Below are positions 1 through 64,000 of a DNA stretch of 64,000 nt, piece after piece. The notes below the pieces were generated by a model. That model was not told where the DNA came from. It searched no databases and worked only from the letters and a program-made list of their open reading frames with translations. Made by a program: the position numbers and the translations under genes. Numbering within the stretch: the stretch's first letter is position 1; each line of letters begins with the position of its first letter. This stretch comes from Ensifer sp. BR816 (lineage in GTDB: Bacteria; Pseudomonadota; Alphaproteobacteria; Rhizobiales; Rhizobiaceae): positions 1,579,830-1,643,829 of the forward strand of contig NZ_KB905370.1 of assembly GCF_000378985.1 (NCBI RefSeq), given 5' to 3'.

Positions 1-535
1 ACAGCTTGATGCGCGGGTTCTGCTCGTTGCCGTCGAGGATTTCATAGACGGCGGTGTAGAAGGGCGAGGTGCCCGGCTGGGCGCCGACGAGCCCGTCTTC
101 GACCGCCGCAAAGCTCTTGGCATCCTTGAAGCGCGCCTCGTCGGCGCGCACCAGCATGAACTGCTGCGAACGCATATAGGGGTCGGAGAAGTCCACCTTC
201 TCCTTGCGGTCGTCCTTGATGGTAATGCCGGTCATGCCGATCTGATACTGGCCGTCGGATACCGACTGGATCATCGCATCCCAGCTGGTGTTCTGATATT
301 CGACCCTGAAGTTCAGCCGCTTGGCGATCTCGTTCATCGCGTCATACTCCCAGCCGACCGCCTGGCCGGACTTCGGATCGACGAATTGCAGCGGCGGGTA
401 GGCGTTCTCGGTGACGACGACGACCGTCTTGCCGCCGAGGTCCGGCAGGTCGCTCGCGACGGCAGGCGCGGCAAATGCGAAGGGAACGGCGAGGGCAGCG
501 GCGATGCCCGCGAGCACGTGGCGGCGGATTGTCAT
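1..535 (-). CDS. Amino-acid ABC transporter periplasmic binding protein (partial)
   Basis: The gene runs off the left edge, so only about the first 178 residues are present. The N-terminus (MTIRRHVLAGIAAALAVPFA) is a signal peptide ending near an AxA site. The mature part has the family 3 solute-binding pattern: a first strand followed by NAYPPLQFVD, then GWEYDAMNEIAKRL, and the motif QIGMTGITIKDDRKEKVDFS that is typical of polar amino-acid binders. It would capture an amino acid in the periplasm for an inner-membrane ABC permease lying beyond the window. It follows rplS on the same strand but is separated from it by a strong terminator, so it probably has its own promoter. Substrate cannot be told from this piece. 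Confidence 0.9.
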   Translation of the reverse strand, partial: MTIRRHVLAGIAAALAVPFAFAAPAVASDLPDLGGKTVVVVTENAYPPLQFVDPKSGQAVGWEYDAMNEIAKRLNFRVEYQNTSWDAMIQSVSDGQYQIGMTGITIKDDRKEKVDFSDPYMRSQQFMLVRADEARFKDAKSFAAVEDGLVGAQPGTSPFYTAVYEILDGNEQNPRIKL

Positions 536-614
536 TGGAGAAACTCCCGAAAATTGTGGCGACCGAAAATGTCACGAATTTCGTCGGGAAGACAAGCAGA
601 TAGTTCTAAACAAG

Positions 615-638
615 AAAGGCGGCCGAGAGGCCGCCTTT
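615..638 (-). terminator. Rho-independent terminator after rplS
   Basis: A perfect 10-bp stem (aaaggcggcc / ggccgccttt) with a 4-nt gaga loop lies 25 nt beyond the rplS stop codon and 80 nt before the binding-protein gene. On the minus strand the stem ends in a short T run (CTTTCTT). It should separate rplS from the downstream transporter gene. Confidence 0.85.
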
Positions 639-662
639 CCGCAAATCCGAGGATTTGAAAAC

Positions 663-1196
663 TTATTCCGCGGCGGCTTCCGCTGCCTTCGCCTCTTCGG
701 CTGCCTTTGCTTCGGCGGCTTCGGCGGCTGCCTTTTCGGCGGCGAGCGCCTGGGCGGCTGCGACCTTCTCAGCCTCGACGCGTGCCTTCTCGTCGGCGAC
801 TGCCTGGCGCTCGGCTTCGTTCAGCTTGCGGGCGCGGGTGCCGGTGTTCTCGACGATACGAGCCGACTTGCCGCGACGATCGCGCAGATAGTAGAGCTTG
901 GCGCGACGGACCTTGCCGCGGCGGACCACTTCGACGCTCTCGACGAGCGGCGAGTAGACCGGGAATACGCGCTCGACGCCTTCGCCGTAGGAAATCTTGC
1001 GAACGGTGAAGCTCTCGTTGAGGCCACCGCCGGAGCGGGCGATGCAGACGCCTTCATAGGCCTGGACGCGGGTACGGTTGCCTTCGACGACGCGGACGTT
1101 GACGCGGACGGTGTCGCCGGCGGAGAAATCGGGAAGGGTGCGCTTGGCGGCGATCTTGGCGGCCTGTTCGGCTTCCAGCTGCTGGATGATGTTCAT
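663..1196 (-). CDS. rplS: 50S ribosomal protein L19
   Basis: 177 residues. The first ~115 residues are the L19 fold ([67 protein letters not shown]). L19 lies at the 30S-50S interface of the ribosome. After the conserved core there is a ~60-residue Ala/Glu/Lys-rich tail ([12 protein letters not shown] at the end) that is absent from short L19s such as that of E. coli. The start at MNIIQ was chosen because it matches the family start; the frame stays open far upstream without similarity. Usually rplS ends an rpsP-rimM-trmD-rplS operon; here those genes lie 33 kb away on the other strand (32983-34771). Confidence 0.97.
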
Positions 1197-1574
1197 CGGT
1201 CTAACCTTTGCTTTCTTCTGAAACAGCCAGAGCGCTCTCGGCCGACCTGTCGGGATTTCCTTCAGGTCTTGCCCTCTTTCCAAGGACAGGAGCGGTTTCA
1301 CCATTCTTTGTTGATGGTCGACGGGCAAGAACCCGAACCGGGGCGGCACATACACCAAACGAGGCCGCTTGTCATCCCCGATCACGGATTTTCTCGACCG
1401 ATCACCCGCACCGGTGGGCATTTCGTGGATCTGGAACCCATCCGGGGCACACATGTGGCTCGTCAGCATCATGCATGTCGACCTGGGCAGAGGACTTTGC
1501 AAGCCATCGACAACCCGTTCGGTACGAGCTTGCTGCAATGTCTGAAAACAAGTCTTCGGTATGAACTGGAAGAA
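1197..1574. other. Gene-free stretch between rplS and tRNA-Gly
   Basis: About 380 bases with no convincing reading frame on either strand. It must hold the rplS promoter and leader (minus strand). It is also one of the two places where an inversion breakpoint could lie that separated rplS from trmD (see findings). No clear terminator or repeat was recognised. Confidence 0.5.
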
Positions 1575-1649
1575 TGGAGCGGGTGAAGCGATTCGAACGC
1601 TCGACCCCAACCTTGGCAAGGTTGTGCTCTACCCCTGAGCTACACCCGC
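1575..1649 (-). tRNA. tRNA-Gly (anticodon GCC)
   Basis: Read on the minus strand the sequence folds as a full cloverleaf. The acceptor stem is GCGGGTG/CACCCGC, the D arm contains GCTCAGGGGTAGAGC, the anticodon stem-loop CAACC-TTGCCAA-GGTTG gives anticodon GCC, and the T arm contains GTTCGAATC. The 3' CCA is encoded (1575-1577). It would read the GGC and GGU glycine codons, of which GGC is very common in these genes. Confidence 0.96.
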
Positions 1650-1717
1650 TCATCAGACCCAGGCCCGGGGTAGTCTGTGGACCGTGGGTTGCCGCCCCGT
1701 CTTGCGGCGACCGGCGC

Positions 1718-1746
1718 TATATGGCCTATCGATTTTTCAAATGCAA
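1718..1746 (-). promoter_or_regulatory. Candidate sigma70-type promoter for tRNA-Gly
   Basis: On the minus strand TTGCAT (1746-1741) is separated by 17 nt from CATATA (1723-1718), a fair -35/-10 pair about 70 nt upstream of the tRNA 5' end. Identified by eye only. Confidence 0.4.
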
Positions 1747-1877
1747 CAGGGAAATGGCGTGGAAGGCAAGAAATTTTTCGGACTAATCCCAAAAGGCCGC
1801 AATGCCGCGATCTCGCTCGTTCGCCGCCGCCCTTGAGATTGCGCAAGCCCTTCCTTCCTCGTAAAGCAGGGGCACAC

Positions 1878-1979
1878 TACAGCGCCGCGCATGTATTCAG
1901 ACGCGCAAACGACGCTGTAAGACTTTGAATCTACGCATCGCGCTTTCCGAAAATCGATGCCGATTTTCGGGCCGATGCG
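1878..1979. repeat. Dispersed mosaic palindrome plus a second hairpin
   Basis: The first part (1878-1930) reads tacagcgccgcgc, a short spacer, gacgcgcaaacgacgctgta, then a gactttgaat tail. Related copies occur at 16534, 35519, 53518, 57551 and 61303. The second part (1934-1979) is a long hairpin: outer arms cgcatcg/cgatgcg and inner arms ccgaaaatcg/cgattttcgg around a 4-nt loop. The unit ends 25 nt before the start codon of the deacylase gene, so it is probably inside its 5' leader. The rest of 1650-2004 shows nothing else recognisable apart from the candidate tRNA promoter. Confidence 0.75.
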
Positions 1980-2004
1980 CTAGGGCGGCAGAAGGATCAG
2001 AAGC

Positions 2005-2514
2005 ATGAGCGAGACGCAGCCGAAGACCGCGGAAGAGTTGTTCCGCTTTCTCGACGAACTCGGTATCGAACACCGGACGAAGCGGCATCAGCCGGTCTTC
2101 ACCGTCGCCGAATCGGTGGCGCTGCGCGACGAAATTCCTGGCGGACATACAAAAAACCTGTTCCTCAAGGACAAAAAGGACAATTATTTCCTCCTGACCG
2201 TCGAGGAGCATGCGACGGTGGAGCTGAAGACCATCCATCAGACCATCGGCGCGGCAAGCAAGGTCTCCTTCGGCAAACCGGAGAAGCTGATGGAATATCT
2301 GGGCGTGATCCCGGGCGCCGTGACCGCCTTCGGCGCGATCAACGACACGTCGGGCAAGGTGAAGATCATTTTCGACGAGGGGCTGATGGAATTCGACACG
2401 ATCAACTGCCATCCCCTCTCGAACGACCAGACGACGTCGATCGCCGCTAAGGATATGCTGCGCTTTATGGAGGCCACGGGACACGAGCCGCTTGTCTTGA
2501 AAGTGACGGCCTGA
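2005..2514 (+). CDS. ProX/PrdX-type aminoacyl-tRNA deacylase
   Basis: 169 residues, a YbaK/ProRS-associated domain protein. Conserved stretches include EHRTKRHQPVFTVAES near the start, HTKNLFLKDKKDNYFLLTVE in the middle, GAVTAFGAIND and CHPLSND towards the C-terminus. Members of this free-standing group (ProXp-ala, PrdX) hydrolyse mischarged tRNA(Pro), mainly Ala-tRNA(Pro), in the cytosol and so back up prolyl-tRNA synthetase editing. An AGAAGGA-like ribosome site precedes the ATG. The dispersed palindrome ends 25 nt upstream. The thioredoxin gene follows 59 nt downstream in the same direction, so cotranscription is possible. Confidence 0.88.
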   Translation: MSETQPKTAEELFRFLDELGIEHRTKRHQPVFTVAESVALRDEIPGGHTKNLFLKDKKDNYFLLTVEEHATVELKTIHQTIGAASKVSFGKPEKLMEYLGVIPGAVTAFGAINDTSGKVKIIFDEGLMEFDTINCHPLSNDQTTSIAAKDMLRFMEATGHEPLVLKVTA

Positions 2515-2573
2515 CATACGATCTTTGGCGCGGAAAGCATCAAGTCGGGCGGCAAGCCCGCGAGGAGAGAAGA

Positions 2574-3551
2574 ATGGGCGGTAGCGACAATCCCTATGCA
2601 GGTTCCTTCGGCAACCAGATGACGGCCTCGGCCTCGTTCGGCGGGCAGCCGGCACCGAATGGCGCAGCCGCCGGCGACCTGATCAAGGAGACGACCACCG
2701 CCACCTTCGCGCGCGACGTGCTCGAGGCCTCGCGCCAGCAGCCGGTGCTCGTCGATTTCTGGGCGCCGTGGTGCGGGCCGTGCAAACAGCTGACGCCTGT
2801 CATCGAGAAGGTCGTCAAGGAAGCCGCCGGCCGCGTCAGGCTCGTCAAGATGAACATCGACGATCATCCCTCGATCGCCGGCCAGCTCGGCATCCAGTCG
2901 ATCCCGGCCGTCATTGCCTTCGTCGGCGGCCGCCCGGTCGACGGCTTCATGGGCGCCATCCCCGAGAGCCAGATCAAGCAGTTTATCGATCGCATTGCCG
3001 GCCCGGCGGTGGACGATGCCAAGGCCGAGGTCGAGGCCGTGCTTGCCGACGCCAAGGCGCTCGTCGAAGCCGGTGACGCTCAGAACGCCGCCGGCCTCTA
3101 TGGTGCCGTGCTGCAGGCGGAACCGGAAAATGTCGAGGCGATCGCCGGCATGGTCGAATGCATGATCGCGCTCGGCCAGCTTGCCGAGGCGCGCCAGGCG
3201 CTTTCGCAACTGCCGGAAGAGATCGGCAAGGCTGCGGCCATCGGCGCCGTCTCGAAGAAGCTCGACCAGATCGAAGAGGCGCGCAAGCTCGGCGATCCGG
3301 TGGCTCTCGAGCAGCAACTGGCGCTCAACCCTGACGACCATGCGGCGCGGCTGAAGCTTGCCAAGATCCGCAATGTCGAAGGCGACAGGACCGGCGCCGC
3401 CGACCATCTCTTGCTGATCATGAAGCGGGACCGCAGCTTCGAGGACGACGCCGCGCGGCGCGAACTCCTGTCCTTCTTCGAAGTCTGGGGGCCGAAGGAT
3501 CCGGCGACGATCGCCGCCCGCCGCAAGCTTTCCGCGCTTCTGTTCTCCTGA
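2574..3551 (+). CDS. Thioredoxin-domain protein with C-terminal TPR (YbbN-like)
   Basis: 325 residues. After a Gly/Ala-rich lead of ~35 residues comes a thioredoxin domain with the active site WCGPC at residues 66-70, followed by cis-Pro region IQSIPAVIAF. From about residue 150 to the end the protein is alpha-helical with TPR-like repeats (AGLYGAVLQAEPENVEAIAG, ALNPDDHAARLKLAKI), matching the YbbN/CnoX family of thioredoxin-like co-chaperones. It has no signal peptide, so it should act in the cytosol, in redox repair or chaperone hand-over. GAGGAGAGAAG precedes the start. It begins a run of small plus-strand genes: Lon-N protein, then Trm112. Confidence 0.93.
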   Translation: MGGSDNPYAGSFGNQMTASASFGGQPAPNGAAAGDLIKETTTATFARDVLEASRQQPVLVDFWAPWCGPCKQLTPVIEKVVKEAAGRVRLVKMNIDDHPSIAGQLGIQSIPAVIAFVGGRPVDGFMGAIPESQIKQFIDRIAGPAVDDAKAEVEAVLADAKALVEAGDAQNAAGLYGAVLQAEPENVEAIAGMVECMIALGQLAEARQALSQLPEEIGKAAAIGAVSKKLDQIEEARKLGDPVALEQQLALNPDDHAARLKLAKIRNVEGDRTGAADHLLLIMKRDRSFEDDAARRELLSFFEVWGPKDPATIAARRKLSALLFS

Positions 3552-3696
3552 CCGGCCGACGGCGGGAAGCGAAACTGCTTTTTGCGTCGCCGACCGCCGC
3601 TTTCTCCTTGAGATTTTCGAGGGATGCACCATCTCTTGAGCGTGCGGTCCGCGCGCCTGCTGCGGGGGACGCCGCGATCTTCAGGGACCATCGGAA

Positions 3697-4377
3697 ATGC
3701 ATGTCGGAAATGCGCGTTATCTCAGTCCGAAGGATTTGCCGGAGACCATTCCGGTCTTCCCGCTGACAGGCGCGCTGCTTCTTCCGGGTGCGCAGCTTCC
3801 CCTCAACATCTTCGAACCGCGCTACCTCGCGATGTTCGACGACGCGCTTTCCGGTGACCGGCTGATCGGTATCGTCCAGCCCTCCTTTGCAGAGGGCCGC
3901 AGCGATATCGATTCCGCGCCTGTGCCGGCACTATGCCAGGTCGGCTGCATAGGCCGCATCACCTCCTTCGCCGAGACCGGCGACGGCCGCTATATCACCT
4001 CGCTCACCGGCGTCTGCCGCTACAGGCTGTTTGCAGAGATTTCAGGCGTGCGCGGCTATCGCCGTTTCCGCATCGGCCCCTTCGCGGCCGACCTCCAGGG
4101 ACCGGACGACGAAGCCCTGGTCGACCGCGAGGCGCTGCTCGCCGCCTTCCGCGCCTATCTCGACGCCAACAAGCTGGAAGCGGATTGGGAAAGCGTCGAA
4201 CGCGCAAGCAACCGTACGCTCGTCAATTCGATGGCGATGATGTCGCCCTATGGGCCGGCGGAGAAACAGGCGCTGCTCGAAGCCCCCGATCTCAAGACGC
4301 GCGCCGAAACGCTGATCGCGATCACCGAGATCGTGCTCGCCCGCAATTTCGGCGATCTCGACAACATTCTGCAGTGA
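3697..4377 (+). CDS. Lon N-terminal (substrate-binding) domain protein
   Basis: 226 residues consisting only of the LON substrate-binding domain: [20 protein letters not shown] followed by [14 protein letters not shown], then [19 protein letters not shown]. The AAA+ ATPase and Ser-Lys protease parts of Lon are absent, so it is not a protease. Free-standing LON-domain proteins are common in alphaproteobacteria; their role is not settled and may be substrate or partner binding. The helical C-terminal half ends in [20 protein letters not shown]. The Trm112 gene starts 10 nt after its stop, indicating an operon. Confidence 0.9.
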
Positions 4378-4387
4378 AGACGAAGCC

Positions 4388-4576
4388 ATGGACGCAAACG
4401 CCAGCAGGGTCGATCCGAAGCTCCTCGAATTGCTCGTCTGCCCCCTGACGAAGGGGCGGCTTAGCTATGATGCCGAGGCCCACGAACTGGTCTCGGAAAA
4501 GGCCCGCCTTGCCTATCCAATCCGCGACGGCGTGCCGATCATGCTGGTCTCGGAGGCGCGCAAGATCGAGGATTAG
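4388..4576 (+). CDS. Trm112-family protein (YcaR/UPF0434)
   Basis: 62 residues with the family signature [14 protein letters not shown] and [16 protein letters not shown]. Bacterial Trm112-like proteins are small zinc-ribbon-derived proteins; in eukaryotes and archaea Trm112 activates several methyltransferases, while the bacterial role is poorly known. Only one cysteine of the usual zinc set is visible. The gene follows the LON-domain gene by 10 nt. Its TAG stop (4574-4576) is formed from a TA target dinucleotide plus the first G of the inserted IS630 element; the sequence on the far side of the element shows the stop was TAG before insertion as well, so the protein is unchanged. Confidence 0.9.
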
Positions 4577-4659
4577 AGCATCGGATTCTCAGGTTGAGTC
4601 GGTGGGGGATTCCGTTGCGTTGGCATTCGTGATTCACTTTCGTCCGGAGGTGATTTGCG

Positions 4660-5091
4660 ATGCCAAAAGCCTATTCACGTGATCTTCGGGAGCGGGTTTC
4701 CCGCTTTGTCGATGCCGGGCACTCGCGTCATGCGGCGGCCGCCCACTTTGGCGTATCGGTTTCCTTCGTCGTCAGGCTGATGCAGGTCTGGCGCAGGACC
4801 GGGAGGCTTGATCCCAAGCCCGGCGGCGGGCGGCGGCATTCCAAGCTCGACCCGCACCGCAGCTTTCTGCTTCGCCGGATCGGCGAAAAGGACGATATAA
4901 CCATGCCCGAACTCAGGGCCGAACTGGCGGCCACGGGCACGCATGTCGATCCGGCTTCGATCTCCCGCTGGTTTATCCGCAACGGCTACCGCTTCAAAAA
5001 AAACGCTGCTGGCCAGCGAGCAAGATCGCCCGGATATTCGCCAGGCCCGGGAAGCCTGGACGACGAGGCGGCAGCCGAGGATGCGACTTGA
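4660..5091 (+). CDS. IS630 transposase, first frame (DNA-binding part)
   Basis: 143 residues as read without frameshift. The N-terminal ~90 residues are two helix-turn-helix units of IS630 transposases ([18 protein letters not shown] and the [20 protein letters not shown] linker; then [12 protein letters not shown] and [15 protein letters not shown]). After the A8 tract (4996-5003) this frame continues only into a non-conserved tail and stops. A GGAGGTG ribosome site precedes the ATG. The catalytic part is in the next frame, so a functional enzyme needs a +1 shift (or slippage) at RFKK. Confidence 0.88.
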
Positions 5092-5611
5092 GCCACATCG
5101 CCTTGTCTTTATTGATGAAACCGGCACAACGACGAAGATGACGCGGCTGCGCGGCCGCTGCCTCAAGGGCTGTCGCCTGAAGAGCAAGGCGCCCTTCGGT
5201 CATTGGAAGACACAGACCTTCATCGCCGGCTTGCGATGCGACGGGCTGACGGCACCCTTCGTTGTCGACCGGCCGATGAACCGGCGCATCTTCGAGACTT
5301 ACGTCGAAACACAGCTCGCGCCCACGCTGCGACACGGCGATGTCGTCATCCTCGACAATCTTGCCGCCCACAAGAGCCAGAAGGTCGAGCAGATGCTCCG
5401 CGCCAAGGGCGCCTGGCTGCTCTTCCTGCCACCCTACAGCCCCGATCTCAATCCGATCGAAATGGCCTTCGCCAAGCTGAAAGCGCATCTGAGAGCAAAG
5501 GCCGTCCGCAGCATCGACGCCCTCTGGAAAGCCATCGGCGACATCTGCGCCCTGTTCTCTCCAGCAGAATGCAGAAACTACTTCAACGCCGCCGGATATG
5601 GATTCACTTGA
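4943..5611 (+). CDS. IS630 transposase, second frame (DDE catalytic part)
   Basis: 222 residues from the first ATG in this frame; the native sequence is probably entered by frameshift at 4996-5003, giving ...[15 protein letters not shown]. It carries the DDE triad in the usual contexts: VFIDETGT (first Asp), [12 protein letters not shown] (second Asp) and [12 protein letters not shown] (Glu), plus the PPYSPDLNP signature of IS630. The stop codon lies inside the right terminal repeat. The independent ATG at 4943 overlaps helix-turn-helix coding sequence of the first frame and is unlikely to be the main start. Confidence 0.88.
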
Positions 5612-5716
5612 ACGTCCGTTGCTCTAGATCGACCTCGCATTCCGGGATGGCCCCTTACCCTAACCTTCGTTCCACGCGCCGGAAAAGATGCCGGTAGGCA
5701 GATGAGACGGGCCGCC

Positions 5717-6952
5717 TCAATCCTCGCCGTGATTGGCGATCATCATCGCCTCGAAGGCGAGCCGGTCGACCTTGCGCATGCGCTCGGACTCCGACTTGAG
5801 CTGGCCGCAGGCGGCGAGGATGTCGCGGCCGCGCGGAGTGCGGATCGGCGAAGCATAGCCGGCCTGGTTGATGAAGTCGGCGAAGGACTCGATCTGCTCC
5901 CAGTCCGAGCACTGGTAGTTGGTGCCCGGCCAGGGATTGAAGGGGATCAGGTTGATTTTCGCCGGAATGCCCTTCAGGAGCTTCACCAGTTCCTTGGCAT
6001 CTTCCAGGCTGTCGTTGACGTCCTTCAGCATCACATATTCGAAGGTGATGCGGCGCGCGTTCGAAAGGCCCGGATAGGCGCGGCAGGCCGCCATCAGCTC
6101 CTTCAGCGGATATTTCTTGTTGATCGGCACCAGCATGTCGCGCAGTTCGTCGTTGACCGCGTGCAGCGAGATCGCCAGCATCACGCCGATCTCCTCGCCG
6201 GTGCGGTAAATCTCCGGAACGATCCCGGAGGTCGAGAGCGTGATGCGCCGCTTCGACAGCGACAGCCCGTCGCCGTCCGAGGCGATCAGCAGCGCCGTCT
6301 TGACGTTGTCGAAATTGTAGAGCGGCTCGCCCATGCCCATCATCACGATATTGGTGATCTTGCGGCCCTCGGCAGGCACGATCGCGCCCTGCGGCGTGTC
6401 GCGCTCCGGAAAGTCGCCGAGCCGGTCGCGGGCGAGCAGTAGCTGGGAGAGGATTTCCTCGGCCGTCAGGTTGCGCACCAGCTTCTGCGTGCCGGTGTGA
6501 CAGAAGGAGCAGGTGAGCGTACAGCCGACCTGGCTCGAGATGCAGAGCGTGCCGCGGCCTTCCTCGGGAATATAGACGGTCTCGATCTCCACCGGCCGGC
6601 CGGCACCGCGCGGCGGAAAGCGCAGCAGCCACTTGCGCGTGCCGTCGCCCGATACCTGCTCCTCGACGATCTCCGGCCGGGCAACGGTGAAATGCTGCTT
6701 GAGCATTTCACGCATGTCCTTGGAAACGTTCGACATCTGGTCGAAGTCCGAGACGCCGCGCACATAGAGCCAGTGCCAGAGCTGGCTGACGCGCATCTTG
6801 ACCTGCCGCTCCGGTACGCCTTTTTCGACCAGCAGCTTGGCCATGTCCTCGCGCAAGAGGCCGATCAGCGACGGCTTTTCCGCCTGCGGCTGAGGCCGCA
6901 CCTGCGGCGCCTTGACGATCTCCGTCCTGTTCAAGATCTCGGTGGCTGCCAT
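5717..6952 (-). CDS. rlmN: 23S rRNA/tRNA adenine-C2 methyltransferase RlmN
   Basis: 411 residues from [11 protein letters not shown] radical-SAM enzyme that methylates C2 of A2503 in 23S rRNA and A37 in a set of tRNAs. The Fe-S motif CTLTCSFC is at residues 144-151 and is preceded by LCISSQVG, whose Cys takes part in the mechanism. The C-terminal methyl-carrying Cys is in LAACGQLK. The middle has [13 protein letters not shown] and [13 protein letters not shown] longer frame opens at 6994 but its extra residues are not conserved. RlmN loss is known to alter sensitivity to ribosome-targeting antibiotics. It stands alone between the IS and the IalB-like gene. Confidence 0.96.
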
Positions 6953-7132
6953 GCTCTCGATGTCCTGTCGTACAGCAAAGAGGCATCCGGACAACGGTTC
7001 CGGACTATTTCCCAGTGCTCGAATTGAAATGGTGAGCCTCGACGCGCGCTCGACGGGGGCGTGGGGCTCCGAATTTGCCGGCCTTTAGCATTCTTTCGAC
7101 GAGGAGTCACCATGAGCGCTTCACCGAAAAGT

Positions 7133-7160
7133 AAAAAGGCCGGCTGAGCGGCCGGCCTTT
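7133..7160 (-). terminator. Rho-independent terminator after the IalB-like gene
   Basis: Stem aaaggccggc / gccggccttt (7135-7144 with 7151-7160), loop tgagcg. On the minus strand it is followed by TTTTTAC. It lies 26 nt beyond the IalB-like stop codon. Confidence 0.85.
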
Positions 7161-7185
7161 GCGATCGACAACGCCTTGTCGCGTC

Positions 7186-7689
7186 TTACTTGCAGGCCTC
7201 GATCTGTTTCAAGGCGGCGGAGATGCCGGACAACGAATAGGAGTAGGAGGTTGTGGTGCCCTTGCGGGACTTGGCGTTGACCGACATGTCCTTGCCAGTT
7301 TTCATGGCGGCGACCAGGGCCGGCTCCTCGGCGGCGTTCTCCACCCAGGCGGAGTTGCCCTTGGTGAACATGACGAAGGTGCGCCCGTCGATGACCACGT
7401 TCACCTTCGAATTGTCCTGCAGCGGGTAGCCCATCATCGCCTGCGGCTCATAGCTGATGTTCTGTCCCGGGCGCTGCGAGACGAGGAAGAAGATGTCGCC
7501 ATGGTCGACACCGGCGGGGCTCTTCTCCTTCGGCACCGACAGGACATAGCAGACCTTGCCGCCGCCGGCTTGGTAGGAGTAGGCGCCCCAGGCATTGAAC
7601 TGCTGGATTCGCGTCGGCGACTGCGCGGAAGCCACGCCGGCTGCCGCTATTACGATTGCGATTGCAGTTGCGATCTTTCTTGCAAACAT
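7186..7689 (-). CDS. IalB-like (invasion-associated locus B) periplasmic protein
   Basis: 167 residues from MFARKIATAIAIVIAAAGVA, a clear signal peptide ending ASAQS. The mature part fits the IalB family: FNAWGAYSYQ, KVCYVLSVPK, VSQRPGQNISYEPQAMMGYP, VVIDGRTFVMFTKGNSAW, GTTTSYSYSLSGISAAL, with two Cys residues that could form a disulfide. IalB was named from Bartonella, where it aids erythrocyte entry; in free-living rhizobia members are common and their role is unknown, so virulence should not be inferred. The frame is open further upstream but the signal peptide fixes the start at 7689. Confidence 0.88.
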   Translation of the reverse strand: MFARKIATAIAIVIAAAGVASAQSPTRIQQFNAWGAYSYQAGGGKVCYVLSVPKEKSPAGVDHGDIFFLVSQRPGQNISYEPQAMMGYPLQDNSKVNVVIDGRTFVMFTKGNSAWVENAAEEPALVAAMKTGKDMSVNAKSRKGTTTSYSYSLSGISAALKQIEACK

Positions 7690-8121
7690 GAGTTCCTGCC
7701 GATTTCCTAGCTTGCGATCGCCCGTACCAGGCTTACACGGGCAACGCATAGTCACGATTTGAATTTATTTTGACTTAATTCGAGTTACCAAACCGTCAAC
7801 GATCGCCGCAATCGTCCCGCGGAAGGCGCCCCCTTCGGCCGCATGCCCGGTCCTCGGGGCATCGCGGTCCTCTCGTGTGCGGATCTGCCGGTTCGGTCGA
7901 ACGTCGGTTCCGGCGGGTCGTGGTCGGTGATTTCCCTGTCTCAAATCTTGTCGGACGCGCCGTCCTATAGCGTTTTTTCCTACAGCCGTCACGTTTCCGA
8001 ATCTATGTCACAAAGAATCGGGCAAGAGTTTGTCTTTGCGGGCGGCAATACGGCGACGCTTACCATCGGGCGGCGGGTCTACAGCGGCGCGCAGAATGGA
8101 TGAATTTAATAGGTCCTGACC
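7690..8121. other. Gene-free stretch
   Basis: About 430 bases between the IalB-like start and the end of the YkvA-like gene. Short open frames exist on both strands but lack recognisable similarity or good ribosome sites. It should contain the IalB-like promoter. No repeat was recognised. Confidence 0.5.
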
Positions 8122-8499
8122 CTAATCATCGGGCCGGTCGCCAATCGTCTCGTCGGCCTTGCGATAGTGGGTTTCCTTGATCTGGCCGCTAATCGCCGCA
8201 AAGGCGGCGGTCAGCACGGCGACGTCGTCGGAAAAGCCGACTGCGGCGAGCACGTCGGGCACGAAATCAAGCGGCAGGACGAAATAGGCGAGTGCCGCGA
8301 GCAATATGCCGCGGGTGCGCGTCGGCGTTTGCGGGTCCACGGCGCAATAGTAGGCAGCGACGAGATCGCGGCTGAAGGGGATCTGGCGGACTGCCCGGCG
8401 GAAGGTCGGCCAGAATCTGCGGCGCACCTTGCGCTCGCGGCGCTCCTGTTCCGATTCCTCGCCGGGAAGGAGAATTTCACCGATCTTCACGTCGTCCAT
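8122..8499 (-). CDS. YkvA-family (DUF1232) membrane protein
   Basis: 125 residues from MDDVKIGEILL; an alternative start lies 21 nt upstream (8520). The DUF1232 signature is ILLAALAYFVLPLDFVPDVL then FSDDVAVLTAAFA, predicted to form a membrane-associated helical hairpin. The N-terminus is charged (EESEQERRERKVRRRFWP). Function is unknown for the family. It is followed on the same strand by nothing close; the pterin dehydratase gene lies 62 nt upstream in the same direction. Confidence 0.85.
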   Translation of the reverse strand: MDDVKIGEILLPGEESEQERRERKVRRRFWPTFRRAVRQIPFSRDLVAAYYCAVDPQTPTRTRGILLAALAYFVLPLDFVPDVLAAVGFSDDVAVLTAAFAAISGQIKETHYRKADETIGDRPDD

Positions 8500-8560
8500 C
8501 GCGTCCGTTCCGCTTGTCACCAGCCAGATATGGGCATGGCAGGCGCTATTTCAAATGGTC

Positions 8561-8878
8561 CTATTTCAGATGATCCGGCATCCGGCCGGCGGCGGCCTGG
8601 TCCATCTTCGCCGCCAGCTTGAAGTCGAGTTCCGTCAGTCCGCTGGCGTCATGCGTCGAAAGCGTGACATCGACCTTGTTGTAGACATTGAACCATTCCG
8701 GATGGTGGTTGAGCTTCTCCGCCGCGAGAGCGCATTGCGTCATGAAGCTGAAGGCTTCGGCGAAGTTGCGGAAACGAAACGCCTTCCAGATCGAGGCGCC
8801 GTCCTCGGCGAGAACCCAGCCCTCCATCCTGTGCAGATGTTCGGCGATGGCTTCGGCATCGAGCTTGTCAGGCCTCAT
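8561..8878 (-). CDS. 4a-hydroxytetrahydrobiopterin dehydratase (PCD)
   Basis: 105 residues, the full length of pterin-4a-carbinolamine dehydratases. It dehydrates the 4a-hydroxy pterin produced by aromatic amino-acid hydroxylases so the cofactor can be recycled. The active-site motif is [12 protein letters not shown] (His58, His59, Glu61) with a second conserved His at residue 76 in [14 protein letters not shown]. The start ATG has the usual MxPxKL-type beginning. It is divergent from the phosphatase gene at 8949. No phenylalanine hydroxylase gene is nearby. Confidence 0.93.
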
Positions 8879-8948
8879 GCGGTTTTCTCCCTGCCCTTTT
8901 CAGGCTAACCATGCCGAGTGGACGCGCGGTTGCGCCCGTGAAAGCCCA

Positions 8949-9431
8949 ATGGATACCATGAAACCCGTCAGAATTCTCTTCGTTTGTCTCGGCAATATCT
9001 GCCGGTCGCCACTGGCCGAGGGTGTGATGCGTGAGTTGGTCGGCCGCGCCGGCTATCGCCAGTCGGTCTCGGTCGATTCGGCTGGAACCGGCGCATGGCA
9101 TGTCGGCCATCCGCCCGATCGGCGGTCGATCGCGGTTGCCAGAGCCCACGGCATCGACATTAAGGATCTGCGCGGCCGGCAGATCAGCGCCGCCGACTTT
9201 GCCGCCTTCGACCTGATCCTCGGCATGGACCGTTGCAACGTCAGCGAGCTCATGCGCCTCGCTTCGCCGGAAACGGCACACAAGGTGCATCTTTTCATGA
9301 CGCTTGCCACGGGCCGGAACGTCGACGTTCCGGATCCCTATTACGAGACAGCCGATGCCTTCGATGCGCTCTACCAGGGGCTGGAGGAGGGTTGCTCCTC
9401 GCTGCTTGCGAAGCTCGAGCGCCCTTCGTGA
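8949..9431 (+). CDS. Low-molecular-weight protein-tyrosine phosphatase
   Basis: 160 residues if started at MDTMKPVR; a start 9 nt later is equally possible. The P-loop FVCLGNICRSP (Cys13-x5-Arg19) and the general-acid loop VPDPYYE near residue 123 are intact, as in LMW-PTPs. It should dephosphorylate phosphotyrosine in the cytosol; in bacteria such enzymes often act on exopolysaccharide tyrosine kinases, but none is near. The frame is open far upstream, over the antisense of the dehydratase gene, with no similarity there. Its last 61 bases overlap the convergent thpR gene. Confidence 0.92.
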   Translation: MDTMKPVRILFVCLGNICRSPLAEGVMRELVGRAGYRQSVSVDSAGTGAWHVGHPPDRRSIAVARAHGIDIKDLRGRQISAADFAAFDLILGMDRCNVSELMRLASPETAHKVHLFMTLATGRNVDVPDPYYETADAFDALYQGLEEGCSSLLAKLERPS

Positions 9432-9958
9432 AGCGGGAACACCTCTTCCGTCAGGTAGGGCCCGCCACCGACCGAATCGCGCGAAGACAAGAGGACGAAG
9501 CGCGGAACGATAAAGGGCGCGGTCATGAAATTGCCGCGCCCTGACAAATATTCGACGACGTCGTCGACACGTGAAGCGCGTAGTCGCGCCAGCGTCACGT
9601 GCGGCGTGAACTTGCGCGGATCCGGCGGCAGACCGAGGCGCTGGCAGATGCGTTCGATTTCCCCCTGCAGCGCGTACATGTCCGGATTGTTGCTGACGCC
9701 GGCCCAGACCGAGTGCGGCTTCTTCGAGCCGAAAGCGCCGGTGCCCGTCAGTTGCAACTGGAATTCCGGCCGTTCAATCCGGTCGAGCCCGTCGATGATT
9801 TCATTGGCGGTGCGCCAGTCGACGTCGCCGATGAAACGCAGGGTGATGTGGTAGTTCTCCACATCGATCCATCGAGCTCCGGGAAGACCTCCGCGCAGCA
9901 GTGAAAGACTCATTGCTGCATTGCGCGGAATTTCGAGGGCGGTGAATAGTCTCGGCAT
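9371..9958 (-). CDS. thpR: RNA 2',3'-cyclic phosphodiesterase (LigT/ThpR)
   Basis: 195 residues of the 2H phosphoesterase superfamily. Both catalytic HxT motifs are present: HITLRFIGD (His37, Thr39) and HVTLARL (His120, Thr122). The family hydrolyses 2',3'-cyclic phosphate ends of RNA to 2'-phosphates and can join tRNA halves in the reverse sense. The N-terminus MPRLFTALEIP fits other members. The last ~20 codons overlap the 3' end of the phosphatase gene on the other strand; the C-terminal Ser-rich residues there (RSSFASSEEQPSSSPW) look like a poorly constrained extension. Confidence 0.92.
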   Translation of the reverse strand: MPRLFTALEIPRNAAMSLSLLRGGLPGARWIDVENYHITLRFIGDVDWRTANEIIDGLDRIERPEFQLQLTGTGAFGSKKPHSVWAGVSNNPDMYALQGEIERICQRLGLPPDPRKFTPHVTLARLRASRVDDVVEYLSGRGNFMTAPFIVPRFVLLSSRDSVGGGPYLTEEVFPLHEGRSSFASSEEQPSSSPW

Positions 9959-10070
9959 GGCGAGCTCCCCGAATCTCTTGCAGATGTCTTAGCGAATCAC
10001 GCATCAACTCTGCACGCAACTATTATTTGGCGGGTTCAGAAACTAACGTCCGCTTAATTGTGGATGTTTG

Positions 10071-10712
10071 TCACTCTCCTTTCTGAAGCGACCGGACAAA
10101 TTGCTCGGCCGTTGGGAGAAAGCGCTCCACCATAATGGCGATGCCATCGCTGTTCGGGTGCATGCCATCTTCGAGTTGCAGCTCCGCCCGGGTCACGACG
10201 CCGTCGAGGAAGAAAGGGTAGAAGGCGAGGCTGTGTTCCCTCGCAAGGTCGGAATAGATCGAATTGAATCGCGCCGCGTAATCGGCACCCATATTGGGTG
10301 GGGCCATCATCCCGGCGAGCAGCACGGCGACACCCCGTTCCTTGAGCCGCACGATCATCGCTTCCAGGTTGTTGCGGGTTTCTTCCGGCGGAATACCGCG
10401 CAGCGCATCATTGGCGCCGAGTTCGAGGATCACGCCCTTCGTCCCGTCCGGCACCGACCAGTCTATGCGGGCGCGGCCGCCCGATGTCGTATCGCCCGAC
10501 ACGCCCGCATTGGCGACCGTGATATCGAAGCCCTTGTCCTTGAGCGCCTTTTCGAGGCGGGCCGGGAAGGCATCCTCCGGCGGAAGCTGATAGCCGGCCA
10601 TCAGGCTGTCGCCGAAAGCGACGAAACTCAGGCTTTCGGCGCGGGCCGTCGCCGATAACGCGATTGTCATTGCCAGGCAGAAGAAAAAGGGCAGAAAATC
10701 TTTCAATCGCAT
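10071..10712 (-). CDS. tesA: SGNH/GDSL arylesterase / thioesterase I (TesA-like)
   Basis: 213 residues with a signal peptide (MRLKDFLPFFFCLAMTIALS, cleaved after ATARA), so it is periplasmic. Family blocks: I FVAFGDSLMAGYQ (nucleophile Ser36), III LELGANDALRG, V GMHPNSDGIA with the catalytic Asp/His. TesA-type enzymes hydrolyse esters and acyl-thioesters. The frame extends far upstream but over the antisense of the ABC gene; the signal peptide sets the start. It is divergent from ybbA-ybbP, an arrangement widely conserved in proteobacteria, and 72 nt separate the two starts. Confidence 0.93.
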   Translation of the reverse strand: MRLKDFLPFFFCLAMTIALSATARAESLSFVAFGDSLMAGYQLPPEDAFPARLEKALKDKGFDITVANAGVSGDTTSGGRARIDWSVPDGTKGVILELGANDALRGIPPEETRNNLEAMIVRLKERGVAVLLAGMMAPPNMGADYAARFNSIYSDLAREHSLAFYPFFLDGVVTRAELQLEDGMHPNSDGIAIMVERFLPTAEQFVRSLQKGE

Positions 10713-10784
10713 GCTTTCGTTCCTAAATCGGCGGGCAATCTTATCGTCATTCCAACTATCTTCTTTCATATAGGGTCGTTCCGC

Positions 10785-11510
10785 GTGGCAAAAACCATCA
10801 TCGAACTTAAAAATGCCGATCTGACCCTCGGCGAGGCGGCGGCCTCGGTGCATGTGCTGAAGGGCGTGAGCCTGACCGTGAACGCCGGCGAATCCGTCGG
10901 CATCGTCGGGCCGTCCGGCTCGGGAAAATCGACCCTCTTGATGGTCATGGCCGGCCTGGAGCAACTCGATCGCGGCGAGATCGTCATCGGCGGCACGGCG
11001 CTGCACCGGATGAACGAGGACGAGATCGCCGATTTCCGCGGCCGCAATATCGGTATCGTCTTCCAGTCCTTTCATCTCATCCCCAACATGACCGCGCTCG
11101 AAAACGTCGCGGTGCCGCTGGAGCTCGCCAATGTTCGCGACGCCTTCGATGTCGCGCGCCGGGAGCTCGTCGCCGTCGGGCTCGGCGAAAGGCTGACGCA
11201 TTATCCGGGCCAGCTTTCCGGCGGCGAGCAGCAGCGCGTGGCGATCGCCCGGGCGCTGGCACCGTCGCCGAAACTGCTGATCGCCGACGAGCCAACCGGC
11301 AATCTCGACGCCGAGACGGGGCGTCAGATCGCCGATCTGCTCTTTGCCGAGCAGCGCGAGCGCGGCATGACGCTCATTCTGGTCACCCATGACGCCGCGC
11401 TCGCCGGGCGCTGCTCCCGGCAGGTGCGGATGCGCTCGGGCGAGATCGTTTCCGGCGCCGAGACAGCGCCGCTCGCCGAACCGCCCCGCCAGGAGGCCGC
11501 ATCCGCATGA
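10785..11510 (+). CDS. ABC transporter ATP-binding protein (YbbA/LolD type)
   Basis: 241 residues, begun at a GTG codon (10785). Walker [10 protein letters not shown] at 42-50, Q-loop FQSFHLIP, signature LSGGEQQRV from 144, Walker B LLIADEPT from 165, and H-loop TLILVTHDA. It belongs to the MacB/LolD group of ATPases that drive FtsX-like permeases. Its stop overlaps the permease start in ATGA (11507-11510), a sign of translational coupling. Likely job: energising extraction or export of a lipid or lipoprotein-like substrate together with the 851-residue permease; the true substrate is unknown. Confidence 0.94.
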
Positions 11511-14062
11511 GCGTAGCCACGGCCATCCATCGCCTTCGCCCCGTGCTTGCTCTTCGCCTGGCCCTTCGGGAGATGCGCGGCGGTCTCAAGGGCTTCTACA
11601 TCTTTCTCGCCTGCATCGCGCTCGGCACGGCGGCGATCGCCGGCGTCAATTCGCTGTCGCAGTCGATCAGCGCGACGATCGCCTCGCGGGGTCAGGAGAT
11701 CCTTGCCGGCGATATCCGTTTCGAGCTCAACAACCGCATCGCCACCCCCGAGGAGCGCGCCTTTCTCGGCGGCTACGGCGATGTCTCCGCGTCCGCAGGC
11801 TTACGCTCCATGGCGCGCCTCCCGGACGGATCGAACCAGGCGCTGGTGGAATTGAAGGCCGTCGACGGCGCCTATCCGCTTTATGGCGCGCTCGAAAGCG
11901 AGCCGGCGAAGCCACTCGCCGAACTGCTTGCGAAGGACGGCGATGTCTTCGGCGCCGTTGCCGCACCGCTGCTCCTCGAGCGGCTCGGCGTCGCCCCGGG
12001 CGCCGAAATCCTCCTCGGCAACGCGCGGATCCGCGTCAATGCCACGATCATCCGCGAGCCGGATGCGCTGTCCGACGGTTTCGGCTTCGCGCCGCGGCTG
12101 ATGGTATCGGCCGAGGCGCTTGCCGCTTCCGGCCTGGTGCAGACCGGCAGCCTCGTCGAGCACAGCTACAAGATCAGGCTCGCCGATCCGTCGCGCGTCG
12201 CCTCGATTCGGACCGAGGCCGAGACGCGCTTTCCGACCGCCGGCTGGTCGATCCGTACCAGCGGCAATGCCGCCCCGTCGCTCAACGCCAACATCACCCG
12301 CTTCTCGCAGTTCCTGACACTTGTCGGGCTGACGGCGCTGATCGTCGGCGGCGTCGGCGTCGGCAATGCGGTGCGATCCTATCTCGACGGCAAGCGCGGT
12401 GTCATCGCCACCTTCAAATGCCTCGGCGCGCCGGCCTCGCTGGTGGCGACGATCTACCTGGCGCAGATCCTGATGATTGCGGCGATCGGCATCGCCATCG
12501 GCCTCGTCTTCGGCGCCTTGATACCGTTCGTGGCTGCACAGTTCCTGGCCGACGTGCTGCCCGTTTCGACGTCCTTCGAGCTCTATCCGTCGGCGCTCGC
12601 GCTTGCGGCGCTGTTCGGCTTCATGACGGCGCTTGCCTTTGCGGTGCTGCCGCTCGGTCGGGCGCGCCGGGTGCCGGCCACCGCCCTTTTCCGCCAGCAG
12701 GGGTTCGAGCCGGCCGGTCTTCCCGCCTGGCCCTATCTCGCCGGCGCTCTCGTCTGCCTTGCGGCGCTTGCCGGTCTCGCCGTCTGGACGGCCTATGACC
12801 GCTACATCTCGCTGATCTTCCTCGGCGCGATCGCATTCGCCTTCGTCGTCCTGCGCGCCGTGGCCTTCCTCATCGGCTGGCTGGCGCGCCGCAGTCCGCG
12901 CGTCCACTCGCCGGCGCTTCGGCTGGCGATCGGCAACATCCATCGTCCCGGCGCCTTGACGCCGTCGGTGGTCCTGTCGCTCGGCCTCGGCCTCGCGCTA
13001 CTGGTCACCCTCGCGCTGATCGACGGCAATCTGCGACGCGAACTGACCGGCAGCATGTCGGAACGTGCGCCAAACTTCTTCTTCGTCGACATCCAGGGGC
13101 ACGAGATCGACGGCTTCAGGTCGCTGCTCGGCGGGGCCATGCCGAAAGGCAAGATCGTCGAGGTGCCGATGCTGCGCGGCCGCATCGTCGCGCTCAACGG
13201 AGAGGACGTGAACAGGCGCACCGTGCCGCCCGGCGGGCAATGGGTGCTGCGCGGCGACCGCGGCATTACCTATGCGAAGAACAAGCCGGAGAATTCGACG
13301 CTCACCGAAGGCGCCTGGTGGCCCGCGGACTATAGCGGCGAGCCGCTCGTCTCCTTCTCGGCGGAAGAGGCCGGCGAGCTCGGTCTGAAGCTCGGCGATA
13401 CGGTGACCGTCAATGTGCTCGGCCGCAATATCACCGCCCGGATCGCCAATTTCCGCAATGTCGAGTGGGAGTCGCTGTCGATCAATTTCGTCATGGTCTT
13501 CTCGCCCAACACCTTCGCCGGGGCGCCGCATGCCTGGCTGGCGACGATCATCGATCCGGACGCCACGGCTGCGGAAGAGGCGGCGGTGTTGAAATCCGTC
13601 ACCCACGCCTACCCGACAATCACAAGCGTCCGCGTCAAGGACGCGCTCGATATCGTCAACACGCTGCTTGGGCAGCTTGCCACGGCAATCCGTGCCGCCG
13701 CGGCAGTGGCGCTGGTCGCATCGGTGCTGGTTCTCGCCGGCGCGCTTGCGGCCGGAAACCGGGCGCGCATCCATGACGCGGTGGTGCTGAAGACCCTCGG
13801 CGCCACGCGGGGAACGCTGATCCGCGCCTTCAGCTACGAATATTTCATCCTCGGCCTCGCCACCGCCGTTTTCGCGCTCTTGGCCGGCGGTGCTGCGGCC
13901 TGGTTCGTCGTCAGCCGGATCATGACACTGCCCTCGAGTTTCCTGCCCGACGTCGCCGTCGCCACGATCGCCGTCGCCCTTGTCGTGACGGTCGGCATCG
14001 GTCTTGCCGGGACCTGGCGCGTCCTCGGGCAGAAGGCCGCTCCGGTGCTGCGCGAACTGTAG
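11507..14062 (+). CDS. FtsX-like ABC permease (YbbP family)
   Basis: 851 residues, the usual length for YbbP. Layout: one membrane segment near 30-50 (IFLACIALGTAAIAGVNSL), a large periplasmic domain to about 265, three membrane segments of the first FtsX unit, two or three further segments around 410-500, a second periplasmic domain (~515-715), and a final FtsX unit (VALVASVLVLAGALAAGNRA; MTLPSSFLPDVAVATIAVAL). Cytosolic coupling motif RIHDAVVLKTLGATR precedes the last segments. It pairs with the ATPase in front of it and with TesA encoded divergently. Confidence 0.94.
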   Translation: MSVATAIHRLRPVLALRLALREMRGGLKGFYIFLACIALGTAAIAGVNSLSQSISATIASRGQEILAGDIRFELNNRIATPEERAFLGGYGDVSASAGLRSMARLPDGSNQALVELKAVDGAYPLYGALESEPAKPLAELLAKDGDVFGAVAAPLLLERLGVAPGAEILLGNARIRVNATIIREPDALSDGFGFAPRLMVSAEALAASGLVQTGSLVEHSYKIRLADPSRVASIRTEAETRFPTAGWSIRTSGNAAPSLNANITRFSQFLTLVGLTALIVGGVGVGNAVRSYLDGKRGVIATFKCLGAPASLVATIYLAQILMIAAIGIAIGLVFGALIPFVAAQFLADVLPVSTSFELYPSALALAALFGFMTALAFAVLPLGRARRVPATALFRQQGFEPAGLPAWPYLAGALVCLAALAGLAVWTAYDRYISLIFLGAIAFAFVVLRAVAFLIGWLARRSPRVHSPALRLAIGNIHRPGALTPSVVLSLGLGLALLVTLALIDGNLRRELTGSMSERAPNFFFVDIQGHEIDGFRSLLGGAMPKGKIVEVPMLRGRIVALNGEDVNRRTVPPGGQWVLRGDRGITYAKNKPENSTLTEGAWWPADYSGEPLVSFSAEEAGELGLKLGDTVTVNVLGRNITARIANFRNVEWESLSINFVMVFSPNTFAGAPHAWLATIIDPDATAAEEAAVLKSVTHAYPTITSVRVKDALDIVNTLLGQLATAIRAAAAVALVASVLVLAGALAAGNRARIHDAVVLKTLGATRGTLIRAFSYEYFILGLATAVFALLAGGAAAWFVVSRIMTLPSSFLPDVAVATIAVALVVTVGIGLAGTWRVLGQKAAPVLREL

Positions 14063-14186
14063 GGATGGCGATTTTACCGTTAATCACCCGTGTTTGATCG
14101 CCCAAACGCCCGGCTTTGCTCGATTCCGACCGGGTGAGGCCTTGTGCAGCGCGGCTTTCACCATCATATTTATCCACAGGCATGCT

Positions 14187-14277
14187 GGAGCCCCGCAGCG
14201 GCGCCTGGGCGTGCGCTGGCACAGAGAGACCCGCCGCCCGACACCGTAATTCCAACCGGGGCTTAAATGAGGAAACA
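14187..14277 (+). promoter_or_regulatory. Possible structured leader (ybhL-type) before the Bax-inhibitor gene
   Basis: In the ~215-nt region ahead of the gene, gccccg (14190-14195) can pair with cggggc (14257-14262), which lies just before the ribosome site (tgaggaaac) and ATG. A conserved 'ybhL leader' RNA was described upstream of Bax-inhibitor genes in Rhizobiales, so this location is suggestive. I could not match it to the published motif from memory. Confidence 0.3.
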
Positions 14278-15015
14278 ATGGCTGATCTGAGAAACTACCA
14301 AACCCGAATGTCGCCCGCCGGCGCTCAGGCGGGTGCCGTGATCGATGAAGGCCTTCGTGCATACATGCTGAAGGTCTACAACCTGATGGCCCTGGGACTG
14401 GCGATGACCGGCGTTGCAGCTTACGGGACCTATGCGCTTGCCGCCTCCAATCCGGCATTCGCCCAGCTCATCTACGCCTCGCCGCTGAAGTGGGTCGTGA
14501 TGCTGGCACCGCTGGCGCTGGTCTTCTTCATGAGCTTCCGCATCAACTCCATGAGCGTTTCCGCCGCACAGACGACGTTCTGGATCTACGCCGCGCTGAT
14601 GGGCCTTTCGTTGTCCTCGATCTTCCTGGTCTTCACCGGGCAGAGCATCGTGCAGACGTTCTTCGTGACGGCCGCCTCGTTCGGCGCCCTGTCGCTCTAT
14701 GGCTACACGACGAAGAAGGATCTGTCGGGCTTCGGCACGTTCCTGATCATGGGCCTCTTCGGCCTGATCATCGCGTCGATCGTCAACATCTTCCTCGCCT
14801 CGTCGGCACTCGGCTTTGCGATCTCGGTGATCGGCGTACTGGTCTTCGCGGGCCTCACCGCCTACGACACCCAGAAGATCAAGGAAATGTACTTCGAGGC
14901 CGATGACGTCGCGGTCGCCGGCCGCAAGGCCATCATGGGCGCGCTGACGCTCTACCTCGACTTCATCAACCTGTTCATGTTCCTGCTGCAGTTCCTGGGC
15001 AACAAGAACGAGTAG
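14278..15015 (+). CDS. Bax inhibitor-1 family membrane protein (YbhL/YccA-like)
   Basis: 245 residues with about seven membrane segments from residue ~30 (YMLKVYNLMALGLAMTGVAA) to near the C-terminus. The BI-1/UPF0005 hallmarks are present: LTAYDTQKIKEMY and the last segment LYLDFINLFMFLLQFLGN. The bacterial homologue YetJ is a pH-sensitive calcium leak channel; YccA modulates FtsH. The start was set at MADLRNYQTRMS, preceded by a good AGGAAAC ribosome site; the frame is open upstream without similarity. A strong terminator follows. Confidence 0.93.
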   Translation: MADLRNYQTRMSPAGAQAGAVIDEGLRAYMLKVYNLMALGLAMTGVAAYGTYALAASNPAFAQLIYASPLKWVVMLAPLALVFFMSFRINSMSVSAAQTTFWIYAALMGLSLSSIFLVFTGQSIVQTFFVTAASFGALSLYGYTTKKDLSGFGTFLIMGLFGLIIASIVNIFLASSALGFAISVIGVLVFAGLTAYDTQKIKEMYFEADDVAVAGRKAIMGALTLYLDFINLFMFLLQFLGNKNE

Positions 15016-15034
15016 TCAGCTTGAATTGACGAAG

Positions 15035-15058
15035 AAGGCGGCTTCGGCCGCCTTTTTT
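15035..15058 (+). terminator. Rho-independent terminator after the Bax-inhibitor gene
   Basis: Perfect stem aaggcggc / gccgcctt with a ttcg tetraloop, followed by ttttgtt, 19 nt after the stop codon. Confidence 0.9.
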
Positions 15059-15132
15059 GTTGCGCGAAATCTTGATCGGCCCGGCCGCTTCATGCGAATG
15101 CTGCGGCAGTCCCAACCACGAAAAAATCTCCC

Positions 15133-15690
15133 ATGGCCTTCACGCTTCGCGACGCCGTCGCCACCGACCTTCCGGCAATCACCGAGATCTACCGCGAATC
15201 CGTCCTCAACGGTGTCGCGACCTACGAGGTGACGCCGCCCTCCGAGGCGGAGATGGCGCTGCGCTTCTCGACGATCACCGGCAGCGGCTATCCCTATATT
15301 GTCGCCGCGGACGAGCGGGGCAGCGTGCTCGGCTATGCCTATGCCTCGGCTTTCCGCACCCGGACCGCCTATCGGTTCCTGGTGGAGGATTCGATCTACC
15401 TGGCGCCGGAATCACGCGGCCAGGGCATCGGCAGGGCGCTGCTCGAGGAGCTCGTCAGAAGGTGCACGGCGCTTGGTTTCCGCCAGATGGTGGCGGTGAT
15501 CGGCGGCGCCCACCCCTCCTCGATCGCCGTTCATCGCGCCGTCGGCTTCGAGCATCAGGGGACGATGAAGGCAACCGGCCTCAAGCATGGGCGCTGGCTG
15601 GATACCGCGATCATGCAGCTGCCGCTCGGCGAGGGAACGGATACCCTGCCGCCCGAGGGCGCCTATCCGGATACGCTTTACCGGAACTGA
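15133..15690 (+). CDS. GNAT acetyltransferase, phosphinothricin acetyltransferase-like
   Basis: 185 residues. Strong similarity in pattern to the PAT/BAR/YwnH group: RDAVATDLPAITEIYRESVLNGVAT at the start, the acetyl-CoA loop APESRGQGIGRALLEELVRR at about 95, HPSSIAVHRAVGFEHQGTM, and KHGRWLDTAIMQLPL. Relatives N-acetylate phosphinothricin, methionine sulfone or sulfoximine; the natural substrate here is not known. It stands alone, followed by a small intergenic palindrome. Confidence 0.9.
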   Translation: MAFTLRDAVATDLPAITEIYRESVLNGVATYEVTPPSEAEMALRFSTITGSGYPYIVAADERGSVLGYAYASAFRTRTAYRFLVEDSIYLAPESRGQGIGRALLEELVRRCTALGFRQMVAVIGGAHPSSIAVHRAVGFEHQGTMKATGLKHGRWLDTAIMQLPLGEGTDTLPPEGAYPDTLYRN

Positions 15691-15752
15691 TTGCCCCTCT
15701 CCTCAGGTCAAACCCGAGGAAGAAGGTGCCGGCAGGCGGAGGAGGGGCAAAT
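15691..15752. repeat. Intergenic palindromic repeat (C-rich type)
   Basis: The outer arms gcccctctcctc and gaggaggggc and the phrase aggtcaaacccgagg resemble 40545-40640 (ctcgggttaaacacgagg, gaggagaggggc). These are rhizobial-type intergenic palindromes filling the gap between the GNAT gene and the convergent DUF2794 gene. Confidence 0.6.
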
Positions 15753-15760
15753 TCCAAAGC

Positions 15761-16165
15761 TCACGTCTCGACGAGCTTCAGCACTTTGTCGAAGACTTTA
15801 AGGACCTGAGCCAGCTCGTGGCCGCGCTTCAGGATCGTGCCGTGGGCGTTCAGCACGCTGTAGGCACCCTGCTTGGCGGCGAGCTTAGGGTTCTTCTCGA
15901 TGCGGTAGAGCGGGACTTCCCCGGCACGCTTGAACACCGAGAACACGGCACGGTCCTTCAAATGGTCGATCGCGTAGTCGCGCCATTCGCCCTCGCCGAC
16001 CATGCGGCCGTAGAGTCTCAGGACGAGGTCCAGCTCACGACGGTGGAAGGTGACGGGCGGGGGATTCTTGGCTTGTTTGTATTCGTGAAAATCGACGACC
16101 ACATTCGATGTGGTCTGGCCCTGGTGACTCGCTTCGCCCTCCGGAAAATCCGACTGATCGGTCAT
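15761..16165 (-). CDS. DUF2794 family protein
   Basis: 134 residues from MTDQSDFPEGEASHQG; an upstream ATG at 16198 would add 11 residues. The conserved block is VVVDFHEYKQAKNPPPVTFH followed by RRELDLVLRLYGRMV, WRDYAIDHLKDRAVFSVFKR, YRIEKNPKLAAKQGAYSV and GTILKRGHELAQVLKVFD. The family is confined mostly to alphaproteobacteria and has no assigned function. No signal peptide or membrane segment. Confidence 0.88.
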   Translation of the reverse strand: MTDQSDFPEGEASHQGQTTSNVVVDFHEYKQAKNPPPVTFHRRELDLVLRLYGRMVGEGEWRDYAIDHLKDRAVFSVFKRAGEVPLYRIEKNPKLAAKQGAYSVLNAHGTILKRGHELAQVLKVFDKVLKLVET

Positions 16166-16643
16166 CGGCAATTCGGCCTTCTGATGTGACAGGACCATGA
16201 CAGTGTGCCTGACGAGAGACGAAATGCAAGCCGGAAGCTGTTGGTAAAGGCTGGCAATTCTTGCCCTTGCCGCAATTCAGTCAAATCGCCGCCCCAATTC
16301 ACCGCAAAACTCCGTCGCGCTGCCGGACAGAGTCGTTGCCACCGTATGTCCGGACAGGTCGTCATGCTGCGGGAGGTTTCCGAACGCGGACATGGCCGGT
16401 TCGGTCCGGTAACTTCGAACCCTCAGCCCCAGCCCCTCGATGCTGCCGGGCCGAACCATCCCTCCGCTCGAAATTCCGAGCGTCGCGGTCTCCTTCGCGC
16501 CTGCCCCTCATCCGGCCTGCCGGCCACCTTCTCCTACAGCGCCGCGCGTCTTATCAGACGCGCAAAGGTCGCTGTAGCACTTTGAAAGGGCCCCATCGGC
16601 TTAACTTCCCCCGCGAGCGAACTCCGCCGCCCTTGCAGCGCGG
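16166..16643. other. Gene-free stretch with a dispersed repeat
   Basis: About 480 bases between DUF2794 and the DUF1223 gene. It contains a mosaic palindrome at 16534-16587 and, just before it, a fragment (cctgcccctcatccggcctg) like the C-rich repeats. No coding sequence is supported. Confidence 0.6.
16534..16587. repeat. Dispersed mosaic palindrome, short form
   Basis: Reads ctacagcgccgcgcgtct, a short loop, agacgcgcaaaggtcgctgtag, then cactttgaaa. The arms cgcgtct/agacgcg and ctacagcg/cgctgtag pair. Same family as 1878, 35519, 53518, 57551 and 61303. Confidence 0.85.
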
Positions 16644-17417
16644 CTAAAGCTTGCCCTGCGGGCCGGCGAGAAGGGTTGCAGCGCCGATGATCGGACCGGG
16701 CGTTTCCGCGTCCTTCATCGATTGCAGCAGGATCGCGCAACCGCTGTTGCCGCGCCCCTCGATCAGCACCGAAGCGGGCAGCGTGAACTGGGCGGGCTTG
16801 CCGTCCCACATGCCGATGGTCTGGATATCCTTGACCGCGTGCCAATAGGCGATCTCTTTGCCTTTGTTTTCGCCCCTTTCGACTTTGACCTCCCTGGCCC
16901 GGTCGAAATAAACGACGACGACATTCGCCTTGCCCTCGCCGGCGCCGACCTTGATGGAGATTTCGTCGCCACCCATCGAGGCATCGACCGGCACCGCGAG
17001 CCCGCCACCGCTCGCCCCCATCGTCGCCAGGCGGGTCTTGATCGCCTCGAGGTTGGAGCCGTTCACGTGGTCGCGACCGTTCAGAACCACCTGCGGCGTG
17101 TAGACGCCGCTGCGGCCGAGCATCCGGGCATAGGCATATTGCCGCTCTGTGTTTTCCTTGGTCGCCAGCGTGTCGGCCCAGCCGAGATAGTTCCAATAGT
17201 CGACGTGATAGGAGAGAGCCACGACGTCACCCTCGTCGACCAGCTTCTTCAGGGCGGCGTCGGCCGGCGGGCAGGAGGAACAGCCCTGGCTGGTGAACAG
17301 CTCGACAACCCCCTTGATCGCCCGGTCCTTGTCCGCCGCCGCCGTGCCGCCGATGACGCCGAGAAACCCCATCGTCAGGGCCAGGCGGCGGATCATTGGC
17401 GTTGAGGCGCGTGTCAT
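16644..17417 (-). CDS. DUF1223 secreted protein, thioredoxin-like
   Basis: 257 residues from MTRASTPMIRRLALTMGFLG, a signal peptide ending near GTAAA. The DUF1223 signature VVELFTSQGCSSCPPADAAL includes a CxxC pair in a thioredoxin-like fold, followed by ALSYHVDYWNYLGWADTLA and RQYAYARMLGRSGVYTPQVV with NGRDHVNGS. Function is unknown; a periplasmic redox role is an inference from the CSSC motif. It lies downstream of acnA on the same strand but a terminator separates them. Confidence 0.9.
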   Translation of the reverse strand: MTRASTPMIRRLALTMGFLGVIGGTAAADKDRAIKGVVELFTSQGCSSCPPADAALKKLVDEGDVVALSYHVDYWNYLGWADTLATKENTERQYAYARMLGRSGVYTPQVVLNGRDHVNGSNLEAIKTRLATMGASGGGLAVPVDASMGGDEISIKVGAGEGKANVVVVYFDRAREVKVERGENKGKEIAYWHAVKDIQTIGMWDGKPAQFTLPASVLIEGRGNSGCAILLQSMKDAETPGPIIGAATLLAGPQGKL

Positions 17418-17587
17418 GGCTTCACTTGCGTTTGTCGGGCGGGCGTCTTCATCAGGGGAATACATTACATACGACGGCCCGGTTTCAACAGAAAGTCACG
17501 TTGGAGTGACCTGTCGCCAAATTCGGAAAACCGGCGGATAGGCGCGCCTGACGAAGCGAAAGCCCATTCCACCGGAAGGGCTGGCAA

Positions 17588-17618
17588 CAAAAAACCGGGG
17601 CATCGGCTGATGCCCCGG
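17588..17618 (-). terminator. Rho-independent terminator after acnA
   Basis: Perfect stem ccggggcatc / gatgccccgg (17595-17604 with 17609-17618), loop ggct. The minus strand continues as TTTTTTGTT. It sits 55 nt beyond the acnA stop. Confidence 0.9.
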
Positions 17619-17673
17619 CCAGATCGTTGAAGCAGAATGTGCGGAACCCTCATCCGGCCCCGGCCGATCGGCT

Positions 17674-20364
<2,691 letters not shown>

Positions 20365-20633
20365 TGGAATTACCCCGTTCCGTCTGATCGCCAAAAACTG
20401 ACGTACGAACGCCCGAGCGCCTGTGAGGCGCGAAATGGGATGCGGGTGCGGCCATTTCCGCTGTCCGTACGTGGAATGTCATTCCATGTTCGGCGCTTGG
20501 ATAAAATTCACGCCGACCGCTGGCGTGTTGGCCGCCTTATAGATAATTTCTCGAAATCGTGCCAGACCAACCAAGGTCCAATCGGAACTTTTTTTGCTCT
20601 GCGGAAAAGAGCGTCAAGGAAAGCTTGAAATTG

Positions 20634-21257
20634 ATGCGCCTGCTGGTTGAGGGTTTGAGTGCGAGGCGAGGCGAAGACTTGATTTTCCACGATATTTCCT
20701 TTTCGCTTGCGGGTGGGGAAGCGCTGGTGGTGACCGGGCCGAACGGCTCGGGAAAGTCGACCCTGCTGCGTGTCCTGGCGGGTCTCCTGCAGGCCGAATC
20801 GGGGCGGATATCCCTCGCCGACGGACCCTCCGGCTTCGCGCATCCGCATGAGCTCAGCCACTATCTCGGTCACCGCAATGCGATGAAGCGGGAACTGACC
20901 GTCGAGGAAAATCTTTCCTTCTGGCAGCGATTTCTCGGCAATTCACCGGGCGGCTCCGCTAGCGATCTCGCGACCGCCGCCGCGGCCGTCGGTCTTGCCG
21001 GCATCACCCATCTGCCCTTCGGCTATCTCTCCGCCGGGCAACAGCGACGCATGGCCATGGCGAAGCTTCTCGTCGCCTACCGGCCGATCTGGATTCTCGA
21101 CGAGCCGACCGCGGCTCTCGATGCCGGCGCGGACAGGCTCTTTGCCGGACTGGTCACGAACCATCTCGAGCGCGGTGGCATCGTCATTGCCGCCACCCAC
21201 CAATCGCTGGGAATTGGACAGGCGAAGACTTTGCAGATGACGGGGTTCGTGCATTGA
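20634..21257 (+). CDS. ccmA: Heme exporter ATP-binding protein CcmA
   Basis: 207 residues. Walker A VTGPNGSGKST (35-43), signature LSAGQQRRMAMAKLL, Walker B IWILDEPTAALD, H-loop AATHQ. With CcmB and CcmC it forms the ABC complex that releases holo-CcmE during c-type cytochrome maturation at the inner membrane. The start at MRLLVEGLSARRG fits the family; the open frame upstream is not conserved. Its TGA overlaps the TTG start of ccmB. Confidence 0.95.
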   Translation: MRLLVEGLSARRGEDLIFHDISFSLAGGEALVVTGPNGSGKSTLLRVLAGLLQAESGRISLADGPSGFAHPHELSHYLGHRNAMKRELTVEENLSFWQRFLGNSPGGSASDLATAAAAVGLAGITHLPFGYLSAGQQRRMAMAKLLVAYRPIWILDEPTAALDAGADRLFAGLVTNHLERGGIVIAATHQSLGIGQAKTLQMTGFVH

Positions 21258-21913
21258 TCGCCCTCTTCTTCCGAGACCTGAAGCTTTCGGTGCGCGCCGG
21301 CGGCGGTGCGATGATCGGCGTGCTCTTCTTCATGACGGTCGTCTCGGTCATCCCCTTCGGTGTCGGTCCGGATCTCAACCTGCTCTCCCGCATCGGCCCG
21401 GCGATCCTATGGATCGGCGCGCTGCTCGCCTCGCTTCTCGGCCTGGACCGGCTTTTCCAGGCGGAGCGCGAAGACGGCTCGCTCGATCTCATGCTGATGC
21501 ACGAGACGCCGCTGATCCTCACGGTTTTCGTCAAATGCGCCGCCCATTGGGCCGCCACCGGCCTGCCGCTGGTCGTCGCCTCGCCGTTTCTCGGCCTCTT
21601 CATGAACATGGACGAACTCGCCATCGGCGCCACCGTGCTGACGCTGCTTGCCGGGACGCCGGCGATCACCTTCATCGGCGCGGTCGGCGCCGCCGTCGCC
21701 GTGGCGCTGCCACGCGGCGGGCTGCTCGTCTCGATTCTTGTGCTGCCGATCGCCCTCCCCGTGCTGATCTTCGGGGTCAGCGCGGTCTATGCGGCGGTCG
21801 AAGACCCTGCCCCCTTCCTGCCGCCTTTCATGATATTGATGGCGCTAACCCTGTTCTTCGCGGTCGTCGGGCCGGTGGCGGCGGCTGCGGCGCTGAGACA
21901 TTCGGCCGACTGA
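21254..21913 (+). CDS. ccmB: Heme exporter permease CcmB
   Basis: 219 residues, nearly the length of the E. coli protein, if begun at TTG (21254), which overlaps the last codons of ccmA. Six membrane segments; conserved features are PFGVGPDLNLLSRIGPAILW, ERE DGSLDLMLM, KCAAHWAATGLPL and RGGLLVSILVLPIALPVLIF. It is the membrane partner of CcmA. No alternative start keeps the conserved first helix. Confidence 0.94.
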   Translation: MIALFFRDLKLSVRAGGGAMIGVLFFMTVVSVIPFGVGPDLNLLSRIGPAILWIGALLASLLGLDRLFQAEREDGSLDLMLMHETPLILTVFVKCAAHWAATGLPLVVASPFLGLFMNMDELAIGATVLTLLAGTPAITFIGAVGAAVAVALPRGGLLVSILVLPIALPVLIFGVSAVYAAVEDPAPFLPPFMILMALTLFFAVVGPVAAAAALRHSAD

Positions 21914-22007
21914 AGCGTGTCGTGTTCGGACGGGATCTGTGCGTCGCGCTTCGCGTCCTTGTTTTATGCATGCGTTGTCTCAAAACCGCGGCATTGACGC
22001 AATTGTG

Positions 22008-22023
22008 ATTGACCGGGGTCAAT
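22008..22023. promoter_or_regulatory. Operator-like palindrome between ccmB and ccmC
   Basis: A perfect 7-2-7 inverted repeat attgacc-gg-ggtcaat, nested in a wider cgcaatt...aattgcg pair, within the 144-bp gap between ccmB and ccmC. It could be a protein-binding site or an mRNA hairpin ahead of ccmC. Confidence 0.4.
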
Positions 22024-22057
22024 TGCGGAAGACGGCCTTCCGCGTTAAAGAGCCGTC

Positions 22058-22828
22058 ATGAGCGAAAACAGCCTGGCCATCCGCAAATTCAGCGATCTCG
22101 CCAACCCGACCCGGTTCCTGGCGCTCGCCGATCGCGTGCTGCCGTGGCTTTCCGCTTTCACCGTTCTCGCCTTCGCCGCCGGGCTCTGGCTGTCCTTCAC
22201 CACCGAAGGCGATTACCAGCAGGGCGAGACGGTGCGCATCATGTACGTGCACGTGCCTGCCGCATGGCTGTCGATGATGTGCTACACGGTGATGGCGATC
22301 TCGGCGCTCGGCACGCTGGTGTGGCGCCATCCGCTCGCCGATGTTTCGGGCAAGGCGGCGGCACCGATCGGCGCCTCATTCACCTTCCTGGCGCTCGTCA
22401 CCGGTTCGCTGTGGGGCAAGCCGATGTGGGGCACCTGGTGGGTGTGGGACGCGCGGCTGACCTCCGTCTTCGTGCTGTTCCTCATGTATCTCGGGCTGAT
22501 GGCGCTGAACCGCGCCATGGAGGATCCGGCCCGCTCCGCACGCGTCTCGGCGGTGCTGGTGCTGGTCGGCTTCGTCAATATCCCGATCATCAAGTTCTCG
22601 GTCGAATGGTGGAACACGCTGCACCAGCCGGCAAGCGTCGTGCGCCTCGACGGGCCGACCATCGATCCGGAATTCCTCTGGCCGCTGATTGTCATGGCGG
22701 CCGGCTTCACTCTTCTGTTCTTCACGCTGCACATCGCCGCCATGCGCAACGAGATCTGGCGCCGCCGGGTGACGTCGCTCCGCCGCCAGGCGGCCCGCAA
22801 TGCCGGCCGGGAGACGCTCGCGCCATGA
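22058..22828 (+). CDS. ccmC: Heme-handling protein CcmC
   Basis: 256 residues, six membrane segments. The tryptophan-rich heme-presenting motif GTWWVWDARLTSVFVL is intact, as are the flanking His residues (YVHVPAAWL and ...WWNTLHQPASV). CcmC loads heme onto CcmE in the periplasm. Unlike the other ccm genes it is preceded by a 144-bp gap, so it may have its own promoter. Its stop overlaps ccmD in ATGA (22825-22828). Confidence 0.96.
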   Translation: MSENSLAIRKFSDLANPTRFLALADRVLPWLSAFTVLAFAAGLWLSFTTEGDYQQGETVRIMYVHVPAAWLSMMCYTVMAISALGTLVWRHPLADVSGKAAAPIGASFTFLALVTGSLWGKPMWGTWWVWDARLTSVFVLFLMYLGLMALNRAMEDPARSARVSAVLVLVGFVNIPIIKFSVEWWNTLHQPASVVRLDGPTIDPEFLWPLIVMAAGFTLLFFTLHIAAMRNEIWRRRVTSLRRQAARNAGRETLAP

Positions 22829-23001
22829 CGAGCCATGCAGCCTATGTCTTTGCCAGCTATGCCGTGGCCTTCGCCATCGTCGCGGGGCTGGCCCTCTGGG
22901 TCATCGGCGACGGCCGCGCCCGGCGGCGGGAATTGAAGGCGCTCGAGGCCGCCGGCATTCGCCGCCGTTCGGCGGAAATGCCAAACGGAGCGGGCAAATG
23001 A
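22825..23001 (+). CDS. ccmD: Heme exporter accessory protein CcmD
   Basis: 58 residues; small single-pass protein. The pattern is that of CcmD: HAAYVFASYAVAFAIVAGLA forms the membrane helix and is followed by a basic cytosolic tail (RARRRELKALEAAGIRRR). It helps release holo-CcmE from CcmABC. It overlaps ccmC by 4 nt and ccmG by 4 nt (ATGA at 22998-23001). Confidence 0.9.
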   Translation: MTSHAAYVFASYAVAFAIVAGLALWVIGDGRARRRELKALEAAGIRRRSAEMPNGAGK

Positions 23002-23609
23002 CGAGCACACCCGCGCCGCAGCCGGACGAGCGCAGGCCCGGTGCCCTGCGCTATCTCTTCGCGGCGCTTCCGCTTCTGATCTTCGCGGCGCTGGCGCTGA
23101 TCTTCTGGAGCCAGCTGAATTCCGGCCGGGATATCAGCGAAATTCCCTCGGCTCTGATCGGCACCAAGGCGCCGAAGCTCGATCTGCCGCCGCTCGAAGG
23201 CGCCACGACGCCTTCCGGCCAGCCGATGCCGGCGCTCACCGATGCGGCCGTCAAGGGCAGGCTGACGCTCGTCAACGTCTGGGCGTCCTGGTGCGTGCCC
23301 TGCCGGCAGGAGCATCCGATCATCCTCGAACTGTCCAAGGACCCGCGGTTGACCATTGTCGGCATCAACTACAAGGACCGCAACGACAACGCGCTCCGGT
23401 TCCTCGGTGAACTCGGCAATCCGTTCTCCGCGGTCGGCATCGATCCGAACGGCAAGGCGGCGATCGACTGGGGCGTCTACGGCATCCCGGAATCCTTCCT
23501 CGTCGGCGCCGACGGCACGATCCTCTACAAGCGCGCCGGGCCGTTCGACGAAAAGACCTTGAAGGAAGGGCTGCTGCCGGCGATCGAGAAGGCGCTGGCG
23601 GGGTCGTAG
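22998..23609 (+). CDS. ccmG: Thiol:disulfide oxidoreductase CcmG/CycY
   Basis: 203 residues. An N-terminal membrane anchor (about 18-38) is followed by a periplasmic thioredoxin domain with active site WCVPC at 98-102 and the CcmG-type GxxGxPE loop (VYGIPESFLV). It reduces apocytochrome c cysteines before heme ligation. Start chosen from the ATGA overlap with ccmD. It closes the ccm cluster and is followed by a repeat region. Confidence 0.95.
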   Translation: MTSTPAPQPDERRPGALRYLFAALPLLIFAALALIFWSQLNSGRDISEIPSALIGTKAPKLDLPPLEGATTPSGQPMPALTDAAVKGRLTLVNVWASWCVPCRQEHPIILELSKDPRLTIVGINYKDRNDNALRFLGELGNPFSAVGIDPNGKAAIDWGVYGIPESFLVGADGTILYKRAGPFDEKTLKEGLLPAIEKALAGS

Positions 23610-23611
23610 GT

Positions 23612-23822
23612 GGGGTTGCCACCTTCTCCCCGCGCGCGGGGCGAAGGGGACTCGTGGCGCCCGCTCATCCTCGTCGAACCGCCTGCGGGAAGGTAACGGA
23701 AACGCGGCTTCCCCTTCCAACGCCTTGCGTTAAGAGGGCGTTCGGCGTTTCCGCGAAGTCCCTTCTCCCCGCCTGCGGGGAGAAGGTCGCGGCAGCGGGA
23801 TGAGGGGAATATTCGGACGACC
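23612..23822. repeat. Cluster of intergenic C-rich palindromes
   Basis: About 210 bp between ccmG and the convergent DUF2585 gene. It contains ccttctccccgcgcgcgggg, a degenerate second part with the near-palindrome cgccttgcgttaagagggcg, and cccttctccccgcctgcggg gagaagg ending in gcgggatgagggg. The two ccttctcccc...ggggaga hairpins are typical rhizobial intergenic repeats. Probably acts as a bidirectional transcript end. Confidence 0.7.
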
Positions 23823-23823
23823 G

Positions 23824-24414
23824 CTAAAGCCCCGCCTGCCACGCCTTCACCGCATCCAGCGGCCAGACCAGCATCAGCACGTTGAGTGTCAGGTTGTCGC
23901 GGATCAGCCAGCCGGTGAAGAGCTCGAGGACGATCGCGATCGTGACGGTCAACGCCACCGGCAGCCGTGAGGCCAGCAGGAAGCCGGCGGCCATGGCGAG
24001 CGTGTCCATGGTGGAATTCAGGATGCTGTCGCCGAAATAGTCGAGCGAGATCGTCGCCGAGCGGTAGCGATTGATCACCATCGGCGTGTTCTCGGCGATT
24101 TCCCAGGCCGACTCGATGACGGTCGCGAGCAACAGGCGGGCGCTCAAGGGCCTGCCGCGCAGCAGCAGGAAGCCGAGGCCGTAGAACAGGAAGCCGTGGA
24201 TGATGTGCGACGGCGTGTACCAGTCGGAAATGTGCTGCGAGTTGCCGCTCGAATTGACGGCGCCCTCCCAGAGTTTCACGTAACCGCATTCGCAGATCCA
24301 CAGCCGTCCCATCAGGTACTGCGTCAGGATCTGGATCGCGACGACGCCGAGGCAGGCGACCAGCCAGATCCAGGCGCGCTGTCTGTTGTCGTCGGTACCG
24401 GCGGCAATCGTCAC
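23824..24414 (-). CDS. DUF2585 (UPF0314) membrane protein
   Basis: 196 residues from a GTG codon that overlaps the stop of the ispZ-like gene (GTGA). Signature stretches: [69 protein letters not shown]. About five membrane segments. The family is found mainly in Rhizobiales and lacks an assigned function; the fixed pairing with the IspZ-like protein suggests a shared envelope role. Confidence 0.88.
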
Positions 24415-25064
24415 TCGGCACTCTCCTGTTCCAGCGAGTGCTTCATGATCAGCGGCATCTGGGCAAGCGTGAAGAGAATGGTGATCGGCATCGTTCCCCA
24501 GACCTTGAAGGCGACCCAGAAGTCGGTCGAGAAGGAGCGCCAGACGATCTCGTTCAGGACGGCAAGGAACAGGAAGAACACGCCCCAGCGGATTGTCAGC
24601 TTGCGCCAGCCGTCTTCGTCGAGCTTGAAGGCGGCGTGGAAGACATAGCCGAGCAGCGATTTGCCGAACAGGAGCCCGCCGAGCAGGATCGCGCCGAACA
24701 GCGTATTGACGATGGTCGGCTTCATCTTGATGAAGGTATCGTTCTGCAGCCACAGCGTCAGCGCCCCGAAGACGAAGACGACGATGCCGGAGACGAGCGG
24801 CATCATCGGCAGGGTGCGCGTCATGATCCAGGAGACGATCAGCGCCGCGGCCGTCGCCGCCATGAACAGGCCGGTGGCAATGAAGATCGGACCGCCGAGC
24901 TCGGCTAGCACGGGAAAACGCGCAGCCAGCCAGTCGCCGCGCGAATTGGCGAAGAAGAAAACCATGAGCGGCCCGAGCTCCAGCACGAGCTTCAGGAGCG
25001 GGCTTACCTCCGTCCGGGGCTTCTCGGCCTCGATTGTCGACATGTGCGGATCCTGTTCTGTCAT
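24411..25064 (-). CDS. Inner-membrane septation protein A-like (YciB/IspZ)
   Basis: 217 residues from [15 protein letters not shown]; a start 21 nt later is also possible. Family marks: [93 protein letters not shown]. Five to six membrane segments. YciB takes part in envelope integrity and septation in enterobacteria and Shigella. It overlaps the DUF2585 gene and follows ftsY on the same strand. Confidence 0.92.
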
Positions 25065-25202
25065 ATCACCTTGCTGGAGCGGGACGCGGGCGGAAAACCG
25101 CTTCACACTTTTCCTCGTCCCGCTCTCTGGCCGCTCATAACACCAGCATTGCGGCAAAACCATATCAACCGGCGTTGCCGCCGCAAGCTTCGCGTTTCTT
25201 GA

Positions 25203-26876
25203 TCAGCCGGCGGCGACGCCGGCGATCGCCTCGGCAAAATCCTTCGCCTCGAAGGGTTCGAGATCGTCCACTCCTTCGCCGACGCCAATGAAATAGACCG
25301 GCAGCTTGTGCTTGGCGGAGATCGCCACCAGGATGCCGCCGCGCGCCGTGCCGTCGAGCTTGGTCATGATCAGCCCGCTGACGCCTGCGACATTGCGGAA
25401 GATCTCGACCTGCTGCAGCGCATTCTGCCCGGTCGTCGCATCGAGCGTCTGCAGGACGGTGTGCGGCGCATCGGGATCGAGCTTGCCGAGGACGCGGACG
25501 ATCTTCTCGAGCTCGGCCATCAGCTCGGCCTTGTTCTGCAGCCGACCGGCCGTGTCGATGATCAGCACGTCCGATTTCTTTTCGCGGGCGAGCTGGTAGG
25601 CCTCATAGGCAAGACCCGCGGCGTCGGCGCCGAGCTTCGAGGCGACGATGTCGGACTTCGTCCGTTCTGCCCATATCTTCAACTGCTCGATCGCCGCGGC
25701 GCGGAACGTGTCGCCGGCCGCGAGCATCACCTTCAGCCCGGCGCCGGAAAGCTTGGCGGCAAGCTTGCCGATCGTCGTCGTCTTGCCGGTGCCGTTGACG
25801 CCGACGACAAGGATCACATGCGGCTTGTGGCTGAGGTCGAGTTCAAGCGGCTTGGCGACCGGCGCCAGTACCTTGCTGATTTCGCCGGCCATGATGCGCG
25901 AGACATCCTCGCCGGTCACGTCCTTGCCGTAGCGCTCGGAGGCGAGCGTGTCGGTGATGCGCATTGCCGTCTCGACGCCGAGGTCCGCCTGGATCAACAG
26001 GTCTTCCAGATCCTGCAGCGTCGCCTCATCGAGCTTGCGCTTGGTGAAGAGGCTGGCGATCTGGCCGGTGAGCTGCGATGAGGTACGGGCGAGGCCGCGG
26101 CGCAGCCGCTGGTACCAGGAAAGCTGCGGCTGGGGGACAAGCGCTGCTTCCTTGGGACGCTTGTCGGAGGCGGCGAAGCCTTTGGGGAGTGCGGGTGCGG
26201 CTTCGTCGCGGAGCGCGGCCTGGTCCGTGGAGGGGGCACCCCCCTCTGCCCTGCCGGGCATCTCCCCCACAAGGGGGGAGAGTGGATGGGGCGCGCTCTG
26301 GTCGTCTATCGCGGCGCTTTCGTCGACTTCTTCGCCAGGGGTATCAACCTCATCCGGGGCGGGCTCGCCTGTCGGCGCAATTTCGTCTGCACCACCGGCC
26401 TCTGCCGCCTCGACGACGGCCCCCTCGTCCGCAGGGGGTGCCTCGGCCGCCATCGGCTCCCCCCCCTTGTGGGGGAGATGTCCCGAAGGGGCAGAGCGGG
26501 GTATCGCAGCTTCACCGGCAAACGGAGCGTCTCCGGAAGGGGCTTCACCCCCCTCTGCCCTGCCGGGCATCTCCCCCACAAGGGGGGAGATTGGATGGGG
26601 CGGCCGCTCGTCTTCGATGGCAAAGCTCTCGCCAGCAGCGATGTCGGCACTCACCCCAGAGGCTTCATCAACAGTACCGCTTTCATCCGGCGCGTCAGCG
26701 GATGGCGCGATCTCGTCCGCACCAGCCTTCGCCTCGTCGATGGCAGTCCGATCATCCTCGGCGCTCGTCGAAGGGATAACCGGGGCCTCCGGCGCCACCT
26801 CTTGCGGCGACACGGGTTTCTCTTCGACGGTGTCCTTGCCGAAGGAAAAGATCTTCTTGATGAAACCAATCGCCAT
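25203..26876 (-). CDS. ftsY: Signal recognition particle receptor FtsY
   Basis: 557 residues. The C-terminal ~300 residues are the N and G domains of the SRP receptor GTPase: G1 VVGVNGTGKTTTIG (from ~358), DTFRAAAIEQL, DTAGRLQNK, TKLDGTARGG and GVGEGVDDLEPF. It receives Ffh-bound nascent chains at the membrane. The N-terminal ~250 residues form the acidic A domain, and this is unusual: two nearly identical segments (PHPISPLVGEMPGRAEGG at 93-110, PHPLSPLVGEMPGRAEGG at 196-213) and an inverted third (IPRSAPSGHLPHKGGEP at 125-141) are the translation of intergenic-type palindromic repeats. The reading frame stays open throughout. Confidence 0.96.
   Translation of the reverse strand: MAIGFIKKIFSFGKDTVEEKPVSPQEVAPEAPVIPSTSAEDDRTAIDEAKAGADEIAPSADAPDESGTVDEASGVSADIAAGESFAIEDERPPHPISPLVGEMPGRAEGGEAPSGDAPFAGEAAIPRSAPSGHLPHKGGEPMAAEAPPADEGAVVEAAEAGGADEIAPTGEPAPDEVDTPGEEVDESAAIDDQSAPHPLSPLVGEMPGRAEGGAPSTDQAALRDEAAPALPKGFAASDKRPKEAALVPQPQLSWYQRLRRGLARTSSQLTGQIASLFTKRKLDEATLQDLEDLLIQADLGVETAMRITDTLASERYGKDVTGEDVSRIMAGEISKVLAPVAKPLELDLSHKPHVILVVGVNGTGKTTTIGKLAAKLSGAGLKVMLAAGDTFRAAAIEQLKIWAERTKSDIVASKLGADAAGLAYEAYQLAREKKSDVLIIDTAGRLQNKAELMAELEKIVRVLGKLDPDAPHTVLQTLDATTGQNALQQVEIFRNVAGVSGLIMTKLDGTARGGILVAISAKHKLPVYFIGVGEGVDDLEPFEAKDFAEAIAGVAAG
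26237..26292 (-). repeat. Palindromic repeat inside ftsY, copy A
   Basis: Differs from copy B by one base over ~55 nt. Contains the hairpin ctcccccac/aaggggggag and the phrase ccctgccgggcatctccccc. Encodes residues ~195-213 of FtsY. Confidence 0.9.
26456..26501 (+). repeat. Palindromic repeat inside ftsY, copy C (inverted)
   Basis: Carries ccccccttgtgggggagatg followed by tcccgaaggggcagagcggg, the reverse-complement orientation of copies A and B with some divergence. Encodes residues ~125-141 of FtsY in a different reading of the element. Confidence 0.85.
26546..26601 (-). repeat. Palindromic repeat inside ftsY, copy B
   Basis: Near-identical to copy A (26237-26292), 309 nt away, a distance divisible by three. 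Encodes residues ~92-110 of FtsY. Sequence just outside it also resembles that around copy A at the protein level. Confidence 0.9.
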
Positions 26877-26891
26877 GGGAATGTCCGGGTG

Positions 26892-28166
26892 TCAGGCCGC
26901 AGCCATCTGTTTTCGTTGCATCGCCAGATGCTTGCCATCGTGGCCGGAGATCGTCACCTCCAGCAGCGAGCGCGGCTCGAGGCCGGCGGCATCGACGAGC
27001 GTGAAGTTTTCCGTGTGCGCCAGGCCGTTCATCTCGACGAGAATCGTCTGCTTGCCGCCGACCATGCGGTCGAGATGGGCAGCGTAGAGTTCTGCCCCCC
27101 GCGCGCGCAGTCGCGCGGCGCGGTCCTTGACGAGCGCGCGGTCGAGCTGCGGCATGCGGGCGGCCGGCGTGCCGGGGCGGGGGCTATAGGGGAAGACGTG
27201 CAGATGGGCGATGCCGCAGTCCTCGGCAAGGCGCGCGGCGTTTTCGAACATCTCTTCCGTTTCGGTCGGAAAGCCGGCGATCATGTCGGCGCCGAAGCTG
27301 ATCTCGGGCCTTAAGGCGCGTACCTCGTCGCAGAAGGCACGGGCGTCGGCGCTCGAATGCCGCCTTTTCATGCGCTTCAGGATCAGGTCGTCGCCGTGTT
27401 GCAGCGACAGATGCAGATGCGGCATAAAACGCGGCTCGTCGGCGATGAGGTCGAGGAGATGCCTGTCCGCCTCAATGCTGTCGATCGAGGAAAGGCGCAG
27501 GCGCAGGATTTCCGGAATCTGCTTCAGCAACGTCCTGGCGAGCAGCCCGAGCGTCGGCGTTCCGGGAAGATCGGCGCCGTAGCTCGTCGCGTCGACGCCA
27601 GTCAGCACGATCTCGCGATAGCCGCCTTCGACCAAGCGCCGCGCCTGGTCGACGACGGCGCCCATCGGCACTGAGCGGGAATTGCCTCGGCCATACGGGA
27701 TGATGCAGAAGGTGCAGCGGTGATCGCAGCCGTTCTGCACCTGGATGAAGGCGCGCACGTGGCCGTCGATGTGCTTGATCATCTGCGGCGCGGTGGCGCG
27801 CACGCTCATGATGTCGTTGACGCGCAGCTTCTCCTCGGCCGAGAGGCCGAAATCCGGCAGCGAACGATAGGAGGCGCTTTTGAGCTTCTCCTCATTGCCG
27901 AGCACGGCATCCACTTCGGCCATTTCGGCGAAGGTCTTCTTCTCCGTCTGGGCGGCGCAGCCGGTGACGATGATGCGGGCGTGCGGATTGGCGCGGCGTG
28001 CGCGGCGGATCGCCTGGCGCGCCTGGCGCACCGCCTCCGCGGTGACGGCGCAGGTGTTGACGAGGATGGCGTTGTTCAGCCCCGCCTTCTCGGCCTCCGC
28101 CCGCATCACTTCCGATTCATAGGTGTTGAGGCGGCAGCCGAAGGTTATGACCTCGACGCCGCTCAA
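26892..28166 (-). CDS. mtaB: tRNA t6A37 methylthiotransferase MtaB
   Basis: 424 residues. N-terminal UPF0004 domain with cluster ligands Cys11 (FGCRLN), Cys39 (LVNTCAV) and Cys70 (VTGCAAQ); radical-SAM domain with CDHRCTFC (Cys146, 150, 153); C-terminal TRAM-like part. It converts t6A to ms2t6A at position 37 of tRNAs reading ANN codons. The short TRAM region and the [17 protein letters not shown] start fit the MtaB subgroup rather than MiaB or RimO. The stop of dapF overlaps its start by 4 nt (ATGA), so the two are cotranscribed. Confidence 0.94.
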
Positions 28167-29068
28167 AGCGCTCGCGCTCCGTTTGCGCCGGTGGTGACAT
28201 GGTCGCGCTGATAGGCGCCGGTGGCGGGATCAAGCGTGCCCGACCATTCCCATTCGGCCGGCCCCGTCATGATGACGTGGTCGTCCCGCTCGCGCCATTC
28301 GATCTTCAGCGGCCCGCCCGGCACGTTCACCGTCACGGTCCGATCCGTGCGGCCGGTCCTGGCGCCGCTGACCGCGGCGGCACAGGCGGCGGAGCCGCAG
28401 GCAAGCGTCAGCCCGGCGCCGCGCTCCCAGGTCCTGAGGTCCATCTCCTCACGCGAACGGACACGGGCGATCGAGATGTTGGCGCGCTCGGGAAAGATCG
28501 GATGATTTTCGAGCAGCGGCCCGAAGCGCTCGAGCTCGTAGCTCCAGACGTCGTTTTCCACCCAGAAGATCGCATGCGGATTGCCCATCGAGGCGACCGA
28601 GGGCGAATGCAGCACCGGATCGTCGATCGGCCCGATCTGCAGCTCGATCCGCCGCGTATCATGGAATTCCTCGGCGAGCGGGATCTCGTTCCAGCCGAAG
28701 CGCGGGGCTCCCATGTCGACCGAGATCGTGCCGTCGTCATGCTCCTTCGCCTCGAGCAGGCCGGCGACCGTGTGGAAGAGAAAAGCCTTCTTGCCGGTTT
28801 CGGCCGCAAGCGCCTGGACGACACAGCGGGTGCCGTTGCCGCAGGCCTGCGCCATCGAGCCGTCGCAATTGACGATGTCGATCCAGGCATCGGTGCCGGC
28901 GGCCCTCGGATCGTGGATCGCCATGATCTGGTCGAACGCGGTCGCCGGATCGGCATTGAGCGCGATCGCCGCCGCAGGCGTGACGCGATCCTTGCGGCCG
29001 CGCATATCGACGACCAGGATCTTGTTTCCAAGCCCGTTCATCCTGGCAAATTGCACGTGATCGGCCAT
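28163..29068 (-). CDS. dapF: Diaminopimelate epimerase
   Basis: 301 residues from [16 protein letters not shown]; upstream in-frame residues are not conserved. DapF converts LL- to meso-diaminopimelate for lysine and peptidoglycan synthesis. Catalytic cysteines are in [10 protein letters not shown] (Cys76) and TLACGSAAC (about 226), and substrate loops in NCDGSMAQ and GNPHAIFWV. It is the first gene of the dapF-mtaB pair. Confidence 0.96.
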
Positions 29069-29158
29069 GTCGCGATTGTCCAAACTCGGCTCTCGACCCC
29101 GGGGGCCGTTCATTCGGGCTGTATATGGCGGAAAAGCCCGGAAATTACCAGTGCTGCA

Positions 29159-30229
29159 TTATTCCGCCGAGGCGGGAATGTCGAAGACTTCGCCGGGCCT
29201 CAGCGGCCGGAAGCGGCCTGGCTCGATGCCGGCCTTGTCGAGTGCGGCCTCCAGCGCCCTCAATGGCTCCTCGATGCCCTCGTCCGTCAAACGGAACGTT
29301 CCCCAATGGTGTCCCGCCACGTGTTCGGCGCCGCAGGCGAGCATGCCCATGACCGCCTCTTCCGGATTCTGGTGGTGGCTTTCCATGAACCAGCGCGGCT
29401 CGTAACAGCCGAAAGGCAGGTTGGCGAGGCGGAACGGGCCATGCTTGTCGCGGGCGGCGCGATAGTTGATGCCGCCGTGGAAGCCGGTGTCGCCGACATG
29501 GTAGATCTTGCCGGCCGGGGTCTCGATGACGAAGGCGGCCCAGAGCGCCATCCGCCTGTCGCGGGTGCCGCGGGCCGACCAATGGTGGCAAGGCTCCGCG
29601 TGGATGACGACGCCGTCGTCGATCTCGATCCGCTCGCCCCAATCGAGAACGGCGATCTCCGCATCCGGAACGGCGCGGCGGATGATCGTGTCGTTGCCGA
29701 GCGGCGTTGCGATCAGCGGCGCGTGCTCGGCATGCAGCGTGCCGATTGTTTCGACATCGAGATGGTCGTAGTGATTGTGGGTGACGAGGACGACGTCGAT
29801 CGGCGGCAGGTCGTCCATGTGAATGCCCGGCGCATTATGCCGATGCGGCCCGGCAAAGGCGAAAGGGCTCACCCGATGCGACCAGACCGGATCGGTGAGG
29901 ATGTTCAGGCCGGCCACCTGGATCAGGAGCGTCGCGTGCCCGATCATGGTCACCCGCAGCCGGTCGCCGTCGACATTGAGTTCGGGCCGGACCTCGACGA
30001 AGGGGCTTTCGTAGTATCTCGGCCACCGCACGCGCTTGCCGCGCAGCTGCCAGCGCAACAGGTCGGCAAAGCCGCGCGGCGCCATGCCGCCGGGATTGAA
30101 GAAGCGAACGCCGTCGAAATGATCCGAAACGGGTCCGTTGTAGTAGCGATTGCCGCCTTTGCCCATTGCCGTCCCAAGCTGTCCGATTGCCTTGATGCCG
30201 AAAAGATAGGCGCTCCGGCGCCCGATCAC
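29159..30229 (-). CDS. MBL-fold metallo-hydrolase (NAPE-PLD-like)
   Basis: 356 residues; a start at residue 22 (30166) is also possible. The metal-binding motif VTHNHYDHLD is at 149-158, with further ligands in EPCHHWSARG, HVGDTGFHGG and HHWGTFRL. The layout and the VTMIGHATLLIQVAGLNILT strand match the group of bacterial lipoprotein-less NAPE-phospholipase D-like hydrolases. It likely hydrolyses a phospholipid-type phosphodiester, but the substrate is not proven. It is divergent from the MarR gene at 30294 with only 64 nt between, which suggests local control. Confidence 0.88.
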   Translation of the reverse strand: MIGRRSAYLFGIKAIGQLGTAMGKGGNRYYNGPVSDHFDGVRFFNPGGMAPRGFADLLRWQLRGKRVRWPRYYESPFVEVRPELNVDGDRLRVTMIGHATLLIQVAGLNILTDPVWSHRVSPFAFAGPHRHNAPGIHMDDLPPIDVVLVTHNHYDHLDVETIGTLHAEHAPLIATPLGNDTIIRRAVPDAEIAVLDWGERIEIDDGVVIHAEPCHHWSARGTRDRRMALWAAFVIETPAGKIYHVGDTGFHGGINYRAARDKHGPFRLANLPFGCYEPRWFMESHHQNPEEAVMGMLACGAEHVAGHHWGTFRLTDEGIEEPLRALEAALDKAGIEPGRFRPLRPGEVFDIPASAE

Positions 30230-30250
30230 AGTGTGGAGGCAAAATCCGTT

Positions 30251-30261
30251 AAGAATTTCTT
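30251..30261. promoter_or_regulatory. Operator-like palindrome between hydrolase and MarR genes
   Basis: Perfect inverted repeat aagaa-t-ttctt in the centre of the 64-bp divergent gap. MarR proteins bind such short palindromes; assignment is by position only. Confidence 0.35.
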
Positions 30262-30293
30262 GAGAATGACAACTCGATTGCTACCATGCGGTC

Positions 30294-30761
30294 ATGCTTG
30301 CCCGATTCGACAGACAGGAACGGCTCTACAAAGCCATCAAACTCGTCAGGCCCGTGCATCTCAACGTCAGCAGGACAGTCGAGAAGATGCTCGAGGGCGC
30401 GGGAATCAGCGTTGTCGAGCGCGCCGTGCTGGAACTCCTGTGCGAGGAGCCGCTGACGGTGCCGGAGGCGGCCAGGCGGCTGTCGATGAAGCGCCAGTTC
30501 GTCCAGCGCGTCGCCGCCGGCCTGATCGAGAAAGGGCTGGTCGAGAAGAAACCGAATCCGGAACACCGGCGGGCCTATTTCTGCGCACCGAGCCCGGCCG
30601 GCAGGGATCTCTTCAACGCCGTCCATCAGCGCGAGCTTGAAATGCTGCATTCGGTCCTCGGCGATATCAATCAGACCGAAGTGGTCGTGGCACTCAGAGT
30701 CATGGCACGGATCGACGCCGCCTTCGAGACGCTCGCCCGACAGGTGAGCGAAGGAGCTTGA
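30294..30761 (+). CDS. MarR-family transcriptional regulator
   Basis: 155 residues. Winged helix-turn-helix: ISVVERAVLELLCEEPLTVP, then the recognition region AARRLSMKRQFVQRVAAGLI and the wing LVEKKPNPEHRRAYFCAPSP. Helical N- and C-termini would form the dimer interface. It probably represses itself and perhaps the divergent metallo-hydrolase gene. Ligand unknown. Confidence 0.9.
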   Translation: MLARFDRQERLYKAIKLVRPVHLNVSRTVEKMLEGAGISVVERAVLELLCEEPLTVPEAARRLSMKRQFVQRVAAGLIEKGLVEKKPNPEHRRAYFCAPSPAGRDLFNAVHQRELEMLHSVLGDINQTEVVVALRVMARIDAAFETLARQVSEGA

Positions 30762-30798
30762 CGCGGCCTTTCCTCGTCGCGCAAGGTTCTCCCCTAAC

Positions 30799-30827
30799 TT
30801 GACTTTTCGGTCGCCTTGCTGTTTATC
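30799..30827 (+). promoter_or_regulatory. Candidate sigma70 promoter upstream of ffh
   Basis: TTGACT (30799-30804), 17-nt spacer, TTTATC (30822-30827). It would start transcription near 30834, about 190 nt before ffh. Confidence 0.5.
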
Positions 30828-30906
30828 ACGGCAAATTCCTTCGCAAGTGATGACTTCGAAGCCGCCGACCGGGCCCCGCAAGGTATAAAGAGAGCCCGGA
30901 GGTCAA

Positions 30907-30941
30907 CACCCGACAGCGCGTTGCGCCCTCGGGTGGTTTTT
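30907..30941 (+). terminator. Terminator-like hairpin in the ffh leader
   Basis: Arms cacccga (30907-30913) and tcgggtg (30929-30935) around a loop holding a gcgcg/gcgc pair, followed by gttttt. It lies between the candidate promoter and ffh, so it may be an attenuator or the end of a ~105-nt small RNA. Confidence 0.5.
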
Positions 30942-31023
30942 GGCTTTGCGCCTTGTTTTCCGCGCGAGGGTACCCAAGTTTTCGGCGAGTCTGAAGCGAA
31001 CCGGAAACCAGAAGGAAGAGAGA

Positions 31024-32580
31024 ATGTTCGAGAGCCTCCAGGACCGTCTTGGTTCCATATTGAATGGACTGACCGGCCGCGGCGCCCTGTCGGAAGCTGA
31101 CGTTTCCGCGGCGCTTCGGGAGGTTCGCCGTGCGCTGCTCGAAGCGGACGTCGCGCTCGACGTCGTGCGCGGCTTCACCGAAAAGGTCCGCGAGAAGGCG
31201 GTCGGCGCCGAAATCCTGAAATCGATCAAGCCCGGCCAGATGGTCGTCAAGATCGTCCATGACGAGCTTATCGCCATGCTTGGCTCCGAGGGCGTGACGA
31301 TCGACCTCAACGCGCCGGCTCCCGTCGTCGTCATGATGGTCGGCCTGCAGGGCTCGGGCAAGACGACGACCACCGGCAAGATCGCCAAGCGGCTGACGAC
31401 GCGCGACAAGAAAAAGGTCCTGATGGCCTCGCTCGATACGCGCCGCCCGGCCGCGCAGGAGCAGTTGCGCCAGCTGGGCGTGCAGACCGGCGTCGATACG
31501 CTGCCGATCATCGCCGGCCAGTCGCCGACGGATATCGCCGCGCGCGCCGTGCAGGCCGCCAAGCTCGGCGGCCATGACATCGTCATCCTCGACACCGCCG
31601 GCCGCACCCATATCGACGAGCCGCTGATGATCGAGATGGCGGAGATCAAGCGGAAGTCCAATCCGCATGAGATCCTGCTCGTCGCCGATGCGCTGACCGG
31701 CCAGGATGCCGTCAACCTCGCCCGCAACTTCGACGACCGCGTCGGCATCACCGGCCTGGTGCTGACCCGCATGGACGGCGACGGCCGCGGCGGTGCGGCG
31801 CTCTCCATGCGCGCCGTCACCGGCAAGCCGATCAAGCTGATCGGCGTCGGCGAGAAGATGGACGAGCTTGAGGAGTTCCATCCCCGCCGCGTCGCCGACC
31901 GCATCCTCGGCATGGGCGACATCATCTCGCTGGTCGAGAAGGCGGCGGAAAACATCGACGCCGAAAAGGCGGCCGCCATGGCCGCCAAGATGGCCAAGGG
32001 CAAGTTCGACCTCAACGATCTCGCCGACCAGTTGCGCCAGATGCAGAAGATGGGCGGCATGGGTGGCATTATGGGGCTGATGCCCGGCATGGCCGGCATG
32101 AAGGACAAGATCGCCGCCGCCGGCCTCGACGACAGTCTTTTCAAGCGTCAGCTCGCCATCATCTCCTCGATGACCAAGGCCGAGCGTGCCAATCCGGATC
32201 TGCTCAAGCATTCGCGCAAGAAGCGCATCGCCAGCGGCTCCGGCACCGATGCCGCCGACATCAACAAGCTTCTGAAGATGCACCGCCAGATGGCGGACAT
32301 GATGAAGATGATGGGCGGCAAGGGCAAAGGCGGCATGATGAAGCAGATGATGGGCGGCCTTGCCAGCAAGATGGGCCTTGGCGGCCTGGGCGGCGGCATG
32401 CCGGATCTGTCGAAGATGGACCCGAAGCAGCTGGAAGCCTTGCAGAAGCAGGCGGAGGCCGCCGGTCTCGGCAGGCCCGGCAGTCTTCCGGGTCTCGGCG
32501 GCGGTGGCTTGGGCGGTGCCAAGCTGCCTGGCCTCGGCGGCGGTTTCCCTGGCCTTCCCGGCTTGCCTAAGAAGAAGTGA
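31024..32580 (+). CDS. ffh: Signal recognition particle protein Ffh
   Basis: 518 residues. N domain to ~95; G domain with G1 VGLQGSGKTTTTGK (107-120), DTRRPAAQEQL, DTAGRTHIDE, TRMDGDGRGG; C-terminal methionine-rich M domain (MQKMGGMGGIMGLMPGMAGM, MKMHRQMADMMKMMGGK) that binds signal peptides and 4.5S RNA. The tail from ~440 is Gly/Leu/Pro-rich (LPGLGGGGLGG) as in other rhizobial Ffh. The start follows GGAAGAGAGA; the open frame upstream is not conserved. First gene of the run ffh-aroQ-rpsP-rimM-trmD. Confidence 0.97.
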   Translation: MFESLQDRLGSILNGLTGRGALSEADVSAALREVRRALLEADVALDVVRGFTEKVREKAVGAEILKSIKPGQMVVKIVHDELIAMLGSEGVTIDLNAPAPVVVMMVGLQGSGKTTTTGKIAKRLTTRDKKKVLMASLDTRRPAAQEQLRQLGVQTGVDTLPIIAGQSPTDIAARAVQAAKLGGHDIVILDTAGRTHIDEPLMIEMAEIKRKSNPHEILLVADALTGQDAVNLARNFDDRVGITGLVLTRMDGDGRGGAALSMRAVTGKPIKLIGVGEKMDELEEFHPRRVADRILGMGDIISLVEKAAENIDAEKAAAMAAKMAKGKFDLNDLADQLRQMQKMGGMGGIMGLMPGMAGMKDKIAAAGLDDSLFKRQLAIISSMTKAERANPDLLKHSRKKRIASGSGTDAADINKLLKMHRQMADMMKMMGGKGKGGMMKQMMGGLASKMGLGGLGGGMPDLSKMDPKQLEALQKQAEAAGLGRPGSLPGLGGGGLGGAKLPGLGGGFPGLPGLPKKK

Positions 32581-32609
32581 GGCCTAAGAAGAAATGAGGA
32601 TCGCGACGG

Positions 32610-32945
32610 ATGCTTGATCCCGAGATCAAAGAGGAATTGGCGAGCTACCGGCAGTCGATCGACAATATCGATGCCGCGCTCGTCCACATGCTGGCTGAAC
32701 GCTTCCGCTGCACCAAGGCGGTCGGTGTTCTCAAAGCCAAGCACAAACTGCCGCCGGCCGATCCGGCGCGCGAAGAATACCAGATCGAACGCCTTCGCCA
32801 TTTGGCCAAGGACGCCAATCTGGACCCGGATTTCGCCGAGAAGTTCCTGAACTTCATCATCAAGGAAGTCATCCGGCATCATGAAGCCATCGCCGCCGAT
32901 CGCTCGCAGCCCGCGGGCAGCGCCGGCACCACCCGTTCCGCTTGA
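32610..32945 (+). CDS. Chorismate mutase, AroQ class
   Basis: 111 residues, all-helical AroQ fold: [20 protein letters not shown], then [38 protein letters not shown] and [17 protein letters not shown]. It converts chorismate to prephenate on the way to phenylalanine and tyrosine. It is monofunctional (no prephenate dehydratase part). It begins 29 nt after ffh and ends 37 nt before rpsP. Confidence 0.93.
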
Positions 32946-32982
32946 ACGAAGCGGTCAAGAAAGCCTGCAAGGAGTAACTGAA

Positions 32983-33357
32983 ATGGCACTGAAAATTCGT
33001 CTCGCCCGTGGCGGTTCCAAGAAGCGCCCCTACTACCAGATCGTCGTTGCCGATGCGCGTAGCCCGCGTGACGGCCGCTTCCTCGAAAAGATCGGTTCCT
33101 GGAACCCGATGCTCGGCAAGGACGATGAAAAGCGCATCGAGCTGAACGCCGAGCGCGTCAGCCACTGGATCGCCCAGGGCGCCCAGCCGACCGACCGCGT
33201 CCTGCGCTTCCTCGACCAGGCTGGCCTTGCCAAGCGCCCGGCCCGCAACAACCCGACCAAGGCACAGCCCGGCAAGAAGGCACAGGAGCGTGCCGCCGAA
33301 GCCAAGCAGAAGGCCGAAGATGCAGCCGCTGCCGCTGCGGAAGCAGCCGCGGAATAA
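32983..33357 (+). CDS. rpsP: 30S ribosomal protein S16
   Basis: 124 residues. The first ~80 residues are S16 ([60 protein letters not shown]). The remaining ~40 residues form a Lys/Ala/Glu-rich tail ending [14 protein letters not shown], absent from E. coli S16 and similar in composition to the tail of L19 at 663-1196. A GGAGTAAC ribosome site precedes the ATG. A strong terminator follows. Confidence 0.97.
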
Positions 33358-33378
33358 TATCCGTCGAAACGATGTGGC

Positions 33379-33411
33379 AAACGGGCGGCATTTTCATGCC
33401 GCCCGTTTTGC
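33379..33411 (+). terminator. Rho-independent terminator between rpsP and rimM
   Basis: Perfect 12-bp stem aaacgggcggca / tgccgcccgttt (33379-33390 with 33397-33408), loop ttttca, then ttgcttt. It may reduce read-through from the ribosomal protein gene into rimM-trmD. Confidence 0.85.
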
Positions 33412-33489
33412 TTTATGTGCACGTTAAAACAATTGGAGCGGGCAAAGAATTGGAGCGGTGGCAAGAACCCTCCTGCCTGGATGCCGAAA

Positions 33490-34053
33490 ATGACCAAGCT
33501 CGAAAACCCTGTCCTGATGGCGACGATCGGTGCGGCGCAAGGCCTGCGCGGCGAAGTGCGGGTGAAGTCCTTTACCGACGATCCGACGGCACTCGGCGAC
33601 TACGGCAATCTGCACAGCGAGGACGGCCGTGTCTTCGAAGTGCTGGAGATCCGTGAAGCGAAGAACGTGGTCATCGTCCGCTTTCGCGGCATCAACGACC
33701 GAACCGCGGCGGAAGCGCTGAACGGCCTCGAACTCTTCATCGAGCGCGACAATCTCCCCGACGACGATCTCGACGAGGACGAGTTTTTCTATGCCGATCT
33801 CGAAGGGCTGGAGGCGGTCGACGGCACCGGCAAGAGCTACGGCTCTGTGACCGGCGTCTTCGACTTCGGCGCCGGCGATCTCCTGGAGTTGAAAGGGCCT
33901 GGCCGGCGGCCTGTGCTGATCCCGTTCACCGAGTGGTCGGTGCTGGAAATCGATCTCGAGGCCGGCAAGCTGCTGGTCGATCCGGTCGCCGCCGGGCTCG
34001 TCGACGACAAGGACGAGAGCCTCGACAAGCAATTCCCGACGAAGCGCAAGTGA
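33490..34053 (+). CDS. rimM: Ribosome maturation factor RimM
   Basis: 187 residues from [20 protein letters not shown] (an ATG 9 nt earlier is possible). N-terminal RimM domain with [15 protein letters not shown] and the C-terminal PRC barrel with [20 protein letters not shown] and [20 protein letters not shown]. It assists 30S head assembly by binding S19. An Asp-rich insert ([11 protein letters not shown]) joins the domains. trmD begins 13 nt after its stop. Confidence 0.94.
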
Positions 34054-34066
34054 GCGTAGACCAACA

Positions 34067-34771
34067 ATGCCCTTTCGCGCGACGGTCCTGACACTTTACC
34101 CGGAGATGTTTCCGGGGCATCTCGGCGTGTCGCTCGCCGGCAAGGCGCTGGAGCGCGGCCAATGGTCGATCGAGGCGGTGCAGATCCGCGATTTCGCCGA
34201 GGACAAGCACCGCACCGTCGACGATACGCCGGCCGGTGGCGGCGCCGGCATGGTGTTGAAGCCGGATGTTCTCGCCCGCGCCATCGACGACGTCTCGGAA
34301 AAGGACGAGCGGCCACGGCTACTGATGAGCCCGCGCGGCCTGCCCTTGACGCAGGAGCGTGTGCGCGAGCTTGCCGCCGGCCCCGGCGTCGTTATCGTCT
34401 GCGGGCGCTTCGAAGGCGTCGACCAGCGGGTGATCGACGCGCGCAATCTCGAAGAGGTCTCGATCGGCGACTATATCCTTTCCGGCGGCGAGCCGGCGGC
34501 GCTGGTCCTGCTCGATGCGGTCGTGAGGATCCTCCCCGGCGTGATGGGCAATGACTTGTCCGGCGTGCATGAGAGCTTCGAGGGCGGGCTGCTCGAACAT
34601 CCGCACTATACCCGGCCGCAGGTCTTCGAAGGCCATGAGATTCCGGCGGTGCTGACCTCGGGAAACCACGGCGCTGTCGCCAAGTGGCGCGAGGCCGAAG
34701 CGCGCCGGCTGACGGCGGAACGTCGACCGGATCTACTGAAGGATAGTTCGGCTCAGCCGGTGAAGAAATAA
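34067..34771 (+). CDS. trmD: tRNA (guanine-N1)-methyltransferase TrmD
   Basis: 234 residues with the deep trefoil-knot SAM site: [90 protein letters not shown]. It makes m1G37 in tRNAs reading CNN and some other codons, preventing frameshifts. Normally rplS follows; here the next gene is a convergent permease whose end overlaps trmD by 19 nt. Confidence 0.96.
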
Positions 34772-35499
34772 TAGGCGGCGAGCAGCAGGCCGACAGCGAC
34801 GACGATGGCGCGAATGACGGCCTGCGGGACGCGTCGGGCGGCCCAGACGCCGGAATAGCCGCCAAGTGCGGCACCCGGCACCATGATCGCCGCATGCAGC
34901 CAGGAAACGACGCCGCCTGCGGCGAACACCAGGATGGCGATCAGCGCGATGACGATCGAGATAAAGTTCTTCAGCGCGTTCAGCCGGTGATAGCTGCCGC
35001 CGGTCGCAAGCCCGAGCACCGCAAGCATCATGATCCCCATGCCGGCGCCGAAGAACCCGCCATAGACGGATGTCGCCATCTGGCTCGCCACGCCGAGCGG
35101 GCCGATCCGGTGCTCATCGCTGCGGGCCTTCGGCTTCAGGAGCGGCCCAGCCGCAAAGATCGCTGTCGCGGCAATCAGCAGCCAGGGCACCATCGCACGG
35201 AACGACGGGTTGGAGAGCGACAGCAGGAGAAGCGCGCCCGCAAGCCCGCCGATCGCCGAAATGACGCCGAGCAGGACGGCATTCCTCCGGTCGGCGCGGA
35301 TCTCCTTGGCGTAGGCGAGGGCCGAGGTGACGTAGCCGGGAAACTGGACGATCGAGGAGGTGGCATTGGCGACGATCGGCGGCAGGCCGCCGAGCGTCAT
35401 GGCGCCGAAGGTCAGAAACGTCCCGCCGCCGGCAATGGCGTTGACTGCACCGGACAGGAATCCAGCAACAAAAAGCAACAGCGCCTGGAAAATCGTCAT
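34753..35499 (-). CDS. TauE/SafE (TSUP) family permease
   Basis: 248 residues with about eight membrane segments. The two repeats of the family begin [20 protein letters not shown] and [24 protein letters not shown] proteins carry sulfite, sulfoacetate or related organosulfur anions; specificity is not readable here. It converges on trmD with 19-nt overlap. A large mosaic palindrome starts 20 nt before its start codon. Confidence 0.92.
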
Positions 35500-35518
35500 G
35501 GCCGGCCTCGAAAATCGA

Positions 35519-35618
35519 CTGCATGATTCCTAAAATCGGAATCGATTTGAGGAATCATGCAGTAATTCAAAGTGTTACAGCGACCTTTGCGCGTCCAATT
35601 GGACGCGCGGCGCTGTAA
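35519..35618. repeat. Dispersed mosaic palindrome, long form
   Basis: Two hairpins joined. First: ctgcatgattcct / aggaatcatgcag, a perfect 13-bp pair (35519-35531, 35550-35562) with inner aaatcg/cgattt. Second: ttacagcg...gcgcgtcc-aatt-ggacgcgc...cgctgtaa (35575-35618), linked by taattcaaagtg. This is the most complete copy in the window and shows how shorter copies are parts of it. Confidence 0.9.
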
Positions 35619-35733
35619 TTCGGGGATAGCGGCTTGAGCAATCGACCGCAAGCCCATTGGGCAGAACATGACTCCAGAGACGTGAGGGACGGGCAACGAC
35701 GCCGGTGGGGGACGGATTCTATCGCGCAGCCTC

Positions 35734-36750
35734 TCAACTCTTCGCGAACACGTAGTCCGTCTCCTGCCGAAGGACCTCGCCCGGCCTGAGCACCGCCTTC
35801 GGAAACCCTTCGTGGTTCACCGCATCGGGCCAGATCTGGGTTTCGAGGCAGAAGCCGGCGAAGGGGCCGTAGCGGCGGCCCTCGAGGCCCGGGACCGGCA
35901 CGTTCAGCTTGGCTCCGGTATAGAGCTGGACGCCGGGCTCGGTGGTCAGCACTTCCAGCGACACGCCGGAATTGATGCTGCGCACCAGCGCCACCGAGCG
36001 CTTCTGCATGCGCTCCGGCGAGAGGCAGAAATTGTGGTCATAGGCGATCCTGTCGCCTTCCATCTGGCGCTTGAGCGAGATCATCTCGCGGAGGTCGAAG
36101 GCGGTACCGGCGACGGGGCGGATCTCGCCGGTCGGGATCAGCCGCTCGTCCGTCGGCAGATAGTGGTCGGCGGCGATCATGATGTCATGGCCGAGCGCCT
36201 CCTCGCCGCCGTCAAGATTGAAATAGCTATGCTGGCAGACATTGGCGAGCGTCGGCGCGTCTGTTTCGCTTTCGTAGAGGACGTTCAGCGTCCCGCCGGG
36301 CTTCAGCGTATAGGTGCAGGTGACCGTGCAATTGCCGGGATAGCCGGCGCGGCGATCGGGATCGGTGATCCTGAGCGTCACGCTATCCTCCGCCCGCTCG
36401 ACGATCGTCCAGTTGCGCTTGCCGATATTGTCGCTGCCGCCGTGCAGATGCGTTACGCCCTTCTCGTTGAGCTCGAGCTCAAATGCCTTGCCGTCGAGCG
36501 TGAAGCGCCCGTCGCCGATGCGGTTGGCGTTGCGGCCGGGCGTGGCGCCGAAATAGGAGGAATGAGCCGGATAGCTGTCGAAATCCTCGAAGCCAAGCAC
36601 CAGCGGGACCGCATGGCCTTCGAGCCGCAGGTCCTGGATGACCGAACCCCAGGTCAGCACCTTGGCCGTCAGCCCACCGCCCGTGAGCGTCAGCCGATGC
36701 ACCGGTTCACCGGACGGCAGGTGGCCGAAGATTTCCGTATCGGTGCTCAT
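35734..36750 (-). CDS. galM: Aldose 1-epimerase (galactose mutarotase)
   Basis: 338 residues from MSTDTEIFGHLPSGEP. GalM interconverts alpha and beta anomers of hexoses. Family residues: TPGRNANRIGDGRF, THLHGGSDNIGKRNW (His), VCQHSYFNLDGG (catalytic His), and the C-terminal FCLETQIWPDAVNHEGFP (catalytic Glu). The upstream open frame adds 16 unconserved residues. No galactose genes are adjacent. Confidence 0.94.
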   Translation of the reverse strand: MSTDTEIFGHLPSGEPVHRLTLTGGGLTAKVLTWGSVIQDLRLEGHAVPLVLGFEDFDSYPAHSSYFGATPGRNANRIGDGRFTLDGKAFELELNEKGVTHLHGGSDNIGKRNWTIVERAEDSVTLRITDPDRRAGYPGNCTVTCTYTLKPGGTLNVLYESETDAPTLANVCQHSYFNLDGGEEALGHDIMIAADHYLPTDERLIPTGEIRPVAGTAFDLREMISLKRQMEGDRIAYDHNFCLSPERMQKRSVALVRSINSGVSLEVLTTEPGVQLYTGAKLNVPVPGLEGRRYGPFAGFCLETQIWPDAVNHEGFPKAVLRPGEVLRQETDYVFAKS

Positions 36751-36832
36751 CTTTTCTCCCCTCGCGGCACTATCCAAGCGGGCGACAAACTGCGTCATTT
36801 CCGGGGGCGCGGCAACCGGAAAGTCACACTTT

Positions 36833-38017
36833 TCAGCGCGACAATTCCTTGGTCGCCGCCTGCAGGCCGGCGAGCGTCAGCGGGAACATCCGCCCGTGAA
36901 AGAGCGCGCGGATCATGCCGATCGAATGGGTGTGGCGCCAATGATCCTCCGGCACCGGATTGAGCCAGACCGAGCGCGGGAAATGGGTCGTCAGGCGCTC
37001 CAGCCAAAGTGCTCCCGCCTCGTCGTTCCAGTGCTCGACCGAGCCGCCCGGATGACTGATCTCGTAAGGGCTCATGGCGGCGTCGCCGACGAAGATGGCG
37101 CGGTAGTCGCCGCCATAGGTGCGCAGGAGTTCGGTGGTGCGGGTGATGTCGGAGCGGCGGCGGCGATTGTCCTTCCACAGGCCCTCATAGACGCAATTGT
37201 GGAAGTAGAAGTAATCCATGTGCCGGAACTCGGCGCGCGCCGCCGAGAACAGCTCCTCGACGATGCGGATGTGGTCGTCCATCGATCCGCCGACATCGAA
37301 GAACATCAGGAGCTTGACGGCATTGCGCCGCTCCGGCCGGGTCACCACGTCGAGATAGCCGTGCTCCGCGGTGGAGCGGATCGTGCCGGAGAGGTCGAGC
37401 TCGTCAGCCGCCCCCTGTCGCACCCAGCGCCTGAGCCGCTTCAGCGCCACCTTGATGTTGCGGGTGCCAAGCTCGACCGTGTCGTCGTAGTCCTTGAATT
37501 CGCGCCGGTCCCAGACCTTGACGGCGCGTCGGTGGTGCGAGCTCTCCTGGCCGATCCGGATGCCTTCGGGATTGTAGCCATAGGCGCCGAAGGGCGAGGT
37601 GCCGGCGGTGCCGATCCATTTCGAGCCGCCCTGGTGGCGGCCAGTCTGCTCCGCAAGCCGCTGGCGCAGCGTCTCCATCAGCTTGTCGAAGCCACCGAGC
37701 GCCTCGACGAGCTTCTTCTCGTCCTCAGTCAGATGTTTCTCGGCGAGCTTTCTCAGCCACTCCTCGGGGAGGACGGCCTCGGCAAGCCCCTCAGGCGGCG
37801 AGACCGTTTCGAGCCCGGCAAAGGTGCGCCGGAAGACCCGGTCGAAACGGTCGATATACCGCTCGTCCTTGATCAGCGCCGTGCGCGCGAGAAAATAGAA
37901 CGCCTCCACGTCGAAGGCGGCGATCCCCTTCTCCATTCCTTCGATCAGCGACAGAAACTCCCGGAGCGTCACCGGGATCTTCTCAGCCTTCAGTTCGAGG
38001 AAGAAGGGGATGAACAT
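36833..38017 (-). CDS. VWA-domain protein, CoxE-like
   Basis: 394 residues. The N-terminal part (FIPFFLELKAEKIPVTLREF) and the overall design match the CoxE-like family of von Willebrand factor A proteins that work with MoxR AAA+ ATPases. The C-terminal VWA domain has a MIDAS-like MFFDVGGSMDDHIR, in which the usual DxSxS reads DxGxS, and later GGDYRAIFVGDAAMSPYE. No MoxR gene is in the window. The ATG at 38017 overlaps the metA stop in TGATG, suggesting coupling; a GTG just before it is an alternative. Confidence 0.88.
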   Translation of the reverse strand: MFIPFFLELKAEKIPVTLREFLSLIEGMEKGIAAFDVEAFYFLARTALIKDERYIDRFDRVFRRTFAGLETVSPPEGLAEAVLPEEWLRKLAEKHLTEDEKKLVEALGGFDKLMETLRQRLAEQTGRHQGGSKWIGTAGTSPFGAYGYNPEGIRIGQESSHHRRAVKVWDRREFKDYDDTVELGTRNIKVALKRLRRWVRQGAADELDLSGTIRSTAEHGYLDVVTRPERRNAVKLLMFFDVGGSMDDHIRIVEELFSAARAEFRHMDYFYFHNCVYEGLWKDNRRRRSDITRTTELLRTYGGDYRAIFVGDAAMSPYEISHPGGSVEHWNDEAGALWLERLTTHFPRSVWLNPVPEDHWRHTHSIGMIRALFHGRMFPLTLAGLQAATKELSR

Positions 38018-38940
38018 CACTCTCCGCTGCCGATCTTGTCGAGCTCGTAGGGTGTCGTCTGGTACATCTCGTTGATCCAGTTGCCGAAAAAGAGATGCGC
38101 ATGGCTGCGCCAGCGGTTCTGCGGCGGCAGGGTCGAATCATTGTGCGGAAAGTAGTCGTGCGGCAGCTTGATGGGCACGCCAGCGTCCACGTCGCGGAAA
38201 TATTCGTCCGAAAGCGAAGTCGAATCATATTCGACATGATTGAACATGTAGAGCCGGTTGCCCTTCTTCTCGTGCACCAGGCAAACGCCCATCTCCTTCG
38301 ATTCCATCAGGACCTCGAGACTCGGCACCCGGTCGATATCGGCGCGGCGCACCTCGGTCCAGCGCGACACAGGGACGGCGAAGTCATCGGAAAAGCCGTT
38401 CAGATAGACCGAGGAGGGCTTGAGGTTCTGGTGGCGGTAGACGCCGAAGGCCTTTTCCTTGAGCGGATATTTCGGCACGCCGTGGAAATGATAGATCCCC
38501 GCCATCGCCCCCCAGCAGACGTTCAGCGTCGAATGCACATGCGATTCCGTCCAGTCGAAGATGCGCTTGAGCTCGTCCCAATAGGTGACCTCTTCATAGT
38601 CCAGCGTCTCGACTGGCGCGCCGGTGATGATGAAACCGTCGAACTTGCGGCCCTTCACCTCCTCCCAGGTCTCGTAGAAGGCGAACAGATGCTCCTCGGG
38701 CGTGTTCTTCGGCCGGTAGCCGCCGATACGCACCAGCGTCAGCTCGACCTGCAGCGGCGTCGCGCCGATCAGCCGGGCGATCTGGATTTCCGTCTTGATC
38801 TTGTTCGGCATCAGGTTCAAGAGCCCGATCTGCAGCGGCCGGATGTCCTGGCGGACCGCCGCCGTCTCGGTCATCACCCGCACGCCCTCGCTGACGAGGG
38901 TTTCGAAGGCGGGCAGCGTATCGGGAATCTTGATGGGCAT
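38017..38940 (-). CDS. metA: Homoserine O-acyltransferase MetA, probably acetyl-CoA-specific
   Basis: 307 residues. Acylates homoserine in the first step of methionine synthesis. Catalytic Cys142 is in [10 protein letters not shown], with the His/Glu pair in [10 protein letters not shown]. Residue 111, which decides the acyl donor in this family, is Glu ([10 protein letters not shown]) rather than the Gly of E. coli MetA, pointing to acetyl-CoA instead of succinyl-CoA. It is preceded by a SAM-II riboswitch and an attenuator, so it should be shut off when S-adenosylmethionine is plentiful. The VWA gene is probably cotranscribed. Confidence 0.95.
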
Positions 38941-38957
38941 GGTTCCACTCGATCAAT

Positions 38958-38992
38958 ACAAAAAAACCGGCGGCGAAATGATCGCGACCGGT
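38958..38992 (-). terminator. Attenuator-type terminator between SAM-II riboswitch and metA
   Basis: On the minus strand ACCGG...CCGGT closes a GC-rich hairpin followed by seven T residues, about 20 nt ahead of the metA ATG and downstream of the aptamer. It is placed to make SAM binding control transcription. Confidence 0.7.
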
Positions 38993-39014
38993 CCTCGGAA
39001 ATCCGTTCTTCCTC

Positions 39015-39074
39015 GGCCCTTTAGCGATTTCTTTAACGTGGCTGCAAGCCGGCCGGCCAAATCACCACAGGACC
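39015..39074 (-). promoter_or_regulatory. SAM-II riboswitch
   Basis: Minus-strand sequence contains the conserved SAM-II core: GTGGTGATTTGG, then GCTTGCAGCCAC, a short AAAGAA linker and ATCGCTAAA. GTGG/CCAC form P1, and the loop GATTT pairs with downstream AAATC to make the H-type pseudoknot that encloses SAM. SAM-II was found upstream of metA-type genes in alphaproteobacteria, exactly as here. Confidence 0.93.
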
Positions 39075-39275
39075 GTTTGATAGCGCGGCGGGGGGCTGGT
39101 GGTCAATGGAAAAGGAGTCTTGAGGTTTGCGGCCCCGCGCCGAACGGCCGCCTGCCATCAATTCGCCGTCAGCGCATGATGTTGCCGTTGACAAGCACGC
39201 TTTCCTTCGCCACCTGAAAGGCGACAGCGGAACGCGGGTGCGTTCGCAGCAAAAGGGACCCAAGAAGAGGCCTTC

Positions 39276-40529
39276 ATGTCTTCTGCCTTCGATTTCGAGC
39301 CAAAGCCGCGCCGCGCCTCGGTCGCCGTCGATGTCGGCGGCGTCATCGTCGGCGGTGCTGCGCCGGTCGTCGTCCAGTCGATGACGAACACGGACACGGC
39401 CGACATCGACGCGACTGTGGCGCAGGTGGCGGCACTCTCGAAGGCCGGCTCCGAACTGGTGCGCATCACCGTCGACCGCGACGAAAGTGCTGCCGCCGTG
39501 CCGAAGATCCGCGAAAGGCTCTTGCGTCTCGGCATGGACGTGCCGCTCGTCGGCGATTTCCACTATATCGGCCACAAGCTGCTCGCCGATCACCCGGCCT
39601 GCGCCGAGGCGCTGGCGAAATACCGCATCAATCCCGGCAATGTCGGCTTCAAGGACAAGAAGGACAAGCAGTTCGCTGAGATCATCGAGATGGCGATCCG
39701 CTACGACAAGCCGGTGCGCATCGGCGTGAACTGGGGTTCGCTCGACCAGGAACTGCTGACGCGACTGATGGACGAGAACCAGGCCAACGGATCGCCGTTG
39801 ACGGCGCAAGAGGTGACACGCGAGACGATCGTGCAGTCGGCGCTGCTCTCGGCCGACCTTGCCGAGGAACTCGGCCTGCCGCGCAACCGCATCATCCTCT
39901 CCGCCAAGGTTTCCGGCGTCCAGGACCTGATTGCCGTCTATGCGATGCTTGCCGCCCGCTCCGACCATGCGCTTCATCTCGGCCTTACCGAGGCCGGCAT
40001 GGGCACCAAGGGCATCGTCGCTTCCTCCGCCTCGCTCGGCATCCTGATGCAGCAGGGGATCGGCGATACGATCCGCATCTCGCTCACCCCCGAGCCCGGC
40101 GGCGACCGCACCCGCGAGGTGCAGGTGGCGCAGGAGCTTTTGCAGGTCATGGGCTTCCGCCAGTTCATTCCCGTCGTCGCCGCCTGTCCCGGCTGCGGCC
40201 GTACCACCTCCACCGTCTTCCAGGAGCTTGCCCAGAAGATCCAGGAGGACATCCGCGCCAGCATGCCGGTCTGGCGTGAGAAATATCCGGGCGTCGAGGC
40301 GCTGAAGGTCGCGGTGATGGGCTGCATCGTCAACGGCCCCGGCGAGAGCAAGCATGCCGATATCGGCATCTCGCTGCCGGGCACCGGCGAGATGCCGGCC
40401 GCACCGGTCTTCATCGACGGCCAGAAGGCGATGACCTTGCGCGGCCCGAGGATCGCCGAGGAGTTCCAGCTTCTCGTCGCCGACTATATCGAGAAGCGCT
40501 TCGGCCACGGCCAGGCGGCTGCCGAATAG
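39276..40529 (+). CDS. ispG: 4-hydroxy-3-methylbut-2-enyl diphosphate synthase
   Basis: 417 residues. Catalyses the penultimate step of the MEP isoprenoid pathway with a [4Fe-4S] cluster: ligands in [13 protein letters not shown] and [10 protein letters not shown]. The TIM-barrel half shows [44 protein letters not shown] and [10 protein letters not shown]. Start at [15 protein letters not shown]. It stands alone; ispA for prenyl chain formation lies 1.2 kb downstream on the other strand. Confidence 0.97.
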
Positions 40530-40544
40530 CGCCGTTATCTGCGC

Positions 40545-40640
40545 GCCCCTCATCCTGCTGCAGCGACCTTCAACCCCCTCGCCCCGCTTGCGGGGAGAGG
40601 GCTCGTCCCTCGGGTTAAACACGAGGAGAGGGGCAGTCGC
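40545..40640. repeat. Intergenic C-rich palindrome
   Basis: Contains the hairpin ccctcgccccgc-tt-gcggggagaggg and, further on, ctcgtccctcgggttaaaca cgaggagagg; ends of the unit (gcgcccctcatcc and gaggggc) resemble other rhizobial intergenic repeats at 15691 and 23612. It fills the gap between convergent ispG and hisC. Confidence 0.7.
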
Positions 40641-40663
40641 AGTCGCCCGACATAGGCCGGGCC

Positions 40664-41719
40664 TCAGAGAATCGCGTCGAGCGCCGCGACCAGTCGTTCG
40701 CATTCCTCGTCGGTGCCGATGGTGATGCGCAGGAAATCCGAGATCCTCGGCTTGGCGAAATGGCGGACGATCACCGCGCGTTCGCGCAGCTTGGCGGCGA
40801 GCGCCTGGCCTTCGTGGGCGGGATGGCGGGCGAAGACGAAATTCGCCTGGGACGGCAGGACCTCGAAGCCGCGTTTTTCGAGTTCGCTCGTCAACCTTTC
40901 GCGCGAAGCGATGATCCTGCCGCGCGTCGCCTCGAACCACGCCGCGTCCTCGATCGCGGCGATCGCGCCGGCCTGGGCAGTGCGCCCGAGCGGATAGGAA
41001 TTGAAGCTGTCCTTGACCCGTTCCAGGGCTTCGATCAGCGGCCGCTGGCCGATCGCGAAGCCGAGGCGCAGGCCCGCCAGAGCCCGCGACTTGGAGAAGG
41101 TCTGGACGACCAGCAGGTTCTGGTATTTCGGCACGAGCGCGACCGCGGATTCGCCGCCGAAGTCGATATAGGCCTCGTCGATCACCACCGGCTGGTCGGA
41201 GTGCTCCGCCACCAGTTTTTCGATCTCCGCAAGCGGCAGGCCGATGCCGGTCGGGGCGTTGGGGTTCGGCAGAATGATTGCGCCGGCAGGTCGGCGGTAG
41301 TCGGCGATGTTGACGCGGAAGGCGGCGTCGAGCGGTATCTCCACCGCGTCAATGCCGAAAAGGCCTGCATAGGTCGGATAGAAGCTGTAGGAGATATCCG
41401 GATAGAGCAACGGCTCGTCGTGCTTCAGCAGCGCCGCGAAGGCATGGGCAAGCACCTCGTCGGAGCCGTTGCCGACGAAGACCTCGTCCGCTTGAACGCC
41501 GTATCGCTTTGCGATCGCTTTCCTCAATGCCAGCGCGATGGGATCGGGATAGAGCCGAAGATCGGCGCTTGCCGCCGCCCGGATTGCTTCAAGCGCCTTT
41601 TCCGAAGGGCCATAGGGGCTCTCATTGGTGTTCAGCTTGACGAGGTTTGCGATGCGCGGCTGCTCGCCGGGAACATAGGGCTTCAGCGTGGAAACGATCG
41701 GCGACCAGAACTTGCTCAC
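40664..41719 (-). CDS. hisC: Histidinol-phosphate aminotransferase
   Basis: 351 residues, class II PLP aminotransferase. Pyridoxal lysine Lys210 in [19 protein letters not shown]; phosphate/substrate residues in [18 protein letters not shown] and [11 protein letters not shown]. It makes histidinol phosphate from imidazole-acetol phosphate; rhizobia often have several hisC-like genes with overlapping aromatic aminotransferase activity. It follows ispA with a 3-nt gap, so the two share a transcript. Confidence 0.92.
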
Positions 41720-41722
41720 GGG

Positions 41723-42637
41723 TTAGCTCCTGCGATTGGCGATGAAGCGGGCGGTTTCGGCGAGAACGGCCGAACGGGCACCGTAGGGTGACAGCAGCGC
41801 TTCCGCGTCGGCCACCAGTTTTTCGAGTTGGCGCTCGGCCCAGGGCTGGCCGTGAAGCGCGACGAGCGTGCCCTTGCCGCGGGCGGCGTCCTTGCCGGTG
41901 GCCTTGCCCATGGCCTCGGCGTCGGCGGTGAGATCGAGCAGATCGTCGGCAAGCTGGAAGGCAAGGCCAATCTTTTCGCCGAAGGCGCGCATCCGCCGGC
42001 GGTCTTCGGCCCCCGCGTCGGCGATGATCGCACCGGCCTCGCAGGCAAAGCGGATCAGCGCACCGGTCTTCATCGCCTGCAGCGTGACGATTCCCGCTTC
42101 GTCGGGGGCTTTTCTCTCGGCGGCGAGGTCGAGCGCCTGGCCGCCGGCCATGCCGCCATGCCCGGCGGCGCGTGCGAGCGCCAGCACGAGCGCCGTCTTC
42201 TGGCGATCCGAGAGAGGCGTTTGCGGTGCGGCGATGATGTCGAAGGCGAAGGTCAGGAGACTGTCGCCGGCAAGGATAGCCGTCGCCTCGTCGAAGGCGA
42301 TGTGCACGGTCGGCTGACCGCGCCTCATATCGTCGTCGTCCATCGCCGGCAGGTCGTCGTGGACGAGCGAATAGCAATGCACGCATTCGAGCGCCGCGCC
42401 GATCCGCAAGCCCGCGTCGGCGTTGCCGCCGAGAAGGGCGGTGCTTTCGGCGACGAGGAAGGGGCGCAGCCGCTTGCCGCCATTGAGCACGCCGTGGCGC
42501 ATGGCATCGAGCAGCTGCATCGGCCGGGCGATCTCGTCCTCCTGAACGGTGGGGCCGAAGAGGCTCGTCAGCAGGCTCTCGACCGCCAGCGCCGCGGCCT
42601 TGAGGCGTTCCGGGAAGAATGATGTCTCGTCTTGCAT
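41723..42637 (-). CDS. ispA: Farnesyl/geranyl diphosphate synthase (polyprenyl synthetase)
   Basis: 304 residues from MQDETSFFPERLK. The aspartate-rich motifs are HDDLPAMDDDD (from residue 93) and LADDLLDLTAD; GGKRLRP and MKTGALIRFA are also typical. Short-chain group, most likely producing farnesyl diphosphate for quinones, undecaprenol and hopanoids. The first gene of the ispA-hisC pair. Upstream frame extension is unconserved. Confidence 0.92.
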   Translation of the reverse strand: MQDETSFFPERLKAAALAVESLLTSLFGPTVQEDEIARPMQLLDAMRHGVLNGGKRLRPFLVAESTALLGGNADAGLRIGAALECVHCYSLVHDDLPAMDDDDMRRGQPTVHIAFDEATAILAGDSLLTFAFDIIAAPQTPLSDRQKTALVLALARAAGHGGMAGGQALDLAAERKAPDEAGIVTLQAMKTGALIRFACEAGAIIADAGAEDRRRMRAFGEKIGLAFQLADDLLDLTADAEAMGKATGKDAARGKGTLVALHGQPWAERQLEKLVADAEALLSPYGARSAVLAETARFIANRRS

Positions 42638-42804
42638 GAAAGGCTCTTTGGCACGGGGGAGAGCGGCTTTCAACGGACTTTCTAGTCGCAGTTCCTGCGT
42701 TTTGTGCGGGATGAGTGCACGGGCGACCTTGTGTTTTGCAAGAAAGCCCGTTCAATCTTCGTGATCCATGAAATAAGAGTGGGGCCATGAAGTAAGAGCG
42801 GGGA

Positions 42805-43578
42805 ATGGATAGAGGGGTGGACAGTCAGGCCGTGGACATTGTTCCGGAAGAACGCGAGGAGGGCGAGTTGCCCGCCCGCCGGTGGTCCGTCCTGCGCCGC
42901 ACATGGCGAACGCGGCGCCAGCGTTTCGTTCTCGCGGTGCTTTCGCTTCTCCTGCTCCCCTATCTTCTGATCATCGTCTACCTGCCCGGCTTCATCCATC
43001 CGGTTTCGACATTGATGCTGCGCGACCTCGTGCTGCTGCGCGGATACGACCGGCAATGGGTGGCGTTCGACGATATCGCCCCGGTCCTCGTCCAGTCGGT
43101 GATGATGTCCGAGGACGGCCAGTTCTGCACACACAACGGGGTCGACTGGATGCAGATGCGCGGTGTCGTCGAGGACGCGCTCGACGGCGAACAGACGCGC
43201 GGAGCGAGCACGATCCCGATGCAGACGGTGAAGAACCTCTACCTCTGGAACGGCCGCTCCTTCATTCGCAAGGGCATGGAACTGCCCCTCGCCGTCGTCG
43301 CCGATCTCGTCTGGAGCAAGCGGCGCATGATGGAAATCTACCTGAACGTCGCCGAATGGGGCGACGGCATCTACGGCGTCGAGGCGGCTGCGCGGCATCA
43401 CTTCGGCGTTTCCGCCGCGAAGCTTTCGCGCCGCCAGGCCGCGCTGCTTGCCGTGGCGCTGCCCAATCCGATCGACCGCAATGCCGGCAAGCCGGGCCGC
43501 GGCCTGAGGCGGCTCGCCTCGGTGATCGAGCGTCGCGCCGGCCGATCGGGCGGCTACATCACATGTCTTTATGATTGA
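42805..43578 (+). CDS. mtgA: Monofunctional peptidoglycan glycosyltransferase MtgA
   Basis: 257 residues. One N-terminal membrane helix (about 41-60) anchors a GT51 domain: [18 protein letters not shown] (catalytic Glu103), [36 protein letters not shown] and [14 protein letters not shown]. No penicillin-binding transpeptidase domain follows. It polymerises lipid II into glycan strands. Confidence 0.95.
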
Positions 43579-43654
43579 GATGAAGGCAATTCATTGGTCC
43601 TGCCGCCGGTGATGTGGCAATCCTCTCGCCGAAACCAAATGCAGTGAGGGATCC

Positions 43655-44302
43655 ATGGCCAAGCTCGTTCTTTATGTCGGCAACAAGAATTATTCGTCCT
43701 GGTCGCTTCGGCCATGGCTGGCGCTCGAAGGCTGCGGCATCCCCTTCGAGGACGTCGTCATTCCTTTCGACTTTCCGGCGGGAAACCCGAAGTTTCGCGA
43801 GATATCGCCGACGGGACGCGTGCCGGTGCTTCACCACGGTGAAACGCGTGTGTGGGAATCGCTGGCGATCATCGAGTATGCGGCGGAACTCTACCCCGAG
43901 GCCGGTCTCTGGCCCGAGGATCGCGAGGATCGCGCCCGGGCGCGCAGCTATTCGATGGAGATGCTCGCAGGCTTCCGGGCGCTGCGCGGCGCCTGCCCGA
44001 TGAATATCCGCCGGCCGGTGAAGGCGATTGCGCTTCCCGAGGAGGTCACGGCCGACGTCGCCCGGATCGAAGCGATCTGGCGCGAGGCGATCGCCCGCTC
44101 CGGCGGACCCTTCCTTTTTGGCCGCTTCACAGCCGCCGACGCGATGTTCGCCCCGGTCGTCAACCGTCTGGAGGTCTATGAGCTCACGGCGGATCCGGTG
44201 GCTCTCGCTTACATGGAGGCCGTCAAGGCGCATCCGGCCTTCCGCAAGTGGGAAGACGCCGCAAGGGCCGAACCATGGGTCGTGCCGGAGGACGAAGCCT
44301 GA
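43655..44302 (+). CDS. Glutathione S-transferase
   Basis: 215 residues. N-terminal thioredoxin-like GST domain (KLVLYVGNKNYSSWSLRPWL with catalytic-type Ser/Tyr near residue 12; SPTGRVPVLHHGETRVWESL for glutathione binding), helical C-terminal domain with RFTAADAMFAPVVNRLEVY. It would conjugate or isomerise an electrophile; the substrate is unknown. A GGGATCC-like spacer precedes the ATG. Confidence 0.93.
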   Translation: MAKLVLYVGNKNYSSWSLRPWLALEGCGIPFEDVVIPFDFPAGNPKFREISPTGRVPVLHHGETRVWESLAIIEYAAELYPEAGLWPEDREDRARARSYSMEMLAGFRALRGACPMNIRRPVKAIALPEEVTADVARIEAIWREAIARSGGPFLFGRFTAADAMFAPVVNRLEVYELTADPVALAYMEAVKAHPAFRKWEDAARAEPWVVPEDEA

Positions 44303-44447
44303 TGCCCGAGTCGAAAATTTGTGCGCGGGGACTGGTCAAACCGCGGTCGGGCATGTATAAGCGCGCGAAATTTCCGAGATCGACATCTGTTTGAACCGGC
44401 CATTTTCGGCTGCTGAACAGTGTTTTGCCCGATAAGTGGAGAATGAA

Positions 44448-44633
44448 ATGGCTGTACCTAAAAGAAAAACGAGCCCGTCCAAGCGTGGCATGCGCCGTTC
44501 CGCTGACGCCCTCAAGGCTCCGACCTACGTCGAAGACAAGAACTCCGGCGAACTTCGCCGTCCGCACCACATCGACCTGAAGACCGGCATGTACCGCGGC
44601 CGCCAGGTCCTGACGCCGAAGGAAAACGCGTAA
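44448..44633 (+). CDS. rpmF: 50S ribosomal protein L32
   Basis: 61 residues, [20 protein letters not shown] at the start and [20 protein letters not shown] in the middle. This form lacks the zinc-binding cysteines found in some L32 proteins. The start was placed at MAVPKRK, preceded by GTGGAGAATGAA. A rho-independent terminator follows. Confidence 0.97.
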
Positions 44634-44662
44634 GCGTTTAACCTGTTTCAGGATGAAGTTCG

Positions 44663-44689
44663 AAGGGTCGGCATCGCCGGCCCTTTTTT
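44663..44689 (+). terminator. Rho-independent terminator after rpmF
   Basis: Stem aagggtcggc / gccggccctt (with a T-G pair), 3-nt loop, then tttt, 30 nt after the stop. Confidence 0.85.
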
Positions 44690-44842
44690 CGTTGGCAGCT
44701 CGTCTCCGACCCTGATCGCCGACGCGGGCCGGAGCGGGTTGCGCTCTCATGCGTTCGCGCCCCCGATCCATCTGCTTGTTTTGCCGCAATTGTGCGACGT
44801 CAGGTGAGTTTCACCTGACTGCAAAATGATCTAGGCCCGACC

Positions 44843-46672
<1,830 letters not shown>

Positions 46673-46673
46673 G

Positions 46674-47324
46674 TCAGGCTCCGGAAAGATCATAGGGCCG
46701 GGCGAGAACAACCGCCCGGCCGGATTTCATGGAAAAGCGAACCGGACCTTCCGCGACATTGGAAATCGTCCGGGAAGATCCGAAGGGCAGCGCGAAGTCG
46801 TCGAGCGGATAGCGGACGTTTTCGATCGACAGGCCGGAAAGGTCGGTAAAGCCGAGAACCGAGAACAGGCTGTCCTTCGGCAGGTCGATTACATGGGTGC
46901 CCGGCCTGAGCGGATAGGCTTCCTCCTCGCCGGAGGTCATGAATGCGGCGTGCCCTTTTTCGGCAAGGGCGGCGAGTTGGAGGAGATGCAGGAAGGCATG
47001 GTCGCTGCGGGTGCCGCCGAGGGCGCCGGCGAAGATCAACGCGGTCGCGCCGAGCGCAAGTGCCGCCTCGACGGCGATCTCGCCATCGGTGGCGTTCTTG
47101 GCGGCCGGGTAGCTTTCCCGCGGAACATGGGCGAAGTCCGCCAGCAGTGCCGCATCGGTCGAATCGAAATCCCCGACCCAGAGATCCGGGACGATACCGA
47201 GCGTCTTTGCATGGCGCATGCCGCCGTCGGCCGCGATGAACCGGCTGCCGGTGAGCTGTGTCGCCAGCCGCTCCGTGAGCGAGAGCGCGCCGCCGAGAAG
47301 AATGGTGAAGGTCGATCGGGTCAT
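46674..47324 (-). CDS. thiN: Thiamine pyrophosphokinase
   Basis: 216 residues. Converts thiamine to thiamine diphosphate with ATP. Conserved residues: FIAADGGMRHAKTLGIVPDL, WVGDFDSTD, KNATDGEIAVEAAL, GALGGTRSDHAFLHL, and a C-terminal B1-binding barrel (GLSIENVRYPLDDFAL). It lies near the thiBPQ importer on the other strand; together they allow use of external thiamine. No thiamine biosynthesis genes are seen here. Confidence 0.93.
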   Translation of the reverse strand: MTRSTFTILLGGALSLTERLATQLTGSRFIAADGGMRHAKTLGIVPDLWVGDFDSTDAALLADFAHVPRESYPAAKNATDGEIAVEAALALGATALIFAGALGGTRSDHAFLHLLQLAALAEKGHAAFMTSGEEEAYPLRPGTHVIDLPKDSLFSVLGFTDLSGLSIENVRYPLDDFALPFGSSRTISNVAEGPVRFSMKSGRAVVLARPYDLSGA

Positions 47325-47420
47325 GGCAGAAGCCCATAGCGCAAAGCGGCGCCTGAGGAAAAGGGCAGAACGCCTTTTCGGGGGCCGTTGCCGCCGTTTG
47401 GCCAACGCAACTTGTGTGGT

Positions 47421-47900
47421 TCAGGTTCCGGTCCCGTCCGGCGCGAGCATGTCCGCATAGATGCCGGGCGTCGAATCGGCGATCTCCACCGCTCCGACGG
47501 CGCGCGCGTAGAATTCCGCAGGGCCGACGCCGCCGATGATCGCATAGGCGTAGCCGGCGGCGCGCATGGCGGAGAGGCTTTCGAGAAGCAATGCCTCGCC
47601 GAGGCCACGGCCGCGCATCGCTTCGTCCACGCCCGTCGGGCCGAAGAAGCCGAGCGCCGTGACGTCGTGACAGGCGAAGCCGGCCAGTTCTCCGTTGCGT
47701 AGCGCAATATGGATCCGCGTCGGCGTCGAGGAAAAGGCGGCCTCCGCCTCGCCCGCCCAGAGGACGCCGAACCGTTCCTCGATCCAGGCGACGACGATCC
47801 TGCGTTCGGGCGCCATGGCGCGCCGGATGGTGACGTCGGGGCCAAGCCGGGACGCGCGGCCGTCGGGCAAGGCATAGAGGCGAACGAGCATATCCGGCAT
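47421..47900 (-). CDS. GNAT-family acetyltransferase
   Basis: 159 residues from [13 protein letters not shown]. Motif A of the fold is [20 protein letters not shown] near residue 95-115; [10 protein letters not shown] and [15 protein letters not shown] also fit GNAT proteins. Substrate unknown. The frame is open upstream through the thi promoter region but without similarity. It is divergent from thiB, whose riboswitch starts 175 nt upstream. Confidence 0.85.
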
Positions 47901-48075
47901 GAGATGACCTCGCTTGGCGAACAAAACGCCGCCGCCGTTGTTTGGAATTGGAGTGCCGGCAAACCTTCCGGTTTCTCGGAAACTCTTGATAGCGCAGCCG
48001 GCGCCGCGGGCCAATGCACCGTCCGAAACTCCGCTTGCCTTGGCTGCCGCCGGAAGCTAAATCTGAGGCGCTCTA

Positions 48076-48170
48076 ACGGGGTGCCCGGGGCCGCTTGCGG
48101 CCCGACGGCTGAGAGGCTTCGAGCCAACCCGCGGAACCTGATCCGGCTCATACCGGCGGAGGGATTAGAA
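48076..48170 (+). promoter_or_regulatory. TPP riboswitch (THI element)
   Basis: Conserved core in order: ggggtgcc, ggctgagagg, aacccgcggaacctgatccg g, and ataccggcggagggatta. The pieces match the thi box that binds thiamine diphosphate. It lies 61 nt before thiB and should repress thiBPQ when the cofactor is abundant. Confidence 0.96.
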
Positions 48171-48230
48171 GCGATCGGACCGATACGCGCTTTTCCCGTG
48201 CAACATCAACAACAGGGAGAGGTGCCCCAG

Positions 48231-49256
48231 ATGTCCAGTTCACTCCAAAAGATCCTTGGTCGGCTCGCCGCCGCCGGCATGGCTGCCGCCGCGTTGTCGG
48301 CGAACGCCGTCGCAGCGGAAAAGACGCTGACGATCTATACCTATGAGAGCTTCATCACCGAGTGGGGGCCGGGCGCCAAGGTCGCCGAAGGTTTCGAAAA
48401 GACCTGCGACTGCAAGGTGAACTATGTCGGCGTCGCCGACGGCGTCGAACTCTTGACGCGGCTGAAGCTCGAAGGCGAGGGCTCGAAGGCCGACGTCGTT
48501 CTCGGCCTCGACACCAATCTCGTCGCGGAGGCCAAGGCCACCGGCTATTTCGCCCCACACGGCGTCGATACGGCAGGCCTCAAGGTTCCCGGCGGCTTTT
48601 CCGACGACACCTTCGTGCCCTATGACTACGGCCATTTCGCCGTGATCTACGATACGGAAACCCTGAAGAACCCGCCGAAGAGCCTCAAGGATCTGGTCGA
48701 AGGCGATCCTGCGCAAAAGATCGTCGTCGAGGACCCGCGCACCTCGACGCCCGGCCTCGGCCTGCTTCTCTGGGTGAAATCTGTCTATGGCGACAAGGCC
48801 GGCGAGGCCTGGGCGAAGCTTAAGGAGCGGGTGCTGACGGTGACCCCGGGCTGGTCGGAAGCCTATGGCCTCTTCACCAAGGGCGAGGCGCCGATGGTGC
48901 TCTCCTACACCACCTCGCCCGCCTATCACATGGTGGCGGAGAACACCGACCGCTACCAGGCAGCCCCCTTCGCCGAAGGCCACTACATCCAGATCGAAGT
49001 GGCCGGCGCGACGAAGAATGCCAAGGAGCCGGAGCTCGCCCGCAAGTTCCTGGCCTTCATGACGGGACCGGAGTTCCAGTCGATCATCCCGACGACCAAC
49101 TGGATGATGCCGGTCGGCGCCACGAAGGAGCCGCTGCCCGAGGCCTTCGGAAAGCTCGTCGAGCCGCAAAAGACCTTCCTCTTGCCGTCGGAAGAGGTCG
49201 CCGCCAACCGCAAGGCCTGGATCGACGAGTGGCTGGTGGCGATGAGCAAGAACTGA
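48231..49256 (+). CDS. thiB: Thiamine ABC transporter, periplasmic binding protein
   Basis: 341 residues. Signal peptide [20 protein letters not shown] to VAAEK. Mature family features: [94 protein letters not shown]. Binds thiamine and its phosphates. First gene of thiBPQ, under the TPP riboswitch; the start after GGGAGAGGTG was chosen by the signal peptide. Confidence 0.96.
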
Positions 49257-49263
49257 GGCCGGA

Positions 49264-50889
49264 TTGTTCGCCGCTCGCGAAAACAGGATGACGATTGCCG
49301 CCGGGGCCTTCAGCCTTGGCGGCATTCTGCTTTTCGTTGGCCTAGCCGCTGCTACGCTTCTCGGCCAGTCCGGTGACCGGAGCGGCGACGGCCTCTTCGA
49401 CGCCTATATCTGGCGCGTCACCCGCTTCACGCTGCTGCAGGCCTGCCTCTCGACGCTGCTGTCGATCCTCTTCGCGATCCCCGTGGCGCGCGCGCTGGCC
49501 CGGCAGACGTCTTTCCCCGGCCGTGTCTGGATGCTGCGGCTGATGGCCCTGCCGCTGGGCCTGCCGGCTCTCGTTGCCGCGCTCGGCCTGATCGAGGTCT
49601 GGGGCCGGCAGGGCTTCCTGAACCTTCTGCTGTCGGCGACGGGCCTGCCGCAGCCGATCAGCATCTACGGCCTCTTCGGCATCCTGCTCGCGCATGTCTT
49701 CTTCAACATGCCGCTGGCCGCCCGGCTGATGCTTGCCGGGATCGAACGCATTCCCGCCGAATATTGGCGCAGTTCCGCCAATCTCGGCATGGGTTCTCTC
49801 ACAAACTTCCGTTTCATCGAATGGCCGGTGATCCGGGGGCTCCTGCCGGGCATTGTCGGCCTCGTCTTCATGCTTTGCGCCACCAGCTTCACGCTGGTGC
49901 TGACGCTTGGCGGCGGCCCGGCCGCAAGCACGATCGAGGTGGCCATTTACCAGGCGCTGCGTTTCGATTTCGATCCGCCCCGGGCAATCGCCCTTGCCGC
50001 CCTCCAGGTCCTGTTGACGGGCACCCTGCTGATCGCCCTGAAATTTCTCGCCCCGCCCCCCGAGGAAGGGGAGACGAGCGGCAGGGCGATCCGACGGTTC
50101 GACGGCCTGAGCCGGCTGCCTCGCCTAGCGGATGGTGCTTGGCTGGCGTTCGCACTCGTCTTCGTCGGCCTGCCCTTTGTCGCCATCGCGACATCCGGGT
50201 TGCAGGCCGACCTAACCCGCCTCGTCAGCGAACCGGTATTCCATCGGGCCCTTGCCACCAGTCTTGTCATCGCCCTCCCCTCCGGCATCGTCTCCGTCGC
50301 CATGGCCGCACTGATGATCCGCGCCCGGAGGCTGGTCCTCGCCCGACGACAGCGGGGGATTGCGGCCCGGCTGTTTGCTGCCACGATCGGTGCCAGCACC
50401 TCCTTCATCCTGCTCGTCCCGCCCGTCGTGCTCGGCGCCGGATGGTTCCTGCTCCTGAGGCCCCTCGGCGACGTCGCCCGCTTTGCACCGTTCGTCGTCA
50501 TTGCCATCAATGCGCTGATGGCGCTGCCTTTCGTCCACCGCGTCCTTGCCCCGGCGATGGCGACCCATGCCGCGCGCACCGAGCGCCTTGCCGCCAGTCT
50601 CGGTATTCGCAGCTTGCATCGCCTGCGATGGATCGACTGGCCGGCGTTGCGCAAGCCTCTGTTGACGGCGCTCTCCTTCGCGCTCGCGCTGTCGCTCGGC
50701 GATCTCGGTGCGGTTGCCCTGTTCGGTTCGCAGGATCTCGCGACGCTCCCCTGGCTCCTCTACAGCCGGATGGGCAGCTACCGCACCGCGGACGCCGCAG
50801 GGCTGGCCCTCGTCCTGGGGCTCATCTGCCTCGTTCTGACCGTGTTGGGCACGGCGGGAGAGAAGGCGCCGGAAGGACGAGGCGCATGA
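49264..50889 (+). CDS. thiP: Thiamine ABC transporter, permease
   Basis: 541 residues from TTG (GAGG 5 nt upstream); an ATG 24 nt later (49288) is also plausible. Two fused binding-protein-dependent permease units, about 12 membrane helices, each with an EAA-type loop (EYWRSSANLGMGSLTNFRFI and ERLAASLGIRSLHRLRWIDW). It forms the channel for thiamine uptake. Its stop overlaps the thiQ start in ATGA (50886-50889). Confidence 0.94.
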   Translation: MFAARENRMTIAAGAFSLGGILLFVGLAAATLLGQSGDRSGDGLFDAYIWRVTRFTLLQACLSTLLSILFAIPVARALARQTSFPGRVWMLRLMALPLGLPALVAALGLIEVWGRQGFLNLLLSATGLPQPISIYGLFGILLAHVFFNMPLAARLMLAGIERIPAEYWRSSANLGMGSLTNFRFIEWPVIRGLLPGIVGLVFMLCATSFTLVLTLGGGPAASTIEVAIYQALRFDFDPPRAIALAALQVLLTGTLLIALKFLAPPPEEGETSGRAIRRFDGLSRLPRLADGAWLAFALVFVGLPFVAIATSGLQADLTRLVSEPVFHRALATSLVIALPSGIVSVAMAALMIRARRLVLARRQRGIAARLFAATIGASTSFILLVPPVVLGAGWFLLLRPLGDVARFAPFVVIAINALMALPFVHRVLAPAMATHAARTERLAASLGIRSLHRLRWIDWPALRKPLLTALSFALALSLGDLGAVALFGSQDLATLPWLLYSRMGSYRTADAAGLALVLGLICLVLTVLGTAGEKAPEGRGA

Positions 50890-51617
50890 GTACGCTCGCC
50901 TTGTCGCTCAAGGGCGTGAAGGTTCGTTTCGAAACGAACGCGCTGACATTCGATTGTGCGGTTCCGGCCGGGCGGATCGTTGCCGTTGCCGGCCCTTCCG
51001 GCTCGGGAAAGTCGACGCTTTTCAACGTCATCGCCGGCTTCGAGGCGCCCGAGGCAGGCGAAGTGCGGATCCTTGGCGACGATATGGCGGGGCGCATGCC
51101 GGCCGAGCGGCCGGTCTCCGTCATCTTCCAGGAAAACAACCTCTTCGCTCATCTCGATGTCGCGACCAATGTCGGCTTCGGGATCAGCCCGTCGCTCCGC
51201 CTCACGGCAGCGGACCGCAAGCGGATCGAAGAAGCGCTGGCGCGGGTCGGGCTCGGCGGCTTCGGCAAGAGGCTGCCGTCGACGCTTTCGGGCGGCGAGC
51301 GCCAGCGGGTGGCGTTGGGACGCGCCCTGGTGCGGCACCGGCCGCTGTTGCTCTTCGACGAACCTTTCGCCGCACTCGACCCCGGCATGCGCGCGGAGAT
51401 GCGCGACCTCATCGTCGATCTCCATGGCGAGGAGGGCAACACGATCCTGATGATCACGCATCATCCCGATGACGTGAAGAGCCTTGCCGATAGCGTGCTT
51501 TTCCTTGACCAGGGGCGTATCGTTGCCCATGACGCCGTGGATCGTTTTCTGGCGCGGCGCGACCTGGCGGCGATCAATCGGTTTCTCGGCAACGACGAGA
51601 GCAGTGGAGACGAATGA
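50886..51617 (+). CDS. thiQ: Thiamine ABC transporter, ATP-binding protein
   Basis: 243 residues. Walker [11 protein letters not shown] (35-44), signature LSGGERQRVALGRAL, Walker B LLLFDEPFAALD, H-loop ITHHPDDV. It energises ThiP. Starts by 4-nt overlap with thiP and ends the operon. Confidence 0.95.
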   Translation: MSTLALSLKGVKVRFETNALTFDCAVPAGRIVAVAGPSGSGKSTLFNVIAGFEAPEAGEVRILGDDMAGRMPAERPVSVIFQENNLFAHLDVATNVGFGISPSLRLTAADRKRIEEALARVGLGGFGKRLPSTLSGGERQRVALGRALVRHRPLLLFDEPFAALDPGMRAEMRDLIVDLHGEEGNTILMITHHPDDVKSLADSVLFLDQGRIVAHDAVDRFLARRDLAAINRFLGNDESSGDE

Positions 51618-51951
51618 GCGTCTTTCGCCCTCTCATGGCACTCCCTCGGGGTAACGGCTGCAGTATTTGCGGACAATGCGCCGTTCGCCACAATTTGACC
51701 GTCCCGTCGTGCGACGCGCGGAACGTCCGGCGGGATGCGCGCGTTACTCGCGTATCCGTTGCTGCGATACCACGGGGCAACTATTTCTACAGGGATCAGC
51801 TAGGCAGGCGGCGCTTAAATCGATACAGCATGACGATGGCTGAGAAACCTGCGCCGGAGCCCTTATGCGGCTGAAAAAGTAGGATTTTTCGACGCTGATG
51901 ACTGTTGGCTCACGAGCGCAGGGCGCATCGGCGGATGGAACGGGCTGAGGA
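51618..51951. other. Gene-free stretch
   Basis: About 330 bases between thiQ and the M48 protease gene. An 86-codon frame begins by overlap with the thiQ stop but has no recognisable content. No terminator hairpin was found by eye. Confidence 0.5.
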
Positions 51952-53463
51952 ATGGCAAGGCAGACAGTCACAAAAGGCTGGTTTCCGACGTGGCATGGCA
52001 GCATGACGCCACGAGCGTTGGTTGCATTGTCTTCGTTGAGCCTTCTTTCCGCCTGCCAGTCGATCATCGAGCAGACCTATGAACCGGCCGTCTCGCCCTC
52101 TTCCAATCCGCAGATCGTCGAGGAGGTGCAGAAGAACGATCCGCGCGCCCAGCTCGGCGCGCGCGAGCATCCGCGCATCGTCGCAAGCTACGGCGGCGAA
52201 TACAAGGACGCCAAGACCGAACGGCTTGTCGCGCGTATCACCGGCGCGCTGACGGCGGTTTCGGAAAACCCGCAGCAGTCCTATCGCATCACCATCCTCA
52301 ATTCCCCGGCGATCAACGCCTTTGCGCTGCCGGGCGGCTATCTCTACGTCACCCGCGGCCTGCTGGCGCTTGCCGACGACGCCTCGGAAGTCGCCGCCGT
52401 GCTTTCGCATGAAATGGCGCATGTCACCGCCAATCACGGCATCCAGCGCCAGCAGCGCGAGGAGGCCGAGGTCATCGCCAGCCGCGTCGTCTCCGAAGTG
52501 CTGTCCTCCAACCTTGCCGGCAAGCAGGCGCTCGCCCGCGGCAAGCTGCGGCTGGCGGCCTTCTCGCGCAACCAGGAACTGCAGGCCGACGTGATCGGCG
52601 TGCGGATGCTGGGCGAAGCCGGCTACGATCCCTACGCTGCCGCACGCTTCCTCGATTCGATGGCTGCCTATAGCCGCTTCACCGCGGTCGATCCGGAAGC
52701 GGACCAGAGTCTGGACTTCCTTTCGAGCCACCCCAACGCGCCGCAGCGCGTCGAACTGGCGCGCCGGCACGCCCGCGCCTTCGGCGCCGAAGGAACGAGC
52801 GGCGACCGTGGCCGTGACTATTATCTCGCCGGCATCGACGGATTGCTCTACGGCGACAGCCCTCAGGAAGGCTATGTCCGCGGGCAGACCTTCCTACACG
52901 GACAGCTCGGCATACGCTTCGACGTGCCGCAAGGGTTCCAGATCGACAACAAGGCGGAAGCTGTGCTGGCCACGGGGCCGGGCGAAGTGGCCATCCGATT
53001 CGACGGTATCTCCGACAATGCCCGCCGCAGCCTGACCGACTACATCGCCAGCGGCTGGGTGACCGGCCTGCAGCCGGACACCATACGCCCGGTTGCCGTC
53101 AACGGCCTCGAAGCCGCGACGGCGCGCGCTTCTGCCGATCGCTGGGATTTCGACGTCACCGTCATCCGGCTCGGCGATCGAATTTACCGCTTCCTGACCG
53201 CGGTTCCCAAGGGATCGACCGCGCTCGATGCGACGGCCAACCAGTTGCGCAGTTCCTTCCGTCGCATGTCGCCGAACGAGGTCCAGGCCTTGAAGCCGCT
53301 GCGCATCAGGGTGGTCACGGTGCGGCCGGGCGAGTCGATCGCCACATTGGCGGCGCGAATGATGGGAACGGATCGCAAGCTCGACCTCTTCCGGCTCATC
53401 AACGCGATGCAGGTCACCTCCACGGTGAAACCGGGCGACAAGGTGAAGATCATTTCCGAATAG
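51952..53463 (+). CDS. M48-family zinc metalloprotease, lipoprotein
   Basis: 503 residues from the first ATG; a start at 52003 (MTPRALVALSSLSLLSAC) gives a compact lipoprotein signal with the lipobox Cys. The protease domain has HEMAH (153-157) and the third ligand in ELQADVIGVRMLGEAGYDPY; substrate groove NAFALPGGYLYVTRGLL. The C-terminal ~50 residues resemble a LysM-like unit (VVTVRPGESIATLAARM, VKPGDKVKI). Likely an outer-membrane-attached periplasmic quality-control protease related to BepA/YfgC or YggG. Confidence 0.9.
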   Translation: MARQTVTKGWFPTWHGSMTPRALVALSSLSLLSACQSIIEQTYEPAVSPSSNPQIVEEVQKNDPRAQLGAREHPRIVASYGGEYKDAKTERLVARITGALTAVSENPQQSYRITILNSPAINAFALPGGYLYVTRGLLALADDASEVAAVLSHEMAHVTANHGIQRQQREEAEVIASRVVSEVLSSNLAGKQALARGKLRLAAFSRNQELQADVIGVRMLGEAGYDPYAAARFLDSMAAYSRFTAVDPEADQSLDFLSSHPNAPQRVELARRHARAFGAEGTSGDRGRDYYLAGIDGLLYGDSPQEGYVRGQTFLHGQLGIRFDVPQGFQIDNKAEAVLATGPGEVAIRFDGISDNARRSLTDYIASGWVTGLQPDTIRPVAVNGLEAATARASADRWDFDVTVIRLGDRIYRFLTAVPKGSTALDATANQLRSSFRRMSPNEVQALKPLRIRVVTVRPGESIATLAARMMGTDRKLDLFRLINAMQVTSTVKPGDKVKIISE

Positions 53464-53517
53464 GTGATGCTCACCAGTCGGCGGTCCTTCCTCATCCTCT
53501 ATGCAATGCCTCTCACC

Positions 53518-53586
53518 GCTGTAGCAACTTTGAATTGCTGCATGTCTTGTCCTTATTTCGGCTACGATTCAAGGAAACATGCAGTA
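53518..53586. repeat. Dispersed mosaic palindrome before the beta-lactamase gene
   Basis: Reads gctgtagcaactttgaat, tgctgcatg, a cttgtccttatttcgg core and aggaaacatgcag. The arms ctgcatg.../...catgcag pair. It ends 34 nt before the beta-lactamase ATG and covers the area where its promoter would be expected. Confidence 0.85.
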
Positions 53587-53619
53587 AGTACTCACGGTTA
53601 CTCGATGGGATGGAGCGGC

Positions 53620-54804
53620 ATGAAAAACAAGCACTTTCATAAGCTTGCAGTCCTTGCGGCCGTATCTCTTTTCAGCGGCGCATGCACCCAGGCGATTGCC
53701 AGCGACGACCGGGCGAACATCGAGCGCGTCGTTGACGAGGCGGTCCGCCCAGTGATGACGGAATACGACATTCCCGGAATGGCTGTCGCAGTGACGCTCG
53801 AGGGGAGACGATACGTGTTCAACTACGGCGTCGCTTCGAAGGAAACCGGACAAAAGGTCGGCGATGAGACGCTTTTCGAGATCGGCTCGATCAGCAAGAC
53901 CTTCACGGCGACGCTCGCCGCCTACGGCGAAGCGCGTGGAGATCTGTCGCTCTCCGACAGGGCCGGCAAGCACCTGCCGGCGCTCGCCGGAAGCCGCTTC
54001 GAGGAGATCAGGCTGCTCGATCTCGCCACCTATACGGCGGGCGGCCTGCCCTTGCAGTTCCCGGCTTCGGTCAAGACCCAGAAAGAGATGATCGCCTATT
54101 TCAAAGCCTGGCAGCCGGACTACGACCCTGGCACCCACAGGCTCTATTCGAATCCCAGCATCGGCGTGTTCGGCTACCTCGCCGCCAAGGGCATGGGTGA
54201 GCCCTTCGACGATCTCATGGAAAAGACGCTGTTCCCGGCACTCGGCCTGACCGAGACCCATATGCGCGTGCCGGAGGATCGGATGGACGACTACGCCCAT
54301 GGCTATTCGAAAGCCGGCAAGCCGGTCCGGGTCAGCCCCGGCGTGCTCGATTCGGAAGCCTATGGCGTCAAGACGACGGCCGCCGATCTGATCCGCTTTG
54401 TCGAGGCAAACATGGGCGGCGCGGCGCTCGACGAGACGCTCCGGCGCGCGATCGCTGCAACGCACACCGGCTATTTCAGCGTCGGCGATATGACACAGGG
54501 GCTTGGATGGGAAATGCATCCCTACCCGGTCGAGCTCGAGCCGCTGCTGGCGGGAAACTCGCCCGAGGTGAGCTTCAAGCCCAACAGGGTGACGAGGCAC
54601 AATCCGCCGCTGGTGCCACGGGAGAACGTGCTGATCAACAAGACCGGCTCGACGAGCGGATTCGGTGCCTATGCCGCCTTTGTTCCCGCCGAACGGATCG
54701 GCATCGTCATTCTCGCCAACAGGGCCTATCCCATTCCGGCACGGGTGAAGGCCGCCTATCGAATCCTGACGGCGCTCGATGAAGCAGGAACGAGCGCCCA
54801 ATAA
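53620..54804 (+). CDS. Class C (AmpC-type) beta-lactamase
   Basis: 394 residues from MKNKHFHKLAVLAAVSLFSG, a signal peptide with a cleavage site near AIASDD. All three serine beta-lactamase motifs are in class C form: SISK (Ser90-Lys93), YSN in HRLYSNPSIG, and KTG in NKTGSTSGFG. Length and the final Pro/Arg-rich helix match chromosomal AmpC enzymes, which hydrolyse cephalosporins and penicillins in the periplasm. No divergent ampR gene is present, so induction of the classical kind is not supported by context. An esterase or peptidase relative of the same fold cannot be fully excluded. Confidence 0.88.
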   Translation: MKNKHFHKLAVLAAVSLFSGACTQAIASDDRANIERVVDEAVRPVMTEYDIPGMAVAVTLEGRRYVFNYGVASKETGQKVGDETLFEIGSISKTFTATLAAYGEARGDLSLSDRAGKHLPALAGSRFEEIRLLDLATYTAGGLPLQFPASVKTQKEMIAYFKAWQPDYDPGTHRLYSNPSIGVFGYLAAKGMGEPFDDLMEKTLFPALGLTETHMRVPEDRMDDYAHGYSKAGKPVRVSPGVLDSEAYGVKTTAADLIRFVEANMGGAALDETLRRAIAATHTGYFSVGDMTQGLGWEMHPYPVELEPLLAGNSPEVSFKPNRVTRHNPPLVPRENVLINKTGSTSGFGAYAAFVPAERIGIVILANRAYPIPARVKAAYRILTALDEAGTSAQ

Positions 54805-54820
54805 CGGCTTCAGCGCGCGA

Positions 54821-55687
54821 TCAGTGCATGGCGGCAGTCAGCGCCGGGGCCTTTGCCGCCAGCGCGGTGCGCAGCTTCTCAAGCGCCCGGGTTTCGATCT
54901 GCCGGACCCGCTCCTTCGATATCCCCAATGCGAGGCCGAGCTCCTCGAGGGTAGCGCCGTCCTCCGACAGGCGGCGTGCGCGGATGATCTTCATCTCGCG
55001 CTCGGTGAGTTGGGTCAGAGCGACCTGCAGCCAGCGTCGCGCCCGCTCGCCGTCGATCATCTCACTCACCTGCTCGTCCGGCAGCGGCGCATCGCTGGGG
55101 AGGAAATCCAGCCGCGCGCCGCCGTCGCTATCGCCGTGCCCGACCGGCGCCTGCAGCGATGCGTCATTGCCGGAAAGGCGGGCATCCATGGTCTGCACAT
55201 CGGCGAGGCTGACGCCGAGGGCTGCGGCGATTTCCTCGTGCATCGCCAGCGATGTCAGTTGCCGGTCGCCCTGGGCAAGCCGCGCCCTGAGCCGGCGCAG
55301 ATTGAAGAACAGCGCCTTCTGCGCCGAACTGGTGCCGCCGCGCACGATCGACCAATTGCGCAACACGAAGTCCTGCATCGATGCCCGAATCCACCAGGTG
55401 GCATAGGTCGAGAAGCGAACCTCACGGCTCGGCTCGAAACGCGCCGCCGCTTCAAGGAGCCCGATATGCCCCTCCTGGACCAGATCACCCATCGGTAGGC
55501 CGAAACTGCGGAACTTGGCCGCCATGGCGATCACCAGCCGCATGTGCGACATGGCGATCTTGTTGCGGGCTTCCTGGTCGTGATCGTTTCGCCAGGCCTC
55601 GGCCAGCGCATGCTCTTCGTCACGCTCGAGATAGGGGGCATCCATTGCAATCTTGATCAAACGCCTGTCTGCGGTGAGGGTCTTCAT
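54821..55687 (-). CDS. rpoH2: RpoH-type (sigma32) sigma factor, RpoH2-like
   Basis: 288 residues. Regions 1.2-2.4: YLERDEEHALAEAWR, MRLVIAMAAKFRSFGLPMGD, LVQEGHIGLLEAAARFEPSR, RFSTYATWWIRASMQDFVLR; the RpoH box QKALFFNLRR at 123-132 identifies the heat-shock group; region 4.2 LGLALGISKERVRQIETRAL. Rhizobia carry more than one RpoH; this one is called RpoH2 because an EcfG/RpoE2-type promoter precedes it, as reported for Sinorhizobium rpoH2. It would direct part of the general stress response. Confidence 0.92.
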   Translation of the reverse strand: MKTLTADRRLIKIAMDAPYLERDEEHALAEAWRNDHDQEARNKIAMSHMRLVIAMAAKFRSFGLPMGDLVQEGHIGLLEAAARFEPSREVRFSTYATWWIRASMQDFVLRNWSIVRGGTSSAQKALFFNLRRLRARLAQGDRQLTSLAMHEEIAAALGVSLADVQTMDARLSGNDASLQAPVGHGDSDGGARLDFLPSDAPLPDEQVSEMIDGERARRWLQVALTQLTEREMKIIRARRLSEDGATLEELGLALGISKERVRQIETRALEKLRTALAAKAPALTAAMH

Positions 55688-55895
55688 CGATTGCTCCCTG
55701 GCTGGCGCCGAACGCCAACACTGTTGATCCTAGAAGGGGCCGAACGCCGTGGCGGCGGTCGGTTGAAGGGTGGCCGGCGCTGCTTGACGAATTCAGGCAG
55801 TGCCCTAAATCGAAGAATACGACCTGAGACGGTGAGGAATTCACAGAACCAAGATCGCGCGGGAACGCAGGCGCAAACCTGTCCCGTGAACGAGA

Positions 55896-55920
55896 AACGT
55901 GCGCAGGGTCGAAAAGTTCC
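55896..55920 (-). promoter_or_regulatory. EcfG/RpoE2-type promoter of rpoH2
   Basis: On the minus strand GGAAC (55920-55916), 16 nt, CGTT (55899-55896), exactly the GGAAC-N16-CGTT consensus of the general stress sigma factor RpoE2/EcfG in Sinorhizobium. The start point would be near 55888, about 200 nt upstream of the rpoH2 ATG. Confidence 0.85.
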
Positions 55921-56003
55921 CTCCGGTGATGACGCTTTTAGATTGCAGGGTGCGCGCCATGCACTTCAAGCTGTGCCGGTTCGCGCGAACCGCATCACGG
56001 CAA

Positions 56004-56034
56004 GAAAAAAGGCCCGGCGGTGATGCCAGGCCTT
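56004..56034 (-). terminator. Rho-independent terminator after carD
   Basis: Stem aaggcccggc / gccaggcctt (one mismatch), loop ggtgat; the minus strand continues TTTTTTC. It lies 40 nt beyond the carD stop. Confidence 0.85.
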
Positions 56035-56074
56035 GATCCAATTTGCTGAAGCTTGCGAAGCGTTTCGCTGCCGG

Positions 56075-56641
56075 TTAGGCGGCCTCGTCCTGCTCGTCTT
56101 CTTCGATGGCCTTGCCGCGCTTCGGGCCCTTGTTCAGGTTGGCTTCGACGAGGCGCACGGCTTCCGTTTCCGACATCTTGTTCACGGCAGCGATTTCGCG
56201 CGCCATGCGGTCGAGAGCGGCCTCATAGAGCTGGCGCTCGGAATAGGACTGTTCCGGCTGGTTCTCGGCGCGATAGAGGTCGCGCACGACTTCCGCAATG
56301 GAGATCAGGTCCCCGGAATTGATCTTGGCATCGTATTCCTGGGCGCGACGGGACCACATGGTCCGCTTCACGCGTGCCTTGCCCTGCACAACCTTCAATG
56401 CGCGATCGACGAAATCGGTTTCGGACAGTTTGCGCATGCCGATGCTGACGGCCTTGGCCACTGGGACCTTGAGACGCATCTTGTCCTTTTCGAAATCGAT
56501 GACAAAAAGCTCGAGCTTCATGCCAGCGACTTCCTGCTCCTCAATCGCCACGATCTGACCAACGCCATGGGCCGGATAAACGATCGATTCACCGGTCTTG
56601 AAGCCTTGGCGCGTTGAAGATTTTTTCTGCTGGGTCGTCAT
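56075..56641 (-). CDS. CarD-family transcription regulator
   Basis: 188 residues from MTTQQKKSSTRQGFKTGESI. N-terminal RNA polymerase-binding Tudor-like domain (GESIVYPAHGVGQIVAIEEQ, LFVIDFEKDKMRLKVPV) and a helical C-terminal DNA-contacting domain (ARVKRTMWSRRAQEYDAKIN, GDLISIAEVVRDLYRAENQP, SYSERQLYEAALDRMAREIA). CarD stabilises open promoter complexes, notably at rRNA promoters. Acidic tail EEDEQDEAA. Single gene with its own terminator. Confidence 0.94.
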   Translation of the reverse strand: MTTQQKKSSTRQGFKTGESIVYPAHGVGQIVAIEEQEVAGMKLELFVIDFEKDKMRLKVPVAKAVSIGMRKLSETDFVDRALKVVQGKARVKRTMWSRRAQEYDAKINSGDLISIAEVVRDLYRAENQPEQSYSERQLYEAALDRMAREIAAVNKMSETEAVRLVEANLNKGPKRGKAIEEDEQDEAA

Positions 56642-57046
56642 TCGTTTCAAACACTCCCTATTGCGCTCCGGCCTCAATCGGCCGGGCCGGGTCGTGAGGC
56701 CCGGATAGACGGGGATACCGCCGGGTGGGGTCAATCCTGGTCCGTCCAACGAAGTGCAAACGGCTTCCTGCGTCGCAGTCACAAGCAACGGAACGTTGCA
56801 TATTTTGAAAGTGCCGCGCCGTGGAAATCGAGTTGCTTTCGTGCTGGTTTTCGGGCGCGCAAAAGCACCCTCTGTGGATCAGTATCAGGAACCTATCACA
56901 AAAAAGAGCGGAAATCAATAATTTGCTGCATGGCAACGATCAAGTCACCACGCTCGCAGCTGCGAGGCGCCGGCGGGATTTCCCCAGATTTCGGCCTCGC
57001 CCCTATGTCTCCTGCGTCAGCCGCGACGAACCGGGCGACGCGGGCT
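56642..57046. other. Intergenic region upstream of carD
   Basis: About 400 bases between carD and fdxA. A perfect gcaacg-gaa-cgttgc palindrome lies at 56785-56799. No coding sequence or clear fdxA terminator was recognised. Confidence 0.5.
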
Positions 57047-57385
57047 TCAGTCGCCCTGACCGGGCTTCTCGGAGAAATACTGCTCGTATTTCCCCTCGAC
57101 GCCGTCCATCTCCTTGGCCTCCGGGAGAGGATCCCGCTTGACCGTGATATTGGGCCACTGGGTCGCGAAATCAGCGTTCAATTTCAGCCACATATCCAGG
57201 CCCGGCTCGGTGTCCGGCTTGATCGCTCCGGCAGGACATTCCGGTTCGCACACGCCGCAATCGATGCACTCGTCCGGATGGATGACGAGAAAGTTCTCGC
57301 CCTCATAGAAGCAGTCCACCGGGCAGACTTCCACACAGTCCGTGTACTTGCAGCGAATGCAATTGTCGGTCACGACATACGTCAT
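57047..57385 (-). CDS. fdxA: 7Fe ferredoxin FdxA
   Basis: 112 residues. Cysteine pattern for a [3Fe-4S] plus a [4Fe-4S] cluster: [20 protein letters not shown] (Cys9, 12, 17, 21, 25) and [20 protein letters not shown] (Cys40, 43, 46, 50). The C-terminal helical extension [20 protein letters not shown] is the FdxA type. Cytosolic electron carrier; partner unknown. The S4 protein and helicase genes lie upstream in the same direction, but a 480-bp gap separates them. Confidence 0.95.
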
Positions 57386-57865
57386 GAGGTACTCCAGCCA
57401 ATGCTCACATTTGATGGCAGACGGCAAACCACGGTGATGCTCGATCGTCCGCGCATGCTAGGCATGTCCGGCGCGCATAGCGGCCTGAAGCAAACCACGA
57501 ATGCCACCTCCTGCATGTTCCGTGGGTCACACCGATCCAAGGGAAAAACCATGCAGCATTCAAAATTATTACAGCGCCTATGTGTGCATGAACAGGCGCA
57601 AGGCACTGTAACGTGGCTTGTGACGTAAAGGCTTTGGGCGGCCTTTGCAAGAATAATCCACGCGCGATTTGCCGCCAAAAGGGCAGAGTTTTCCAGCATT
57701 GGCGCGCTATCGGATCGAAGCATCCAAATTCGCCGGACGGGCCCGTTCCCGGGCACTGCTGCGGGCCCCCGCGGCGGCAGCCCGCAGCTTCGTGCCGATC
57801 ACAAAAACCGCGCTTTGGATCCTTGTTCTATTGCCCAACCCGCTGCCCAATTCGGGCGGCACGCC
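57386..57865. other. Gene-free stretch upstream of fdxA
   Basis: About 480 bases with a mosaic palindrome at 57551-57611 and the expected fdxA promoter. No coding sequence supported. Confidence 0.5.
57551..57611. repeat. Dispersed mosaic palindrome, diverged
   Basis: Reads atgcagcattcaaaattatt, acagcgcct, a loop, aggcgcaaggcactgtaa. The arms ttacagcgcct/aggcgc...ctgtaa pair imperfectly. Member of the same family as 35519. Confidence 0.75.
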
Positions 57866-58276
57866 CTAATCGTCGTCGTCGAGGTCGGGTCTGAGGCGGT
57901 CGGTCTCGCGCCGCTCCCGCTTCGTCGGGCGTCCCGCGCCGCGTTCGCGGGTCGCCTGTTCGAAGCGCGTGCGGCGCTCGACGGGTGCGGCGGGCGTCAG
58001 ATCCTCGTAAAGCAGGCGCGCCTCTTCATAGGGGCCGCGCCGCGTTCCTGCCAAGACGACCCGCACGACAAGGTCACGACGTTCGAGCGAAAGCTCCAGC
58101 GTGTCGCCCGCCTTGACCTGCGCCGACGACTGTGTCGTACGGGCGCCATTGACGGCCACATGGCCGGCCTCGATCGCCTTCTGGGCGAGCGACCGCGACT
58201 TGATCAGCCGGGCGAAGAACAGCCACTTGTCGAGCCGCTGGCGGGCGGCAGGCGGTGAGGGTGGCTGTTTCTCCAT
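57866..58276 (-). CDS. S4-domain RNA-binding protein (HslR-like)
   Basis: 136 residues. S4 motif at 13-60: QRLDKWLFFARLIKSRSLAQ, KAIEAGHVAVNGARTTQSSA, QVKAGDTLELSLERRD. The C-terminal half is charged (RERGAGRPTKRERRETDRLR) and ends DLDDDD. HslR in E. coli binds stalled 50S-peptidyl-tRNA complexes. It starts 7 nt after the SUV3-like helicase stop, so the two RNA-related proteins are cotranslated from one mRNA. Confidence 0.93.
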   Translation of the reverse strand: MEKQPPSPPAARQRLDKWLFFARLIKSRSLAQKAIEAGHVAVNGARTTQSSAQVKAGDTLELSLERRDLVVRVVLAGTRRGPYEEARLLYEDLTPAAPVERRTRFEQATRERGAGRPTKRERRETDRLRPDLDDDD

Positions 58277-58283
58277 GGCCCGC

Positions 58284-61200
58284 CTACTTTTTCAGTTGCT
58301 CCTTGAGCGCGGCGAGCTTCGCAAAGGGCGAATCCGGATCGATCGGCTTCTCCTTGCGCGGCGGGCGGCTGTCGAACTTGCCCGGGGCGCGGTCGTGACG
58401 CTCATGCCGCTCGTGGCGGTCCTGACGCTCCTTGCGCTGGCCGCCCGGCTTGCCGTCCTGAGGCTTGCCGCGCGCCGGTGCTCCGCCCTTGCGGCCGCCT
58501 TCCCTTGCCTCGCCCTGCCCGTGACGCTGGCCGCCGCGGCGTTGGTCGCCCTGATGGCGGCCGCCCCGCTGGTTGTCCTGGCGGGTGCCGGGACGCCACA
58601 GCAGCACCGGCTTCGGTTCCGACGGCTCTTCCGGCTGCGCCGCTGCGGGCGTTTCGTCGCCGCTCGGCTCTGTCGAAGCGGCTTCTGTCGGTGCGGTATC
58701 TGCCGCCGTCGCATCCGCCTCGGAAGGCTCTGCGGCATCTGCATCCGCTTCGATGTGCTCGGCAGCCGCTTCCGGCGTAGCGCTCGCCTCGTTCGGCGTG
58801 GCGTTCTGTTTCGCCAGGAAGGCTGCGGCCTCCTCCGCGGTCACGCTGTCGGCGCGGTAGCCGAGACCTTTGAGGATCTCCTCCATGTCGTCCGGCGTCG
58901 CACCGAGGATCGACAACATCGACGTCGTCGCCGTGAAGCGGCGGCCGTCATAGGCCCCGTCCGGCCGTGGCGTCGTGCCCGGCTTCCACTGCAGGAGCGG
59001 GCGGATGAGATCCGCGAGACGCTCGAGGATGTCGATCCTCACTGCGCGTTTGCCGAGATAGCGGAATCCGGCGAGCTTGTAGAAGGTCCGCTCGAAGGAC
59101 GAGTCGGCGACGACCGAGGTCCGGCCGGCGGCAAGCATCGGGATGAGTTCGCCGTAGCCGGGCTTGTCCAGCCCATCGTTCTTCAGCGCCCAGAGAAGCG
59201 TGATCAGCTCCGCCGGCGCCGGCTTCAGGAGGGCCGGAAGGAAGATGTGGTAGGCGCCGAAACGAACGCCATATTTGCGGATCGACGCCCGGCTTTCCTG
59301 GTCGAGCGACTTCACCTCGTCGGCGACGTCGCGTCGGAAGAGCACGCCGAGATTTTCGACGAGCTGGAAGGCCAGGCCCTTGGCCAAGCCCTCGAGATCC
59401 TCCGCGCGCGAAATATCGTCGAGCGGCTTCAGCACCGTGCTGATGTGGTGGTTCACGAAGCGCTCGATCCGCGCCACGACATGGTCGCGTGCGTTCGCCT
59501 GGAGCTGCTCGTCGGCGAGCAGGATGACGCGCGGGCGCATGACGTGGTCGCTCGCTGCAAGCCGCGCCACGGGATCGCCGAGCCAGCGCACCAGACCGTC
59601 CGACGAAAGCGCCAGGTCGTTGTTGCCGGCCGCATGCAGGCGGGCGGCGCGCGCCTCGAATTCCAGCGCAAGCGCCTTCTGGGCGGCGCCCTGAACGGCC
59701 TTGGCGTCCGTCCCCTCGCTGCCGGCGACAAGCGTGAACCGGAAACCGGTTAGCTGACCCACGTGGTGCCCTTCGACGAAGACATCACCATTCACACTGA
59801 TTTCTGCTTCCAGCATCGCATTCTCTCTCAGGCGCTTCATGAGCACAGATGTCCTGCGGTCAACGAAGCGTTTCGTCAACCTTTCATGTAACGCGTCGGA
59901 CAATCGATCTTCGATTTCCCGCGTCTTTTCTTGCCAGTGTGTCGGATCGGCAAGCCACCCGGGCCGATTGGACACATAGGTCCAGGTCCTGATCTGCGCG
60001 ATTCGCGCCGAAAGTGTGTCAATCTCGCCATCCGTATGGTCGGCGCGGCGAACCTGCTCCGCCATGAAGTCCTCGTTGACCGTGCCATGGCGGACGAGAT
60101 CGGCATAGAGAGTCGAGATCAGGTCGGCGTGCTGCGCCGGTGTGATGCGGCGGTAGTCCGGAAGCGCACAGGCTTCCCAGAGCTTCTCGACGCGTTCCGA
60201 GGTCGTGGCCACGTCGATGACTTCCGGATAGCGCGTCAGGTGCTCCAGCGCCTGCTGGTCGACGGCGGGAAGGGCGCGTGTCAGCCCGGACACGGCAGGT
60301 GCCGCCTCGAGGCTGTGCTTCAGCGCCTTCAGCGAAGAGTAGTCGAAGGCCTTGGAGCGCCATTGCAGCACCCGGACCGGATCGAATTCGTGCGCTTCGA
60401 TCCGCTGCACCAGCTCGTCCCCGAAGGGATCGACGCGACCGGTCACGCCGAAGGTGCCATCGCGGATATGCCGGCCGGCGCGACCGGCGACCTGGGCAAG
60501 CTCGGCCGGATTGAGGTCGCGGTACTGGTAGCCGTCGAACTTGCGGTCCTGGGCGAAGGCGACGTGATCGACGTCGAGATTGAGCCCCATGCCGATCGCG
60601 TCGGTCGCCACCAGATAGTCGACGTCGCCTTCCTGGTAGAGCGCGACCTGGGCATTGCGGGTGCGCGGCGACAGCGCGCCGAGCACGACCGCGGCGCCGC
60701 CGCGTTGCCGCCGGATGAGCTCGGCGATGGCATAGACCTCGTCGGCCGAAAAGGCGACGATCGCCGAGCGGTGCGGCAGCCGGGTGATCTTCTTCGAGCC
60801 CGCATAGAGAAGCTGCGACATGCGCGGCCGCTCGACCACGGTGATGCCGGGCAGAAGATGTTCGAGAATCGGCCGCATCGTCGCGGCGCCGAGGAGCAGG
60901 GTCTCTCCCCGGCCGCGCAGATGCAGCAGCCTGTCGGTAAAGATATGGCCGCGCTCCAGGTCGCCGGCGAGCTGCACCTCGTCGATGGCGACGAAGGAGG
61001 CCGTCGTCTCGCGCGGCATCGCCTCTACCGTGCAGACCGAATAGCGGGCGCGATGCGGCGAAATCTTCTCCTCGCCGGTGATCAGCGCGACATTGTGGTG
61101 CCCGACCTTCTCGACCAGACGCGTATAGACCTCGCGGGCCAGCAATCGCAGCGGCAGGCCGATGACGCCGCTGTCATGCGCGACCATGCGTTCGATCGCA

Positions 61201-61286
61201 TAATGCGTCTTGCCGGTATTGGTAGGCCCGAGCACCGCGGTCACGCCGCGGCCGCTCAGGATCATCGATTGAAAGGACAAGGTCAT
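58284..61286 (-). CDS. SUV3-like RNA helicase
   Basis: 1,000 residues from MTLSFQSMILSGRGVTAVLG. Motif I GPTNTGKTHYAIERM (20-34), motif II VAIDEVQLAGD, motif VI region PAELAQVAGRAGRHIRDGTF; a GIGMGLN-like DAIGMGLNLDVDHVAF. It matches the SUV3/DEVH family known from mitochondrial RNA degradosomes and present in alphaproteobacteria. The last ~200 residues are low-complexity: first Ala/Glu/Pro-rich (EAAAEHIEADADAAEPSEAD), then Arg/Gly/Gln/His-rich (RHQGDQRRGGQRHGQGEARE; KERQDRHERHERHDRAPG), likely an unstructured RNA- or partner-binding tail. A mosaic palindrome lies 17 nt before the start. Confidence 0.9.
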   Translation of the reverse strand: MTLSFQSMILSGRGVTAVLGPTNTGKTHYAIERMVAHDSGVIGLPLRLLAREVYTRLVEKVGHHNVALITGEEKISPHRARYSVCTVEAMPRETTASFVAIDEVQLAGDLERGHIFTDRLLHLRGRGETLLLGAATMRPILEHLLPGITVVERPRMSQLLYAGSKKITRLPHRSAIVAFSADEVYAIAELIRRQRGGAAVVLGALSPRTRNAQVALYQEGDVDYLVATDAIGMGLNLDVDHVAFAQDRKFDGYQYRDLNPAELAQVAGRAGRHIRDGTFGVTGRVDPFGDELVQRIEAHEFDPVRVLQWRSKAFDYSSLKALKHSLEAAPAVSGLTRALPAVDQQALEHLTRYPEVIDVATTSERVEKLWEACALPDYRRITPAQHADLISTLYADLVRHGTVNEDFMAEQVRRADHTDGEIDTLSARIAQIRTWTYVSNRPGWLADPTHWQEKTREIEDRLSDALHERLTKRFVDRRTSVLMKRLRENAMLEAEISVNGDVFVEGHHVGQLTGFRFTLVAGSEGTDAKAVQGAAQKALALEFEARAARLHAAGNNDLALSSDGLVRWLGDPVARLAASDHVMRPRVILLADEQLQANARDHVVARIERFVNHHISTVLKPLDDISRAEDLEGLAKGLAFQLVENLGVLFRRDVADEVKSLDQESRASIRKYGVRFGAYHIFLPALLKPAPAELITLLWALKNDGLDKPGYGELIPMLAAGRTSVVADSSFERTFYKLAGFRYLGKRAVRIDILERLADLIRPLLQWKPGTTPRPDGAYDGRRFTATTSMLSILGATPDDMEEILKGLGYRADSVTAEEAAAFLAKQNATPNEASATPEAAAEHIEADADAAEPSEADATAADTAPTEAASTEPSGDETPAAAQPEEPSEPKPVLLWRPGTRQDNQRGGRHQGDQRRGGQRHGQGEAREGGRKGGAPARGKPQDGKPGGQRKERQDRHERHERHDRAPGKFDSRPPRKEKPIDPDSPFAKLAALKEQLKK

Positions 61287-61302
61287 CGATCCCGGGCGGT
61301 CT

Positions 61303-61407
61303 CTGCAGCGCGGAGCGTCTTTCGGACGCACCAAGGTCGCCGCAGCACTTTTGATTGCCGCATGTTCTTATCCTTAAATCCGCTGCGACTTAAGGAAACA
61401 AGCAGTA
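61303..61407. repeat. Dispersed mosaic palindrome, long form
   Basis: ctgcagcgcggagcgtct-ttcgg-acgcaccaaggtcgccgcag, then cacttttgattgccgcatg and cttatccttaaatccgctgc, gacttaaggaaacaagcag. The order of parts is as in copy 35519 but reversed. Ends 17 nt before the helicase start codon. Confidence 0.85.
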
Positions 61408-61933
61408 GGTGCCGGCACGCTGGCGCACCCCGGCGGGGAACAGATGCCCATGCGGAGAGGCAAACGCAAGGGGCGAGGACAACTAAAAAGGCACGCACCA
61501 CCATATTTAGCGGCTCCGCTTGCAGCGCCCGGCGGGCTTTTGGAACAGCGACGGAACGAATCGGCGACGAATCGATGACTCGTAATGATTCACTGTATGT
61601 TCAGGGCTATATATTGATCACGCCAGCCCGCTTTCCCCCATATGCTGAATCTCCTGATGACGCGCGCGTTGGACGCCGCTCAAGGGCACGCTTTCCGATT
61701 GCCGATGGCGGAATCGGCTCAAAGGATTCCGAATCCAAGAGTCTAGAATAGCTGGAAAATTTTGACCAAGATTCGTTTTTTTGCCTTCCGATTCCGGGAA
61801 TACGAATCGCTGCTTCACCCGCGCTGGTGGCCCGGAGCGACTCCGGCCGGACTGGCCGATGGAGCGATTCCAGCTTATGCCAGCTACTACATATAGCGGG
61901 TTGGACGCCCATCTGGTGGAGGCCAACATCGCA

Positions 61934-61963
61934 AAAAGAAAGCGGCGCCCCGAGGAGCGCCGC
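61934..61963 (-). terminator. Rho-independent terminator after phaB
   Basis: Stem gcggcgc / gcgccgc (61942-61948 with 61957-61963), 8-nt loop; the minus strand continues TTTCTTTTTGC. 25 nt beyond the phaB stop. Confidence 0.8.
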
Positions 61964-61987
61964 GCAATGTGCGATCGGTCAAAGGCG

Positions 61988-62713
61988 TCAGGCGAAATAT
62001 TGCCCGCCGTTTGCCGAGATCGTCGAGCCGGTGATGAAGCCGGACTCGTCCGAGGCCAGGAAGACCACGCAGCGGGCGATCTCGTCCGGCTCGCCGAGGC
62101 GGCCGACGGGGATCTGCGGTATGATCCTTTCGTTCAGCACCTTTTCCGGCACGGCGCGCACCATCTCGGTGCCGATATAGCCCGGGCAAATCGCATTGAC
62201 GGTGACGCCCTTTGCCGCCCCTTCCTGTGCCAGCGCCTTGGTGAAGCCGAGGTCGCCGGCCTTGGCGGCGGAATAGTTCGCCTGGCCCATCTGCCCCTTC
62301 TGGCCGTTGATCGAGGAGATATTGATGACGCGGCCGAAGCCACGGTCGCGCATGCCCGACCAGACGGGATGAGTCATGTTGAAGAGGCCGGTGAGGTTGG
62401 TGTTGATGACCTCGCCCCACTGCTCTGGCGTCATCTTGTGGAACATCGCATCGCGGGTGATGCCGGCATTGTTGACGAGGATGTCGACCGGCCCGAGATC
62501 GGCCTCCACCTTGGCGATGCCGTCGACGCAGGCCTGGTAGCTGGAGACATCCCATTTGTAGACCGGAATGCCGCTTTCCTGCTTGAAGGCCTGGGCCTTC
62601 TCGTCATTGCCGGCATAGTTCGCCGCCACCTTGTAGCCGGCCGCCTTCAGCGCGACGGAAATCGCGGCGCCGATGCCGCGGGACCCACCCGTAACCAGTG
62701 CTACTCTGCTCAT
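61988..62713 (-). CDS. phaB: Acetoacetyl-CoA reductase
   Basis: 241 residues, short-chain dehydrogenase: cofactor loop TGGSRGIGAAIS near residue 8-19, NNAGITRDAMFHKM, catalytic Ser in NISSINGQKG and YSAAK (Tyr/Lys), C-terminal DESGFITGSTISANGGQYFA. It reduces acetoacetyl-CoA to (R)-3-hydroxybutyryl-CoA for polyhydroxybutyrate. Follows phaA by 114 nt in the same direction. Confidence 0.96.
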   Translation of the reverse strand: MSRVALVTGGSRGIGAAISVALKAAGYKVAANYAGNDEKAQAFKQESGIPVYKWDVSSYQACVDGIAKVEADLGPVDILVNNAGITRDAMFHKMTPEQWGEVINTNLTGLFNMTHPVWSGMRDRGFGRVINISSINGQKGQMGQANYSAAKAGDLGFTKALAQEGAAKGVTVNAICPGYIGTEMVRAVPEKVLNERIIPQIPVGRLGEPDEIARCVVFLASDESGFITGSTISANGGQYFA

Positions 62714-62827
62714 GCTCGCCTCCCACTCGGGTTAAACCAAATTGCAAAGGAATATTCTCCGCGGCCCGGAGTCCCGGACCGCGCGCGTAGTCGTATCGGG
62801 CGGATGCCCTGGCATGCCGCTGACCGG

Positions 62828-64000
62828 TTACAGGCGCTCGACGCACATGGCGACGCCCATGCCGCCCCCGATGCAAAGGGTCGCAAGCCCCTTGGAGACG
62901 CCGCGCCGCTTCATCTCGAAGAGCAGGGTATTGAGCACGCGGGCGCCGGAAGCGCCGATCGGATGGCCGATGGCGATCGCGCCGCCATTGACGTTGACGA
63001 TCGACGGATCCCAGCCGAGATCCTTGTTGACCGCGCAGGCCTGCGCCGCGAAGGCTTCGTTGGCTTCGACGAGTTCGACGTCGCCGATCGCCCAGCCGGC
63101 CCTTTCGAGCGCCTTGCGGGAAGCCGGGATCGGGCCGGTGCCCATGATCTGCGGATCGACGCCGGCGGTCGCCCAGGAGACGATGCGGGCGAGCGGCTGA
63201 ATGCCGCGCCTGGAGGCCTCCGCCTCGGTCATCAGCAGCGCCGCGGCGGCACCGTCATTGAGACCGGAGGCATTGCCGGCGGTGACCGTGCCTTCCTTGT
63301 CGAAGGCGGGTCTGAGCTTGGCGATCGAATCCAGCGTGGCGCCGTGGCGGATATATTCGTCCTGGTCGACGGTCACGTCGCCCTTACGGGTCTTGACGAC
63401 GAAGGGGACGATTTCGTCGGCGAACCGGCCGGCCTTCTGCGCGGCTTCAGCCTTGTTCTGCGAGCGGAGCGCGAATTCGTCCTGCTCCTCGCGGGTAAGC
63501 TGCCACTTGCGGGCAACGTTCTCGGCGGTAGTGCCCATGTGGTAGCCGTAGAAGGCGTCCGTCAGGCCGTCCTTGATCATCGTGTCGATCATCTTGTAGT
63601 CGCCCATCTTCACGCCGCCGCGCAAGTGCGCGCAATGCGGCGCCATCGACATCGACTCCATGCCGCCGGCAACGATGATGTTCGCATCGCCGGTGGCGAT
63701 CTGCTGCATGCCGAGGGCGACGGCGCGCAAGCCCGAGCCGCAGAGCTGGTTCATGCCCCAAGCGGTCTTTTCCTGTGGCACGCCGCCCTTGATCGCCGCC
63801 TGACGGGCCGGGTTCTGCCCTTCGCCGGCCGGCAGCACCTGGCCGAGGATCACCTCGTCGACCTCTGCCGCCTCGACTCCGGCCCGTTCGAGGACCGCCT
63901 TGATGACCGTTGCACCCAGTTCATGAGCGGCTGTGTTGCCGAAGGCGCCGTTGAAGGACCCGACTGCGGTGCGAGCGGCGCTGGCGATCACGATGGAGGG
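62828..64000 (-). CDS. phaA: Acetyl-CoA acetyltransferase (beta-ketothiolase), 5' end cut
   Basis: The frame runs to the right edge, lacking only the first few codons (visible start ...[20 protein letters not shown]). Catalytic residues: QLCGSGLRA (nucleophile Cys near 89), [14 protein letters not shown] (His near 348), and [10 protein letters not shown] (second Cys near 378). It condenses two acetyl-CoA to acetoacetyl-CoA, first step to polyhydroxybutyrate, and is the start of a phaA-phaB operon ending at the 61934 terminator. Confidence 0.96.

Follow-up and report, generated by a model that had tools for sequence, protein, structure and literature searches.

Three copies of a palindromic repeat lie in the coding sequence of ftsY in Ensifer sp. 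BR816, which raises the question of how such a repeat entered the reading frame of an essential gene and why it has stayed there. In FtsY, an acidic A domain precedes the NG domain. The gene is located in the window, by which the whole stretch of 64,000 nucleotides analysed here is meant. Its product was identified as FtsY by NCBIfam TIGR00064 (residues 281-551, score above the cut-off) and by the Pfam domains SRP54_N (residues 269-329) and SRP54 (residues 352-551). The description of the repeats given by the sequence-only reading was confirmed. Two of the copies, A (26237-26292) and B (26546-26601), repeat 56 nt in direct orientation with one mismatch and a spacing of 309 nt, and copy C is inverted, being 83-85% complementary over 41 nt at 26450-26490 with its full end at about 26457-26500. 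All copies are in frame within an intact ORF of 557 aa, with B read as ISPLVGEMPGRAEGG, A as LSPLVGEMPGRAEGG and C as SGHLPHKGG, as had been stated. A 23-nt core of the repeat was found three times (at most 3 mismatches) in the 64-kb window, compared with a mean of 0.00 in 100 dinucleotide-preserving shuffles. Copy C is a distinct allele and not the same sequence inverted, carrying CTCTGCCCCTTCGGGACATC where the others have CTCTGCCCTGCCGGGCATC, and it is the sole match to its own allele pattern in the source genome at ≤1 mismatch.

When the DNA of copy B was used as a query, 80 matches were obtained in its own genome at E ≤ 0.001, a number that may be a lower bound because 40 of 53 first-look candidates were scored. 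Clustering by hand assigned them to ftsY (three matches), 36 simple inverted pairs, one four-match cluster and one single end, giving 38 clusters besides ftsY. The simple pairs span 165-229 bp (n = 36), and the 21 pairs whose sequences were inspected share one layout, in which an end of about 48 bp is followed by a variable interior and the same end in inverted orientation. The 36 simple pairs thus carry terminal inverted repeats on a short unit, as MITEs do; no target-site duplication was evident by eye in the flanks of the units inspected. Since these pairs share that architecture, copy C is the partner end of the unit to which copy A belongs (Table 1). The earlier proposal of a separate event for C was accordingly dropped, and an independent insertion of C is ruled out. 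The order of the ends in ftsY, in the sense of the gene, is R1 - L2 - R2. Judged from the sequence, R1 (copy B) closes an upstream unit on its right side, and the left end of that unit can no longer be recognised here: in the source genome (L111), no match to L1 within 18/44 mismatches was found in the tested frame at the expected place.

Table 1. Features of ftsY and FtsY in the window, and units of the element located in cobN and uvrB
Feature	Position	Strand	Basis or description
ftsY	25203..26876	-	557-aa ORF; ORF list, NCBIfam and Pfam
FtsY, acidic repeat-bearing N-terminal region	residues ~1-250		
FtsY, NG GTPase region	residues ~254-554		
R2, right end of unit 2 (copy A)	26239..26282	-	CDS position 594; reads LSPLVGEMPGRAEGG; 1/44 mismatch to the canonical end of the genome
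L2, left end of unit 2 (copy C)	26457..26500	-	CDS position 376; allele with CCCCTTCGGGA; 4/44 mismatches to the ftsY L-end consensus
Complete unit 2	26239..26500	-	left end, acidic coding interior and right end; inverted pair with the architecture of other genomic pairs
R1, right end of unit 1 (copy B)	26548..26591	-	CDS position 285; reads ISPLVGEMPGRAEGG; identical to the canonical end over 44 nt
Expected place of L1 (left end of unit 1 in other Sinorhizobium genomes)	26720..26770	-	CDS ~100-155
cobN unit, L017	G000:C1:5974609-5974804		~1.8 kb from the other cobN unit
cobN unit, L022	G000:C1:5976454-5976659		~1.8 kb from the other cobN unit
uvrB single end, L178	G000:C1:5907993-5908054		in frame in the C-terminal part, after the UVR motif; UvrB-type domains precede it in the same ORF

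Most copies lie outside genes, as had been supposed of this palindromic family: among the 38 non-ftsY clusters, three were placed firmly within genes (cobN twice, uvrB) and two probably so. Fourteen of the 38 had ORFs reaching at least 40 aa beyond both sides, and 19 ORFs were scanned with Pfam. In the two probable cases, the element falls in the N-terminal portion of a di-haem oxidoreductase and of a penicillin-binding protein; three other clusters seem to lie ahead of the start of the recognised gene, and the rest gave no Pfam match.

Among plasmid records, 185 of 72,556 matched the element, and the name words of the matching records were nearly all Rhizobiales genera (3 names were not visible). 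Of the 50 plasmid matches listed, 42 had no annotated gene under the best place in what is an incomplete gene table, and 8 were in unannotated records. None of 50,697 phage records matched. A search of 26150-26700 against Rfam returned six matches at E ≤ 1, all of which fell short of the gathering score and belonged to eukaryotic or viral types. At seven loci with other units, ar14 alone was matched; this sRNA (107.9 bits, gathering score 58.8) lies at L014 2208-2325, close to one genomic unit.

Another case besides ftsY is cobN, in which the Pfam domain CobN-Mg_chel is continuous across two in-frame units. Matches at or near both cobN places were also found in the R. johnstonii and Mycoplana genomes. 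Of 30 Sinorhizobium loci, 16 have a filled site 1, with 99-144 aa separating the anchors, and 14 have a short one, at least four of these with visible remnants; in some Sinorhizobium cobN genes, only fused remnants of both ends are left. This site was also filled in R. johnstonii and Mycoplana, one end was kept in R. lusitanum, and it was short (38-40 aa) in Shinella and both Ensifer genomes. The two Ensifer genomes (2/2) are clean at 38 aa, compared with the 99-144 aa of filled sites, and hence provide a clean empty site. The left end in cobN is read in a frame that differs from that used in ftsY.

Several known systems invite comparison. The defining paper on RIMEs is reportedly that of Osteras (1995). 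The available portions of later sources describe RIMEs and related rhizobial palindromes as repeated, structured and mostly intergenic, with a function described as unknown (PMC2573895, PMC2245857). The elements studied here resemble them in rhizobial host and in architecture, and are called RIME-like by this resemblance, having been set beside RIME1 and RIME2 by description only. They differ in having coding copies, whereas RIMEs are described as intergenic and coding copies go unmentioned in the same portions (PMC2573895, PMC2245857). Rickettsia palindromic elements (RPEs) are, as far as the accessible text of the sources goes, palindromes that occur as translated, in-frame insertions in protein genes unrelated to one another and that also have copies outside genes (PMC2229807, PMC10969869). 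The likeness to RPEs that had been noted is supported within the same limits (PMC2229807, PMC10969869): both are in-frame palindromes in conserved protein genes with copies outside genes, compared by description only. Unlike RPEs, the present elements occur in another bacterial family, have paired inverted ends around an interior, occupy some sites shared by a genus and show synonymous-site conservation. GTAG/CGTC REPs are reported, in the part of the source consulted, inside ORFs of several species, often in repair genes and including R. conorii uvrB, with linkers or loops proposed there as tolerant sites (PMC3733652). An end is likewise carried by uvrB of the source genome; in contrast to these REPs, no GTAG or CGTC tag was seen by eye beside the hairpins of 21 units. 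Bacterial MITEs such as ERIC and Correia are described, again in the part available, as short, encoding no transposase and bounded by terminal inverted repeats, with in-frame fusions reported (PMC2229807); from these the present units differ in that no target-site duplication is evident by eye. The ftsY case is filed as an in-frame palindromic insertion of RPE-like kind and is assigned neither to RIMEs nor to RPEs as a tested member.

FtsY was present in all 33 Sinorhizobium genomes searched, and each (33/33) had at least one element end at ftsY: 29 carried L and R ends, three had R ends only, and one (L114, genome G008) had a broken frame, with ends upstream of the remaining ORF and the break within the repeat region, between the left and right ends of unit 1. 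The break may be genuine or may reflect a homopolymer run misread in sequencing. Typically, Sinorhizobium ftsY contains two tandem units, with R1 above threshold in 28 of 30 loci, R2 in 28, L2 in 26 and L1 in 16, and this arrangement (R1 28/30, R2 28/30) upholds the suggestion that a block already bearing an element was duplicated. One FtsY (L139, genome G025) has about ten ET dipeptides in a row within the interior of the second unit. A tree of NG-domain DNA was built from 109 of 113 rows (L079, L093, L105 and L114 being left out). In this tree, Sinorhizobium forms one clade (SH-aLRT 97), sister to three end-less rows, two of which are named Ensifer. As these three Ensifer-clade ftsY loci (3/3) are without any end, the insertion is dated to the Sinorhizobium stem, on the assumption that there was no older origin followed by loss in Ensifer; their flanks are too diverged to give an exact empty site.

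The 109 rows were labelled none (41), U (45), C (4), V (4), R only (5) and M (10), with at least 21 changes on the tree; the labels M, S, V and Gf are our own peptide patterns. Units of the same type were found in ftsY of the Rhizobium lusitanum, tropici, leguminosarum, mesosinicum and tubonense groups, and at L053, L062, L064 and L083 the canonical left end is present in a different reading frame. Ten Mesorhizobium-type FtsY loci have, by peptide pattern, a different repeat with the peptide HPPLDGEGR...TSPIEGEV. Given these Rhizobium units, frame-shifted left ends and the Mesorhizobium-type repeat, the N-terminal region of FtsY was entered more than once and by more than one repeat. The Mesorhizobium-type loci (L084-L110) were found by a looser pattern, and their repeat (HPPLDGEGRHEVAGRGDGADAGHPHPRAALGTSPIEGEVK) is present in up to a few copies in the same N-terminal region.

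Conservation of the ends was analysed at the DNA level in 30 of the 33 Sinorhizobium loci (L114, L130 and L140 left out). Diversity at first, second and third codon positions was.074/.166/.120 for R1,.058/.158/.119 for R2,.079/.069/.118 for L2,.247/.120/.173 for L1 and.025/.008/.270 for NG. In the R ends, second-position diversity (0.16) thus exceeds that at third positions (0.12), the reverse of NG (0.008 and 0.27). Four-fold diversity was 0.114 (R1), 0.106 (R2), 0.152 (L1) and 0.075 (L2), as against 0.296 in NG and 0.37-0.56 in the flanks, the values of all sets of ends being lowered by the choice of copies by likeness to the consensus. Across 241 NG windows of 15 codons, the lowest four-fold diversity was 0.139 and the 5th percentile.201. 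Where the amino acid was unchanged, the majority codon was kept at a frequency of 0.943-0.967 in R1, R2 and L2 versus a mean of 0.812 in NG, and none of 236 NG windows of 14 codons reached 0.943. Rare codons, AGG, GCA, TCT, CCT and GGA among them, were retained at 0.92-0.97 when the amino acid was kept, versus 0.69 at six NG columns. Mismatches were concentrated in the hairpin-I loops of R1, R2 and L2 and in loop II of L1, and hairpin II of L2 was the best-kept part (7/312). L1, above threshold in 16 of the 30 loci only and with a four-fold diversity inside the NG range, constitutes weaker evidence because its loop II, rather than loop I, varies most. The ends in cobN had four-fold diversities of 0.015 and 0.020 (14 of 29 loci each, L194 left out) versus 0.425 upstream. 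Conservation of the protein but not of the DNA, with no copies elsewhere in the genome, had been named as the pattern that would speak against an inserted DNA element, and it is contradicted on both points, by the 80 matches and by the synonymous-site data. An overlapping antisense gene was rejected as the cause of the DNA conservation: no alternative frame is stop-free in all 30 loci, and, compared frame by frame, the loci differ in the number of stops in their non-coding frames.

The ends could look conserved without any selection on their sequence if they were overwritten by genomic copies through gene conversion or repeated insertion. Donors are indeed abundant for the R ends and for hairpin I of the L end (32 of 33 genomes, 0-93 pattern matches each), the cobN ends, for which donors are available, are even more uniform than the ftsY ends, and mismatches in the R ends of ftsY decrease as the genomic copy number rises (Spearman -0.45, p 0.012, n 30; only ftsY R ends with ≤1 mismatch were subtracted from the copy number). 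This correlation is, however, nominal: it was lost under tree control, with six independent pairs and median p values of 0.25 and 0.5, and an equal trend (-0.43, p 0.018) is shown by the L end, whose hairpin II is donor-less and which is nevertheless the best-kept end. Ends within a gene are also no more alike than ends between species (4.69 and 5.05 differences for R, 5.86 and 6.00 for L), and the copies in G001 are, among those listed, mostly of the GGCC type, yet its ftsY copy is of the CCC type. Overwriting is on this evidence an unlikely account, though the strongest of the rivals. The supply of donors for the left end was followed with the L-end pattern CTCTGTCCCTTCGGGACATCTCCCCC, which matched 45 places in the 33 Sinorhizobium genomes when up to 3 mismatches in 26 were allowed. 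By coordinates, 44 of these are at ftsY, and the lone match elsewhere has 3 mismatches and resembles the canonical end. With only one non-ftsY match in 33 genomes, conversion is unlikely for the left end. In the wider family, the L allele occurs as a repeat, with exact matches in 8 of 199 genomes and 20 in one of them; in that family member (G036), nine of the twenty exact copies lie in seven stretches that were inspected. One intergenic unit (L154) has unlike ends. For the R ends and the cobN ends, selection and homogenisation are inseparable because donors exist there. Comparison of the sequences therefore favours, for the L end, selection acting on the nucleotide sequence and leaves the R ends undecided.

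A role of the paired ends as a structured element of the mRNA, in which a long hairpin in ftsY slows translation or directs processing, is improbable. The unit folds at -169.1 kcal/mol (z -6.93), with none of 200 shuffles as stable, and in three of the four sets variation is greatest in the hairpin-I loops. This strong fold is due to the presence of inverted repeats as such, and single ends are not notably stable relative to shuffles (z -1.95, -0.97 and -0.57). In both hairpins of R1, R2, L1 and L2 together, 105 altered pairs were broken, 27 changed on one side still pair and 5 were changed on both sides, so that a reading based on RNA covariation was discarded for want of a compensatory pattern. 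The long-range pairing of L and R loops likewise equalled that of shuffled partners (0.867 and 0.868). An origin as protein-level repeats native to the acidic region of FtsY, palindromic by chance, can be dismissed as extremely improbable, for although the peptides PPSVPSGHLPHKGGD and PISPLVGEMPGRAEGG recur in Sinorhizobium and several Rhizobium, the presence of the DNA element at dozens of genomic sites, mainly as inverted pairs, contradicts such a cause, a different frame is used for the L end at L053, L062, L064 and L083 and in cobN, and synonymous sites and rare codons are kept.

We therefore regard it as probable that the repeats in ftsY are the ends of paired MITE-like elements, RIME-like by resemblance, which were inserted in the manner of RPEs and appear to be constrained at the nucleotide level. 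On the stem of Sinorhizobium, the element would have entered a permissive acidic region in frame, and duplication of the unit would have followed. Such insertions may owe their tolerance to the open reading frames of the ends and to a length that preserves the frame. With less assurance, the ends may persist through purifying selection on the nucleotide sequence itself, and the selected role would then more plausibly be that of a site bound sequence-specifically as DNA or RNA than that of a protein segment or a base-paired RNA fold. The word 'domesticated', applied to the repeats by the sequence-only reading, goes further than the present evidence if it is taken to imply a demonstrated function. 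Tentatively, the ends in ftsY, and those in cobN, may be putative working nucleic-acid sites whose sequence is recognised by a factor or process of the cell, with selection having acted on this recognition, rather than on the peptide, for the age of the genus. No account of such repeats in rhizobial ftsY or cobN was recognised in the literature searched, a scope outside which most subscription papers fell and which gives no proof of absence.

If this is true, coding insertions would be a way for a mobile palindrome to plant a regulatory or chromosomal site in an essential gene. In-frame palindromes, such as those of Rickettsia and scattered REPs, are usually treated as tolerated passengers. 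Here, the element is found in an essential gene at the depth of a genus, in free-living and genetically tractable hosts, and there are replicate sites (two in cobN, one in uvrB) as well as losses and remnants. Whether it is a passenger or selected can be asked directly, because synonymous recoding separates nucleotide from protein effects. The variability of the FtsY N-terminus in Rhizobiales comes in part from the insertion of repeats.
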